This document shows positions 1-64,000 of a stretch of 64,000 nt of DNA, in pieces (the first letter of the stretch is position 1; every line of letters begins with the position of its first letter). Made by a program: the position numbers and the translations under genes. Source of the DNA: Ornithinicoccus hortensis (lineage in GTDB: Bacteria > Actinomycetota > Actinomycetes > Actinomycetales > Dermatophilaceae); contig NZ_VFOP01000001.1 of the NCBI RefSeq assembly GCF_006716185.1, positions 1,178,001 through 1,242,000 on the forward strand, in the 5' to 3' direction. The notes under the pieces were generated by a model that worked only from the letters and a program-made list of their open reading frames with translations, was not told the DNA's origin and did no database searches.

Positions 1-698
1 CATACCGCGCCGCCGCCGAGAAGATCGACGGCACCCGGTTCTACAGCCCCGCCGAGGCGATCAGCATCGCCAAGGGCGCCGCGAGCGCCAAGTACGACGA
101 GACCGTCGAGGTCTCGCTGCGGCTGGGCGTCGACCCGCGCAAGGCCGACCAACTGGTCCGCGGCACCGTCAACCTGCCGCACGGCACCGGTAAGACCGCC
201 CGCGTGCTGGTCTTCGCCAACGGTGACAAGGCCGAGGCCGCCCGTGAGGCGGGCGCCGACTATGTCGGCTCCGACGACATGATCGAGAAGGTCTCCGGTG
301 GCTGGCTGGACTTCGACGCCGTCGTCGCCACCCCGGACCTGATGGGCAAGGTCGGTCGGCTGGGCAAGGTGCTGGGCCCCCGTGGCCTGATGCCGAATCC
401 GAAGACCGGCACCGTCACGATGGACACCGCCAAGGCCGTCTCCGACATCAAGGGCGGCAAGATCGAGTTCCGCGTCGACAAGCACGCGAACCTGCACTTC
501 ATCATCGGCAAGGTGAGTTTCGCGGAGTCGGCACTGGTGGACAACTACACCGCCGCCATGGACGAGATCCTGCGGCTCAAGCCGTCGGCGTCCAAGGGTC
601 GCTACGTCACCAAGGCGACGATGAGCACCACGATGGGCCCCGGCATCCCGCTGGACACCTCCGCCCGCGCCACGGGCGCCCCGGCGGCCCAGGGCTGA
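1..698 (+). CDS. rplA: 50S ribosomal protein L1, 5' end cut by window
   Basis: This is ribosomal protein L1, which forms the mobile L1 stalk of the 50S subunit and in many bacteria represses its own L11-L1 mRNA. The reading frame is open from position 3 and begins within the typical N-terminal helix (YRAAAEKID). By comparison with the family only about 6-10 residues are missing. The conserved L1 core is clear, including the [20 protein letters not shown] stretch around nt 349-408 and the late [14 protein letters not shown] segment. The protein ends in a short A/T/G-rich tail (ATGAPAAQG). A strong intrinsic terminator follows 50 nt after the stop. rplK should lie just upstream, outside the window. 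Confidence 0.97.
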
Positions 699-746
699 GC
701 CCAGACGCACCACCTGCCCCGGCGCCCGGCGCCGGACCGCAGCCAG

Positions 747-777
747 GACGCCCCCGACCGGACCGGTCGGGGGCGTC
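747..777 (+). terminator. Intrinsic terminator after rplA
   Basis: A perfect 14-bp stem (747-760 with 764-777) with a 3-nt loop closes the rplK-rplA transcription unit. It is followed by TTC rather than a long U-tract, as is common in high-GC actinobacteria. Confidence 0.85.
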
Positions 778-867
778 TTCGTCGCTGCGGTCGCATGTCG
801 TCGCTGCGGTGGCAGGTCGCGTTGTGCGCGGCCAGCCACTCCTCGCGCTCTGCGGTCCCGCCTCCCA

Positions 868-937
868 CGCCATGCAGATTGGGTCATGCAGGTTGAGTGG
901 CCCGCGACGCACAGTGCATGACCCAATCTGCATGGCG
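868..937. repeat. 23-bp perfect inverted repeat with internal 14-bp repeats
   Basis: Arms at 868-890 and 915-937 are perfectly complementary over 23 bp around a 24-nt centre. The left arm and centre also contain two related 14-mers in tandem (ATGCAGATTGGGTC at 872 and ATGCAGGTTGAGTG at 886). The same layout occurs on the other strand (ATGCAGATTGGGTC followed by ATGCACTGTGCGTC). The element sits between the rplA terminator and the 3' end of the convergent dehydrogenase gene, so it is not in a promoter position. It could be a repetitive extragenic palindrome or a small mobile-element remnant. I saw no second copy in this window. Confidence 0.8.
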
Positions 938-969
938 CCACTGCCCGGGCCGGCCGACGGGCGTGCGGG

Positions 970-1929
970 TCAGCCGACGGGCGTGAGGGTCGCCTCTCCG
1001 CGCAACACGGCCAGCACGTTGTCCGCGGCGAGCTGGGCCATGGCGGTTCGCGTCTCCACCGTGGCCGAGCCCAGGTGCGGGGCCAGGGCCACGTTCTCCA
1101 GCTCCAGCAGCCCCTCGTGCACCTCGGGCTCCTGCTCGAAGACGTCCAGCCCGGCCCCGGCGATGGTGCCGGCCCGCAGCGCCTGCACCAGGGCCTCCTC
1201 GTCGACGATGGGGCCGCGGGCGGAGTTGATCAGGTAGGCGGTGTCCTTCATCAGGGCCAGCTGCTCGGCCCCGATCAGGTGGTGGGTGGCCTCGGAGTAG
1301 GGGCAGTGCAGCGACACCACGTCCGAGGTCCGCAGCAACTCCGCCAGGTCCAGGCGGGTGGCGCCCAGCTCCTCGGCCAGTTCCGGGGCGCACGGCCTGC
1401 GGGAGTGGTAGACGACGTCCATCCCGAAGGCCCGGGCCCGGCGGGCCATCGCCGCGCCGATCCCCCCGAGCCCGACGATCCCGATCGTCTTGCCCTGCAG
1501 CCCCTGGCCGAGCAGGTAGAACATGCCCCACTTCCAGGGCGTGCCTGAGCGGATGATCCGCTCGCCCTCACCCAGCCGGCGGCTCACCATGAGCAACAGC
1601 CCGAAGGCGGTGTCGGCGGTGGCGTCGGTGAGCACGTCCGGGGTGTTGGTGACCAGCACGTCCCGCTCCCGGCAGGCGTCCACGTCGACGTTGTTGTAGC
1701 CCACCGCGACGTTCGCGACCACCTTCAGCTGGGGGCCGGCGGCGTCGAGCAGTTCGGCGTCGACCGACTCGGTGAGCAGCGTGACCAGGGCGTCGGCACC
1801 CCGCACCATCTCCAGGAGCGCCTCCCGGGAGACGGCGTCCTCCTCGTCGTGCGCGACCACGTCGTGCTCCGCGGCCAGCGAGTCGACGGCCTGCCGCGGG
1901 ATCCGGCCGGTCACCACCACGCGGCTCAT
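970..1929 (-). CDS. D-isomer-specific 2-hydroxyacid dehydrogenase
   Basis: This is an NAD(P)-dependent 2-hydroxyacid dehydrogenase of the glyoxylate/hydroxypyruvate reductase type, about 319 aa. It has the split catalytic domain, the dinucleotide motif GLGGIG at about residues 153-158, and the catalytic triad Arg (in SARGP, about 238), Glu (in EQEPE, about 267) and His (in PHLGS, about 285). I chose the ATG at 1929 because it overlaps the stop of the upstream aminotransferase gene (ATGA) and has a GGAG 8 nt upstream. A start five codons earlier at 1944 is possible but lies inside the neighbour. The tight overlap implies translational coupling. The substrate cannot be told from sequence; glyoxylate, hydroxypyruvate or an aromatic 2-oxoacid would all fit next to an aminotransferase. 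Confidence 0.92.
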   Translation of the reverse strand: MSRVVVTGRIPRQAVDSLAAEHDVVAHDEEDAVSREALLEMVRGADALVTLLTESVDAELLDAAGPQLKVVANVAVGYNNVDVDACRERDVLVTNTPDVLTDATADTAFGLLLMVSRRLGEGERIIRSGTPWKWGMFYLLGQGLQGKTIGIVGLGGIGAAMARRARAFGMDVVYHSRRPCAPELAEELGATRLDLAELLRTSDVVSLHCPYSEATHHLIGAEQLALMKDTAYLINSARGPIVDEEALVQALRAGTIAGAGLDVFEQEPEVHEGLLELENVALAPHLGSATVETRTAMAQLAADNVLAVLRGEATLTPVG

Positions 1930-3122
1930 GCCGACTCCACCCACTCGCCGAGCCGGCCCAGGCCCTCCCGGATCGCGGATTCGTCGATGCCGGAGTAGGC
2001 CAGCCGGATGTAGTGCCGGTCCTCACCCGGGACGGGGCGGCCGAAGTGTCGCCGGGTGCAGAACGAGACGCCGGTGGCGTGCAGCGCCTGCTCGGCGAAG
2101 TCGCCCAGGTCCGCGGTGCCGACCCGCTCCATCGCCTCCGTGACGTCCGGGAAGACGTAGAACGTCGACCGCGGCACCTCGACGGACATGCCGGGGATGG
2201 CGTTGACCAGCTCGCAGGTGGCGTCCCGGCGGGACCGGAGCACCCCGAGCATGTCCGACACCGACTGCTGGCTGCCGCGCAGCGCCTCGATCCCGGCCCA
2301 CTGCACGTAGTGCGTGGTGCACGACTCGTCGTTGGTGTTCAGGGTGCTGAAGACCGAGGCCACCTCGGGCGGGGCCACCGCGCAGCCCAGCCGGGAGCCG
2401 GTCATCGCGAACTTCTTGCTGAACGTGTAGAGGATCACGGTGCGCTCGGCCATCCCCGGCAGCGCGGCGATCGAGGAGGACTCGCCCTCGTAGCGCATCT
2501 CGAAGTATGCCTCGTCGGAGAGCACCCACAGGTCGTGCTCCACGGCCAGGTCGGCGATCGCCTGCCGCTCCTCGGGGGTCGACTCCGCCGAGATCGGGTT
2601 CTGCAGGTCGTTGTAGATGATCGCCACGGTCCGGTCGGTGATCGCGGCGCGCACCTGGTCCAGGTCGATCCGGAAGCCGTCCTCGGTCGGCAGGTAGCGG
2701 TAGGGCACCGCGGTGCCGCCGTGGTACTCGATCTGCGACTCGTAGATCGGGAAGCCGGGGTTGGGGTAGAGCACCTCCTGCCCCGGGTCCATCACCGTCT
2801 GGATGAACTTGGTGATCACCGGCTTGCCACCGGTCATCACGACGACGTTGCCGGGGTCGACCTCGATCCCGCGCTGCCCGCCGATGTCCTCGGCCAGCGC
2901 CTCGCGCAGCTCCGGTATGCCGGCGCCCGGGCAGTACCCGGTCTTCCCGTCGGCGATGGCCCGGTTCATCGCCTCGACGATGTGCGGAGCGGTCGGGATG
3001 TTGATGTCCCCCAGGTGGAACGGGTAGATGGTGTTGCCGCGGGAGCCCCAGTCGGCCGCGGCCAGGGCGACGGCGAAGGCGGTCTCGGTGCCGAGCCGTT
3101 CGAGTCGTCGGGCGAGTGTCAT
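1926..3122 (-). CDS. PLP-dependent class I/II aminotransferase
   Basis: A 398-aa fold-type I aminotransferase that swaps an amino group between an amino acid and a 2-oxoacid. Visible motifs are the NP-type substrate loop near residues 171-176 (YNDLQNP), the pyridoxal ring contact Asp in SDEAY (about 203), and the Schiff-base lysine in TFSKKFAMTGSRLG (about 236), followed by the phosphate-binding Arg. It is probably the first gene of a two-gene unit with the dehydrogenase, whose start overlaps its stop. The pair could interconvert an amino acid, its 2-oxoacid and its 2-hydroxyacid, but which one is not visible. The pair interrupts the rplA-rplJ interval on the strand opposite to the ribosomal genes. 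Confidence 0.92.
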   Translation of the reverse strand: MTLARRLERLGTETAFAVALAAADWGSRGNTIYPFHLGDINIPTAPHIVEAMNRAIADGKTGYCPGAGIPELREALAEDIGGQRGIEVDPGNVVVMTGGKPVITKFIQTVMDPGQEVLYPNPGFPIYESQIEYHGGTAVPYRYLPTEDGFRIDLDQVRAAITDRTVAIIYNDLQNPISAESTPEERQAIADLAVEHDLWVLSDEAYFEMRYEGESSSIAALPGMAERTVILYTFSKKFAMTGSRLGCAVAPPEVASVFSTLNTNDESCTTHYVQWAGIEALRGSQQSVSDMLGVLRSRRDATCELVNAIPGMSVEVPRSTFYVFPDVTEAMERVGTADLGDFAEQALHATGVSFCTRRHFGRPVPGEDRHYIRLAYSGIDESAIREGLGRLGEWVESA

Positions 3123-3174
3123 GACAGGTTCCTCCGTCGTCGGTGAGGCGGCCTTTGCCGCGGGTGTGGGCCGG

Positions 3175-3897
3175 TCAGCCCAGCAGCTCCTTGAGGTACT
3201 TGGGCAGCATCGCCCACCAGGTGGGCCACTCGTGCTCGAACTCCGGGCCCCAGTCGTCGACCCGGTTGGGCACCCCCTTCTTCCCGAGCACGCCGGCCAT
3301 CCGCCACGACTCGTCGATGTTCTCCCAGGCCCCGGTGCCCGAGGCCAGCAGGACGAAGCGTTTCCGCAGCACCTCCAGCTGCGGCCCCTCCAGGCCCGGG
3401 AGGAACTTGGTGGGGGAGGAGAAGTACAGGTCGTCGGTGTAGCCGCCCAGGAAGCGTTCCACGTCGTAGGTGCCGGACATCCCGATCGCGGCGCCGAACA
3501 GCTCGGGGAACCGGCAGATCAGCGCGACCGAGTTGAACGCGCCGATCGAGGCCCCGGCCACGATCACCGAGTGGCTGGTGCCGGCGTCGGCCCGGATCGC
3601 CGGCACCACCTCGTGGGCCACCGCCTGGTGGAACTGGTTGAGCAGGGCGTTGCGGTACTGCACGGTGCCGGTGCCGAGCGTCATCGCCTTGCCGGCGACG
3701 CTGTCGCAGCTGAACAGGCGGATGGCGCCGGACTCGATGAGATCGCCCAGGTGCGTCACCAGGTGGTGTCGCTCGATCTCCTCGGCGTCACCACCCGCCG
3801 TCGGCAGGACGAGCACCGGGATCCCGCCGTGGCCCCACCGGGCCAACGAGATCTCCTGCTGCATACGGGGGGACACCCAGCGTTCGACGGCTTTCAT
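3175..3897 (-). CDS. Alpha/beta-hydrolase, putative esterase (COG4947-like)
   Basis: A 240-aa cytoplasmic alpha/beta-hydrolase. The nucleophile elbow is GASIG (Ser about 117). The N-terminal part carries the oxyanion-side loop LPTAGGDAEE, and the C-terminal EFEHEWPTWW segment (about 217-227) supplies a likely catalytic His. It has no signal peptide. The family is usually annotated as putative esterase and the natural substrate is unknown. It lies 52 nt upstream of the aminotransferase on the same strand, so the three minus-strand genes may be one operon. Its 5' region is divergent from the rplJ promoter. Confidence 0.85.
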   Translation of the reverse strand: MKAVERWVSPRMQQEISLARWGHGGIPVLVLPTAGGDAEEIERHHLVTHLGDLIESGAIRLFSCDSVAGKAMTLGTGTVQYRNALLNQFHQAVAHEVVPAIRADAGTSHSVIVAGASIGAFNSVALICRFPELFGAAIGMSGTYDVERFLGGYTDDLYFSSPTKFLPGLEGPQLEVLRKRFVLLASGTGAWENIDESWRMAGVLGKKGVPNRVDDWGPEFEHEWPTWWAMLPKYLKELLG

Positions 3898-3949
3898 GGA
3901 CTAACACGTACCGGACTGCGGGGCTCAGCACCACCCCCCGGGCCCAGAT

Positions 3950-3979
3950 TTGGTCGGGTTGCCCGTGGACCGGTACAGT
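3950..3979 (+). promoter_or_regulatory. Probable sigma-A promoter of rplJ-rplL
   Basis: A TTGGTC -35 (3950-3955) and a TACAGT -10 (3974-3979) are separated by 18 nt. It reads toward rplJ and leaves a leader of about 200 nt. Confidence 0.6.
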
Positions 3980-3985
3980 TTCGGC

Positions 3986-4186
3986 ATACCCATGACCGCC
4001 GGTTGTCGGCGTGCCCGCGACGAGAGTCGCAGGCGCCCGGCCGAAGGTCCCGCTCGACGGGCGACCCGCGCAGGTGAACGTGTATCGCAGCATGCCGTAT
4101 GGCGTGCCCGAGCCCCGTGCGCCCGCGCCGGGGCTCTTGTCGTGTGTGGCCCGGAGGGTAACCGGCACCACGACGAAGGAGGCCCC
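3986..4186 (+). promoter_or_regulatory. L10-type leader RNA with attenuator-like hairpin
   Basis: The long untranslated leader of rplJ is GC-rich and can fold extensively. It contains a CGCAGGTGAA segment (4068-4077) that resembles the purine-rich element bound by the L10(L12)4 complex in known L10 leaders. It also has an 8-bp GC hairpin at 4110-4136 (stem 4110-4117/4129-4136) followed by TTGT, which could act as an attenuator. Feedback control by L10 is established for this leader class. That this example works the same way is an inference from position and these elements. Confidence 0.55.
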
Positions 4187-4837
4187 ATGGCGACTGCTGA
4201 GAAGGCTGCTGCCATCGCCGAGTTGACGGACCGGTTCCGCGACTCGGGTGCGGCCGTGCTCACCGAGTACCGCGGACTGACCGTGGCGCAGCTCAGCGAG
4301 CTCCGCACCTCGCTCCGCGAGCACGCGACCTATGCCGTGGTGAAGAACACGCTCACCAAGCGGGCTGCCGCCGAGGCCGGCGTCGCCGGCCTGGACGAGC
4401 ACCTGCAGGGCCCCACGGCCATCGCCTTCGTCACCGGTGACCCGGTGGAGGCGGCCAAGGGCCTGCGTGACTTTGCCAAGGCAAACCCCCACCTGGTGAT
4501 CAAGGCCGGGATCCTCGACGGCAAGCCGTTGAGCCCGGAGGAGATCACCAAGCTCGCCGACCTCGAGTCGCGCGAGACGCTGTTGGCCAAGCTGGCGGGC
4601 GCCATGAACGCCTCGCTGAGCCAGGCCGTCTACCTGTTCGCCGCTCCGCTGTCGCAGGCCGCTCGCACCGTCGACGCGCTGCGGGCGAAGGTCGAGCAGG
4701 AAGGCCCCGTGGCGGACGCCGCGCCGGCCAGCACCGAGGCCGCCGAGGCCGAGGCGGAGACCCCCGCCGCGGACGAGGTTGCCGCACCGGCCGAGGAGGC
4801 CACCACCAACGTCGCCGAGGGTGGCGACGAGAGCTGA
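4187..4837 (+). CDS. rplJ: 50S ribosomal protein L10
   Basis: L10 anchors the L7/L12 dimers at the base of the ribosomal stalk. The protein is 216 aa. It has the normal N-terminal rRNA-binding domain (about 1-130, with [10 protein letters not shown] and the [12 protein letters not shown] segment) and the C-terminal helix that binds L12. A 40-residue acidic Ala/Glu/Pro tail follows, longer than in E. coli L10 (165 aa) but common in actinobacteria. The ATG at 4187 has a strong GAAGGAGG Shine-Dalgarno 4 nt upstream; longer open frame upstream is the leader. rplL follows after 63 nt in the same unit. Confidence 0.97.
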
Positions 4838-4900
4838 CGCGACCCCGCGCCAGCGCAACCACCAACGCCACTCACGGCACCACACGGAAGGAACGCCACC

Positions 4901-5293
4901 ATGGCGAAGCTGAGCACTGACGAGCTCCTTGACGCGTTCAAGGAGATGACCCTGATCGAGCTGTCCGAGTTCGTCAAGGAGTTCGAGGACACCTTCAACG
5001 TCACCGCCGCGGCCCCGGTTGCCGTCGCGGGTGCGGCCCCGGCCGCCGGCGGCGGCGACGCCGCTGCCGCCGCCGAGGAGCAGGACGAGTTCGACGTCAT
5101 CCTCGAGGCTGCTGGCGACAAGAAGATCCAGGTCATCAAGGAGGTCCGCGCGCTGACCTCCCTCGGCCTGAAGGAGGCCAAGGACCTGGTCGACGGGGCC
5201 CCGAAGCCGGTCCTGGAGAAGGCCGACAAGGAGGCCGCCGAGAAGGCCAAGGAGGCCCTCGAGGGCGCCGGCGCCACCGTCACCCTGAAGTGA
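4901..5293 (+). CDS. rplL: 50S ribosomal protein L7/L12
   Basis: L7/L12 is the multi-copy stalk protein that recruits and activates the translational GTPases. The 130-aa product has the N-terminal dimerisation helices (about 1-35), an Ala/Gly/Pro hinge (about 36-58) and the conserved C-terminal factor-binding domain with the [20 protein letters not shown] helix pair. The start has a good GGAAGG ribosome site. A perfect 18-bp terminator stem begins 38 nt after the stop, so rplJ-rplL is a closed unit separate from rpoBC. Confidence 0.98.
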
Positions 5294-5330
5294 CACCGTC
5301 CGGGGCACCGCCCCGGGCTGCATGACCCCG

Positions 5331-5368
5331 CTGCGGGCGGGACGGACCACGGTCCGTCCCGCCCGCAG
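5331..5368 (+). terminator. Strong intrinsic terminator after rplL
   Basis: A perfect 18-bp stem (5331-5348 with 5351-5368) is closed by a two-nucleotide tip and followed by CTGCTTTGTG. The rest of the 440-nt gap to rpoB (5294-5733) holds the rpoB promoter and a leader of about 150 nt. I see no gene or other element in it. Confidence 0.9.
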
Positions 5369-5550
5369 CTGCTTTGTGTGCACCGCCTCCGTGCACCGTC
5401 GCGTCCTGCCCGAAGGTGCCGGCCGCACGGCGTGCCAGGGGGGACACGCCGGGGGAGGGCTTGACGCAGCGGCGACGACCAGACATCCTGCTGGTCAACA
5501 ACGCGTGTGCGTGGAGGCTCACGGACGCGGACATCGCCTGGAGGGGCCGG

Positions 5551-5580
5551 TTGGACTGGGCTGGGGGATCCGTGTATGCT
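5551..5580 (+). promoter_or_regulatory. Probable sigma-A promoter of rpoBC
   Basis: A TTGGAC -35 (5551-5556) and a TATGCT -10 (5575-5580) are separated by 18 nt. It is one of the best-matching promoters in the window and lies between the rplL terminator and rpoB, so rpoBC has its own promoter here. Confidence 0.75.
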
Positions 5581-5733
5581 GTCGCTTTGCGCTGCCCTTC
5601 ACCCGTCCTGTCACCGTCGACCGCCGCTGCGTGTGCGATCATCCCGTCGCGCCCACGCGCCGGACGACGGTCTCCGAGCGAGTGTCGGGCCCGCTGACCC
5701 TGCACGCTTGTTAGGCCCGTGGAAGGACCATCC

Positions 5734-9219
<3,486 letters not shown>

Positions 9220-9226
9220 CGGTGAC

Positions 9227-9257
9227 CCCGGCCCGGGTGGCACCCACCCGGGCCGGG
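9227..9257 (+). other. rpoB-rpoC intercistronic hairpin
   Basis: A perfect 14-bp GC-rich stem (9227-9240 with 9244-9257) with a CAC loop lies directly after the rpoB stop. There is no U-tract, and rpoC must be transcribed through it. It may be a partial terminator, an RNA processing site or an mRNA stabiliser. Confidence 0.7.
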
Positions 9258-9330
9258 CACACCCCGGACATACCCGCCTGATTTAACGAACTACCTGAGA
9301 ATCACGAGTTCTCACGAAAGAAGGATCCAC

Positions 9331-13248
<3,918 letters not shown>

Positions 13249-13273
13249 TCCGGGACCGGATCCGTTGACGGAC

Positions 13274-13314
13274 GGGCGGGTATGCCGTGGGGTCACTCCC
13301 CGGCATACCCGCCC
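13274..13314 (+). terminator. Intrinsic terminator after rpoC
   Basis: A 14-bp stem (13274-13287 with 13301-13314) is followed by TTCGG. The stem includes the GGTATGCCG/CGGCATACC word that recurs in this genome, and a third half-copy (CGGCATACCG) lies immediately downstream. Confidence 0.85.
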
Positions 13315-13359
13315 TTCGGCATACCGGCCCCCGGTGCCCCGGGCGCGGCCGGCGTCGAT

Positions 13360-13389
13360 TTGGCCGCGGCCGACCGGTGCCGGTATCGT
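13360..13389 (+). promoter_or_regulatory. Probable promoter of the rpsL-rpsG-fusA-tuf unit
   Basis: A TTGGCC -35 (13360-13365) and a TATCGT -10 (13384-13389) are spaced by 18 nt. The leader of about 265 nt contains an 8-bp hairpin (13493-13500 with 13504-13511), which could be a regulatory structure. Nothing else was recognised in the gap 13315-13658. Confidence 0.5.
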
Positions 13390-13658
13390 GGTCCTCCGTG
13401 TGTGCGGCGCTGTCGCATGCCGTCGTCACTTCGTCGGCCAAGCTGCCGGGGTGACAACCCCTCTCGCCGGGCAGTCCGGCCGGACCCACCACCTCTCCCA
13501 CCCTGGGAGAGTGCTGCGGGGAATCGGCCGGGAAGTGCAGGGGAGAGCGTCGGACCGTCTCTCGTCCATCACGGACGGTGGCCGGGTCGGCTACACCAAG
13601 GAGCGTAACCCACCAGTGATGGCGGGGAGCGCGGACAACATCGACTGACGGAGAATCA

Positions 13659-14033
13659 GTGCCCACAATCAACCAGCTGGTCCGCAAGGGGCGGCAGGAC
13701 AAGGTCAAGAAGACCAACAGTCCCGCCCTGAAGGGGAACCCCCAGCGCCGCGGTGTCTGCACCCGCGTCTACACCACCACCCCGAAGAAGCCGAACTCTG
13801 CCCTGCGCAAGGTCGCTCGCGTGAAGCTGACCAGCGGCATCGAGGTCACGGCATACATCCCGGGCGTCGGCCACAACCTGCAGGAGCACTCGATCGTGCT
13901 CGTGCGTGGTGGGCGGGTCAAGGACCTCCCCGGCGTGCGCTACAAGATCATCCGCGGGTCCCTGGACACCCAGGGCGTCAAGGGCCGCAACCAGGCCCGC
14001 TCCCGCTACGGCGCGAAGAAGGAGAAGAAGTAA
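13659..14033 (+). CDS. rpsL: 30S ribosomal protein S12
   Basis: S12 lines the decoding centre and affects accuracy. The 124-aa protein starts at a GTG with a GGAG 5 nt upstream. The [12 protein letters not shown] motif and the [12 protein letters not shown] loop carry the wild-type lysines (E. coli Lys42 and Lys87 equivalents) whose mutation gives streptomycin resistance, so a sensitive genotype is expected. The stop and the rpsG start share a nucleotide (TAATG), indicating translational coupling. Confidence 0.98.
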
Positions 14034-14503
14034 TGCCTCGTAAGGGCCCCGCTCCGAAGCGCCCCCTGATGGCCGACCCGGTCTACGGGTCGACCCTGGT
14101 GACCCAGCTGGTCAACAAGATCCTGGTCGACGGCAAGAAGTCCGTCGCCGAGACCATCGTCTACGGCGCCCTCGAGGGCTGCCGCGCCAAGACCGGCACC
14201 GACCCGGTGGCCACGCTCAAGCGGGCCCTGGACAACGTCAAGCCGGCCCTTGAGGTGAAGAGCCGCCGCGTCGGTGGCGCCACCTACCAGGTGCCGATCG
14301 AGGTCAAGGGCAACCGCGCCACGACCCTGTCGCTGCGCTGGTTGGTCGGCTACTCCCGGCAGCGTCGGGAGAAGACCATGACCGAGCGTCTGATGAACGA
14401 GATCCTCGACGCCAGCAACGGTCTGGGAGCAGCGGTCAAGCGCCGCGAGGACACCCACAAGATGGCCGAGGCCAACAAGGCCTTCGCGCACTACCGCTGG
14501 TGA
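14033..14503 (+). CDS. rpsG: 30S ribosomal protein S7
   Basis: S7 nucleates assembly of the 30S head and contacts tRNA at the E site; it is the feedback repressor of the str operon in E. coli. It is 156 aa, the normal length. The [20 protein letters not shown] start, the [13 protein letters not shown] core and the C-terminal [18 protein letters not shown] are typical. Its start overlaps the rpsL stop by one nucleotide. fusA follows after 49 nt. Confidence 0.98.
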
Positions 14504-14552
14504 CCCGGTCCCCGGACCCCGTATCCGCACGTAACGCTAGGGAAGAGAAACT

Positions 14553-16655
14553 GTGGCACAGGACGTTCTGACAGACCTCACGAAGGTCCGCAACATCGGC
14601 ATCATGGCGCACATCGATGCCGGCAAGACCACGACGACCGAGCGCATCCTGTTCTACACCGGCGTCAAGCACAAGATGGGCGAGACCCACGACGGTGCGT
14701 CGACGACCGACTGGATGGAGCAGGAGAAGGAGCGGGGGATCACGATCACCTCCGCGGCCGTCACCAGCTTCTGGAAGGGCTACCAGATCAACCTGATCGA
14801 CACGCCCGGGCACGTGGACTTCACCGTCGAGGTGGAGCGCAACCTGCGTGTCCTGGACGGTGCCGTGGCCGTGTTCGACGGCAAGGAAGGTGTGGAGCCG
14901 CAGTCGGAGACGGTGTGGCGCCAGGCCGACAAGTACGGCGTGCCCCGCATGTGCTTCATCAACAAGATGGACAAGATGGGCGCCGACTTCTACTTCTCGG
15001 TGCAGACCATGGTCGACCGCCTCGGCGCGACCCCGCTCGTGATGCAGCTGCCGATCGGTGCCGAGGCCGACTTCATCGGCGTCGTGGACCTGATCCGGAT
15101 GAAGGCGCTCACCTGGCACGGTGAGACCAAGCTGGGCGAGGACTACGAGCTCGAGGACATCCCGGCGGACCTGCAGGCCAAGGCCGAGCAGTACCGCAAC
15201 GAGCTGATCGAGAAGGTCGCCGAGGCCGACGAGGAACTGCTCGAGAAGTACCTGGGCGGCGAGGAGTTGACCGAGGACGAGATCAAGGCGGGCGTGCGCG
15301 CCCTGACCCTGGCCGGCGAGGTCAACCCCGTCTTCTGCGGCACGGCGTTCAAGAACAAGGGTGTCCAGCCGCTGCTGGACGCTGTCCTGGACTACCTGCC
15401 CAGCCCGATGGACGTGCCCCCGACCGAGGGTCACAAGCCGGGTGACGAGGAGGAGGTCATCACTCGTCCGGCGGACGAGACCGCGCCGTTCTCCGCGCTG
15501 GCGTTCAAGATCGCGACGCACCCGTTCTTCGGGACGCTGACCTACATCCGGGTCTACTCGGGTCAGATCAGCGCCGGCCAGCCGGTGCTCAACGCGACCA
15601 AGGGCAAGAAGGAGCGGCTGGGCAAGCTGTTCCAGATGCACGCCAACAAGGAGAACCCGGTCGATGTGGCCCACGCCGGTCACATCTACGCCGTGATCGG
15701 CCTGAAGGACACGACCACCGGTGACACGCTGAGCGACCTGAACCAGCCGATCATTCTGGAGTCGATGACCTTCCCGGAGCCGGTCATCCACGTGGCGATC
15801 GAGCCGAAGACCAAGGGCGACCAGGAGAAGCTGTCCACCGCGATCCAGAAGCTGGCGCAGGAGGACCCGACCTTCACCGTCCGTCAGGACGAGGAGACCG
15901 GCCAGACCGTCATCGGCGGGATGGGCGAGCTCCACCTGGACATCCTGGTCGACCGGATGCGCCGGGAGTTCAAGGTCGAGGCCAACGTCGGTGCGCCGCA
16001 GGTGGCCTACCGCGAGACGATCCGTCGCACGGTCGAGAAGTACGACTACACCCACAAGAAGCAGACCGGTGGTTCCGGGCAGTTCGCGAAGGTGCAGGTC
16101 ACCTTCGAGCCGCTGGACACCGCCGAGGGTGAGCTGTACGAGTTCGACAACGCGGTGACCGGTGGTCGTATCCCGCGGGAGTACATCCCCAGCGTCGACC
16201 ACGGCATCCAGGAGGCCATGCAGCTCGGCGTCCTGGCCGGCTACCCGCTGGTGGGCATCAAGGCGACCCTGGTCGATGGTGCCTACCACGACGTCGACTC
16301 CTCGGAGATGGCGTTCAAGATCGCGGGCTCGATGGTGCTCAAGGAGGCCGTCCGCAAGGCGGACCCGGTCCTGCTCGAGCCGATGATGGCCGTCGAGGTG
16401 CGTACGCCCGAGGAGTACATGGGCGACGTCATCGGCGACATCAACTCCCGCCGTGGTCAGATCCAGGCCATGGAGGACATCAGCGGCGCCAAGGTGGTTC
16501 GGGCGACCGTGCCGCTGTCGGAGATGTTCGGGTACGTTGGGGACCTCCGGTCCAAGACCCAGGGTCGCGCCAACTACACGATGCAGTTCGATTCCTACGC
16601 CGAGGTTCCCCGGAACGTCGCCGAGGAGATCATCAAGAAAATCCGTGGTGAGTGA
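14553..16655 (+). CDS. fusA: Elongation factor G
   Basis: EF-G is the GTPase that drives translocation and, with RRF, ribosome recycling. The 700-aa protein has the P-loop [13 protein letters not shown] (about residues 19-31), the switch motif DTPGHVDF, the [11 protein letters not shown]4 box, then domains II-V. It starts at a GTG after GGGAAGAG. Length and motifs are those of canonical EF-G1; no second copy is present in the window. Confidence 0.98.
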
Positions 16656-16760
16656 GCGTTAGACTCTCTCCCTGCGGTACGAAGCAGACCAACATCCACC
16701 AGACATCGTCACGTCCAAAGCCAGTGACGATACGCACAACCAGTCCTGAGGAGGACCCCA

Positions 16761-17957
<1,197 letters not shown>

Positions 17958-18000
17958 TCTGAGCCCCCTCGGGGGCGACCCGGAGCGACCACGCTCTGCA

Positions 18001-18035
18001 CGAAGGGCCCGGACCACTACGGTCCGGGCCCTTCG
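18001..18035. terminator. Intrinsic terminator after tuf
   Basis: A perfect 15-bp stem (18001-18015 with 18021-18035) with an ACTAC loop. A smaller GCCCCC/GGGGGC hairpin precedes it at 17963-17976. The right arm of the large hairpin is the beginning of the tandem repeat at 18021. Confidence 0.85.
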
Positions 18036-18289
18036 CCGTCCCCTGAGGGTCGCCGTCGCCCTGCAGGATTATCGGGTTACCCGAGAATCCTGTGCTTCGT
18101 AGGAGAAGCTTCCCGGTCGATAGCGCCAGGTTCCGGGGTGAAGCTCCTGCCGGAGGGCGTAGTGGGGTCCGGGCCGTGGCCGTCGCCTGAGGGTCGCCGT
18201 CGCACTGCAGGATTATCGGGTTACCCGAGAATCCTGTGCTTCGTAGGAGAAGCTTCCCGGTCGAAAGCGCCAGGTTCCGGGGTGAAGCT
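18021..18289. repeat. Two tandem copies of a ~145-bp structured repeat
   Basis: Copy 1 (18021-18145) and copy 2 (18166-18289) run in the same direction. Their last 104 nt (18042-18145 and 18186-18289) differ at only two or three positions. Each copy contains an imperfect palindrome (AGGATTATCGGGT then ACCCGAGAATCCT, one mismatch per arm) and a second possible hairpin between AGCTTCCCGG and CCGGGGTGAAGCT. No convincing gene is present, although translating the minus strand gives a repeated peptide. The gap 17958-18454 is otherwise empty apart from the tuf terminators. Confidence 0.9.
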
Positions 18290-18454
18290 GCGTCCTGAGA
18301 CCGTCGGGGAGGTCCGGGCACGACAGGGGGGACCGGCGTGGACCCAGCGCTGCCGCGCGCCCTTCGTATGCCGACAGCTGGCTCCAGCGGATCCGCGGCG
18401 GTGATCTCGGGTCGGGACAGCAGCGGTGCGGGCGGCCAGCCGACCCGTGACCGC

Positions 18455-19012
18455 TCAGGGGACCAGGTCCGGGTCCGGCCCGCCGGGGTTACAGGCGGCC
18501 AGCGCCATCGCGGACTCCGACACCACCGGGCGCCAGGGCTCAATGTGCCACACGTCCTTGAACGGGGCGAACCGGACGTGACACAGGTGCTGGTCCCGCA
18601 TGCCGGGGGAGTCGGCATCGGGGACGGCGTCCAGCAGGTCGGACCACCCGGCGTCCGGACCGGCCAGGGAGCGACAGTCCCGCAGCTCCTGGGTGGGCAC
18701 GATCTCCAGCGAGCTCTGGCCGTCGACCTCGATCCACGTGGCCGAGTCGATCAGGTCGCTCGCCTCGGTGCAGCCGCCCGCCGTCGTGTCGCTGGCGTCC
18801 TCCGGGGCCGAGCCGCTCGGCGCGGTCGAGGTGGCGGCACCGTCCGGGGCGGTCGAGGTGGCGGCGGCGTCCGGGGCGCTGCCGGTGCCAGGTGACGGAT
18901 CCGGACCGGCAGCGGAGCAGCCGGCAAGGACGGCGGCGGACAAACCAAGCACGAGCAGCGGCGGACACTGCCGCCGCCCGCGGGCGTTCCCCATCCGTCG
19001 CATGAGCGCCAT
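18455..19012 (-). CDS. Putative lipoprotein of unknown function
   Basis: A 185-aa exported protein. The N-terminus has basic residues, a hydrophobic stretch (LLVLGLSAAVLAG) and a lipobox ending at Cys32, so it should be lipid-anchored on the outer face of the membrane. A low-complexity Ala/Ser/Thr/Pro linker (about 33-77) has internal repeats of the form APDGAATSTAP. The C-terminal domain (about 78-185) has several Cys residues (CTEA, RDCRS, LCHVRF, AACN) that may form disulfides. I do not recognise this domain. Met4 and Met7 are alternative starts. The gene is isolated between the tandem repeats and the S10 operon. Confidence 0.7.
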   Translation of the reverse strand: MALMRRMGNARGRRQCPPLLVLGLSAAVLAGCSAAGPDPSPGTGSAPDAAATSTAPDGAATSTAPSGSAPEDASDTTAGGCTEASDLIDSATWIEVDGQSSLEIVPTQELRDCRSLAGPDAGWSDLLDAVPDADSPGMRDQHLCHVRFAPFKDVWHIEPWRPVVSESAMALAACNPGGPDPDLVP

Positions 19013-19079
19013 TGTGCCGCCGCCGAGCCGGGAGATCGGGCAGGGTGGGGCGGATCACACGATGGGGGACCGCCCGGAT

Positions 19080-19358
19080 TTGGGTAGGTCGCCCCCGGCG
19101 TGGCACTATAGACAGGTTGCTTGACGCGCGGTGCTGACCCATGTCGGCGCCGCCAGCCATCTGGAACGGCCGGATCTCACCCGGACGGGCGGTGGCAGCG
19201 CAAGCCCCGACGGTTGACCGTCGGGCTCGGACATCACGCCCCAGCGGTTTCGATCACGGGTGCGTGCCTGCGGACAGGGCGACACGCCCGACCGCGGGGG
19301 TCGGGCTCGAGGGAGGCCGGCACCCGAAGTTGAACGACGAGAGAGAGTCAGACAAGCG
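19080..19358 (+). promoter_or_regulatory. Promoter region and structured leader of the S10 operon
   Basis: A candidate promoter is TTGGGT (19080-19085) with CACTATAGA (-10 region 19104-19112). The leader of about 240 nt has two hairpins: a 9-bp stem at 19206-19225 and an 8-bp stem at 19286-19306. Feedback control by L4 through the S10 leader is known from E. coli. Whether this leader is regulated by the unusual extended L4 encoded here is open. Confidence 0.45.
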
Positions 19359-19667
19359 ATGGCGGGACAGAAGATCCGCATCCGGCTGAAGTCGTATGAC
19401 CACGAGGTCATCGACAGCTCGGCGCGCAAGATTGTCGACACGGTGACCCGTGCCGGCGCGACCGTGGTCGGCCCGGTGCCGTTGCCGACGGAGAAGAATG
19501 TCTTCTGCGTCATCCGGTCGCCCCACAAGTACAAGGACAGCCGCGAGCACTTCGAGATGCGCACCCACAAGCGCCTCATCGACATCGTCGACCCGACCCC
19601 CAAGGCGGTCGACTCGTTGATGCGTCTCGACCTGCCGGCTGACGTCAACATCGAGATCAAGCTCTAA
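19359..19667 (+). CDS. rpsJ: 30S ribosomal protein S10
   Basis: S10 is a 30S head protein that also acts in antitermination as NusE. It is 102 aa. The [19 protein letters not shown] start is the standard N-terminus; I chose the ATG at 19359 on this basis, with a GAGAGAG upstream. The long flexible loop and the [20 protein letters not shown] segment are intact. It is the first gene of the S10-spc cluster; rplC follows after 11 nt. Confidence 0.98.
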
Positions 19668-19678
19668 GGGCACCAGCA

Positions 19679-20332
19679 ATGACTGCTACTACTGAACGCA
19701 GCGTCAAGGGCGTCCTCGGCGAGAAGCTCGGCATGACCCAGGTCTGGGATGCCGACAACCGCCTGGTCCCCGTGACCGTGATCAAGGCCGGCCCGTGCGT
19801 CGTCACCCAGGTGCGCGCCGAGGCGGACGGCTACAACGCGATCCAGATCGCCTTCGGCGCGATCGACCCGCGCAAGGTCAACAAGCCGATGAAGGGCCAC
19901 TTCGACAAGGCCGGGGTCACCCCGCGCCGTCACCTCGTCGAGGTGCGCACCAGCGACGCGGGCGAGTATGCCGTGGGCCAGGAGCTCACCGCCGAGACCT
20001 TCGAGGGTGGCCAGACGGTCGACGTGACCGGCACCAGCAAGGGCAAGGGCTTCGCCGGCGTCATGAAGCGTCACGGCTTCCACGGCGTCAGCTCCTCCCA
20101 CGGTGCGCACCGCAACCACCGCAAGCCCGGTTCGATCGGCGGGGCCTCCACCCCGGGTCGGGTCTTCAAGGGCATGCGGATGGCCGGACGCATGGGCGGC
20201 GTGCGCCACACCACCCAGAACCTGACGATCCACGCCGTGGACGCTGACAAGGGCCTGCTGCTGATCAAGGGCGCCGTTCCCGGCCCCCGTGGCAGCGTCG
20301 TCCTGGTCCGCACGGCGGCGAAGGGGGCCTGA
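19679..20332 (+). CDS. rplC: 50S ribosomal protein L3
   Basis: L3 is an early 50S assembly protein whose internal loop reaches the peptidyl transferase centre. The 217-aa protein has a short extra N-terminus (MTATTERS) before the usual [16 protein letters not shown], and the conserved loop around [20 protein letters not shown]. The conserved [13 protein letters not shown] tail is present. The rplD start lies 4 nt after its stop. Confidence 0.98.
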
Positions 20333-20336
20333 CGTC

Positions 20337-21329
20337 ATGACGACGATCACCATCAACACCCCGACCGGCGGGAGCGCCGGCACCGTGGAGCTGCCCGCCG
20401 AGCTGTTCGACGTGCAGACCAACGTGCCGCTGATCCACCAGGTCGTCGTGGCCCAGCTGGCGGCCGCCCGTCAGGGCACGCACGCCACCAAGACCCGCGG
20501 CGAGGTCCGCGGCGGTGGGCGCAAGCCGTACCGCCAGAAGGGCACCGGCCGCGCCCGCCAGGGTTCGGTCCGCGCGCCGCAGTTCGCCGGCGGTGGCACC
20601 GTCCACGGCCCGCAGCCGCGCGACTACGCCCAGCGCACGCCCAAGAAGATGAAGGCCGCCGCCCTGCGCGGTGCCCTGTCCGACCGGGCCCGCAACGGCC
20701 GGATCCACGTGCTGTCCTCCGTGGTCGAGGGCGACGCCCCGTCCACCAAGACCGCCTGGACCGCGCTGTCCGCGCTCACCGAGCGGCCGAACCTGCTGGT
20801 CGTGGTCGACCGTGCGGACGAGGTCTCGCTGAAGAGCCTGCGGAACCTGAGCGACGTGCACGTGCTGTTCGTCGACCAGCTCAACACCTACGACGTGCTC
20901 TGCGCCGACGACGTGGTCTTCACCCAGTCCGCGCTGAGCGCCTTCATCGAGGGCCGCGCCAAGGCGCCGGCCGCCGCCGAGGCGCCCGCCGCCGAGGTGC
21001 AGGTCGAGACCGCCGAGGTCGAGGCCGCCCCCGAGGCGCAGCAGGAGGCCCCGCAGGTCGAGGCGACCGACGGTGGCTTCGGTGCGGACTCCGCGCCGGC
21101 GACCGAGGACGGTTCGGCCCCCGAGGGCTTCACCGTCAAGGGCAACAAGGACTCGATGAAGTACCACGTCGAGGGGTCCCGCTGGTACGACGCGACCGAG
21201 GCCGAGGTGTGGTTCCGCACCGCCGAGGCTGCCGCGGCCGCCGGCTTCGAGCCCGCGGGTGGCGCTGCCGCCCAGGGCGCGGACACCGGTGCCGAGCTGG
21301 GCACCGCCACCGAGGAGGACGCCAAGTGA
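20337..21329 (+). CDS. rplD: 50S ribosomal protein L4 with extra C-terminal domain
   Basis: L4 sits on the 50S surface and sends a loop into the peptide exit tunnel; in E. coli it also represses the S10 operon. The core (about 1-210) is normal, with the tunnel loop [20 protein letters not shown] and the ending [14 protein letters not shown]. At 330 aa it is about 110-120 residues longer than usual. An Ala/Glu-rich linker (about 211-258) leads to a compact domain at about 259-307 ([33 protein letters not shown]) and an acidic tail. L17 in this window has nearly the same extension. The domain resembles the small motif called 'sunset domain' in some databases, found at the C-terminus of nucleases and other secreted proteins (from memory). 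Confidence 0.95.
21111..21257 (+). other. Segment encoding the extra C-terminal domain of L4
   Basis: This segment encodes the 49-residue appended domain (L4 residues 259-307). It is 46/49 identical to the segment at 36564-36710 in rplQ, with a 62-nt run (21114-21175) identical in DNA. The flanking linker and tail are also shared. Confidence 0.9.
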
Positions 21330-21640
21330 GCACCGAGATCAACGCAGCCCAGACCACGAAGGACCCGCGCGACGTGCTGATCGCACCCGTCGTGTCCGAG
21401 AAGTCGTACGCGCTGCTGGACCAGGGCAAGTACACCTTCCTGGTGGACCCCCGTTGCAACAAGACGGAGATCAAGAAGGCCGTGGAGGACATCTTCGGCG
21501 TCAAGGTCTCGTCGGTCCACACGATGAACCGCAAGGGCAAGGCGCGCCGCACCCGCTTCGGGGTCGGCAAGCGCAAGGACACCAAGCGCGCCATCGTGAC
21601 TCTCCGCGAAGGCAGCATCGACATCTTCGGCACCCTCTGA
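21326..21640 (+). CDS. rplW: 50S ribosomal protein L23
   Basis: L23 is at the exit-tunnel mouth and is the docking site for trigger factor and SRP. The protein is 104 aa, starting at a GTG that overlaps the rplD stop (GTGA), so it is translationally coupled to the extended L4. The [20 protein letters not shown] motif and the [20 protein letters not shown] loop are typical. The first 14 residues ([14 protein letters not shown]) are a short extra N-terminus. Confidence 0.97.
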
Positions 21641-21677
21641 GCCGGTAGTCGAGACTTAAGAACCGAGGAATACCTAC

Positions 21678-22514
<837 letters not shown>

Positions 22515-22531
22515 GTAGGAGCAGATAGACG

Positions 22532-22813
22532 ATGCCTCGCAGTCTGAAGAAGGGTCCCTTCGTGGACGACCACCTAGTCAAGAAGGTGGATGCGCAGAAC
22601 GAAGCCGGCACCAAGACCGTCATCAAGACCTGGTCCCGCCGGTCGATGATCACCCCCGACATGCTCGGCCACACGTTGGCCGTGCACGACGGCCGCAAGC
22701 ACGTCCCGGTCTTCGTGACCGAGTCGATGGTCGGCCACAAGCTGGGTGAGTTTGCTCCGACCCGGACCTTCAAGGGTCACGAGAAGGACGACCGGAAGGC
22801 ACGTCGCCGCTGA
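22532..22813 (+). CDS. rpsS: 30S ribosomal protein S19
   Basis: S19 is a 30S head protein that forms a complex with S13 and contacts the A-site finger. It is 93 aa with the typical [20 protein letters not shown] start and the [16 protein letters not shown] ending, followed by a basic tail. The start is preceded by GAGTAGGAGCAG. Neighbours and spacing are as in other actinobacterial S10 operons. Confidence 0.98.
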
Positions 22814-22869
22814 CCGCGGCGACTTCGGACCGGACAACGATGAGTACGAACGAAAGCAAAGGGACAGCG

Positions 22870-23241
22870 ATGGAAGCCAAGGCGCAGGCGCGGTTCGTCC
22901 GTGTCACGCCCCAGAAGGCCCGCCGCGTCGTGGACCTGATCCGTGGCAAGCAGGCCGAGGAGGCCAAGGCGATGCTGCAGTTCGCCCCCCAGTCGGCCAG
23001 CGAGCCGATCCTGAAGGTGCTGAACAGCGCGATCGCGAACGCCCGGTTCCAGGCCGACCAGACCGCGACCGCCTTCGACGAGCGTCAGCTCGTGGTCAAG
23101 GCCGCGTTCGTGGACGAGGGGCCGACCATGAAGCGGTTCCGTCCGCGGGCGCAGGGTCGGGCGAGCCGGATCCTCAAGCGCACCAGTCACATCACCGTGC
23201 TGGTCGGACAGACCGAGCAGGTCAAGGGAGGTGCCCGCTGA
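22870..23241 (+). CDS. rplV: 50S ribosomal protein L22
   Basis: L22 has a beta-hairpin that lines the exit tunnel and takes part in macrolide and stalling-peptide sensing. I start it at the ATG at 22870 ([19 protein letters not shown]), which matches the usual actinobacterial N-terminus and gives 123 aa. An in-frame ATG at 22840 would add ten residues and is possible. The tunnel loop [20 protein letters not shown] looks wild-type. The stop overlaps the rpsC start (TGATG). Confidence 0.95.
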
Positions 23242-24086
23242 TGGGGCAGAAGATCAACCCGTACGGCTACCGCCTGGGCATTACCACCGACCACGTGAGC
23301 CGCTGGTTCGCCGACTCCACCAAGGAGGGTCAGCGTTACCGCGACTACGTCAAGGAAGACGTGGCGATCCGCGAGCTGATGTCGACCGGCATGGACCGGG
23401 CCGGCATCTCCAAGGTCGAGATCGAGCGCACCCGCGACCGGGTCCGCGTCGACATCCACACCGCCCGGCCGGGCATCGTCATCGGCCGCCGCGGCGCGGA
23501 GGCCGACCGCATCCGCGGTGAGCTGGAGAAGCTCACCGGCAAGCAGGTGCAGCTGAACATCCTCGAGGTAAAGAACCCCGAGGTCGACGCCCAGCTCGTC
23601 GCCCAGGGCATCGCCGAGCAGCTCGCTGCCCGCGTGACCTTCCGCCGGGCGATGCGCAAGGGTATGCAGACCGCGCTGCGGGCCGGTGCCAAGGGCATCC
23701 GGATCCAGTGCTCCGGTCGTCTCGGCGGCGCCGAGATGTCGCGCTCGGAGTTCTACCGCGAGGGTCGGGTGCCGCTGCACACGCTCCGCGCGAACATCGA
23801 CTACGGCTTCTACGAGGCCCGCACCACCTTCGGCCGGATCGGCGTCAAGGTGTGGATCTACAAGGGTGACCTGACCGCCAAGGAGCTCGCCCGCGAGCAG
23901 GCCGCGGCCCCGTCGCGCCCGGGTCGTCCCCGCCGGGACGGCGACCGCCCGAACCGTGGCCGCCGCGGTGAGCGTGGCGACCGTCGTGGTGGCGAGCGCA
24001 GCGACGCCCAGCAGCCGACCGCGGCAGCCCCGGAGGCCCCGGCCGCCGAGGCCACCCCGGCCAGCAGTGAGGGAGAGCAGTCCTGA
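23241..24086 (+). CDS. rpsC: 30S ribosomal protein S3 with long C-terminal tail
   Basis: S3 forms the mRNA entry tunnel with S4 and S5. The 281-aa protein starts [20 protein letters not shown] and has the KH-type RNA-binding motif ([20 protein letters not shown]) and the C-terminal S3 domain up to about residue 215. It then carries an Arg/Gly-rich segment ([20 protein letters not shown]) and a Pro/Ala/Glu tail, longer than E. coli S3 (233 aa) and probably disordered. Open frame upstream of 23241 overlaps rplV and is not coding. The stop overlaps the rplP start (TGATG). Confidence 0.97.
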
Positions 24087-24505
24087 TGTTGATTCCCCGT
24101 CGAGTCAAGCACCGCAAGCAGCACCACCCGAAGCGGACCGGTGTTGCCAAGGGTGGGACCGCGATCGCGTTCGGTGACTACGGCATCCAGGCCCTGGAGC
24201 CCGCCTACGTCACGAACCGGCAGATCGAGTCCGCCCGTATCGCGATGACCCGTTACATCAAGCGTGGCGGAAAGGTCTGGATCAACATCTACCCGGACCG
24301 CCCGCTGACCAAGAAGCCGGCCGAGACCCGGATGGGTTCCGGTAAGGGCTCGCCCGAGTGGTGGGTCGCCAACGTGAAGCCGGGCCGTGTCATGTTCGAG
24401 CTCTCCGGAGTCACCGAGGAGACGGCCCGCGAGGCGATGCGCCTGGCGATGCACAAGTTGCCGATGAAGTGCCGCTTCGTCGCGCGTGAAGGTGGTGACA
24501 ACTGA
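24086..24505 (+). CDS. rplP: 50S ribosomal protein L16
   Basis: L16 organises the A-site tRNA corridor of the 50S subunit. It is 139 aa, normal length, with [17 protein letters not shown] at the start and the conserved [20 protein letters not shown] loop carrying the arginine that is hydroxylated in some bacteria. It is coupled by TGATG overlaps to rpsC upstream and to rpmC downstream. Confidence 0.98.
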
Positions 24506-24780
24506 TGGCTTTCGGGAGCAAGAACCTGACGCCCGAGCAGCTGCGTGGTCTCGAGGACGAGCCGCTGGCGGACGCCCTGGCCGAGGCCAAGAAGGAGCTG
24601 TTCAACCTGCGCTTCCAGACGGCCACCGGCCAGCTGGAGAGCCACGGCCGGCTCCGTGCGGTCCGCAAGGACATCGCCCGGATCTACACCGAGATGCGGG
24701 AGCGCGAGCTCGGCATCGGTCGGGACGCGGCCGAGCAGGCTGAAGACACGAACGACACCACGACCGAGAAGGTTGGCTGA
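24505..24780 (+). CDS. rpmC: 50S ribosomal protein L29
   Basis: L29 lies at the exit-tunnel opening next to L23. The 91-aa protein has the two-helix core with [17 protein letters not shown] and [14 protein letters not shown]. The C-terminus is extended by a hydrophilic tail ([19 protein letters not shown]), so it is longer than the usual 63-75 residues. The start overlaps the rplP stop by one base, and rpsQ begins 2 nt after its own stop. Confidence 0.97.
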
Positions 24781-24782
24781 CT

Positions 24783-25091
24783 ATGAGCGAGACTTCGCAG
24801 CCCGCTGAGGCGACTGCCGCCGCGCAGACCGACGCCACCACCCGCAACTACCGCAAGCTCCGCCAGGGGTACGTGGTGAGCGACAAGATGGACAAGACCG
24901 TCGTGGTGCTCGTCGAGGACCGGGTCAAGCACGCCCTGTACGGCAAGGTCCTGCGGCGAAGCACCCGGGTCAAGGCGCACGACGAGGCCAACGCGGCCGG
25001 CGTGGGCGACCTGGTGCAGATCATGGAGACCCGCCCGCTCAGCGCGACCAAGCGCTGGCGCGTGGTGGAGATCCTGGAGAAGGCCAAGTAG
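24783..25091 (+). CDS. rpsQ: 30S ribosomal protein S17
   Basis: S17 is an early-binding OB-fold protein of the 30S body. The product is 102 aa. The OB core begins at [19 protein letters not shown] (about residue 22), preceded by an Ala/Thr-rich extension of about 20 residues. The typical core motifs [20 protein letters not shown] and [19 protein letters not shown] follow. It is the last gene before a 118-nt gap to rplN, which contains a small GC hairpin near 25098-25118 but no clear terminator. Confidence 0.97.
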
Positions 25092-25209
25092 TTCCTCCCG
25101 GGGGCCCTGCGTCCCCGGCGAGGCCGACACCTAATCATCCACAACGTTCGGCAAGGCTCACCTGGCGCGGGAGCGTCACGAGAACCAGCACGACGAAGGA
25201 GTTCGAGAA

Positions 25210-25578
25210 GTGATCCAGCAGGAGTCGCGACTGCGCGTCGCGGACAACACCGGTGCGAAGGAGATCCTCTGCATCCGCGTGCTCGGTGGCTCCGGCCGCC
25301 GTTACGCGGGCATCGGTGACACCATCGTGGCGACCGTCAAGGACGCCATCCCCGGCGGCAACGTCAAGAAGGGTGACGTCGTCAAGGCGGTCATCGTGCG
25401 TACCCGCAAGGAGCGGCGCCGTCCCGACGGCAGCTACATCCGCTTCGACGAGAACGCTGCGGTGATCCTCAAGGCCGACGGCGACCCCCGTGGCACCCGC
25501 ATCTTCGGCCCGGTGGGCCGCGAGCTGCGTGACAAGAAGTACATGAAGATCGTGTCCCTCGCTCCCGAGGTGATCTGA
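25210..25578 (+). CDS. rplN: 50S ribosomal protein L14
   Basis: L14 is at the subunit interface, contacting 16S helix 14 and the binding site of RsfS. The 122-aa protein is the standard length and starts with [20 protein letters not shown] at a GTG that has GAAGGAG upstream. The conserved [17 protein letters not shown] and [23 protein letters not shown] motifs are intact. rplX begins one base after the stop. Confidence 0.98.
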
Positions 25579-25579
25579 G

Positions 25580-25942
25580 ATGGCGAAGATGAAGATCAAG
25601 AAGAACGACCTGGTCCAGGTGATCAGCGGCCGCAAGCAGGACAAGGGCGGCGACCGGGGCAAGCAGGGTCGTGTCATCGCGGTCTACCCCGAGACCAACC
25701 GCGTGCTGGTCGAGGGTGTCAACCGGGTCACCAAGCACACCAAGGCCGGTAGCAGCCAGGGCATGAGCTCCGGCGGCATCCAGGTCATGGAGGCCCCCAT
25801 CCACGTGAGCAACGTCGCGCTGGTGGACCCGGAGACCAAGTCGCCGACCCGCATCCGCACCCGTCTGGAGCAGGTCGACCGGGACGGCAAGACCAAGACG
25901 CAGCGCACCCGCGTTTCGGTGCGTTCGGGTAAGGACCTCTGA
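25580..25942 (+). CDS. rplX: 50S ribosomal protein L24
   Basis: L24 is an assembly initiator of the 50S subunit located near the tunnel exit. The 120-aa product has the KOW motif ([20 protein letters not shown]) and the conserved [11 protein letters not shown] and [18 protein letters not shown] segments. It is coupled to rplN (one-base gap) and to rplE (TGATG overlap). Confidence 0.98.
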
Positions 25943-26517
25943 TGAGCACCACGACCGAGACCACGACCGCGGCCCAGCCGCGCCTGAAGGCCCGTTACGC
26001 CAGCGAGATCAAGCCGGCCCTGGCCCAGGAGTTCTCCTTCGCCAACCCGATGCAGGTGCCGGGGGTCGTCAAGATCACCGTCAACATGGGTGTCGGGGAC
26101 GCCGCGCGCGACAGCAAGCTGATCGAGGGCGCGATCCGTGACCTGGCGACGATCACCGGCCAGAAGCCGGCGGTCACCAAGGCCCGCAAGTCGATCGCAC
26201 AGTTCAAGCTGCGCGAGGGTATGCCGATCGGCGCCCACGTGACGCTGCGCGGCGACCGCATGTGGGAGTTCCTGGACCGGCTGCTGTCCCTGGCGCTGCC
26301 CCGGATCCGCGACTTCCGCGGCCTGTCCCCGAAGCAGTTCGACGGGAACGGCAACTACACCTTCGGTCTCAACGAGCAGTCGATGTTCCACGAGATCGAC
26401 CAGGACAAGATCGACCGCGTGCGGGGGATGGACATCACCATCGTCACCACCGCCAACAACGACGACGAGGGCCGGGCGCTGCTGCGTCACTTGGGCTTCC
26501 CGTTCAAGGAGAACTGA
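25942..26517 (+). CDS. rplE: 50S ribosomal protein L5
   Basis: L5 binds 5S rRNA in the central protuberance and contacts P-site tRNA. The 191-aa protein has a short Thr/Ala-rich N-terminus, then the conserved [40 protein letters not shown] and [20 protein letters not shown] motifs. It starts in a TGATG overlap with rplX. rpsN begins 2 nt after its stop. Confidence 0.98.
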
Positions 26518-26519
26518 CC

Positions 26520-26705
26520 GTGGCCAAGACCGCCCTGATCCAGAAGGCGAACCGCAAGCCGAAGTTCAAGGTCCGCGGCTACACCCGCTGCCAGCGGTGT
26601 GGTCGTCCCCACTCCGTCTACCGCAAGTTCGGCCTGTGCCGGATCTGCCTGCGGGAGATGGCGCACCGGGGCGAACTGCCCGGCGTGACCAAGTCCAGCT
26701 GGTAA
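26520..26705 (+). CDS. rpsN: 30S ribosomal protein S14 type Z
   Basis: This is the short zinc-binding form of S14 (61 aa), a 30S head protein. The zinc ribbon CQRC...CRIC is complete, which marks it as the C+ paralogue; the zinc-free paralogue of zinc-starved cells would lie elsewhere. It starts at a GTG 2 nt after the rplE stop. The [20 protein letters not shown] start and GVTKSSW end are typical. A 121-nt gap to rpsH follows. Confidence 0.97.
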
Positions 26706-26774
26706 AGCACTCAGCCGGGGGAACCGCCCCGGCAACCCGAAGCCACTCCATGACTCTCTACATCGCAGGTCGGC

Positions 26775-26793
26775 CCGGTCCGCTACGGACCGG
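26775..26793 (+). other. Small hairpin in the rpsN-rpsH leader
   Basis: A perfect 8-bp stem (26775-26782 with 26786-26793) with a CTA loop lies 34 nt upstream of rpsH. S8 feedback sites are known in the spc operon of other bacteria, but there is no sequence evidence beyond the position that this is one. Confidence 0.4.
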
Positions 26794-26826
26794 ACGAAAC
26801 CGCGGTGAGGAAGGGCACGAAGCCCA

Positions 26827-27225
26827 ATGACAATGACCGACCCGATCGCGGACATGCTGACCCGCATCCGGAACGCCAACTCGGCGCACAAGGATTCCGT
26901 CAGCATGCCGTTCTCCAAGTTGAAGTCCCACATCTGCGAGATCCTCCAGGCGGAGGGTTACATCGGCGGCTGGACCGTCGAGGACGCCGAGGTGGGCCAG
27001 ACCCTGGTGATCGACCTCAAGTACGGCCCCAACCGGGAGCGCTCCATCGCCGGTGTGCGACGCGTCTCCAAGCCGGGCCTGCGGGTCTACGCCAAGTCCA
27101 CCAACCTGCCGCGCGTGCTCGGCGGCCTGGGTGTGGCGATCCTGTCCACCTCCTCCGGCTTGTTGACCGACAAGCAGGCGGCCGAGAAGGGCGTGGGTGG
27201 GGAAGTCCTCGCCTACGTCTGGTGA
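26827..27225 (+). CDS. rpsH: 30S ribosomal protein S8
   Basis: S8 binds the central domain of 16S rRNA and is the repressor of the spc operon in E. coli. It is 132 aa, standard length, with [20 protein letters not shown] at the start and the conserved [20 protein letters not shown] and [20 protein letters not shown] segments. rplF begins 14 nt downstream after a GAGGGAGGAG ribosome site. Confidence 0.98.
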
Positions 27226-27239
27226 GGGAGGAGTAACAC

Positions 27240-27779
27240 ATGTCTCGAATCGGACGACTTCCGGTCACCGTGCCCGGCGGCGTCGACGTGGCCATCGAGG
27301 GCCGCAACGTCACCGTCAAGGGCCCGAAGGGCCAGTTGCAGCACACGGTCGCCGAGCCGATCACGGTCGACAAGGCCGAGGACGGCTCCGTGGCGGTCTC
27401 CCGACCGGACGACGAGCGCGAGTCCCGCAGCCTGCACGGGCTGACCCGCAGCCTCATCGCCAACATGGTCGAGGGTGTCACCAACGGCTACACCAAGAAG
27501 CTGGAGATCCACGGCACCGGTTACCGCGTCGTGGCCAAGGGCTCGAACCTGGAGTTCGCGCTGGGCTACTCGCACCCGATCCTGGTCGAGGCCCCCGAGG
27601 GCATCTCCTTCCAGGTCGAGAACCCGACCCGGTTCTCCGTCTCCGGCATCGACAAGCAGCAGGTCGGTGAGGTGGCTGCGAACATCCGCAAGCTGCGCAA
27701 GCCCGACCCGTACAAGGGCAAGGGTGTGCGCTACGAGGGTGAGCACATCCGCCGCAAGGTCGGAAAGGCTGGTAAGTAA
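27240..27779 (+). CDS. rplF: 50S ribosomal protein L6
   Basis: L6 lies near the GTPase-associated centre of the 50S subunit. The 179-aa protein has two L6 repeats and the conserved C-terminal signature ending in [19 protein letters not shown]. The [17 protein letters not shown] start is standard. It sits in the usual rpsH-rplF-rplR order; rplR starts 3 nt after its stop. Confidence 0.98.
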
Positions 27780-27782
27780 GCC

Positions 27783-28157
27783 ATGGCAAAGATCACCAAG
27801 CGCCCCAAGGGCAAGATCGCCGCGCGCGGTCGTCGCCACCTGCGCCTGCGCAAGAAGGTCACCGGCACGGCTGCCCGTCCCCGCCTGGTCGTGAACCGCT
27901 CCTCGCGGCACGTCTTCGTCCAGGTCGTGGACGACTCCACCAGCAAGACGCTGGCCTCCGCCTCGACCATGGAGGCGGACCTGCGTCAGCTCGAGGGTGA
28001 CAAGACCGCCAAGGCCAAGCGGGTCGGCGAGCTCGTCGCCGAGCGCGCCAAGGCCGCCGGCATCGAGGCCGTCGTCTTCGACCGGGGCGGCAACCGGTAC
28101 GCCGGTCGCGTCGCCGCGATCGCCGACGGCGCCCGCGAGGGTGGGCTGTCCCTGTGA
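27783..28157 (+). CDS. rplR: 50S ribosomal protein L18
   Basis: L18 binds 5S rRNA together with L5. The 124-aa product has the basic N-terminus ([19 protein letters not shown]), the [20 protein letters not shown] core and the typical ending [19 protein letters not shown]. It is followed after 34 nt by rpsE. Confidence 0.98.
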
Positions 28158-28191
28158 ACCTGACCGACATCGCACAGAAGAGGAACGTCTG

Positions 28192-28824
28192 ATGGCTGAC
28201 TTCCAGCGTCGAGGGGCCGGCGACTCCAACGCCGACTCCGGTCGCGGCGGCCGAGACCGTCGTGACAACCGTGACCGCGACAACCGTCGCGGTGGCCGTG
28301 ACGACGACCGCAACCAGTACCTGGAGCGCGTCGTCACCATCAACCGTGTCGCCAAGGTCGTCAAGGGTGGTCGTCGCTTCAGCTTCACCGCTCTCGTCGT
28401 CGTCGGCGACGGAGACGGCACCGTGGGTGTCGGCTACGGCAAGGCCAAGGAGGTGCCGGCCGCGATCTCCAAGGGTGTCGAGGAAGCCAAGAAGAACTTC
28501 TTCCGCGTGCCCCGGATCGCCGGCACCATCCCGCACCCGGTGCAGGGTGAGGCCGCTGCCGGTGTCGTCATGCTCCGTCCCGCCAGCCCCGGTACCGGTG
28601 TCATCGCCGGTGGCCCGGTCCGCGCGGTCCTGGAGTGCGCCGGCATCCAGGACGTGCTGAGCAAGTCGCTGGGCTCCGACAACGCCATCAACATCGTGCA
28701 CGCCGCGGTGCAGGCGCTGAAGGAGCTGGAGACCCCGGAGGCCGTGGCCGCACGCCGCGGGCTCTCCCTCGAGCACGTCGCCCCGGCGGCCATGCTCAAG
28801 GCTCGTGCAGAGGCGGGTGCGTGA
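28192..28824 (+). CDS. rpsE: 30S ribosomal protein S5
   Basis: S5 is in the mRNA entry channel and affects accuracy. The 210-aa protein starts at the ATG at 28192 ([11 protein letters not shown]) with AGAGGAACG upstream. The first 40 residues are an Arg/Asp/Gly-rich, probably disordered extension, followed by the S5 double-stranded RNA-binding domain ([20 protein letters not shown]) and the C-terminal domain. The stop overlaps the rpmD start (TGATG). Confidence 0.97.
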
Positions 28825-29006
28825 TGGCGCAGCTCAAGGTGACCCAGATCAAGTCGGAGATCGGTGGCAAGCAGATGCACCGGGAGACGTTACGCTCCCT
28901 GGGCCTGAAGCGCATCGGTCAGACCGTCATCAAGGAGGACCGCCCCGAGTTCCGGGGGATGGTCCGCTCGGTTCGCCACCTGGTGACCGTTGAGGAGGTT
29001 GACTGA
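28824..29006 (+). CDS. rpmD: 50S ribosomal protein L30
   Basis: L30 is a small 50S protein (60 aa) with the standard motif [19 protein letters not shown] and [10 protein letters not shown]. It is coupled to rpsE by a one-base TGATG overlap, and rplO starts 2 nt after its stop. It is complete and unremarkable. Confidence 0.97.
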
Positions 29007-29008
29007 CC

Positions 29009-29497
29009 ATGGCTGACACCACGGCCAAGACCGAGGGGCGGGCGGGAAGCTCCGCGCTGAAGGTCCACCACCTGCGTCCGGCCCCCGGCGCCAAGACCGC
29101 GAAGACCCGTGTCGGTCGCGGTGAGGCGTCCAAGGGCAAGACCGCGGGTCGCGGCACCAAGGGCACCAAGGCCCGCTACCAGGTGCCGGCCCGCTTCGAG
29201 GGTGGGCAGACCCCGCTGCACATGCGGCTGCCCAAGCTGCGCGGGTTCAAGAACCGGTTCAAGGTGAGCTACCAGGTCGTGAACCTGGACAAGATCGCCC
29301 AGCTGTACCCGGAGGGTGGCGAGGTGACCGTCGAGTCGCTCGTCGCCAAGGGCGCGGTCCGCAAGGGCCAGCCGGTCAAGGTCCTCGGCGAGGGCGAGAT
29401 CGCCGTCGCCGTCACCGTGACCGCGGACAAGTTCTCCGCCTCCGCCCAGGAGAAGATCCAGGCGGCCGGCGGCTCGATCACCGCCACCGGGGTCTGA
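29009..29497 (+). CDS. rplO: 50S ribosomal protein L15
   Basis: L15 is a late assembly protein of the 50S interior. It is 162 aa with a short extra N-terminus, then [20 protein letters not shown], the basic glycine-rich segment [15 protein letters not shown] and the [20 protein letters not shown] core. A very strong terminator follows 13 nt after the stop, which separates the spc genes from secY. Confidence 0.97.
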
Positions 29498-29510
29498 CCC
29501 CGACACCACT

Positions 29511-29563
29511 TGGTATGCCGACGCCCCGGAACGCCTTCCCGCGTCCGGGGCGTCGGCATACCA
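29511..29563. terminator. Strong terminator between rplO and secY
   Basis: A perfect 20-bp stem (29511-29530 with 29544-29563) is closed by a 13-nt loop. The outer part of the stem again uses the GGTATGCCG/CGGCATACC word. The 101 nt that follow must hold the secY promoter; TTATCG at 29607-29612 is a weak -10 candidate. Confidence 0.9.
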
Positions 29564-29664
29564 CCGGGATTTCCCCCCGGCCGACCGCCAGAACCCTGAC
29601 GAGTGTTATCGTCAGCCGGTTCGCTGCCTGACCCGCGACGCGGGGCACCCCAGGAGGATCCGCT

Positions 29665-30993
29665 GTGCTTTCCGCCTTTGTGCGGGCGTTCAAGACGCCT
29701 GATCTTCGCAAGAAGATCCTGTTCACCCTAGGCATCCTTGCGGTGTTCCGGCTGGGCTCCACCATCCCCTCCCCGGGGATCGACTACGGGCTGGTGCAGC
29801 AGTGCGCCAACCTGGCCCAGCAGACCAACTCGGTCCTCGGCCTGGCCAACCTGTTCAGTGGTGGCGCGCTCCTGCAGCTGTCGATCTTCGCGCTCGGCGT
29901 GATGCCCTACATCACCGCGGCGATCATCGTGCAGCTGCTCACCGTGGTCATCCCGAAGTTCGAGGAGCTGAAGAAGGAGGGCTCCGCGGGCCAGACCAAG
30001 ATGACGCAGTACACCCGATACCTGACCATCGGTCTGGCGGTCCTGCAGTCCTCCACGCTGGTCACCTTCGCGCGCAACCCCTCCTCGCTGTTCGGCCCGA
30101 CCTGTTCCACCGTGATGCCCGACGACGGCGTCGTGGTGATCCTGCTGATGGTGCTGACCATGACGGCGGGCACCGGCCTGATCATGTGGCTGGGTGAGCA
30201 GATCACCGAGCACGGGGTCGGCAACGGCATGTCGCTGCTGATCTTCACCGCCATCGCGGCCGGCTTCCCCGGCTCGCTGGCGGTCATCCAGCAGCGCTCC
30301 TGGAGCACCTTCGCGCTGGTGATGGTGATGGGTCTGTGCATCATGGCCCTGGTCGTCTTCGTGGAGCAGTGCCAGCGGCGCGTCCCGGTGCAGTACGCCA
30401 AGCGGATGATCGGTCGGCGCCAGTACGGCGGCACCTCCACCTACATCCCGCTCAAGCTGAACATGGCGAACGTGATCCCGATCATCTTCGCCAGCTCGAT
30501 CCTGATGCTGCCCACCCTGATCGCGCAGTTCAACACCCCGTCGGACCCGACGCAGGCACCGCCCGGCTGGGTCACCGCGATCAACACCTATTTCGGCATG
30601 GGGATCGCCGGGCAGGACACGCACTGGGTCTACATGGCGCTCTACGTGACCCTGATCATCTTCTTCACCTTCTTCTACGTCGGCGTGACCTTCAACCCGG
30701 TCGACGTCGCCGACAACATGAAGAAGTACGGCGGCTTCATCCCGGGCATCCGGGCCGGCCGACCCACCGCCGAGTACCTGCAGTACGTCATCAACCGGAT
30801 CACCACCCCCGGTGCGATCTACCTGGCCGCGCTGTCGCTGATCCCGTTGATCGCGTTCAACATCCTCGGCACCAGCCAGGACTTCCCCTTCGGTGGCGCC
30901 TCGATCCTGATTATCGTGGGTGTCGGGTTGCAGACGGTGAAGCAGATCGAGTCCCAGCTCCAGCAGCACGACTATGAAGGGTTCCTCCGCTGA
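29665..30993 (+). CDS. secY: Preprotein translocase subunit SecY
   Basis: SecY is the channel subunit of the SecYEG translocon in the cytoplasmic membrane. The 442-aa protein has ten predicted membrane segments, starting at about residues 18-36, the plug region after the first segment, and the conserved cytoplasmic loops KEGSAGQTKMTQYTRYLT and RRVPVQYAKRM. The C-terminal tail QHDYEGFLR is normal. It starts at a GTG behind CAGGAGGATC. The stop overlaps the adk start (TGATG). Confidence 0.98.
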   Translation: MLSAFVRAFKTPDLRKKILFTLGILAVFRLGSTIPSPGIDYGLVQQCANLAQQTNSVLGLANLFSGGALLQLSIFALGVMPYITAAIIVQLLTVVIPKFEELKKEGSAGQTKMTQYTRYLTIGLAVLQSSTLVTFARNPSSLFGPTCSTVMPDDGVVVILLMVLTMTAGTGLIMWLGEQITEHGVGNGMSLLIFTAIAAGFPGSLAVIQQRSWSTFALVMVMGLCIMALVVFVEQCQRRVPVQYAKRMIGRRQYGGTSTYIPLKLNMANVIPIIFASSILMLPTLIAQFNTPSDPTQAPPGWVTAINTYFGMGIAGQDTHWVYMALYVTLIIFFTFFYVGVTFNPVDVADNMKKYGGFIPGIRAGRPTAEYLQYVINRITTPGAIYLAALSLIPLIAFNILGTSQDFPFGGASILIIVGVGLQTVKQIESQLQQHDYEGFLR

Positions 30994-31574
30994 TGCGCAT
31001 GATCATCCTCGGCCCCCCCGGGGCCGGTAAGGGCACCCAGGCCGCACTCATCGCCGAGAACCGGGGCATCCCGGCCATCTCGACCGGAGACATCTTCCGC
31101 GCCAACATCCAGGGCGAGACCGAGCTCGGCCTGCAGGTGAAGGAGATCCTGGCCTCCGGCGGGTACGTCCCCGACGAGGTCACCAACGCCATCGTCCGGG
31201 ACCGGCTGGCCCAGGCGGATGCCGCGAGTGGCTTCCTGCTGGACGGCTACCCGCGCACCCCCGGGCAGGTCGAGGCGCTGGACGAGATGCTCGCCGAGCA
31301 GGGCCACTCCCTGGACCTGGTGCTGGAGCTCACGGTGGACACCGACGAGGTCGTCGGGCGCCTGTTGCAGCGCGCCCAGGAGCAGGGGCGTGCGGACGAC
31401 ACCGAGGAGGTCATCCGCAAGCGGATGGACATCTACGCCGAGGAGACCGCGCCGCTGGCCGCGATCTACTCCGAGCGCAACCTGGTCAAGCAGGTCGACG
31501 GCATGGGCAGCGTCGACGAGGTCACCGCACGGATCACCACGTTGCTGGACCAGGCCGGCACCGCCCCCGCCTGA
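30993..31574 (+). CDS. adk: Adenylate kinase
   Basis: Adenylate kinase converts ATP + AMP to 2 ADP. The 193-aa protein has the P-loop GPPGAGKGTQ (about 7-16), the AMP site around STGDIFRANI, and DGYPRTPGQV. The LID is of the short, zinc-free type usual in actinobacteria. It overlaps secY by one base, so it is translated with the translocon gene as in many bacteria. Confidence 0.98.
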   Translation: MRMIILGPPGAGKGTQAALIAENRGIPAISTGDIFRANIQGETELGLQVKEILASGGYVPDEVTNAIVRDRLAQADAASGFLLDGYPRTPGQVEALDEMLAEQGHSLDLVLELTVDTDEVVGRLLQRAQEQGRADDTEEVIRKRMDIYAEETAPLAAIYSERNLVKQVDGMGSVDEVTARITTLLDQAGTAPA

Positions 31575-31595
31575 GCCGGCACCCGGCATACCCGC

Positions 31596-32450
31596 ATGTC
31601 GTTCCTGCGCAGACCCAAGATCCAGGCGAAGACCCGCGACCAGCTGCTGCTGATGCGTCGGGCCGGTCTCGTCGTCGGGCAGACCCTCGAGCTGGCCCGC
31701 GAGGCCGCCGTCGCGGGCACCACCACCGGTGAGCTCGACCGGATGGCCGAGGCCCACATCCGCGGGCGGGGCGCCGTCCCGTCGTTCAAGGGCTACCACG
31801 GGTTCCCCGGTTCGCTGTGCATCAGCGTCAACGAGGAGGTCGTGCACGGCATCCCGGGGGAGCGGGTGCTCCGCGACGGGGACCTGGTGTCCATCGACTG
31901 CGGGGCCATCGTCGAGGGCTGGCACGGCGACGCCGCCCTGTCCCTCGTCGTGGGCGGCCGGGAGGCCGCGCGCCCCGAGGACCTGGCGCTGATGGACGAC
32001 ACCGAGGCCGCGATGTGGGCCGGGATCGCGGCGCTTTCGGTGGGCGGGCGGTTGTATGCCGTGGGGGAGGCGGTCGAACGGTCCGCCCTGGCGGCCCGGG
32101 ACGCGCGCGCCGCGGAGGGGCAGGACCTGACCTACGGCGTCGTCGAGGACTACGTGGGCCACGGCATCGGGCGGGAGATGCACATGGAGCCCCAGGTGCC
32201 CAACTACGCGGTCGACGCCAAGGGCCCCACCGTCCCTGACGGGGCCACCCTGGCGATCGAGCCGATGATCACCCTGGGCACCATCGAGACCCGCACGCTC
32301 GAGGACGACTGGACGGTCGTCACCACCGACGGCTCCCGGGCCAGCCACTGGGAGCACACGGTCGCGGTCACCGCCGCCGGCCTGTGGGTGCTCACCGCCC
32401 TGGACGGCGGGGCCGAACATCTGAGCACCGCCTTCGCCCCGGTGTCCTAG
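31596..32450 (+). CDS. map: Methionine aminopeptidase type I
   Basis: This enzyme removes the N-terminal Met from nascent proteins. The 284-aa pita-bread fold has the metal ligands Asp (in SIDCGA), Asp (in HGDAA), His (in GHGIGREMHMEPQVPN), Glu (in IEPMI) and Glu (in HWEHTV), and the substrate His in the YHGFPGS loop. It lacks an N-terminal zinc-finger extension. It lies 21 nt after adk. Confidence 0.97.
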   Translation: MSFLRRPKIQAKTRDQLLLMRRAGLVVGQTLELAREAAVAGTTTGELDRMAEAHIRGRGAVPSFKGYHGFPGSLCISVNEEVVHGIPGERVLRDGDLVSIDCGAIVEGWHGDAALSLVVGGREAARPEDLALMDDTEAAMWAGIAALSVGGRLYAVGEAVERSALAARDARAAEGQDLTYGVVEDYVGHGIGREMHMEPQVPNYAVDAKGPTVPDGATLAIEPMITLGTIETRTLEDDWTVVTTDGSRASHWEHTVAVTAAGLWVLTALDGGAEHLSTAFAPVS

Positions 32451-32471
32451 CGACGCTGCTGCGCCGGCCGA

Positions 32472-32502
32472 TTCGCTCCGGGCTGGTGCTTTCGCGTAGA
32501 CT
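32472..32502 (+). promoter_or_regulatory. Weak promoter candidate upstream of infA
   Basis: TAGACT (32497-32502) is a good -10 hexamer with TTCGCT (32472-32477) 19 nt upstream. It would give infA its own transcript with a leader of about 125 nt. The -35 match is poor. Confidence 0.35.
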
Positions 32503-32633
32503 GTCGTGTCGGTCCCGGTGTGGGCTCCCTCAGGGACGCCCGGCGCTGGGCCGCAGAAGTGCAATCAACCTTGCAGAGTGTCGTGGGTCGGGCATGACCC
32601 GGACCGCGCGCCCTGCTCAGAAATGCGGAGGAC

Positions 32634-32855
32634 ATGGCGAAGAAGGACGGCGTCATCGAGATCGAGGGCACCATTGTGGAGGCCCTCCCGAACGCGAACT
32701 TCCGGGTCGAGCTGACCAACGGTCACGTTGTGCTGGCTCACATCTCGGGCAAGATGCGTCAGCACTACATCCGGATCCTCCCCGAGGACCGGGTCGTCGT
32801 GGAACTCAGCCCGTACGACCTGACTCGCGGCCGGATCGTCTTCCGCTACCGCTGA
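32634..32855 (+). CDS. infA: Translation initiation factor IF-1
   Basis: IF-1 is a 73-aa OB-fold protein that binds the 30S A site during initiation. The sequence [20 protein letters not shown] then [20 protein letters not shown] and the ending [10 protein letters not shown] is canonical. A GGAGG ribosome site lies 5 nt upstream. rpmJ follows after 64 nt. Confidence 0.98.
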
Positions 32856-32919
32856 GCCCCCGGGCCCAGCACAGCACCACCACCCATCCACCCACAGATC
32901 GAAAGACGGCAACCAGAAC

Positions 32920-33033
32920 ATGAAGGTTCAGCCGAGCGTCAAGAAGATCTGTGACAAGTGCAAGGTGATCCGCCGCAACGGCCGGGTCATGGTGATCTGC
33001 GAGAACCTGCGCCACAAGCAGCGCCAGGGCTGA
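32920..33033 (+). CDS. rpmJ: 50S ribosomal protein L36
   Basis: L36 is the smallest ribosomal protein, here 37 aa, encoded between infA and rpsM as usual. The zinc ligands of the C+ form are present (CDKC, a later Cys in VICENLRH and the His). The start [17 protein letters not shown] and end RHKQRQG are typical. A 190-nt gap to rpsM follows in which I see no clear element. Confidence 0.97.
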
Positions 33034-33223
33034 GCAGCAGCACCACCGAGCACGAGTCACGGACTCGAGCGCACGACATACCAGAACACGCAGCACCCGA
33101 CCCCCGACATGCGGGACGTCACCCTCGGACGCGTTGGCCGAGGACCGCGGGCGAGAGCCCACCACGAAGATGCGGACCGGTGTTGCACCAGACCATCGCG
33201 AGACTCACAGGAGCACAAGCCAC

Positions 33224-33601
33224 ATGGCACGACTCATCGGAGTCGACCTGCCGCGCGAGAAGCGCGTCGAGGTCGCCCTGACCTACATCTTCGGCGTGGG
33301 ACGCACCCGCGCCGAGCAGACGCTGGCGGCCACGGGTGTTGACCCGTCCACCCGCGTCAAGGACCTGACCGACGAGCAGCTGGTGCAGCTGCGCGACCAC
33401 CTCGAGGCCAACTTCCGGCTCGAGGGTGACCTGCGCCGTGAGGTCGCAGCCGACATCCGCCGCAAGGTCGAGATCGGCAGCTACCAGGGCCTGCGGCACC
33501 GCCGCGGGCTCCCGGTGCACGGCCAGCGCACCAAGACCAACGCACGCACCCGCAAGGGCCCGAAGCGCACCGTGGCCGGCAAGAAGAAGGCCACGCGCTG
33601 A
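33224..33601 (+). CDS. rpsM: 30S ribosomal protein S13
   Basis: S13 lies on the 30S head and forms bridges to the 50S subunit. The 125-aa protein starts [20 protein letters not shown] and has the helix-hairpin-helix region ([16 protein letters not shown]) and the basic tail ([17 protein letters not shown]). The ATG at 33224 is preceded by CAGGAG. Upstream open frame is not conserved and was excluded. Confidence 0.98.
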
Positions 33602-33688
33602 TCCCTCGGTCGAGGCACCGCCGCGACCGTCCCGCTGGGGCCCCGGCCCCGGACCCAGACTTCACTCGTCAGTTTCAGGAGTACATGA

Positions 33689-34096
33689 ATGCCCCCCAAG
33701 AGCCGTAGCACGGCCGGCGCCCGCAAGGTGCGCCGCAAGGAGAAGAAGAACGTTGCCTTCGGGCAGGCTCACATCAAGAGCACGTTCAGCAACACCATCG
33801 TCACGATCACGGACCCGACCGGTGCGGTGATCGCGTGGGCCTCGTCCGGCCAGGTCGGATTCAAGGGCTCGCGCAAGTCCACCCCGTATGCCGCGCAGAT
33901 GGCCGCCGAGGCCGCCGCCCGCCGCGCGATGGACCACGGCATGCGCAAGGTCGACGTCTTCGTCAAGGGCCCGGGCTCGGGCCGCGAGACCGCCATCCGT
34001 TCGCTCACCGCCGCCGGCCTCGAGGTCGGTGCGATCAGCGACGTCACCCCCCAGGCGCACAACGGCGTTCGTCCGCCGAAGAAGCGTCGGGTCTGA
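33689..34096 (+). CDS. rpsK: 30S ribosomal protein S11
   Basis: S11 is on the 30S platform near the mRNA exit. The 135-aa product has the normal [19 protein letters not shown] core and the [12 protein letters not shown] and [12 protein letters not shown] end. The ATG at 33689 is used; another ATG four bases earlier is out of frame. The ribosome site is CAGGAG. rpsD follows after 27 nt. Confidence 0.98.
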
Positions 34097-34123
34097 GACC
34101 GGAAGGGAAGGTAAAGGAGAATC

Positions 34124-34732
34124 ATGGCCCGTTACACCGGACCCATCACCAAGAAGTCCCGCCGGCTCAAGGTCGACCTGGTCGGAGGCGACAAGAACTT
34201 CGACCTGCGTCCGTTCCCCCCGGGGCAGCACGGCCGTCGCCGCACCCAGGAGAAGGAGTACCTGACCCAGCTGCAGGAGAAGCAGAAGGCCCGCTTCACC
34301 TATGGCGTGATGGAGAAGCAGTTCCGTCGCTACTACGCCGAGGCGGCCCGCCGCCCGGGTCGTACCGGTGCGAACCTGCTCACCATCCTGGAGTCCCGCC
34401 TGGACAACGTCATCTACCGCGCCGGCCTGGCCCGCACCCGCCGCGCCGCCCGCCAGCTGGTGACCCACGGTCACTTCCTGGTCAACGGCCAGCGCGTCGA
34501 CGTGCCGTCCTACCGGGTCGAGCAGTACGACATCATCGAGGTCCGTCCGAAGTCGGCCGAGAAGCTGCCGATCGAGCTGGCCCGCCAGACCTTCGGTGAC
34601 CGTCCGGTCCCGGCCTGGATGAAGGTCGTGCCCGGCACGCTGCAGATCCTGATCCACCAGCTGCCCACCCGTGAGCAGATCGACACGATCCTCACCGAGC
34701 AGCTGATCGTGGAGCTCTACTCCAAGAACTAA
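34124..34732 (+). CDS. rpsD: 30S ribosomal protein S4
   Basis: S4 is a primary 16S-binding protein and assembly initiator; in E. coli it represses the alpha operon. The 202-aa protein has the S4 domain (LESRLDNVIYRAGLARTRRA) and the VNGQRVDVPSYRV loop. It lacks the N-terminal zinc-binding Cys cluster seen in some S4 proteins. Two terminator-like hairpins follow, so rpoA-rplQ is probably transcribed partly from its own promoter. Confidence 0.98.
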   Translation: MARYTGPITKKSRRLKVDLVGGDKNFDLRPFPPGQHGRRRTQEKEYLTQLQEKQKARFTYGVMEKQFRRYYAEAARRPGRTGANLLTILESRLDNVIYRAGLARTRRAARQLVTHGHFLVNGQRVDVPSYRVEQYDIIEVRPKSAEKLPIELARQTFGDRPVPAWMKVVPGTLQILIHQLPTREQIDTILTEQLIVELYSKN

Positions 34733-34739
34733 CCCGGTC

Positions 34740-34800
34740 GGGGGGCTGTGCCCCCCGCACCCCCGGACGGCCAGGTGCCCGCTTCGCTCGGGCGCCTGGC
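34740..34800 (+). terminator. Tandem terminator hairpins after rpsD
   Basis: The first hairpin is GGGGGGC/GCCCCCC (34740-34746 with 34750-34756). The second is a 12-bp stem with one G-U pair (34770-34781 with 34789-34800), followed by TGTTCC. No convincing promoter could be assigned in the remaining 114 nt before rpoA. Confidence 0.7.
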
Positions 34801-34914
34801 TGTTCCGGGCCCGTCACACACATCGCCTACGGACAGAGGTATGCGGTGTGGCCGGCCTGGCCGGCACCCTCACCGGGCGTCAAATAGCGGTCGCCCGATG
34901 GAAAGGAATCAACC

Positions 34915-35937
34915 GTGCTGATTGCACAGCGCCCCACCCTGTCCGAGGAGGTCGTCTCCGAGGCCCGTTCCCGGTTCGCCATCGAGCCCCTGGAGCCCGG
35001 CTTCGGCTACACCCTCGGCAACTCCCTGCGCCGGACCCTGCTGTCCAGCATCCCCGGTGCCTCGATCACCAGCATCCGCATCGACGGTGTGCTGCACGAG
35101 TTCTCCACGATCCCCGGGGTCAAGGAGGATGTCACCGAGATCATCCTGAACCTGAAGAACCTCGTCGTCTCCTCCGAGCACGACGAGCCCGTCGTGATGT
35201 ACCTGCGCAAGCAGGGCGCCGGCGCGGTCACCGCCGCCGACATCGCCCCGCCCGCCGGGGTCGAGGTGCACAACCCCGACCTGCACATCGCCACGCTGAA
35301 CGACAGCGGCAAGATCGAGATGGAGATGACCGTCGAGCGCGGTCGTGGCTACGTCTCCGCCCAGCAGAACAAGTCCGGTGACCTGGAGATCGGCCGCATC
35401 CCGGTCGACTCCATCTACTCCCCGGTGCTGGCCGTGACCTACAAGGTCGAGGCCACCCGCGTGGAGCAGCGCACCGACTTCGACAAGCTGATCGTGGACG
35501 TCGAGACCAAGAACTCGATGGCTCCCCGGGACGCGATGGCCTCCGCCGGCAAGACCCTGGTGGAGCTGTTCGGCCTGGCCCGCGAGCTCAACGTCGAGGC
35601 CGAGGGCATCGAGATCGGCCCGTCGCCGACCGACGCCGCGCTGGCCTCCGACCTGGCGCTGCCGATCGAGGACCTGGACCTGACCGTCCGGTCCTACAAC
35701 TGCCTCAAGCGCGAGGGCATCCACACCGTGGGTGAGCTCGTCGGACGCAGCGAGGCCGACCTGCTGGACATCCGCAACTTCGGGGCCAAGTCGATCGACG
35801 AGGTCAAGGAGAAGCTGGCCGAGATGAGCCTCGCCCTCAAGGACAGCCCGCCCGGGTTCGACCCGAGCACCGCGGACTACACCGAGGGTCCGGACGACGA
35901 GGCCGACGCCGGCTTCGCCGAGGACGAGCAGTACTGA
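34915..35937 (+). CDS. rpoA: DNA-directed RNA polymerase subunit alpha
   Basis: The alpha subunit (340 aa) dimerises to start RNA polymerase assembly and contacts UP elements and activators. The N-terminal domain (about 1-230) has [19 protein letters not shown]. The C-terminal domain (about 250-320) has [16 protein letters not shown] and the [15 protein letters not shown] helices, then an acidic tail. It starts at a GTG behind AAAGGAA. rplQ follows after 23 nt. Confidence 0.98.
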
Positions 35938-35960
35938 CCTTTCGCTAGGAGATAACGAAG

Positions 35961-36773
35961 ATGCCTACCCCGAAGAAGGGCCCGCGCCTCGGTGGCGGTC
36001 CGGCGCACGAGCGCCTGATCCTGTCCAACCTCGCCACCGCCCTGTTCGAGCACGACCAGATCACCACCACGGCGGCCAAGGCCAAGCGGCTGCGCCCGCT
36101 GGCCGAGCGCCTGGTGACCTTCGCCAAGCGCGGCGACCTGCACAACCGCCGCAAGGTGCTGGCCATCGTCCGCGACAAGGGCGTCGTCCACCGGCTCTTC
36201 ACCGAGATCGCGCCGGACATGGCCGAGCGGCAGGGTGGTTACACCCGGATCACCAAGATCGCGCCGCGCAAGGGCGACAACGCCCCGATGGCCGTGATCG
36301 AGCTGGTCCGCGAGCCGGTCGCCAAGAAGGCCGTCGTCACGCAGGCCGAGGGCGCCACCAAGCGCGCCGCCAAGGACCAGGCCGCCGCGGAGGCGGAGGT
36401 CGACACGACCACCACCGACGTCGCGCCGCTGGCCGGCGAGGGTGAACTGGCCGAGGTCAACGAGACCGCGACCGAGGACACCACCGAGGCCGCGAACACC
36501 GCGAAGACCGACGACGCCGCCGACGGTGGCTTCGGCCCGGACTCCGCCCCCGTGACCGAGGATGGCTCGGCCCCCGAGGGCTTCACCGTCAAGGGCAACA
36601 AGGACTCGATGAAGTACCACGTCGAGGGTTCGCAGTGGTACGACGCCACGGTCGCCGAGGTGTGGTTCCGCACCGCCGAGGCCGCCGAGGCCGCCGGCTT
36701 CGAGCCCGCGGGCGGCGCTGCCGCCCAGGGTGCCGACACCGGTGCCGAGCTGGGCAAGGGCGAGGACGCCTGA
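35961..36773 (+). CDS. rplQ: 50S ribosomal protein L17 with extra C-terminal domain
   Basis: L17 lies at the exit-tunnel rim. The core (about 1-118) is normal: [20 protein letters not shown], the [20 protein letters not shown] helix and the IELVREP end. At 270 aa the protein is much longer than E. coli L17 (127 aa) and longer than the 160-200 aa seen in many actinobacteria. An Ala/Glu/Thr-rich linker (about 119-201) leads to a compact domain at about 202-250 and a Gly/Ala-rich tail. This domain differs from the L4 extension at three of 49 positions. It resembles the small 'sunset' motif of nucleases (from memory). A strong terminator follows. Confidence 0.95.
36564..36710 (+). other. Segment encoding the extra C-terminal domain of L17
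   Basis: This segment encodes L17 residues 202-250 and matches 21111-21257 in rplD. The identical 62-nt run is 36567-36628. Hallmarks are the KGN at the start, the KYHVEG turn, [13 protein letters not shown] and AGFEPA. Confidence 0.9.
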
Positions 36774-36789
36774 CCGGCTGACAGCTACG

Positions 36790-36832
36790 GCGTGAGGGCC
36801 GCGATCCCGACGAGGGGTCGCGGCCCTCACGC
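36790..36832 (+). terminator. Strong terminator after rplQ
   Basis: A 19-bp stem with one G-U pair (36790-36808 with 36814-36832) and a GACGA loop, followed by TGCTCGGTC. truA starts 25 nt later, so it is either read through or transcribed from an unseen promoter. Confidence 0.85.
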
Positions 36833-36857
36833 TGCTCGGTCGCGGTAGCGTCGGGGC

Positions 36858-37712
36858 GTGCGCATCCGGATCGACCTGGCCTACGACGGCACCGCCTTCT
36901 CCGGCTGGGCCCGGCAGCCCGGGCTGCGCACGGTCGAGGAGGAGCTGGCCACGGCGCTGGGGACGGTCCTGCGCACCGAGCCGCCGCGCCTGACCGTGGG
37001 GGGCCGCACCGACGCTGGGGTGCACGCCCGGGGTTCGGTCGCCCACGCCGACCTGGACCCCGTCGCCTGGGCGGCGTTGCCCGGCCGCTCCGACCGACCC
37101 CCGGCGCAGGCCGCGGTGACCCGGCTGGCCGGCGTGCTCCCGCCCGACGTGGTGGTGCGAGCCGTCCGGGAGGTGCCGGACGCCTTCGACGCCCGGTTCT
37201 CCGCGGTCCGGCGGCGCTACACCTACCGGATCTGCGACGACCCGCCCCGGCTGGATCCGCTGCGCCGGCACGACACGGTCCGGCATAAGCGCCCGCTCGA
37301 CGTGGCCGCGATGGACGAGGCGGCCCGCGCGCTGACCGGGCTGCACGACTTCGCGGCTTTCTGCAAGCCGCGGGAGGGCGCCACCACCATCCGCACCCTG
37401 CTCACCTACGGCTGGGCCCGGGATCCCGACGGCACGCTCGTCGGAACCGTGGTGGCGGACGCCTTCTGCCACTCCATGGTGCGCGCGCTCGTCGGCTCCG
37501 TGGTCCCGGTGGGGGAGGGCCGGTATGCCGTGGGCTGGCCGGTCGAGGTCCGCGACGCCGGGCGGCGGGACCCGCGGGTCACCGTCATGCCGGCCCACGG
37601 GCTGTGCCTGGAGGAGATCAGTTATCCGCCGGACGACCGGCTGGGCGAGCGTGCGGCCCAGGCCCGCGCGCGACGGACCCCGGACGGAGGATCACTCAGG
37701 GGGCCGGCGTGA
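36858..37712 (+). CDS. truA: tRNA pseudouridine(38-40) synthase TruA
   Basis: TruA makes pseudouridine at positions 38-40 of many tRNAs. The 284-aa protein has the catalytic Asp in GGRTDAGVHA (about 50-59), the RRYTYRI motif and the C-terminal FCHSMVRALVGSVVPVGEGR segment. It starts at a GTG close after the rplQ terminator. Its last 91 bp overlap the antisense 3' end of the EamA gene, so the C-terminal tail (after about 255) is coded on both strands. Confidence 0.95.
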   Translation: MRIRIDLAYDGTAFSGWARQPGLRTVEEELATALGTVLRTEPPRLTVGGRTDAGVHARGSVAHADLDPVAWAALPGRSDRPPAQAAVTRLAGVLPPDVVVRAVREVPDAFDARFSAVRRRYTYRICDDPPRLDPLRRHDTVRHKRPLDVAAMDEAARALTGLHDFAAFCKPREGATTIRTLLTYGWARDPDGTLVGTVVADAFCHSMVRALVGSVVPVGEGRYAVGWPVEVRDAGRRDPRVTVMPAHGLCLEEISYPPDDRLGERAAQARARRTPDGGSLRGPA

Positions 37713-38620
37713 GCGCCCCCCGGTGGGGCGCCCACGGCCGCCGGTGGCCGCCGGCGGCGCAGCCGGACCGACCCGAGCAGCACCCCGGTGATCACGACCA
37801 GCCCCCCGAGCAGTTCGACCGGGCTGACGGTCTCCCCGAGGAACACCCAGGCCGAGAGCATCCCGGCGACCGGCACCAGCAGCGAGTAGGGCGCGACGAC
37901 CCCCGCCGGGTGGCGGGTCATCAGCCAGGTCCAGACGCCGCTGCCGGCGACCGTGCCGATGAGCACCGTGTAGGCCAGCCCGAGCAGGGCCGGGAACGCG
38001 TCGGGGGTGAACGCGGTCGACACCGAGTCCCAGATCCGGTCCGGCCCCTCCACGACCCAGGACACGGCGAACATCGGTAGCGGCGGGACGACCGACATCC
38101 ACATGGTCAGGTGCAGCGGGCTCTGCGGCCGTGCCTGCCGGTTGCAGATGTTGCCGATCGCCCAGCCGAACGCGCCGGCCAGGGTGAGCAGGAAGGGCAG
38201 GACCGCGGCGACCTGGGCCCGGTGGGAGCCCACGATCGCCAGGCCCCCGACCGCGATGAGGATGCCGACCACCTGCGTGGCGGAGATCCGTTCGCGCAGG
38301 AAGGTCGCGCCCAGCAGCACGGTGAACGGCGCGGAGGCCTGCAGCACGAGCGAGGCCAGCCCGACCGGCATCCCCGCGGCCATCCCCCAGTAGAGGAAGA
38401 GGAACTGGAGGGTGCCGAAGCCGATGCCGTAGCCGACCAGCCAGCGCACCGGGACCCGCGGCCAGGGCACGAACAGCACGGCCGGGACGGCGAGCAGCAG
38501 GAACCGCAGCGCCACCAGCAGGAACGGGGGGAAGTGCTGCAGGGAGGCGTGGATGGCGGTGAAGTTGACGCCCCACATCAGGGCGACGGAGACGGCGAGC
38601 AGGCGGTGGCGGACGGGCAC
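37622..38620 (-). CDS. EamA/DMT-family transporter
   Basis: A 332-aa inner-membrane protein with ten predicted membrane segments arranged as two EamA repeats of five. The first repeat spans about residues 5-130 (MWGVNFTAIHASLQHFPPFL) and the second about 135-290 (AFGWAIGNICNRQA, ending ELLGGLVVITGVLLG). The family exports amino acids, purines and other metabolites; the substrate here is unknown. The gene is divergent from a LysR regulator, a common arrangement for regulated exporters. The C-terminal 35-40 residues are basic and low-complexity and overlap truA on the other strand. Confidence 0.9.
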   Translation of the reverse strand: MPVRHRLLAVSVALMWGVNFTAIHASLQHFPPFLLVALRFLLLAVPAVLFVPWPRVPVRWLVGYGIGFGTLQFLFLYWGMAAGMPVGLASLVLQASAPFTVLLGATFLRERISATQVVGILIAVGGLAIVGSHRAQVAAVLPFLLTLAGAFGWAIGNICNRQARPQSPLHLTMWMSVVPPLPMFAVSWVVEGPDRIWDSVSTAFTPDAFPALLGLAYTVLIGTVAGSGVWTWLMTRHPAGVVAPYSLLVPVAGMLSAWVFLGETVSPVELLGGLVVITGVLLGSVRLRRRRPPAAVGAPPGGAHAGPLSDPPSGVRRARAWAARSPSRSSGG

Positions 38621-38678
38621 GGACCCAGCCTCACCCCGGCATACCGTTCAGCACAAGCGAAATGTTGTTGATGGGATC

Positions 38679-38693
38679 TGTAGGCTGCCTACA
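38679..38693. promoter_or_regulatory. Palindrome at the LysR start, possible operator
   Basis: TGTAGGC-T-GCCTACA is a perfect 7-bp inverted repeat in the 72-nt EamA-LysR divergent interval. Its last A is the A of the LysR ATG. LysR-type sites are often interrupted T-Nx-A palindromes, so it may be the autoregulatory site. Confidence 0.5.
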
Positions 38694-39613
38694 TGGATGT
38701 CCGGCACCTGGACCTGCTCCGTGAGCTCGCCGAGCGCGGGAGCGTCACGGCGGTCGCCCGGGCCACGCACCGCACGCCGTCCGCCGTGTCCCAGCAGCTG
38801 CAGACGGCGCAGCGGGAACTGGGAGCCCGCCTGGTCGAACCGGCCGGGCGCGGGGTGCGGCTGACCGAGGCGGGTGAGCTGCTCGCCCGGCGGGCCGTCG
38901 ACGTGGCCACGGTGCTCGCCGACGTCCGCGCCGAGTGGGACGCCTACCTCGACGACCCGAGCGGCACGGTCTCGGTGATGGCGCTGCCCAGCGCCGGGGA
39001 GTTCCTGCTCCCGGGGGCGCTGGTCCGCCTGGAGGGCTCGGGCATCCGGGTGCGGTGCCACGACGCCGACGTGGCGGAGGCGGACTGGGCCGCGATGACC
39101 AACGACCACGACATCGTGATCGGGCACTCGCTGCGCGGGCACCGGCCGCTCGGGACGGTGGAACTGCTCGTCACCCCGATCGTGCGCGAGCCGCTGGACA
39201 TCGCGCTCCCGGCGCACCACCCACTCGCCGTCAACCGGGCCGTTCGGCCCTCCGACCTGCTGACCGAGCGCTGGATCGGGGTGCCGGTCGGGTTCCCCTT
39301 CGACACGGTGCGGGAAGCCGTCGAGGAGAGCATCGGGGCGCCGCTGCAGGTGCACCAGCGGGTCCGGGACAACCGGTTGGTCGAGGCCCTGGTGGCCGCG
39401 GGTCAGGGCGTCGCAGTGCTGCCCCGGTTCACCACGCGACCCCGGGAGGACGTCGTGCTGCGCCCGCTGGCAGGCATCGACACCGGCCGGTACATCGTGG
39501 CGATCCAGCGGCCCGACCGGGCGCGGAGGCTCGCCGTCCGTCGCACCATGGAGGAGATCGGGCAGGTAGCGGAGGGGCTGCGCGGCGCGGCGGGGACCTC
39601 CCTGGCAGAGTAG
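38693..39613 (+). CDS. LysR-family transcriptional regulator
   Basis: A 306-aa LysR regulator: an N-terminal winged HTH (about 1-60, LRELAERGSVTAVARATHRT) followed by the linker helix and a periplasmic-binding-like effector domain (about 90-295). No signal peptide. Being divergent from the EamA exporter and having a palindrome at its start, it most likely controls that exporter in response to a metabolite, by analogy with the ArgP/LysG-exporter pairs. The ligand cannot be inferred. The next gene begins 4 nt after its stop. Confidence 0.9.
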   Translation: MDVRHLDLLRELAERGSVTAVARATHRTPSAVSQQLQTAQRELGARLVEPAGRGVRLTEAGELLARRAVDVATVLADVRAEWDAYLDDPSGTVSVMALPSAGEFLLPGALVRLEGSGIRVRCHDADVAEADWAAMTNDHDIVIGHSLRGHRPLGTVELLVTPIVREPLDIALPAHHPLAVNRAVRPSDLLTERWIGVPVGFPFDTVREAVEESIGAPLQVHQRVRDNRLVEALVAAGQGVAVLPRFTTRPREDVVLRPLAGIDTGRYIVAIQRPDRARRLAVRRTMEEIGQVAEGLRGAAGTSLAE

Positions 39614-39617
39614 GCCG

Positions 39618-39941
39618 ATGGGCACCCAGGAGATCCGCGAGCAGCTCGAGGCCAAGGAGGCCGACCTGCTCGCGCAGATGGAGCAGCTGACCCGGCCGCA
39701 GCAGGACCAGGGCAGCATCAGCTTCGGCAAACGGGTCGGCGAGGGGACCTCGATGGCCGTCGACCGGCTCAGCGCGGTCACCGCCCACGACACGCTCGCG
39801 GGCAACCTGGACCAGGTGCGCAGGGCGCTGGCCAAGCTGGCCGACGGCAGCTACGGGCGGTGCGACGTCTGCGACGAGGAGATCGGGGAGGCCCGGCTGG
39901 AGGCCCGCCCCTGGGCGAGCCGCTGCCTGCGGCACTCCTGA
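39618..39941 (+). CDS. TraR/DksA-family zinc-finger protein with altered finger
   Basis: A 107-aa protein with an N-terminal coiled-coil region (EIREQLEAKEADLLAQMEQL) and a C-terminal TraR/DksA-type zinc finger. The first ligand pair is CDVC (about 82-85). The second pair, normally Cys-x-x-Cys, reads Cys-Leu-Arg-His just before the stop, so the finger would be C3H type or incomplete. DksA-like proteins bind the RNA polymerase secondary channel, and actinobacterial members of this family are mostly uncharacterised. It may be cotranscribed with the LysR gene, 4 nt upstream. Confidence 0.85.
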   Translation: MGTQEIREQLEAKEADLLAQMEQLTRPQQDQGSISFGKRVGEGTSMAVDRLSAVTAHDTLAGNLDQVRRALAKLADGSYGRCDVCDEEIGEARLEARPWASRCLRHS

Positions 39942-40040
39942 GACGCGTCCCCACCGCGCCCCGCCCCGGGGCCGGATAACCCTTTCGCCGGGCCTCCGGC
40001 CGCGTGGCACACTGACCGCGAATCGCGTGGAGGTGAGTCG

Positions 40041-41741
40041 GTGGGACACCTGGAGATCAACGGTGTCGGCTTCGTGCTGCCCGACGGGCGGCCGTTGCTC
40101 GACGGGGTGTCGCTGCGGGTCGGCGAGGGTGCCCGCGTGGCGCTGGTCGGGCCGAACGGGACCGGCAAGACCACGTTGCTGCGGATCGTCTCCGGCGACC
40201 TGGCCCCGCACGAGGGCTCCTTCGGTCGCAGCGGGGGACTCGGGGTGATGCGCCAGTTCATCGGGACCATGGGGCGCGACGAGGAGGCCACCGAGCAGCC
40301 CACCGTCCGCGACCTGCTGGTCTCGGTCGCGCCGCCGGACCTGCGGGCGGTGGCGCAGCGGTTGGACGCTGCCGAGCTGGCGGTCATGGAGGTCGACGAC
40401 GAGCCGGCCCAGCTGGCCTACGCGCAGGCCCTGTCGGACTGGGCGGACGTGGGCGGTTACGACTACGAGACCCTCTGGGACGTGTGCACCGTCTCGGCGC
40501 TGGGGGTGCCCTTCGAGAAGGCCCAGTGGCGCAGCACGGCGACCCTGTCCGGCGGCGAGCAGAAGCGGTTGGCCCTCGAGGCGCTGCTGCGCGGCCCGGA
40601 CGAGGTGCTGCTGCTGGACGAGCCGGACAACTACCTGGACGTCCCGGCCAAGCGCTGGCTCGAGGAGCAGTTGCGGGCCTCGGGCAAGACGGTGCTGCTG
40701 GTCAGCCACGACCGGGAGCTGCTCGCCCGGGTCGCCACCCGGGTGGCGACGCTGGAGCCGGGGGCCGCCGGCAGCAGCCTGTGGGTCCACCCGGCGGGGT
40801 TCGCGACCTGGCACGAGGCCCGGCAGGAGCGCAACTCCCGGCTGGAGGAGCTGCGGCGCCGGTGGGACGAGGACCATGCGCGGCTGCGCGCCCAGATGCT
40901 GATGTACAAGCAGAAGGCGGCCTACAACTCCGACATGGCCGCCCGCTACCAGGCCGCCGCGACCCGGCTGCGCAAGTTCGAGGAGGCGGGCCCGCCGGAG
41001 GTGGTCGCGCGCGAGCAGAACGTGCGGATGCGGCTGCAGGGGGGTCGCACCGCCAAGCGGGCGGTGATCGCCGAGGGGTTGGAGCTCACCGGGCTGATGG
41101 AGCCGTTCGACCTCGAGGTGTGGTTCGGCGAGCGGGTGGCCGTCCTCGGCAGCAACGGGTCCGGCAAGTCGCACTTCCTGCGGTTGCTCGCAGCGGGCGG
41201 CAGCGACCCCGAGCCCGAGCACCGGCCGGTGGGTGACGTGGTGCCGGCCCCCGTGGCGCACCGCGGGGTCGCCCGGCTCGGGTCCAGGGTGCGTCCCGGC
41301 TGGTTCGCCCAGACCCACGACCACCCGGCGTTGGTCGGGCGCACGCTGCTCGACATCCTGCACCGGGGCGACGAGCACCGCCGGGGCCGCCCCCGGGACG
41401 AGGCGGCCCGCGTGCTCGACCGGTACGAGCTGGCCCGGGCGGGGGAGCAGACCTTCGACTCGCTCTCCGGCGGGCAACAGGCCAGGTTCCAGATCCTGCT
41501 CCTGGAGCTGTCCGGCGCGACCCTGTTGTTGCTCGACGAACCGACCGACAACCTGGACCTCCACTCGGCCGAGGCGCTGGAGGAGGGGCTGGCGGCCTTC
41601 GAGGGGACGGTCCTCGCCGTCACCCACGACCGCTGGTTCGCCCGCGGGTTCGACCGGTTCCTGGTGTTCGGCGCCGACGGGGTGGTGCGCGAGTGCCCGG
41701 AACCGGTCTGGGACGAGGCACGGGTCGCCCGGGCCCGCTGA
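40041..41741 (+). CDS. ABC-F family ATP-binding protein
   Basis: A soluble 566-aa protein with two ABC ATPase domains and no membrane segment, hence ABC-F (translation factor or ribosome-protection type) and not a transporter. Walker A1 GPNGTGKTT is at about 37-45, signature LSGGEQK at about 169-175, Walker B LLLDEPDNYLD. The inter-domain linker (about 255-345) is charged and helical. Walker A2 GSNGSGKS is at about 369, signature 2 LSGGQQAR at about 475, and Walker B2 LLLDEPTDNLD. Such proteins act on ribosomes in antibiotic resistance or normal translation. Which one cannot be told. It begins at a GTG with GGAGGTGAG upstream. Confidence 0.9.
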   Translation: MGHLEINGVGFVLPDGRPLLDGVSLRVGEGARVALVGPNGTGKTTLLRIVSGDLAPHEGSFGRSGGLGVMRQFIGTMGRDEEATEQPTVRDLLVSVAPPDLRAVAQRLDAAELAVMEVDDEPAQLAYAQALSDWADVGGYDYETLWDVCTVSALGVPFEKAQWRSTATLSGGEQKRLALEALLRGPDEVLLLDEPDNYLDVPAKRWLEEQLRASGKTVLLVSHDRELLARVATRVATLEPGAAGSSLWVHPAGFATWHEARQERNSRLEELRRRWDEDHARLRAQMLMYKQKAAYNSDMAARYQAAATRLRKFEEAGPPEVVAREQNVRMRLQGGRTAKRAVIAEGLELTGLMEPFDLEVWFGERVAVLGSNGSGKSHFLRLLAAGGSDPEPEHRPVGDVVPAPVAHRGVARLGSRVRPGWFAQTHDHPALVGRTLLDILHRGDEHRRGRPRDEAARVLDRYELARAGEQTFDSLSGGQQARFQILLLELSGATLLLLDEPTDNLDLHSAEALEEGLAAFEGTVLAVTHDRWFARGFDRFLVFGADGVVRECPEPVWDEARVARAR

Positions 41742-41760
41742 GCCGGCCGGGGCGGGGTCC

Positions 41761-41991
41761 TCAGGGGCGGTCGGGCCGGTCGCGCAGGTCGGTGACCCGT
41801 TCCCCGGTGGGGTCGGAGGCGTGCGGGCGGCGCGGCCCCCCGAGGTCGAGCATCACCTGCACGGTCGTGCCCAGGACCTCACCGACGGTCAGCCGCCCGC
41901 TGCGGATGTCCCTGATGACGGTGGCCACGACCCTGCGCGGCGACAGGTGACGCTGCACCGTCCGGGCGTCGCGCCACGTCTTGCGGATCAC
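41761..41991 (-). CDS. Small hypothetical protein
   Basis: A 76-aa open frame starting at a GTG 10 nt after the stop of the TIGR03086 gene on the same strand, so possibly the fourth gene of the ArsR operon. It is basic at the N-terminus (MIRKTWRDARTVQRHLSPRR), with a hydrophobic centre (VGEVLGTTVQVMLDLGG) and a hydrophilic end. No known domain was recognised. Its codon pattern is similar to its neighbours, but the short length leaves real doubt. Confidence 0.45.
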   Translation of the reverse strand: MIRKTWRDARTVQRHLSPRRVVATVIRDIRSGRLTVGEVLGTTVQVMLDLGGPRRPHASDPTGERVTDLRDRPDRP

Positions 41992-42000
41992 CGGATCATG

Positions 42001-42570
42001 CTAGCGCCGCCACGCCGGGTCCCGGCCGATGAATCCGATCAGTCGGGTCTGCACGTCGGCGTCCGGCGGCACCAGCACCGCGGGGCCGTACTGCCCACTG
42101 CCCCGCAGCAACTCCTCCATCTCCTGCATGCCGCCGAGCAACTGCCCGGCGAAGTCGGGGTCCAGCGCCTCGTCCTGGCCCGTGGCGCGGGCCAGGTCCC
42201 AGGTGTGCATGAATACGTCGGCGGTGTAGAAGGCGCTCAGCGTCTGGCCCAGCGGCTGCTCCGGGACGTGCGGGTGCACGAACGGCGAGGCCGCGGTCGC
42301 TGCGTCCTCCAGCAGGGCCTGCACGCCGTCGGCCTGTACCTGCCAGGCGGCGACCGGATCGTCCTGCACGGACGGGCCGGGGGTGAGGGAGTGCGCGCTG
42401 CCGCCGGCCAGGAAGCCGGGCAGCCAGCCCACCAGGTGGCCGACCACGTCGCGGGCGGTCCATCCCGCCACCGGGGTCGGGACGTCCCAGTCCCGGACGC
42501 CGTGGACGCGGTCGGTGAACGTGCCGGCGACCTGGAGGTGCAGCTCGGCCGGGTCGGTCGGGAGGGTCAC
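42001..42570 (-). CDS. TIGR03086/maleylpyruvate isomerase N-terminal-like protein
   Basis: A 189-aa protein of the DinB/mycothiol-dependent isomerase superfamily. The TPVAGWTARDVVGHLVGW motif (about 31-48) and the DVFMHTWDLARATGQ motif (about 120-135) are typical of the TIGR03086 group and supply the metal-binding His residues. The function of the group is unknown; some relatives use mycothiol as cofactor. The GTG start overlaps the stop of the SRPBCC gene (GTGA), so the two are translationally coupled. Confidence 0.85.
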   Translation of the reverse strand: MTLPTDPAELHLQVAGTFTDRVHGVRDWDVPTPVAGWTARDVVGHLVGWLPGFLAGGSAHSLTPGPSVQDDPVAAWQVQADGVQALLEDAATAASPFVHPHVPEQPLGQTLSAFYTADVFMHTWDLARATGQDEALDPDFAGQLLGGMQEMEELLRGSGQYGPAVLVPPDADVQTRLIGFIGRDPAWRR

Positions 42571-43073
42571 CGGGCACCCGCCTCGCCGGCGAGCATCCGG
42601 TCCAGCTTGGCGTAGCCCTCCCGGACCCCCACGTCCATCCCGGAGGACAGCATGCCGTCCCTGCCCTCGAAGGAGTCGCACAGCGACTGGCTGCGCAGCC
42701 GGGTCCACCCGTCGCCCAGGTCCTCGAAGGTCAGTGTCTCCAGGGCGATCGCCTCGGGCATCCCCTCGTAGGTGAAGGTCTGCACGATCCGGTGCTCGCC
42801 CACCTCGGGGAACGTCCCCCGGAAGGCGTACTCCTCGTCCCCGAGGTGGCTCAGGTAGCGGTAGGACCCGAGGGTGCGGCAGTCCCAGTGGTCGATCGTC
42901 GTCGTGGTCGAGTCCGGGCCGACCCACCGGGCGAACAGGTCCGGGTCGGTGTGTGCCCGCAGCACCTGCTCCGGGGTGGCCCGGAAGTCGCGGACGATGT
43001 GGATCATCGGGACGTCCGGGTCCGCCTCGATGGCGGCCTCGGCATACCGGGGGGTGCGGTCGGTGGTGGTCAT
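42567..43073 (-). CDS. SRPBCC (AHSA1-like) domain protein
   Basis: A 168-aa START-like ligand-binding protein of the AHSA1 group, recognisable from VRDFRATPEQVLRAHTDPDL, FARWVGPDSTTTTID and the C-terminal helix GVREGYAKLDRML. These hydrophobic-cavity proteins are often encoded with ArsR-type repressors, as here. The ATG at 43073 overlaps the ArsR stop (ATGA), which decides the start. The ligand is unknown. Confidence 0.88.
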   Translation of the reverse strand: MTTTDRTPRYAEAAIEADPDVPMIHIVRDFRATPEQVLRAHTDPDLFARWVGPDSTTTTIDHWDCRTLGSYRYLSHLGDEEYAFRGTFPEVGEHRIVQTFTYEGMPEAIALETLTFEDLGDGWTRLRSQSLCDSFEGRDGMLSSGMDVGVREGYAKLDRMLAGEAGAR

Positions 43074-43429
43074 GATGCGCTGCCTTCTCTCGTGCTGGAT
43101 GGGTGGGAGTCCTGCAGGTCGGCCAGGACCGAGTCCAGCCGGCGGTAGCGGGCCTCGGCCTGCGCCCGGTAGCGCTCGATCCACCGGGTCATCAGGTCGA
43201 ACACCTCGGCCTCCAGGTGGACGGGGCGCCGCTGGGCGTCCCGGGACCTGGTCACCAGGCCGGCGTCCTCGAGCACCTTCACGTGCTTGGACACCGCCTG
43301 CAGGGAGACGTCGTAGGGCTCGGCGAGGTCGCCGACGGTCGCGTCGTCCCGGCAGAGCCGGGCGACGATGTCCCGCCGCGTCGGGTCCGCCAGGGCCGCG
43401 AACGCCCGGGAGAGCTGGTCCTCGTCCAT
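43070..43429 (-). CDS. ArsR-family transcriptional repressor
   Basis: A 119-aa winged-helix protein of the ArsR/SmtB fold (AFAALADPTRRDIVARL, then SLQAVSKHVKVLEDAGLV as recognition region). It lacks the Cys clusters of the metal sensors, so it belongs to the non-metal ArsR-SRPBCC pairs. The ATG at 43429 is preceded by AAAGG. It heads an operon with the SRPBCC and TIGR03086 genes. Two matching palindromes around its promoter suggest autorepression. Confidence 0.9.
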   Translation of the reverse strand: MDEDQLSRAFAALADPTRRDIVARLCRDDATVGDLAEPYDVSLQAVSKHVKVLEDAGLVTRSRDAQRRPVHLEAEVFDLMTRWIERYRAQAEARYRRLDSVLADLQDSHPSSTREGSAS

Positions 43430-43442
43430 TGCTGAACCTTTC

Positions 43443-43503
43443 TCAACCGATTGGTTGAATAAACGTACGCCGGGCGACCAGCCGTTGTCAACCATTGAGT
43501 TGA
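43443..43503 (-). promoter_or_regulatory. Promoter with two ArsR operators
   Basis: On the minus strand TTGACA (43491-43486) and TACGTT (43467-43462) form a promoter with 18-nt spacing. Palindrome 1, TCAACC-GATT-GGTTGA (43443-43458), covers the transcription start. Palindrome 2, TCAACC-ATTG-AGTTGA (43488-43503), covers the -35. Both share the core TATTCAAC-N5-GGTTGA-like pattern. The upstream arm may also touch the osmC promoter in the other direction. Confidence 0.7.
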
Positions 43504-43653
43504 ATAGCGTATGGCGGTGGTCCGACCGTCACCCGGACACCCGCCGTTCACCAGGAGGGACTACCGTGCAAGCGACAGGGCCGTCGCGGCCGCGGTGGCC
43601 CACCACGGTGTCCGGGGACCGTTCCCGGTGCCAGGACGAGAAGGAGTGCCCCC

Positions 43654-44085
43654 ATGCCCAACCCCGTTGTCAGCAAGGCCAGCACCGTCTGGAACGGCGA
43701 CCTGTTCACCGGCAAGGGATCGACCTCCCTGGACAGCTCCGGCGCCGCGTCGTTCGACGTGGAGTGGAACGCCCGGGCCGAGGGCTCGGACCGCACGACC
43801 ACCCCCGAGGAGCTGCTCGCCGCCGCCCACGCCACCTGCTACTCGATGGCGCTGTCCAACGAGCTGAAGAAGAACGACACCCCGCCGACCCAGCTGAACA
43901 CCACGGCGGAGGTGACCTTCGTCGCCGGCACCGGGATCACCGGGATCCACCTGACGGTGGACGCCCAGGTCGAGGGGATCGACGCGGACGGCTTCGCGAC
44001 CATCGCCGAGGGCGCCAAGACCGGGTGCCCCGTCAGCCAGGCGCTCGCCGCCACCGAGATCACCCTCACCGCGAACCTGGCCTGA
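43654..44085 (+). CDS. OsmC-family peroxiredoxin
   Basis: A 143-aa OsmC/Ohr-fold protein that reduces organic hydroperoxides with paired thiols. The peroxidatic Cys is in HATCYSMALS (about 62-71) and the resolving Cys in KTGCPVSQAL (about 124-133). The PEELLAAAHATC motif is of the OsmC rather than the Ohr subtype. A clear AGGAG ribosome site precedes the ATG. It shares its upstream interval with the ArsR operon. Confidence 0.92.
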   Translation: MPNPVVSKASTVWNGDLFTGKGSTSLDSSGAASFDVEWNARAEGSDRTTTPEELLAAAHATCYSMALSNELKKNDTPPTQLNTTAEVTFVAGTGITGIHLTVDAQVEGIDADGFATIAEGAKTGCPVSQALAATEITLTANLA

Positions 44086-44091
44086 GCCGCC

Positions 44092-44688
44092 GTGGTCACA
44101 GCCGAGCTGCCGGGGGACCCTGGGGGCGTCAGCGCCATCTGGTTGCCCGGGGTGGCCGAACGCACCGGACGCACCGCGGAGGAGTGGATCGCCCTCGTCG
44201 AGGCCTCCGGCCCGGACCCGCTGGACCAGAAGCGGGTCCGGGACTGGCTGCGCGACGAGCACGGCGTCCGCCAGAACACCCGGTGGGCGATCGCCGACGT
44301 CCTGGCCCGCAAGCACGGGTGGGAGCGACCGACCATCACCGGATACACCGACGGGCTGTATGCCGGGGCGAAGGCGTCCCTGCGCCCGCTGCACGACGCG
44401 GTGGTCGACCTCGCCCTCGGGCTGGGTGAGGACGTCGAGCCGCAGGGCCGGTCGACCTACATCCCGCTGGTCCGGGCCACCCAGTTCGCCGCCGTCGCGC
44501 CGGGGCCGCGCGGCACGCTGCGGGTCGGCCTGCGCTACCGGGACGACGGACCCGAGGACCCGCGGGTGGAGCCGGCCCGCAACTTCGCGCAGGCGAGCCA
44601 CTGGGTCCACCTGCCCGGCGACACCGAACCGGCCGAGGCGACCCGTCTCGAGCCGTTGCTGCGCCGCGCCTACGACCAGAACGGCTGA
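44092..44688 (+). CDS. DUF4287/DUF5655-domain protein
   Basis: A 198-aa cytoplasmic protein starting at a GTG 6 nt after osmC. The N-terminal part (about 20-90: RTAEEWIALVEASG, RVRDWLRDEHGV, NTRWAIADVLARKHGW) matches the DUF4287 pattern. The C-terminal part (about 95-190: SLRPLHDAVVDLALGLG, GRSTYIPLVRATQFAAVAP) matches DUF5655, a predicted transport/nucleic-acid related fold of unknown role. No catalytic residues can be assigned. The close spacing suggests cotranscription with osmC. Confidence 0.8.
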   Translation: MVTAELPGDPGGVSAIWLPGVAERTGRTAEEWIALVEASGPDPLDQKRVRDWLRDEHGVRQNTRWAIADVLARKHGWERPTITGYTDGLYAGAKASLRPLHDAVVDLALGLGEDVEPQGRSTYIPLVRATQFAAVAPGPRGTLRVGLRYRDDGPEDPRVEPARNFAQASHWVHLPGDTEPAEATRLEPLLRRAYDQNG

Positions 44689-44721
44689 CCGGGCCCGCCC
44701 CGGACCCGGTAGCGTCGGCCC

Positions 44722-45117
44722 ATGGCCGGAGAGCAGCGCAACGTGTTGGGCGGTGAGTTGCAGGAGTGCGGCTCCGACCCGGTGACGGGCTTCTACCGGG
44801 ACGGGCGGTGCCACACCTCACCGGAGGACGTCGGGCGCCACACCATCTGCACCGTGGTCAGCAGGGAGTTCCTGGAGCACCAACGGTCCGTCGGCAACGA
44901 CCTCTCCACGCCGCGCCCCGAGTACGGCTTCCCCGGGCTCCAGCCGGGTGACCGCTGGTGCGTCGTCGCGGCCCGCTGGTTGCAGGCCTGCGAGGCCGGT
45001 GCGCCGGCCCCGGTGCTGCTGGCCGCGACGCACGAGTCGGCGTTGGAGGTGGTGCCGCTGCAACTGCTCCGCACCTACGCGGCCGACATCCCCGACGACC
45101 CCAGCTCACTCTTCTGA
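44722..45117 (+). CDS. DUF2237 family protein
   Basis: A 131-aa protein with the DUF2237 hallmarks: NVLGGELQECGSDPVTGFYR at the start, CHTSPEDVGRHTICTVVS, FLEHQRSVGNDLSTP and LQPGDRWCVVAARWLQA. Members are small, often with conserved Cys and His, and have no assigned function. The 3' end overlaps the convergent DUF6194 gene by 12 bp. Confidence 0.85.
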   Translation: MAGEQRNVLGGELQECGSDPVTGFYRDGRCHTSPEDVGRHTICTVVSREFLEHQRSVGNDLSTPRPEYGFPGLQPGDRWCVVAARWLQACEAGAPAPVLLAATHESALEVVPLQLLRTYAADIPDDPSSLF

Positions 45118-45579
45118 GGCACCCGTACCCCGCCGGTCCCGTCGCGCGCGGGCCAGCCCGTGGGCGGTCCGGAGCAGGGCGCGCACCGTCTCCTCCGTGG
45201 CGGGTCCGGGGTTCACCACCGCCAGCCAACCCAGCGGACCGTAGACGGGGTGCGGCAGGACCGTGTCCTCGGCGGCAGGGTCGACGTCCTGGTCCTCCTC
45301 GCCCGGGTCGTGGCCGACGTGGGCCCGGTATGCCGTGCGGCCGGCGGCGATGTTGACCCGGAACGCTCCGGGGCGGTCCAGTCGCGACCCAGTGTCGTCG
45401 GGGTAGTCCTTGGTCACGACGGTGGCGAACGGCTGCCCGGGCGGCAGGACGCCGTCCGGTGCGTAGTAGAAGAAGAGGTCCCCCCAGGCGAGCTCGGGCG
45501 TCCCGTCGCCCTCCCGGGGCGCCAGGGTGAGGACGCCACCCAGCCCTTCGACGTGGGCGGTGATCGCTGCGATATCCAT
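45106..45579 (-). CDS. DUF6194 family protein
   Basis: A 157-aa protein resembling DUF6194: aromatic WGDLFFYYAPDG near residues 32-43, FATVVTKDYPDDTGSRLDRP, AFRVNIAAGR and the PHPVYGPLGWLAVVNPG segment. The family is restricted largely to actinobacteria and its fold resembles small DNA/ligand-binding YjbR-like proteins, but no role is known. It is convergent with the DUF2237 gene and divergent from the MerR gene. Confidence 0.8.
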   Translation of the reverse strand: MDIAAITAHVEGLGGVLTLAPREGDGTPELAWGDLFFYYAPDGVLPPGQPFATVVTKDYPDDTGSRLDRPGAFRVNIAAGRTAYRAHVGHDPGEEDQDVDPAAEDTVLPHPVYGPLGWLAVVNPGPATEETVRALLRTAHGLARARRDRRGTGASEE

Positions 45580-45635
45580 GGGTCCAGCCTCACATTCAGG
45601 TGCTCGTGGAGACTTGTGTCGCCTAGCCTGGGTCG

Positions 45636-46409
45636 GTGGGCCCCAGAACTCTCAACTCGGCGCTGCGCACCGTCGACGTGGCGCGGCGGGCCGGCTACTC
45701 GGTCCAGCAGGTCCGCAACCTGGAGCGGGACGGGGCCATCGGCCCGGCGCAGCGGACGGCGTCCGGTTACCGGGTCTACCGTGAGGAGCACGTGCGGGCG
45801 GCGCTGGCCTACCGCTGGTTGGCTGCCGGGCTGGGTCCGGTCCGGGCCAAGGAGCTGCTGCGCGTCGCCCACCGGTCGACCCCGGTCGAGCTGGCGGCGC
45901 GGCTCGACGACGCGCACGCCGAGCTGGCGGCCGAGCGACGCCTGCTGGCGCGGGCGGAAGAGGCGGTGGAGGCGATCGCCGGCGAGCGGATCGAGGATCC
46001 CCGGCCGTCTGACGCGATGACCGTCTCCGAGCTCGCCGGGGCGCTCGGTGTCCCGGCGTCGACGTTGCGGCACTGGGACGCCGAGGGCCTGGTCGTGCCG
46101 GGGCGGACGGCGCCGGGGGGAGCCCGGAGCTATCGGCCGGCCGATGTCCGGGACGCCCGCATCGTGCACCAGCTGCGGCAGGCCGACTACCGGATCGGGT
46201 CGGTGCGGGAGCTGTTGCCGGACCTGCGCGGCGCCGGACGGCTGGACCAGGTCGCCGCGGCCCTGAGTGCCCGGCACCAGGCCATCGCCTCCCGGTCCCT
46301 CGCCCTGCTCCGCGCGGCTGGCTACCTCGCGGACGTCCTGCGACCGGCGCCGGGCGGTGGCGGTCAGCCCGAACGTGGGGCCTGGTCGAGCGGGAGCGCG
46401 CAGGTGTAG
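45636..46409 (+). CDS. MerR-family regulator with two HTH domains
   Basis: A 257-aa regulator with an unusual tandem layout. The first MerR winged HTH (about 11-80) reads TVDVARRAGYSVQQVRNLER and GYRVYREEHVRAAL. A helical segment (about 85-122) follows. A second MerR-type HTH (about 127-195) reads TVSELAGALGVPASTLRHWD and ARSYRPADVRDARIVHQL. A final helix completes it. Typical MerR proteins have one HTH and dimerise through a coiled coil. The GTG start at 45636 has a weak ribosome site. It could control the divergent DUF6194 gene. Its last 46 bp overlap the convergent ArsR-like gene. Confidence 0.85.
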   Translation: MGPRTLNSALRTVDVARRAGYSVQQVRNLERDGAIGPAQRTASGYRVYREEHVRAALAYRWLAAGLGPVRAKELLRVAHRSTPVELAARLDDAHAELAAERRLLARAEEAVEAIAGERIEDPRPSDAMTVSELAGALGVPASTLRHWDAEGLVVPGRTAPGGARSYRPADVRDARIVHQLRQADYRIGSVRELLPDLRGAGRLDQVAAALSARHQAIASRSLALLRAAGYLADVLRPAPGGGGQPERGAWSSGSAQV

Positions 46410-46933
46410 ACCACGACGCGCTTGGCCTGGGGGTTGCCCTGGCCGACCCGGCGGTACCTGCCCAGCACCTCGGACAGCTCGGCGCGCAGGGCCGTCAGCT
46501 GCTCGGCGGTGACCTGCACCAGGTGGTCCTCGAGCCCGGCGACCTGCCACTCCTTGGGCCACCGGGTGCGCTGGCCCAACCAGCCCTGCGCGCGCTCGTG
46601 GAAGTGCGCCAGGTAGTCCAGCGCCAGCCAGTCCGCGGCCTGGGCGTCCTCCTCGTCCAGGGGCTCCTGCTCGAGGCCGTCACCGGTCGGTGCGCCCTCC
46701 TGGGCGGCCCGCCAGACCCGCTCGCGGCCGACCCCGCCCCCGGTGTCCTCGACCAGGCCGACCTCGGCCAGCCGCCGCAGGTGGTAGCTGGTGGCGCCGC
46801 TGTTGGTCTCCAGGGCGCGGGCCAGGGCCGTGGCGGTGGCCTCCCCGTGGACCCGCAGCTCGGCGAGCAGGCGGGAGCGGAGCGGGTGGGCGAGGACGCG
46901 CAGTGCCGGCGCGGACGGGGGATGGCTGGGCAT
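46364..46933 (-). CDS. ArsR-like winged-helix regulator
   Basis: A 189-aa regulator with an N-terminal winged HTH (about 7-75: LRVLAHPLRSRLLAELRVHG, ALETNSGATSYHLRRLAEVG) and a helical C-terminal half with an aromatic patch (DWLALDYLAHFHERAQGWL). The HTH matches the HTH_20/ArsR group. I chose the ATG at 46933 because the -10 element ends 7 nt upstream, which fits a leaderless mRNA; an ATG at 46942 is in frame but would lie in the -10. A perfect 25-bp palindrome in its promoter suggests autorepression. It is divergent from rplM. Confidence 0.85.
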   Translation of the reverse strand: MPSHPPSAPALRVLAHPLRSRLLAELRVHGEATATALARALETNSGATSYHLRRLAEVGLVEDTGGGVGRERVWRAAQEGAPTGDGLEQEPLDEEDAQAADWLALDYLAHFHERAQGWLGQRTRWPKEWQVAGLEDHLVQVTAEQLTALRAELSEVLGRYRRVGQGNPQAKRVVVYTCALPLDQAPRSG

Positions 46934-46940
46934 ATCGTGC

Positions 46941-46971
46941 ATAATAGTTGTGCACACTTTGTGTGCACAAC
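46941..46971 (-). promoter_or_regulatory. Promoter with embedded 25-bp operator
   Basis: On the minus strand TTGTGC (46970-46965) and TATTAT (46946-46941) are separated by 18 nt. The perfect 11-bp inverted repeat GTTGTGCACAC-TTT-GTGTGCACAAC (46947-46971) fills the -35 and the whole spacer. A repressor bound there would exclude RNA polymerase. The start of the gene falls at the expected transcription start. Confidence 0.8.
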
Positions 46972-47019
46972 CTCTCTGGATGTCCGCTCCTGGGGCTGTG
47001 ACCTGCAGGGTTGTCGGAT

Positions 47020-47048
47020 TTGGGTGACCCGCGAGGGCCCCGTAGAAT
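47020..47048 (+). promoter_or_regulatory. Probable sigma-A promoter of rplM-rpsI
   Basis: TTGGGT (47020-47025) and TAGAAT (47043-47048) are spaced by exactly 17 nt and give a leader of about 50 nt before rplM. Confidence 0.75.
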
Positions 47049-47103
47049 GGATGACTGTTGCTTTCGCAGCACACCATCCGAACGACATACGAAGGTTTGC
47101 ACT

Positions 47104-47547
47104 GTGCGTACCTACACCCCCAAGGCCAGCGAGATCACGCGCGCCTGGCACGTCATCGATGCCACCGACGTCGTCCTGGGCCGGCTCGCCTCCCAGGCCG
47201 CCATCCTGCTGCGCGGCAAGCACAAGACCACCTACGCGCCGCACGTGGACACCGGTGACTTCGTCATCATCATCAACGCCGAGAAGGTCGCCCTGACCGG
47301 CGCCAAGCTCGAGCAGAAGAAGGCCTACCGCCACTCCGGCTTCCCGGGTGGTCTGACCGCGGTCGGCTACGAGCAGCTGCTCGAGAAGCACCCGACCCGC
47401 GCCGTCGAGAAGGCCATCCGCGGCATGATTCCGAAGAACTCGCTGGGCCGCCAGCAGCTGAGCAAGCTGAAGGTCTACGCCGGCGACACCCACCCGCACG
47501 CGGCCCAGAAGCCGGTGCCGTTCGAGATCTCGCAGGTTGCGCAGTAA
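47104..47547 (+). CDS. rplM: 50S ribosomal protein L13
   Basis: L13 is an early assembly protein of the 50S subunit. It is 147 aa, with the normal core [39 protein letters not shown] and [21 protein letters not shown] use the GTG at 47104 ([15 protein letters not shown]), which matches family N-termini and has GAAGG upstream. It is the first gene of the rplM-rpsI-glmM cluster and has its own promoter, because accessory genes separate it from truA. Confidence 0.97.
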
Positions 47548-47587
47548 GTCCGCCACGGACTACGCGGCTTAAGAAGAAAGAGAGAAC

Positions 47588-48091
47588 GTGGCTGATATGA
47601 GCGTGAACGAGACCGAGGTCCTCGACACCGACGAGCCGGAGCTGACCGAGTACACCTCGGAGTCCGAGGCTCCCGTCGAGGCCGCCCCCCGCCCGACCGC
47701 CTCCGCCCCCGGCGCCGGCACCGGCCGTCGCAAGCAGGCCATCGCCCGCGTGCGGATCGTCCCCGGCACCGGTGAGTGGAAGATCAACGGCCGCACCCTG
47801 GAGGAGTACTTCCCCAACAAGGTGCACCAGCAGATCGTCAACGAGCCGCTGACCGTGCTCGAGCTGGACGGCGCGTACGACGTGCTCGTCCGGGTGCACG
47901 GCGGTGGCCCCTCCGGTCAGGCCGGCGCGGTCCGCCTGGGCGTGGCCCGCTCCCTGAACGGCGTGGACGCCGAGCTGAACCGTCCGGCGCTGAAGAAGGC
48001 CGGGCTTCTGACCCGGGACGCCCGCGTCCCGGAGCGCAAGAAGGCCGGCCTGAAGAAGGCCCGCAAGGCGCCGCAGTACAGCAAGCGCTGA
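47588..48091 (+). CDS. rpsI: 30S ribosomal protein S9 with acidic N-terminus
   Basis: S9 reaches the P-site tRNA with its C-terminal Lys-Arg, present here as QYSKR. The 167-aa protein has a 45-residue acidic/Pro-rich N-terminal extension ([20 protein letters not shown]), after which the usual core starts ([17 protein letters not shown]). E. coli S9 is 130 aa; extended N-termini are known in actinobacteria. It lies 40 nt after rplM. Two small hairpins follow the stop. Confidence 0.97.
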
Positions 48092-48096
48092 TCGAC

Positions 48097-48138
48097 GGCT
48101 CCCACGGGGAGCCTGGATCGGGACCGTCGGCGGTCCCG
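48097..48138 (+). terminator. Two adjacent hairpins after rpsI
   Basis: Stem 48097-48103 with 48107-48113 (7 bp), and stem 48119-48126 with 48131-48138 (8 bp, TCGG loop). They probably form a (partial) terminator before glmM. No U-tract is present. Confidence 0.55.
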
Positions 48139-48263
48139 GGACCTGCATCCGCAGGCCTCCGGGGCCGCCGTCGGCGTGTCCGGGGCACCCCCCGGACGAC
48201 GGACCTACGGCATACTGCTCGGGGGCCCGCTCACTGCGGCCTGGCACGGAAGGCAGACAACAC

Positions 48264-49613
48264 ATGGCACGAATCTTTGGGACCGACGGTGTGCGCGGTC
48301 TGGCCAACCGGGACCTCACCGCGGAGTTGGCGTTACAGCTGTCCGTGGCGGTGGCCCACGAGCTGGGGGGACGCAGCACCTACGGCGGTGCCCGGGCGAT
48401 CGCGGTCGTCGGGCGCGACCCCCGGGCCTCGGGCGAGTTCCTCGGGCACTCGGTCATGGCCGGCCTGGCCTCGGCCGGCGTCGACGTGCTGGACGCGGGA
48501 GTGCTGCCCACCCCGGCGATCGCCTACCTGACCAAGCGGATGTCCGCGGAGATGGGCGCAGTCCTGTCCGCCTCGCACAACGCGATGCCGGACAACGGGA
48601 TCAAGTTCCTGGGGGCCGGCGGGCACAAGCTGCCCGACGACGTGGAGGACGCCATCACCGGCCGGATGGGCAATGACTGGGAGCGGCCCACCGGGGCCGG
48701 GGTGGGCCGGATCCGGCCGTTCCCGCAGGGGAGCGAGTTCTACCTGGAGCACCTGCGCGAGTCCGTCCCCGCACGCCTGGACGGCCTGCACGTGGTCGTC
48801 GACGCCGCGCACGGCGCCGCCAGCCACGTCGGGCCCGAGGTGTTCCGCCGCGCCGGGGCCACCGTGGACGTCATCGGGGCGGACCCCAACGGGCTCAACA
48901 TCAACGACGGCTACGGCTCGACCCACCTGGAGCAGCTGCAGCGCGCGGTCACAGAGCGCGGGGCCGACCTCGGGTTCGGCTTCGACGGTGACGCGGACCG
49001 CTGCCTGGCGGTCGACGCGGACGGCCGGGTCGTGGACGGCGACCAGATCATGGCGATCCTGGCCGTGGACCTGCACGAGCGGGGCCGGCTGGAGGACGAC
49101 ACCCTGGTGGCGACGGTGATGAGCAACCTCGGGCTGCTCCGGGCGATGGAGGCCCACGGCATCACCGTCAAGCAGACGAAGGTGGGGGATCGGTACGTCC
49201 TGGAGGAGATGCGGGCCGGGGGCTACAGCCTCGGCGGCGAGCAGTCCGGGCACGTCATCATGCTCGACCACGGCACCACCGGGGACGGGGTGCTGACCGC
49301 CCTCGCCCTGGCCTCGAGCGTGGTGTCCTCCGCCAAGCCGCTCAGTGCGCTCGCGAGCGTGATGACCCGGCTGCCGCAGGTCCTGATCAACGTCAAGGAC
49401 GTCGACAAGGACGCCCTGGAGGGGGACGAGGGGGTCCGGGCCGAGTTGGCTGCGGTCGAGGAGGAACTCGGCCGCGGGGGACGGGTGCTGCTGCGCAAGT
49501 CCGGCACCGAGCCCGTCGTGCGGGTGATGGTCGAGGCCGACTCGAGCGAGCGCGCGCAGCAGTATGCCGACCGTCTCGTCGGCGTCGTCCGAGAGCGCCT
49601 CGCGCTGCGATGA
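48264..49613 (+). CDS. glmM: Phosphoglucosamine mutase
   Basis: GlmM converts glucosamine-6-phosphate to glucosamine-1-phosphate for peptidoglycan and mycothiol/lipid precursors. The 449-aa protein starts [20 protein letters not shown]. The phosphoserine loop is [14 protein letters not shown] (about 98-111), the metal loop [10 protein letters not shown] (about 238-247), the sugar loop GGEQSGHVI and the phosphate site [12 protein letters not shown]. All are intact. The rplM-rpsI-glmM order is conserved in actinobacteria. The stop overlaps the start of the next gene (ATGA). Confidence 0.97.
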
Positions 49614-50630
49614 GCGGCGCACCGGAGGATCCGCAGGGTGCCCGGCTGCGTTACGCCGATGTCCGGGCGGCGGCGGAGCGGACGACGGGACGGATCCGGC
49701 CCGTCGCGCTGACCCCCGCCGACCTCGGCCGGCTCCGCGCTGACGGGTCCTCCGCCGACGACGCGCCCCGCCTGCACCTGGCCCTGGAGCTCCTCCAGCA
49801 CACCGGCTCGTTCAAGGCCCGGGGGGCCGTCAACTTCCTCCGCGCCCACCTCGCGGACGGCACGCTGCGTGGCGCCGGTGTCACGATCGCCTCCGGCGGC
49901 AACGCCGGGCTGGCCTGCGCCTGGGCGGCGCAGCAGCAGGACGTCGCCGCCACCGTCTTCCTGCCCGAAGGGGCCGCGGGTCAAGGTCTCCCGGCTCCGG
50001 TCCTACGGCGCCACCGTGCGCCTGGTCGGCTCGGAGTATGCAGAGGCGCTGGAGGCCTGCCGGGAGTTCGCGGCCGCCAGCGGGGCGCTGACCTCGCACG
50101 CCTACGACGACCCGCTGATCGCCGCGGGTGCGGGCACCCTGATGGAGGAGATCCACGCCGCCCTCCCCGACCTGGACACGGTCGTCGTCGCGGTCGGCGG
50201 CGGCGGGTTGTTCAGCGGCGTCGCCGCCGCGGCGGAGCACCACGGCGTCCGTGTCGTGGCCGTCGAGCCGGAGCACTGCCGGGCCCTCAACGCAGCGGTG
50301 GAGGCGGGCGCACCGGTCGACGTCCCCGTGGCCTCGGTCGCCGCGGACTCGCTCGGCGCTCGGCGCGCCTCCGCGATGGCCCTCGCCGCCGCCCAGCAGG
50401 CCGGTGCCACCTCGGTGCTGGTGCCCGACGACGCCATCGTGTCGGCACGCCAGCGGATCTGGGAGGAGCACCGGCTCGCGGTCGAGCACGGGGCGGCCAC
50501 CGCCCTGGCGGCCCTGCTGGTCACCGGTGACGGTCCGGCTGGGGGCCCGCACGGCTACCGGCCGGAGCCGGGAGAGCGGGTCTGCGTCGTGCTCTGCGGG
50601 GCCAACACCGACCCCTCCGACCTGGCCTGA
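49610..50630 (+). pseudogene. Serine/threonine dehydratase, frameshifted
   Basis: A PLP-dependent (fold type II) serine/threonine dehydratase split between two frames. The first frame, from the ATG at 49610 that overlaps glmM, encodes about 120 residues with the PLP lysine motif HTGSFKARGAVNF and ASGGNAGLA. At about 49970-49980 homology moves to the +1 frame, which goes on as PRVKVSRLRSYGATVRLVGS, has the phosphate loop VAVGGGGLFSGVAAAAEHHG and ends at 50630. Both halves look well conserved. A two-base loss from a C run (GGGGCCCCGCGG to GGGGCCGCGG) or a one-base insertion explains it. It may be a real recent lesion or a sequencing error. If corrected the product is about 340 aa and intact. 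Confidence 0.8.
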
Positions 50631-50660
50631 CCCGGAGCGCCGCCTAGCACGCGCCCGCGG

Positions 50661-52058
50661 TCAGGGCAGTCCGGGGCGCCGCTGCTGGTCCGGTGCGTCG
50701 GGCGGTGCGTCCTCCTCCGTGTCCTGGGGGCGACGGATCGGGACCGCCACGGCCGCGTCCGCGACGGTCGTGTCCTCGACGGCCGTGTCCTCGACGGCTT
50801 GGAGGACACCGCCCTCGGTAGCCGGGACGACCTCGGCCCCGGCGGCCACCGTGGCGCCGTCCCCGGTCACGGTCTCACCCGCGTCCTCGGTGTCCGCCTC
50901 CTGGCGGGGACGGATGCGGATCCGGTCGGTGCGTCCGGCGAATCCCTCCAGGGACCGGATGGCGTCGCGGTGCGACAGCCCGGTCATCCGGAGCAGGTCG
51001 ACCGCGGCCGACCTGACCTGCCAGACCATGACGTTGCTGGTGGGGCGCTGCGTCACGGTGAGCGTCGAGGACGCGGTCGCGGCGGCCCGCAGGGCGTGCT
51101 CGCGGACCACCTCGCCGCTGGTCTGCCCGCCCACCCAGCGGCGCAGGTCACCGATGGCGCGGGCGTACTGGTCGACCGCCGTGACGATCCGGCCGTCGGG
51201 CGCCTCGCCGTGCCGCACCGTACTCGCGGTGGCGCGCGCCATCGAGCGCGCGGTGGTGAGCAACAGGTCGAGGCGTTCGACGACCTGGTAGACCGCCCGG
51301 AGCCGCCGTCGCTCGCTGAGCCGGCGCCGTCCCCGGGACAGTTGCAGCCGTTCACCGACGGCCAGGAGGGCCTCCTCGATCAAGGCCCGGGCCCCGTCCA
51401 GTTCGTTGAGCTTGGTCTGGGCCTCCGTGGCGGGCCGGATGTCGGTGGTCTCCAGGGCCCGCACCATCAGGTGCAGCGCGCTGCTGACCTCCTCCAGGGT
51501 GTCCCGGGTCCGGTCCGCGGCCACCTTCTGCGGGTCGGGGGAGAGGAAGGCGTTGAGCACGATGGCCACGGCGCCACCGATCATCGCGTCGAACAACCGG
51601 ACCTGCGGCGGCGCCTGTTGGTAGGGCGCGAGGGCGACCACGATGACCGCGGCGACGGCCGCCTGGTTGGCCATCAACGGACTGGCCCGGAAGGCCACCG
51701 CGCCCGTCATCGCCAGGAAGACCGCCAGCGACAGCTGCCAGGCACCCAGCCCGACGAAGCCCACCAGCACATCGGCCAGGATCAGCCCGAGCACGACCCC
51801 GGCGGTGATCTCGATGGCGCGCAACAGTCGTTGGCCCGCGGTGAGCCCGGTCGAGACGATCGCCGCGATCGGGGCGAACATGGCGTGCTGGGAGGAGAAG
51901 ACGAGCAGCGCCAACAGGTAGGCGATCCCCGCCGCCGCCGCAGCGAGCAACAGGGAGGGCAGGTAGGCACGGACCCGGCGCACCATCTGGACCAGGGCCC
52001 GACGGGGCCGCAGCCGGAACCCGGTCGGGGCCCGGGTCATGTCCGGGTCGTATCTCAC
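50661..52058 (-). CDS. FUSC family membrane protein (aromatic-acid exporter-like)
   Basis: A 465-aa membrane protein. After about 30 basic residues come five or six membrane segments (about 33-160) with the GxAFRASPLMANQAAVAAVIV region. A soluble helical cytoplasmic domain (about 170-380) follows, and a low-complexity Asp/Glu/Ala/Val tail with repeats of the VEDT type (about 400-465). This matches FUSC/aromatic acid exporter N-terminal domain proteins related to YccS and AaeB. The substrate is unknown. A GTG at 52058 is used; an ATG at 52040 is an alternative. It begins 10 nt after the meaB stop and may be part of that operon. Confidence 0.85.
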   Translation of the reverse strand: MRYDPDMTRAPTGFRLRPRRALVQMVRRVRAYLPSLLLAAAAAGIAYLLALLVFSSQHAMFAPIAAIVSTGLTAGQRLLRAIEITAGVVLGLILADVLVGFVGLGAWQLSLAVFLAMTGAVAFRASPLMANQAAVAAVIVVALAPYQQAPPQVRLFDAMIGGAVAIVLNAFLSPDPQKVAADRTRDTLEEVSSALHLMVRALETTDIRPATEAQTKLNELDGARALIEEALLAVGERLQLSRGRRRLSERRRLRAVYQVVERLDLLLTTARSMARATASTVRHGEAPDGRIVTAVDQYARAIGDLRRWVGGQTSGEVVREHALRAAATASSTLTVTQRPTSNVMVWQVRSAAVDLLRMTGLSHRDAIRSLEGFAGRTDRIRIRPRQEADTEDAGETVTGDGATVAAGAEVVPATEGGVLQAVEDTAVEDTTVADAAVAVPIRRPQDTEEDAPPDAPDQQRRPGLP

Positions 52059-52068
52059 ACCGCCAAAT

Positions 52069-53058
52069 CTAGCGGTCCCGGGCCGACCCGTCGTAGGCCT
52101 CGAGGATCAGATCCGCCGCGCCCACGGCGGTCAGCTCGCCGGCGATCACGCGCTCCCGCACCGCCCCGCGGACCTCGGCGACGGCCGCGTTGGCCGCGAG
52201 CCGGGAGTCCAGTTCGTCGCGCACCAGCGCCCAGGTGAAGTCCAGTTGCTGCCGGGCCCGCTTCTGGGCCAGCCCGCGCCGGCCCAGGAACTCCCGGTGC
52301 CGCAACACCCTGCGCCATACCTTCTCCACCCCGGTCCCCTCCAGCGAGGAGCAGGTGAGCACCGGCGGGACCCAGTTCTGGGTGCCGGCGTAGACCAGGC
52401 GCAGCGCCCCGGCCAGTTCCTTGGCGGTCGCCTCCGCCTCGGTGACCCGGTCCCCGTCGGCCTTGTTGACGGCGATGACGTCGGCCAGCTCCAGGATGCC
52501 CTTCTTGATGCCCTGCAGCTGGTCGCCGGTGCGGGAGATGGTCAGGAACAGGAAGGTGTCGACCATCCCGGCCACGGTGACCTCGGACTGCCCGACGCCG
52601 ACGGTCTCCACCAGCACCACGTCGAAGCCGGCGGCCTCGAGGACGGTGATCGCCTGCGCCGTCGCCCGGGCGACGCCGCCCAGGGTGCCGGCGCTGGGGG
52701 AGGGCCGGATGTACGCCGAGGGGCTCGCGGACAGCTGGGACATCCGCGTCTTGTCGCCCAGCACCGAGCCGCCGGTGCGGACGCTGGAGGGGTCGACCGC
52801 CAGCACCCCGACCCTGTGACCTTGTCCGATCAGCCAGCTGCCCAGGGCCTCGATGAAGGTCGACTTGCCGACGCCGGGGACCCCGGAGATGCCGACGCGC
52901 ACGGCGCCACCGGCGTGCGGGGTCAGCGTGGCCAGCAGTTCCCGGGCGGCCAGCCGGTGGTCGGCACGGCTGGACTCCACCAGGGTGATCGTCCTGGCCA
53001 GCGCGGTGCGGTTGCCGGCCAGGACGTCCTCGGCCAGTTGGTCGATGTCGACGGCCAT
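52069..53058 (-). CDS. meaB: Methylmalonyl-CoA mutase-associated GTPase MeaB
   Basis: MeaB is the G3E-family GTPase chaperone that protects and reloads adenosylcobalamin-dependent methylmalonyl-CoA mutase. The 329-aa protein has the P-loop GVPGVGKST (about 59-67), the LAVDPSS motif, ETVGVGQSE (switch), and NKADGDRV (G4). It starts at the ATG at 53058, 4 nt downstream of the mutB stop, so it is coupled with the mutase genes. The usual C-terminal dimerisation arm is present (VRERVIAGELTAVGAADLIL). Confidence 0.95.
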   Translation of the reverse strand: MAVDIDQLAEDVLAGNRTALARTITLVESSRADHRLAARELLATLTPHAGGAVRVGISGVPGVGKSTFIEALGSWLIGQGHRVGVLAVDPSSVRTGGSVLGDKTRMSQLSASPSAYIRPSPSAGTLGGVARATAQAITVLEAAGFDVVLVETVGVGQSEVTVAGMVDTFLFLTISRTGDQLQGIKKGILELADVIAVNKADGDRVTEAEATAKELAGALRLVYAGTQNWVPPVLTCSSLEGTGVEKVWRRVLRHREFLGRRGLAQKRARQQLDFTWALVRDELDSRLAANAAVAEVRGAVRERVIAGELTAVGAADLILEAYDGSARDR

Positions 53059-53062
53059 CGGG

Positions 53063-55243
53063 TCAGTGACCGAGGCCCGCGCGGAGCCGTTCCAGCAGCG
53101 ACAGGGCGCTGTCGGCAATCACCGTGCCGGGCAGAAACACCTCGGCGGCCCCCATCTCCCGCAACGTGGCCACGTCGTCGGGCGGGATGACCCCGCCGAT
53201 CACGACCATGATGTCCTCCCGGCCCAACTCGGCCAGCGCCGCACGGAGCGCGGGGAGCAGGGTGAGGTGGCCCGCCGCCAGCGAGGAGACGCCTACGACG
53301 TGCACGTCGGCGTCGACCGCCTGCTGGGCGACCTCTTCCGGGGTGGAGAAGAGCGGGCCGACGTCGACGTCGAATCCCATGTCGGCGAACGCGGTGACGA
53401 TCACCTTCTGGCCGCGGTCGTGCCCGTCCTGGCCCATCTTGGCCACCAGGATCCGCGGACGACGACCCTCCGCGGCCTCGAACTCCTCGGTCGCGGCCAC
53501 CACCTTCTCGACGTTGCCGGCGCCCCCGGCCTCCTGGCGGTACACGCCAGAGATGGTACGGATGACCGCCCGGTGCCGGCCCCAGGCCTTCTCCAGCGCG
53601 TCGGAGATCTCGCCCACCGTCGCCTTCGCCCGGGCGGCGTCGACGGCCAGCCCGAGCAGGTTGCCCTCCATCGATCCGCCGCCACCCTGCTCGGCGCTGC
53701 GGGTCAGCGCGTGCAGGGCGGTCTCGACCTGCTGCGGGTCCCGCTCCGCACGGAGCCGTTCCAGCTTGGCCAGCTGCGCGGCATACACCGCGTCGTTGTC
53801 GACCTTGAGCACCTCGAACGGCTCCTCGTCGGCGACCTGGAAGATGTTGACGCCGACGACCGACTGCTGACCGGAGTCGATCCGCGCCTGGGTGCGCGCG
53901 GCCGACTCCTCGATCCGCATCTTGGGGATGCCCTCCTCGATCGCCCGGGTCATCCCACCGGCCCGCTCGACCTCCTGGATGTGCTCCCAGGCCCGGTCCG
54001 CCAGGTCGTGGGTGAGCCGCTCGACGTAGTAGGAACCGCCCCACGGGTCGACGATGCCGGTGGTGCCGGTCTCCTGCTGGATCAGGAGCTGGGTGTTGCG
54101 CGCGATCCGGGCGCTGAAGTCCGTGGGCAGCGCGATCGCCTCGTCCAGGGCGTTGGTGTGCAGCGACTGGGTGTGTCCCTGCGTGGCGGCCATCGCCTCG
54201 ATCGCGGTGCGCTGCACGTTGTTGTAGACGTCCTGCGCGGTCAGCGACCAGCCGGAGGTCTGGCAGTGGGTGCGCAGCGACAACGACTTCGGGTTCCGCG
54301 GGCCGAAGTCGGACACCAGCCGTGCCCAGATCGCGCGGGCGGCCCGCATCTTGGCGACCTCCATGAAGAAGTTCATCCCGATCGCCCAGAAGAAGGACAG
54401 CCGCGGGGCGAACGCGTCGATGTCCAACCCGGCGTCCAACCCGGTCCGGATGTACTCGACCCCGTCGGCCAGCGTATAGGCCAGCTCCAGGTCGTTCGTG
54501 GCCCCGGCCTCCTGGATGTGGTAGCCGGAGATCGAGATCGAGTTGAACCGCGGCATCTTGGCCGCCGTGTAGGAGAAGATGTCGCCCACGATCCGCATCG
54601 ACGGCGCCGGGGGGTAGATGTAGGTGTTGCGGACCATGAACTCCTTGAGGATGTCGTTCTGGATGGTCCCGGCCAGCTGCTCCGGGGCCACCCCCTGCTC
54701 CTCGGCCGCCACGATGTAGAGCGCCAGCACCGGCAGCACCGCACCGTTCATCGTCATCGACACGCTCATCTGGTCCAGCGGGATCCCGTCGAACAGGGTC
54801 CGGGTGTCATAGATCGAGTCGATCGCCACGCCCGCCATGCCGACGTCGCCGCGCACCCGGGGGTGGTCGGAGTCGTAGCCGCGGTGGGTCGCCAGGTCGA
54901 AGGCGACCGAGAGGCCCTTCTGGCCGGCCGCCAGGTTGCGGCGGTAGAAGGCGTTGGACTCTTCCGCGGTGGAGAAGCCGGCGTACTGCCGGATGGTCCA
55001 CGGCTGGGTGGTGTACATCGCCGGGTACGGCCCGCGCAGGAACGGCGCGATCCCCGGGTAGGTGTCGAGGGCGTCCAACCCGGCCAGGTCGGCGGCGGTG
55101 TAGAGCGGCTGGATGTCGATCCCCTCGGGTGCCGCCCACGGCTGGGTGTCGGCCACGGCCCGGTCGTATGCCGTCCGGTCGGGTGTGGGCGTCTGTTCGC
55201 CGGTCAGGGGGAAACCGGCGAAGGACTTGGGCACGTGGGTCAC
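53063..55243 (-). CDS. mutB: Methylmalonyl-CoA mutase large (catalytic) subunit
   Basis: The B12-dependent subunit that isomerises (R)-methylmalonyl-CoA and succinyl-CoA. The 726-aa protein has the TIM-barrel substrate domain ([35 protein letters not shown]) and the C-terminal B12 domain with the base-off DxHxxG motif in GQDGHDRG (about 604). The GTG at 55243 overlaps the mutA stop (GTGA), which decides the start and implies coupled synthesis of the heterodimer. The pathway is propionyl-CoA degradation or precursor supply. Confidence 0.96.
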
Positions 55244-57078
55244 TGGTCGCCCTCCTGGCTCGTCTCGGGCTGGGGTCGGTCCAGGTGCTCGCGGGTGCGG
55301 TGCAGGAAGTCGAGCGCGTTGTCCCCGGCCGCCGCGTGGTCGTCGACCTGCTGGCCCGGGCGGGGGGTGCCGGCCAGGATCACGCGCCGGGCCCCGGCCG
55401 CGCGGAGGGCGGCGACCAGTTCCTCGCCCCACCCGGCATACGCGGCGTCGTTGCCGGCCAGCGCCACGACGGGCTCCCCACGGTAGGCCGCCAGGACGTC
55501 GTCGACGCCGGTCGTGGCCCCGACCGTGCGGGCGGTGATGCCGCCGGCGGTGAGCAGGTTGGTCAGGAAGGTGGCGCGGGCGGTGTGCTGGGCGACGGGG
55601 CCCATGGTGGCGACGAAGAGCGGGGTGGCCGCGGGCGCGTCGCGCAGCTCCTCGAAGTCCGCGCCGTTGCGGACGACCTCGCGGGGGACCGCATACGGGC
55701 GGCGCTGCGGCAGGGTCTCGGCGACCTGGGGGAACTCGCTCAGCCCCGTGATGGGGCGGGTGCGGAGGGCCACCTGCTGGCGGCGCCGCCGGACCACCGC
55801 GGCGATGGCGCGGTCCCAGGAGCCGTCCTTGAGGTCGTGGATCAGACCGCCGTTCTCCTCGACCCGGCCGAAGAGCTCCCAGGCCGCCTCGGCGAGGTCC
55901 TGGGTGAGCCGCTCGACGGCGTGCGCCCCGCCGGCCGGGTCGGTGACCGCCGCGACGTGCGACTCGGCGGCCAGCAGGCTGGAGGTGTTGCGGGCGATGC
56001 GGCGGCTGAAGCCCTCCGGCAGCCCGAGGGGCTCGTCGAAGGGCAGGACGGTCACGGCTCCGGCGCCCCCGACGGCCGCGGAGAAGGCGGCGACCGTGGT
56101 GCGGAGCATGTTGGTGTAGGGGTCGTAGCGGGTCATCATTGGGCGGGAGGTGACCGCGTGCTGGGCCTGCCCGCGGCGCTCGGCGGGCACCCCGCTGAGC
56201 TCCAGCACCCGCGCCCAGAGCTGGCGGGCCGCGCGGAACTTGGCGATGGTCGGGAACTGCTCGGCGGTGGCGGCGTACCGGAACTCGATGAGTCCGGCGG
56301 AGGTGTCCGGGCTGTGGCCGGCCTGGGCCAGCAGCCGCAGGTACTCCGCGCCGGCCGCGATCGTGTAGGCGAGCTCCTGGACGTCGGAGCCGCCGCGGTC
56401 GTGCACAGCGGTGCCGTCGACCATGATCGCCCGCAGGCCCTCGCGGGCGGCGAGGTCGGCGACGTCCCGGACGACCTCCTTGGCCATCGGGCGCTTGTCG
56501 CGGTGACCGATCGGGTTGGCGCCGAGGTTGGTGCCCGGAGCGGGGGTGAGTTCGCGGTGCACGAGGTGGCGGACGAAGGCCGACGCCGCCCGGACCGGCT
56601 CCTCGGGGGCGTCCAGCACGACCGGCGCCAGGTCCAGCAGCACCGGCTCCAGGACGGTGTCCAGGTCCTGGAGGTCGATGCCGCCCTTGCCGAGGACCAG
56701 CCACAGGGAGGTGACGCCGTTCTCCAGGTCGTCGGTGACGTGCTGGGCGGTGCGCTCCGCGTCGGGGTCCTCGAAGCGGGCACGGATGTCCCAGGCGCCG
56801 AACGGACGGGTCGCGCCCGCGCCCCGGGTGAACGGGGCCTGCCCCGGCAGGCCCGGGTCGGGCAGCCCGGCGTCGGCCTCGGGAATCCCGAGCGGGAGCA
56901 CCGCGATGTCGTCCAGGGTGGTGCCGGTCAGGGCCTGCCAGATGTCGGAGTCCGGGGCGTCGGCGGCCAGTCGACCGCTCTTGCGCAGGACCCCGGCGAC
57001 GGCCTTCTCCCAGTCCTCCCGGGTGGCCTCGTGGCCCGGCGCGAGCGGTAGGTGTCCGGTGCTGGGCGGCGTCGACAT
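55240..57078 (-). CDS. mutA: Methylmalonyl-CoA mutase small subunit
   Basis: The non-catalytic beta subunit of the mutase, 612 aa. It has a mutase-like barrel ([59 protein letters not shown]). Its degenerate C-terminal B12-like domain lacks the DxHxxG motif (the region reads [13 protein letters not shown]), as expected for this subunit. It is the first gene of a mutA-mutB-meaB(-FUSC) operon and its gene lies 16 nt after the carbonic anhydrase stop on the same strand, so it may be read from the fumarase promoter too. Confidence 0.95.
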
Positions 57079-57094
57079 GTCTTGATCGTATGGG

Positions 57095-57607
57095 TCAGGC
57101 GTGCCGGGTGAGCAGGCCGGTGTCCACGTCGTACAGGAAACCGCCGATTGCGGTGGAGTCGGGGATCAGCGGGTGGGACTCCACGATGTGCACGTCGGCC
57201 CGCAGCGCCTCCAACTGGTCGGTGACCACCCGGAAGCGTTGCCACGAGGCGTCCATCCCCGCCGAGGCGCCGACCTGCCGCTGCAACTCCTCCTCGGAGC
57301 TGGACGACATGGCGCACCGGGTGTGCGGCAGCACCAGGATCCGGCGCACCCCGAGCAGGTGCACCCCGAGGACCAGCGCCTCCATCGCCTGCTCGGTCAC
57401 GCGACCACCGGGGTTGCGGAAGATCTTCGCGTCCCCGTGGTGCAGGCCGAGCATCGCCAGCGGCTCGATCCGGGAGTCCATGCAGGTGACGACCGCCACC
57501 CCGGCGTGTGCGATGCCGTCGAAGCCGCCCTGGGCGAAGGACTCGGCATACCGCCGGTTCGCCGCCAGCAGGTCGGCGAACGGCTCTGTCCGTGGTGTCT
57601 CGGTCAC
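57095..57607 (-). CDS. Beta-class carbonic anhydrase
   Basis: A 170-aa beta-carbonic anhydrase for reversible CO2 hydration. Zinc ligands are Cys42 (in CMDSR with the Asp44/Arg46 dyad), His95 and Cys98 (in LPHTRC). The [20 protein letters not shown] segment is typical. The GTG at 57607 overlaps the fumarase stop (GTGA). It may supply bicarbonate to biotin-dependent carboxylases; propionyl-CoA carboxylase acts one step ahead of the mutase encoded next to it, though that carboxylase is not in the window. Confidence 0.92.
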
Positions 57608-59304
57608 AGTCCCGGCCGCCTCTCGATGGTCATTGCCAGTGGTTTGCTCACGCTCGCGAAGAAGTCGTTGCCCGAGTCGTCGACGACGATGAAGGCGGGG
57701 AAGTTCTCCACCTCGATCTTCCAGACGGCCTCCATACCCAGCTCCTCGTACTCCAGGACCTCGACGGACCGGATGCAGTCCTGGGCGAGCCGCGCCGCGG
57801 GCCCGCCGATCGAGCCGAGGTAGAACCCGCCGTGCCGCTGGCAGGCGTCGGTGACCTGCTGGCTGCGGTTGCCCTTGGCCAGCATCACCAGGGATCCCCC
57901 CGCCGCCTGGAACTGCTCGACGTAGGAGTCCATCCGTCCCGCGGTCGTGGGACCGAACGACCCGGAGGGCATCCCCTCGGGGGTCTTGGCGGGCCCGGCG
58001 TAGTACACCGGGTGGTCGCGCAGGTAGTCCGGCATCGGCTCGCCGGCGTCCAACCGCTCCTTGATCTTGGCGTGGGCCAGGTCCCGGGCCACGACGAGCG
58101 GTCCGGTGAGGGAGACGCGCGTCTTGACCGGGTGCTTGCTCAGCTCCTCCCGGATCCGGTCCATCGGCTGGTTCAGGTCGATCGGCACGGACGACTGCTT
58201 GCCGGTCCCGGAGACCCCGACCGTCTCGGCGTCCAGGTCGGCGTCCACCTCCTCGGGCAGGAACTGGGCCGGGTCGGTCTCCAGCTGCTCCAGGAAGACC
58301 CCGTCGGCGGTGATCTTGCCCAGCGCCTGACGGTCCGCCGAACAGGACACGGCGATCGCCACGGGCAGGCTGGCACCGTGCCGGGGGAGCCGGATCACCC
58401 GGACGTCGTGGCAGAAGTACTTGCCGCCGAACTGGGCACCGATCCCGAAGCCACGGGTGAGTTCGTGCACCTGCTCCTCCAGCTCGGGGTCGCGGATGCC
58501 GTGGGCGGCCATCGTGCCCTCGGTGGGCAGCGTGTCCAGGTACCGCGCCGAGGCGTACTTGGCCGTCTTCAGCGCGAACTCCGCCGAGGTGCCCCCCAGG
58601 ACGATCGCCAGGTGGTAGGGCGGGCAGGCCGCCGTCCCCAGCGAGCGCAACTTCTCGTCCAGGAACTCCATCAGCCGCGACGGGTTCAGCAGCGCCTTCG
58701 TCTCCTGGTAGAGGAAGGACTTGTTGGCCGAGCCCCCGCCCTTGGCCATGAAGAGGAACTTGTATGCCGACTCGTGACCGGGGGTGGTGTCGGCATACAG
58801 CTCGATCTGGGCCGGCAGGTTGGAGCCGGTGTTCCGCTCCTCCCAGGTGGTGATCGGCGCCATCTGCGAGTAGCGCAGGTTGAGCCGGGTGTAGGCGTCG
58901 AAGACCCCACGGGAGATGGCCTCCTCGTCCGGTCCCGTGGTGAGGACGTGCTGCCCCCGCTTGCCCATCACGATCGCGGTGCCGGTGTCCTGGCACATCG
59001 GCAGGACACCGCCCGCGGCGATGTTGGCGTTCTTCAACAGGTCCAGCGCGACGAACTTGTCGTTGTTGGACGCCTCGGGGTCCCGCAGGATCGCGCGGAG
59101 CTGGCGCAGGTGCCCCGGCCGCAGGTAGTGCGCGATGTCGTGCATCGCGGTCTCGGTGAGCAGCCGCAGGGCCTCGGGCGCGACCTGGAGGAACCGCCGA
59201 CCCCCGGGGCCGTCCAGCACCTGCACCCCCTCGGTGGTCACCAGACGGTACGGGGTGTCGTCCGCACCGATGGGGAGCAGATCGGAATACCGGAAGTCGG
59301 GCAT
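57604..59304 (-). CDS. fum: Fumarate hydratase class I
   Basis: A single-chain class I (iron-sulfur) fumarase, 566 aa, interconverting fumarate and malate. The N-terminal alpha domain has [20 protein letters not shown] with a cluster Cys, and [20 protein letters not shown] and [12 protein letters not shown] supply further cluster Cys. The beta domain has [19 protein letters not shown] and [14 protein letters not shown] chose the ATG at 59304 ([13 protein letters not shown]). A TACCCT hexamer 6 nt upstream could be the -10 of a leaderless transcript, but no -35 is clear. It is coupled to the carbonic anhydrase gene. Confidence 0.94.
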
Positions 59305-59341
59305 GGCTACAGGGTAAACGGGACCCGCGCAGCGATGGTTC

Positions 59342-59370
59342 TGGCAATGTCGGGGCGTGGGGTGTTTGAT
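59342..59370 (+). promoter_or_regulatory. Weak promoter candidate for the ABC importer operon
   Basis: TGGCAA (59342-59347) and TTTGAT (59365-59370), 17 nt apart, lie in the 117-nt interval between the divergent fumarase and lpqY genes. The match to consensus is modest. Confidence 0.3.
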
Positions 59371-59421
59371 GACAGCACGAGCGCGGCCCGTCCGCGCACG
59401 GATCAGACGAAGGAGTCCGAT

Positions 59422-60729
59422 ATGAGGCAATCCCGATATCGCTCCCGGGTGGCCGTGATGCTGTGTGCGGCCTCAGCGACGATGGGACTTGCGGCATGCG
59501 GCGGTGACGACGGCGGCACCGCCCAGTTGAACTGGTACATCAACCCGGACGGCCAGGACACGCTGGCGGCAATCGCGGACCGGTGCAGCACCGACGACTA
59601 CAACATCGCCATCCAGTTGCTCCCCGCGAGCGCCACGGACCAGCGGACCCAGCTGGCCCGCCGGCTCGCGGCCGAGGACAGCTCGACCGACCTGATGAGC
59701 CTGGACCCGGTGTTCGTGGCCGAGTTCGCCAACGCCGGCTGGTTGGAGCGGTTCCCCGACGACGTGGCCGGCCGGGTGGTCGACGACGACGTGCTCTCCG
59801 GTGCCGCCGACACGGTCCAGTGGGACGACGGTGTGTATGCCGCTCCGCAGTGGGCCAACACCCAGGTCGTGTGGTACCGCAAGTCGCTGGCCGAGGCGGC
59901 CGGTCTGGACATGGAGCAACCCGTGACCTGGGACCAGATCATCGACGCCGCCGCGGAGAACAACGGCACCGTGGGCGTGCAGGCCAACCGCTACGAGGCG
60001 TACACGGTCTGGATCAACGCGATGGTGCTCGGCGCTGGGGGCGACATCGTCTCCAACACCGAGGCCGGGCGCGAGGCGCAGGTCGACATCGACTCCGAGG
60101 CCGGGACGGCGGCGGCCGAGATCATCGCCAAGCTCGCCGACTCGGAGGCCCGGCAGCCGGACTTCACGGTGTCCAACGAGGGCACCAGCCTGGGCCGGAT
60201 GTTCCCGGCCGACCCGGACGCCCCTGGTGGAGCCGGTGAGTTCATGCTCAACTGGACCTTCGTCTACAAGAACTACGAGGGCCAGGTCAGCGACGAGGAG
60301 TTCGCCGACCTCGGCTGGGCCCGCTACCCGCAGACCATCGAGGGGCAGGACTCCAAGCCCCCGATCGGCGGCATCGACATCGGCGTCGGGGCCTACTCCG
60401 AGCACACCGACTTCGCCCTGGAAGCGGCCGAGTGCATCACCGACGCCGACGCGCAGACCGAGCTGGCCGTCAACGACGGACTGATGCCGGCCCGGCAGTC
60501 GGCCTACGAGTCCAGCGAGTTGCAGGAGGCCTACGACCCGAGCCTGCTGGAGCTCTTCCAGGTCAGCATCGAGGAGGGCGGCCCCCGCCCGAAGAGCGCG
60601 TTCTACAGCCAGATCTCCTCGGCGATCCAGTCGGTCTGGCACTCACCCACGGCGGTGGACCCCGCCACGACACCGCAGGAGTCGGCCACCTTCCTGCGAG
60701 ACGTCCTTGACGGAAGGAGGCTGCTGTGA
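59422..60729 (+). CDS. lpqY: Sugar ABC transporter substrate-binding lipoprotein, LpqY-like
   Basis: A 435-aa family 1 solute-binding lipoprotein. The signal ends in a lipobox (MGLAAC, Cys26). Segments such as [44 protein letters not shown] and [19 protein letters not shown] closely resemble mycobacterial LpqY, the trehalose receptor, as I remember it. Gene order (receptor, two permeases, ATPase) is the same as lpqY-sugA-sugB-sugC. A disaccharide, most likely trehalose, is therefore the expected ligand, by inference. The ATG at 59422 follows AAGGAGTC. The stop overlaps the next start (GTGA). Confidence 0.8.
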
Positions 60730-61667
60730 GCGTCACGACGGCCCCGACGACGGGCAAACACGCGCAGCGCAAGCCGGAGCTCTCCGACCGGGCGCGGGCA
60801 GAGAACCGGTTGGGCATGCGGCTGGTGGCACCGGCCGTCGTGCTGATGCTGGTGGTGACGGCGTTCCCGATGCTCCGGGCGCTGTACCTGTCCATCACCA
60901 ACTACAGCCTGACCGCACCGGATGACACCGAGTTCGTCGGTGTGGCCAACTACCTGACGGCGTTGTCCGACCCGCTGTTCTGGAAGGTCACCGCCAACAC
61001 CGTCTTCATCATGGTCGTCACCGTGGCGGTCGAGCTGGTGATCGGGTTCATCTTCGCGATGGTCATGCACCGGGTGGTCTTCGCCCGCGGGCTGATCCGC
61101 ACCTCGATCCTGATCCCCTACGGGATCATCACGGTGGTCTCCGGCTTCGCCTGGCAGTTCGCGTTCAGCAACAACAACGGCTTCGTGAACGCCTGGCTGC
61201 CGTTCGTCGAGGACGGCTTCAACTGGTTCGGCCAGTACGGCTCGGCGATCTCGGCGATCATGGTCTCGGAGATCTGGAAGACCACGCCGTTCATGTCCCT
61301 GCTGCTGCTGGCCGGGCTGGCCACGGTCTCCGAGGACATGCTCGAGGCGGCGAAGGTCGACGGGGCCACCTGGTGGCAACGGCTGTGGAAGGTGATCCTG
61401 CCCAACATGCGGGCCGCCATCATGGTGGCCATCCTGTTCCGGGCGCTCGACGCCTACCGCATCTTCGACAACATCTTCGTGATGACCGCCGGGGCCCAGG
61501 GCACGGAGTCGGTCTCGTTCCTGACCTATAGGCAGGTGATCGAGCAGTTCCAGCTCGGCATCGGATCCGCACTCTCGGTCCTGTTGTTCCTCTCGGTCCT
61601 GGTGGTGGCCTTCCTCATCGTCAAGATCTTCCGGGTGGACCTCGGCGCAGCACGGCAGGAGTCCTGA
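60726..61667 (+). CDS. sugA: Sugar ABC transporter permease, SugA-like
   Basis: A 313-aa MalF-type permease with six predicted membrane segments, the first at about 37-57 after a basic N-terminal tail (TTGKHAQRKPELSDRARAEN). The cytoplasmic EAA loop that couples to the ATPase is EDMLEAAKVDGATWWQRLWK (about 203-222). It starts at a GTG overlapping the lpqY stop, with GGAAGGAGG upstream. Together with the next permease it forms the heterodimeric channel. Confidence 0.88.
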   Translation: MSVTTAPTTGKHAQRKPELSDRARAENRLGMRLVAPAVVLMLVVTAFPMLRALYLSITNYSLTAPDDTEFVGVANYLTALSDPLFWKVTANTVFIMVVTVAVELVIGFIFAMVMHRVVFARGLIRTSILIPYGIITVVSGFAWQFAFSNNNGFVNAWLPFVEDGFNWFGQYGSAISAIMVSEIWKTTPFMSLLLLAGLATVSEDMLEAAKVDGATWWQRLWKVILPNMRAAIMVAILFRALDAYRIFDNIFVMTAGAQGTESVSFLTYRQVIEQFQLGIGSALSVLLFLSVLVVAFLIVKIFRVDLGAARQES

Positions 61668-61668
61668 T

Positions 61669-62508
61669 ATGGCTACCAAGAATCGCATCGGCATCGTCAT
61701 CGGCGCGGCACTCATCCTCATCTGGTGCCTGCTCCCGGTGGCGTGGATCATCTCCCTGTCGTTCAAGTCCCAGGACGCGATCACGACGGGGAGCCCGGGC
61801 TTCCTGCCCACCTCGGACGGCGGCGCCGGCTGGCAGAACTATGCCGACGTCATCGCCGACGAGCAGTTCCGCAGGGCGATCCTGAACTCCATCGGCATCT
61901 CGCTCATCGCCACCCTCGCCTCGGTGATCCTGGCGACGCTGGCGGCCTACGCGATCGCCCGGCTGGAGTTCAAGGGCAAGAAGTTCGTGTTGACCACCGC
62001 CCTGGTGATCGCGATGTTCCCGGTGGTCTCGCTCGTCGGGCCGCTGTTCGACATGTGGCGCACGCTCGGGATCTACGACACCTGGTTGGGGTTGATCATC
62101 CCCTACATGTCGTTCACCCTGCCGCTGGCGATCTGGACCCTGTCGGCCTTCTTCCGCGAGATCCCGTGGGAGATGGAGCAGGCGGCCCAGGTCGACGGCG
62201 CCACGTCGTGGCAGGCGTTCCGCAAGGTCATCGTGCCGCTCGCCGCACCCGGCGTGTTCACCGCGGCGATCCTGACCTTCTTCTTCGCCTGGAACGACTT
62301 CGTCTTCGGGATCTCGCTGACCTCCACGGAGGCCGCCAGGCCGATCCCGGCGGCGCTTTCCTTCTTCGTCGGGTCCGACCCGTTCAACCGACCGGCCTCG
62401 CTGCTGGCGGCGGGCGCGGTGGTCTCCACCATCCCGATCATCATTATTGTCCTGCTGTTCCAGCGAAAGATCGTCGCCGGTCTGACCTCCGGCGCAGTGA
62501 AGGGTTGA
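61669..62508 (+). CDS. sugB: Sugar ABC transporter permease, SugB-like
   Basis: A 279-aa MalG-type permease with six membrane segments and the EAA loop PWEMEQAAQVDGATSWQAFR (about 165-184). It starts one base after the sugA stop, so the two permeases are tightly coupled. The length and topology are normal for the family. It pairs with the upstream permease and the ATPase that follows after 6 nt. Confidence 0.88.
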   Translation: MATKNRIGIVIGAALILIWCLLPVAWIISLSFKSQDAITTGSPGFLPTSDGGAGWQNYADVIADEQFRRAILNSIGISLIATLASVILATLAAYAIARLEFKGKKFVLTTALVIAMFPVVSLVGPLFDMWRTLGIYDTWLGLIIPYMSFTLPLAIWTLSAFFREIPWEMEQAAQVDGATSWQAFRKVIVPLAAPGVFTAAILTFFFAWNDFVFGISLTSTEAARPIPAALSFFVGSDPFNRPASLLAAGAVVSTIPIIIIVLLFQRKIVAGLTSGAVKG

Positions 62509-62514
62509 TGTCTC

Positions 62515-63768
<1,254 letters not shown>

Positions 63769-63772
63769 CCGG

Positions 63773-63808
63773 CGCCGGGTCGGTGACCGATCGGTCACCG
63801 ACCCGGCG
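63773..63808. terminator. Bidirectional palindromic terminator
   Basis: A nearly perfect 36-bp palindrome: 18-bp arms (63773-63790 and 63791-63808) with no unpaired loop in DNA. It lies between sugC and the convergent kinase gene and can end transcription from both sides. Confidence 0.85.
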
Positions 63809-63810
63809 GG

Positions 63811-64000
63811 TCAGTCGGTGATCCCCAACTCGGAGCGGGTCGGTGCTGCAGCACCGGCCCGCTCCACCGTGTAGCTGGCGCAGTCGACCGCGCGCTCGAC
63901 GGCTGGCAGGACGTCCTCCAGGGAGGCAGCCCGCAGCCGTTCCCGTGCCTGCGTCCCGCCGAGCAGGTCGGCGTCCAGGAGGCCCGAGAGCAGCCCGGTC
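63811..64000 (-). CDS. PfkB-family carbohydrate kinase, C-terminal end only
   Basis: The last 62 residues of a gene that continues past the window. The visible part, GLLSGLLDADLLGG then VERAVDCASYTVERAGAAAP and TRSELGITD, resembles the C-terminus of PfkB sugar kinases (fructokinase/ribokinase type). There a helix after the catalytic GAGD motif is followed by a xTVxRxGAxxPTxxEL ending. The catalytic motif lies outside the window, so this is a moderate-confidence call. A sugar kinase next to a sugar importer would make sense. Confidence 0.55.
   Translation of the reverse strand, partial: TGLLSGLLDADLLGGTQARERLRAASLEDVLPAVERAVDCASYTVERAGAAAPTRSELGITD

Follow-up and report, generated by a model that had tools for sequence, protein, structure and literature searches.

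A shared C-terminal sunset domain on ribosomal proteins L4 and L17 of Ornithinicoccus hortensis and its apparently interchangeable hosts

Here, we present an analysis of rplD and rplQ of Ornithinicoccus hortensis, which encode the ribosomal proteins L4 and L17 and lie in a window (the whole stretch of DNA that was analyzed) of 64,000 nucleotides. Each protein continues beyond its core into a linker and a C-terminal module (Table 1). An earlier note on this DNA had claimed that the two proteins carry the same module and that it is part of neither core; both claims were reproduced. The modules are identical at 46 of 49 residues, or at 73 of 78 if the flanks are included, and the genes share an exactly identical tract of 62 nt, which breaks off immediately at both ends. 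This tract lies within an ungapped repeat of 245 nt with 91% identity (90.6%, E 1e-96), which far exceeds chance. In Pfam, the match to the L4 core extends to residue 203 of 330 and that to the L17 core to residue 116 of 270; the domain thus lies outside both ribosomal cores. An Rfam scan of the window matched nothing.

Table 1. Features of the sunset-domain variants of L4 and L17 in the window
Feature	Position	Strand	Evidence
rplD, ribosomal protein L4, sunset variant, 330 aa	20337..21329	+	NF051449 485.4 bits, cut-off 385
L4 linker, core (Pfam match ends at residue 203) to cassette	20946..21058	+	
L4 cassette, 245 nt, 91%, common to L17 and also S16	21059..21303	+	DNA repeat comparison
L4 sunset domain, residues 267-308	21135..21260	+	NF051437 72.3 bits, cut-off 27
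62-nt tract in L4, identical to 36567-36628	21114..21175	+	
rplQ, ribosomal protein L17, sunset variant, 270 aa	35961..36773	+	NF051448 352.6 bits, cut-off 280
L17 linker, core (Pfam match ends at residue 116) to cassette	36309..36511	+	Residues 121-190 pLDDT 44-57
L17 cassette, common to L4 and S16	36512..36756	+	DNA repeat comparison
L17 sunset domain, residues 210-251	36588..36713	+	NF051437 77.2 bits, cut-off 27; AlphaFold2 pLDDT 87.6 (51-residue stretch)
62-nt tract in L17, identical to 21114-21175	36567..36628	+	

The genome of the window (3.94 Mb in one contig) holds four copies of the domain, based on a genome-wide search. In addition to L4 and L17, these are a third ribosomal copy on S16 (247 aa; genome positions 1989798-1990541, L006:5799-6542), and a fourth on a single-TM protein of 677 aa (L007:4349-6382), which has a hydrophobic helix at its N-terminus and a long acidic region; both lie outside the window. 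L4, L17, and S16 have 236 to 261 nt in common at 88-91%, whereas the likeness of the membrane-protein copy to them is just 67%, across about 150 nt. An assembly duplication, which the earlier note had considered, is unlikely, because four copies are present in a one-contig genome and many other genomes also have fusions to L4 and L17.

The name "sunset domain," which the earlier note had suggested, proved right: the L4 and L17 modules both pass the cut-off of the NCBIfam model NF051437. Its guess that ribosomal variants had already been named was also borne out, and the two whole proteins pass the cut-offs of the L4 and L17 variant models. Beyond NF051449 (L4) and NF051448 (L17), NCBIfam has the variants NF051450 (L20), NF051451 (S2), and NF051433 (ArfC); in contrast, NCBIfam scans of the fusions to S16, L22, NusA, and NuoE described below returned no variant model for those proteins. 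No paper on the sunset domain was found in the library searched, a result that covers that library and not papers outside it. Thus, the kind is already in NCBIfam and undescribed in the literature searched; what is new here is the hosts S16, L22, NusA, and NuoE, the interchangeability of hosts, the homogenization of copies, and the links to Ada and to a Cutibacterium acnes ribosome structure.

The domain is predicted to fold on its own behind a disordered linker. AlphaFold2 modeled the 51-residue domain with a mean pLDDT of 87.6 and a pTM of 0.67; in a model of full-length L17 (pTM 0.46), residues 11-120 had a pLDDT of 88-98, linker residues 121-190 of 44-57, and residues 191-250 of 89-94. The last stretch is longer than the 42 positions of NF051437, and the cassette starts seven residues before it. 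Because residues 191-250 are predicted well, the folded unit may take in a motif upstream of the domain, a loose pattern of which matches 146 of the 183 rows collected in the survey below. In a Foldseek search of the PDB, the Ada N-terminal domain provided the first two of six matches (1wpk and 1u8b; TM 0.54-0.56, with E values of 1.1 and 1.4 that are not significant). Two relatives with four cysteines match the Ada metal-binding family PF02805, and profile comparison joined four-cysteine, two-cysteine, and sunset groups (small and hand-picked) at 97-99%, with 97% for the sunset domain and PF02805. However, the sunset domain is below the Pfam gathering cut-off, with no Pfam match of the domain stretch up to E 10, and in an alignment the window genome's three ribosomal copies have no cysteine at the four columns of the Ada cysteines, which are zinc ligands. 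Altogether, these comparisons point to a relative of the Ada N-terminal domain that lacks the zinc cysteines.

The forms of the domain also appear to differ in compartment. Two-cysteine forms (13 class-set genomes) mostly have a signal-peptide-like or lipoprotein-like start, and in most cysteine-less nonribosomal forms (24 class-set genomes) a single hydrophobic helix precedes Arg or Lys, both as read by eye; with this arrangement, the cysteine-less domain would face the cytoplasm. Thus, the two-cysteine relatives look exported and the cysteine-less form looks cytoplasmic. In another 24 class-set genomes, the domain is on putative LGFP-repeat wall proteins, and some membrane forms lie in what we take to be an arfABC-like gene neighborhood. 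Small single-TM proteins in three genomes (G475, G653, and G592; L057, L061, and L065) carry two tandem sunset domains. The first fold match among viral proteins was gp605 of Bacillus phage G (59 residues; TM 0.76, E 1.4e-3, 47% identity), and four of the 50 viral matches listed are named for Ada or its repair function. A link to phages was not sustained: none of 48 pattern hits in viral contigs was confirmed as a relative, phage records queried with the ribosomal form gave no relative, and those queried with the two-cysteine form gave only gp605, weakly (E 0.3). gp605 (JN638751, 444223-444360) is called "membrane associated" in one record.

NF051437 matches were counted in overlapping sets of genomes, some of which may be of the same species as the named loci described below. 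They occur in 29 of 296 genomes of the phylum (E ≤ 1e-3), 71 of 394 of the class (E ≤ 1e-10), 52 of 198 of the order (E ≤ 1e-14), 170 of 245 of one further order (E ≤ 1e-15), 8 of 198 of another class (E ≤ 1e-14), and 3 of 66 of a third class (E ≤ 1e-14). Not all matches are ribosomal; at the thresholds used, 33 of the 394 class genomes have a ribosomal copy, as do 37 of the 198 in the order and 4 of the 198 in the other class. L4 and L17 fusions, singly or together, are present in many other genomes. A scan of named genomes gave at least 593 stretches, of which at least 566 were confirmed; among the best 80 of these, the hosts were L17 (48), L4 (25), S16 (4), S2 (2), and a fragment (1), and the carriers included Ornithinimicrobium, Knoellia, Janibacter, Microbacterium, Arthrobacter, Kocuria, Nocardioides, and Kribbella. 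In Tsukamurella, rplQ has a partial domain match (NZ_LR134464.1, 210515-210613) on a 224-kb record filed as a plasmid, which is either a plasmid-borne ribosomal gene or a misfiled piece of chromosome.

We collected 183 rows from 92 genomes of the surveyed sets and 73 named loci, which may overlap and of which the named loci are the best of a longer list; a class match in G607 was left out. Among the matches listed for the further order, we kept 30 loci, 27 of which were new, and fetched 40 regions. With host labels assigned by phmmer against eight references, by eye for the remainder, and by NCBIfam for NusA and NuoE, the hosts were L17 (92), L4 (67), S16 (8), S2 (7), L22 (4), L20 (3), NusA (1), and NuoE (1). 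Ribosomal protein genes rank with the most conserved of all, yet this single domain moves among at least six of the proteins, in both subunits. NusA carries it in 2 of 31 NusA genes read, the second case being in the same family (G1284); for this follow-up, 30 loci were read out of 56 genomes with a match, and some tails were cut or masked. NuoE carries it in five of nine genomes of one genus, and a NuoE tail in this genus (G1296, L451) has an apparent truncated remnant of the domain. Genomes with several copies include the combinations L4, L17, S16, and NuoE (G957), L4, L22, and NusA (G113), and L4, L22, and S2 (G791). In four genomes (G1096, G1129, G1015, and G1135; L376, L395, L402, and L409), the domain has a further host, a family of helical proteins that look amphipathic and end in a copy of the KGNxRSMKYH type.

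The host protein appears to be interchangeable. In 29 genomes examined that lack the L4 copy, the domain was absent from every L4 end, and L4 ended 8-34 residues past the core in 26 and 58-80 residues past it in 3. In all 27 genomes examined that lack the L17 copy, L17 kept a tail of 38-84 residues, which was acidic and had no domain; therefore, the L17 tail does not need the domain. Judging from the tree, L4 has been swapped for L17 as the host inside a clade of nine genomes (support 100/99), in which the domain is on L4 in seven, on both in one, and on L17 only in one nested genome. In the family of the window, host labels are unclustered on the tree, with 8 changes compared with a shuffled mean of 8.0.

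Often, the domain tree follows the genome rather than the host. In a DNA tree of 40 rows, grouping is organism-wise in places, e.g., L4 with L17 of G575 (99/93); ten host changes are needed, the minimum possible being three, and AU tests rejected monophyly both of the 20 L17 rows (P = 7e-54) and of the 13 L4 rows (P = 9e-5). The protein tree of all 183 rows, with 37 host changes and 97 of its 169 inner branches open, was built on too few columns and carries no weight as proof. In an 81-row set, copies are homogenized in four genomes: the 44-residue domain is alike at 0.87-0.92 of nucleotides within G000 and at most 0.85 with the same host elsewhere, with corresponding values of 0.94 and at most 0.85 for G944 and 0.89 and at most 0.84 for G645; in G575, the L4 and L17 domains are alike at 0.99 and its L17 at most 0.79 elsewhere, while its L4, compared without gaps to the L4 copies elsewhere, was out of register (0.39), so that this value is uninformative. 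This concerted pattern is lacking for most pairs of six other genomes. In G931, G953, G557, and G113, orthologs, where present, are closer than copies within the genome, and the same holds for G957 except its S16 copy (0.71 within, 0.70 outside) and for G791 except its S2 copy (0.74-0.77 within, 0.71 outside). Thus, older vertical types and repeated overwriting coexist.

Copies in the four genomes with the concerted pattern have tracts of 195-301 nt in common, which fit conversion and duplication plus loss alike; gene conversion, rather than repeated duplication plus loss, is a tentative reading. The proposal in the earlier note of recent duplication or gene conversion agrees with these data, in which L17 tails forming one clade were rejected. 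Selection on the domain is mostly purifying, judging from 14 ortholog pairs: dN/dS was below 0.27 in 11 of them, about 0.5 in another, and about 1 in a further one, and the remaining pair showed no changes. In an alignment of 12 sequences, unrelated hosts have the same invariant residues. By appearance, six copies are degenerate or altered, namely five on L4 within one family and the one on L17 of G408.

The only PDB sequence matched by the domain is L4 of C. acnes (residues 243-290, E 2.3e-24; 8crx and five more entries), the extension of which in the 70S ribosome thus contains the same domain as the window L4. The alignment of C. acnes L17 (8crx_m, 187 aa) with the window L17 covers only residues 1-172 of the latter and stops before the domain. 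In the part of the 2023 report that deals with this uL4, the extension is exposed to solvent, exceeds its Escherichia coli counterpart by 100 residues, and lacks density, and the authors describe it as likely disordered and not as a domain (PMC10085706). Thus, the domain has no fixed place in this structure. Because the module is also carried by S2 and S16 of the 30S subunit, by L20, and by NusA and NuoE, a role tied to the exit tunnel, which the earlier note had suggested for L4 and L17, is not supported, and a role specific to the tunnel is rejected.

Because the domain is predicted to be folded, is mostly conserved, flexibly tethered, and independent of position on the ribosome, and is also found on NusA, NuoE, and membrane proteins, we suggest, tentatively and as the most probable of the readings ranked here, that it serves as a docking module on a flexible tether and recruits a common partner to any large complex of which it is part. 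In this reading, a small cytoplasmic domain that folds independently, with an Ada-N-like fold and without the metal-binding cysteines, would hang from C-termini by long, mostly acidic, flexible linkers; on ribosomes, it would occupy no fixed binding place and would fetch the common partner. The identity of the carrier would matter little, and the tag could therefore move between genes by duplication and gene conversion, the same exchange keeping copies alike in some genomes and so retaining their fit to the same partner. In some lineages, it would send the partner to RNA polymerase (by NusA), complex I (by NuoE), or the inner membrane face (by single-TM proteins). We infer both the docking function and the common partner, and the partner is a best guess, none having been found. 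Hosts in both subunits and beyond, host swapping, organism-wise grouping, the dN/dS values, and the flexible tether speak for this reading; the patchiness of the trait, the degenerate copies, the ortholog pairs with a dN/dS of about 1 and about 0.5, and the unhomogenized copies in several genomes speak against it. The missing density in C. acnes also fits a simply disordered tail, as the authors say (PMC10085706).

Among the alternatives, the one that we rank next, as unlikely, is that the domain binds itself, copies pairing between ribosomes, or between a ribosome and a membrane sunset protein, and thereby causing clustering (for storage or hibernation) or membrane tethering. The frequent likeness of copies within a genome fits such pairing, as does a cysteine-less membrane-anchored copy in five class-set ribosomal carriers, including the window's genome; however, 28 of the 33 have no such copy (E ≤ 1e-10), and pairing in most genomes would therefore be between ribosomes, for which the copies on NusA and NuoE are ill-suited. 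The same 28 genomes make the membrane sunset protein unlikely as a general partner of a docking module. Patchy presence, some degenerate copies, the unclustered host labels in the window's family, and the acidic L17 tails that persist in genomes without the domain are what is expected of a neutral or selfish passenger, a cassette spreading by homologous exchange between acidic C-terminal tails and merely tolerated; this comes after self-pairing in our ranking and is improbable given the low dN/dS in most ortholog pairs and the residues that are invariant across unrelated hosts.

Still lower in the ranking, we doubt that the folded domain serves as a cap or mark on long disordered tails and thereby controls the stability or turnover of the carrier complexes. 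It is at or near the C-terminus behind a linker in the rows seen, and its hosts are subunits of large complexes; however, 10-35 residues follow it in many rows, so that it is not a strict cap, and acidic L17 tails exist without it. Lowest, and very improbable, is a role in cotranscriptional ribosome assembly, in which early-binding ribosomal proteins would be linked to the rRNA transcription complex. L4, L20, and L22 are early 50S assembly proteins, S16 is an early 30S protein, and NusA is part of rRNA antitermination, and all are hosts; by contrast, S2, which is also a host, binds late in assembly, NuoE and the membrane proteins fit poorly, and the pattern was noticed after the fact.

Returning to docking of a common partner, a wider version of it is possible but doubtful: the domain could be a cell-wide actinobacterial address tag, one flexible domain used interchangeably on the ribosome, NusA-bound RNA polymerase, complex I, and the inner membrane face to bring the same partner to each, with gene exchange keeping the tags compatible. 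A domain whose copies on distant genes stay similar in several genomes offers a natural test of whole-ribosome versus single-protein traits. It also points to a possible factor, as yet undescribed, that associates with the ribosome in many actinobacteria, the skin bacterium C. acnes among them; since the ribosome of this bacterium has already been solved, the question is directly testable.

Elsewhere in the window, a tandem pair of 139-nt repeats with 90% identity (18027-18165 and 18171-18309) lies ahead of the S10 operon, and a perfect 15-nt hairpin (18001-18035) is found just before the pair. On the minus strand, the folding of the first repeat beats 200 of 200 shuffles (z -4.7), compared with z values of -2.5 and -1.4 on the plus strand.
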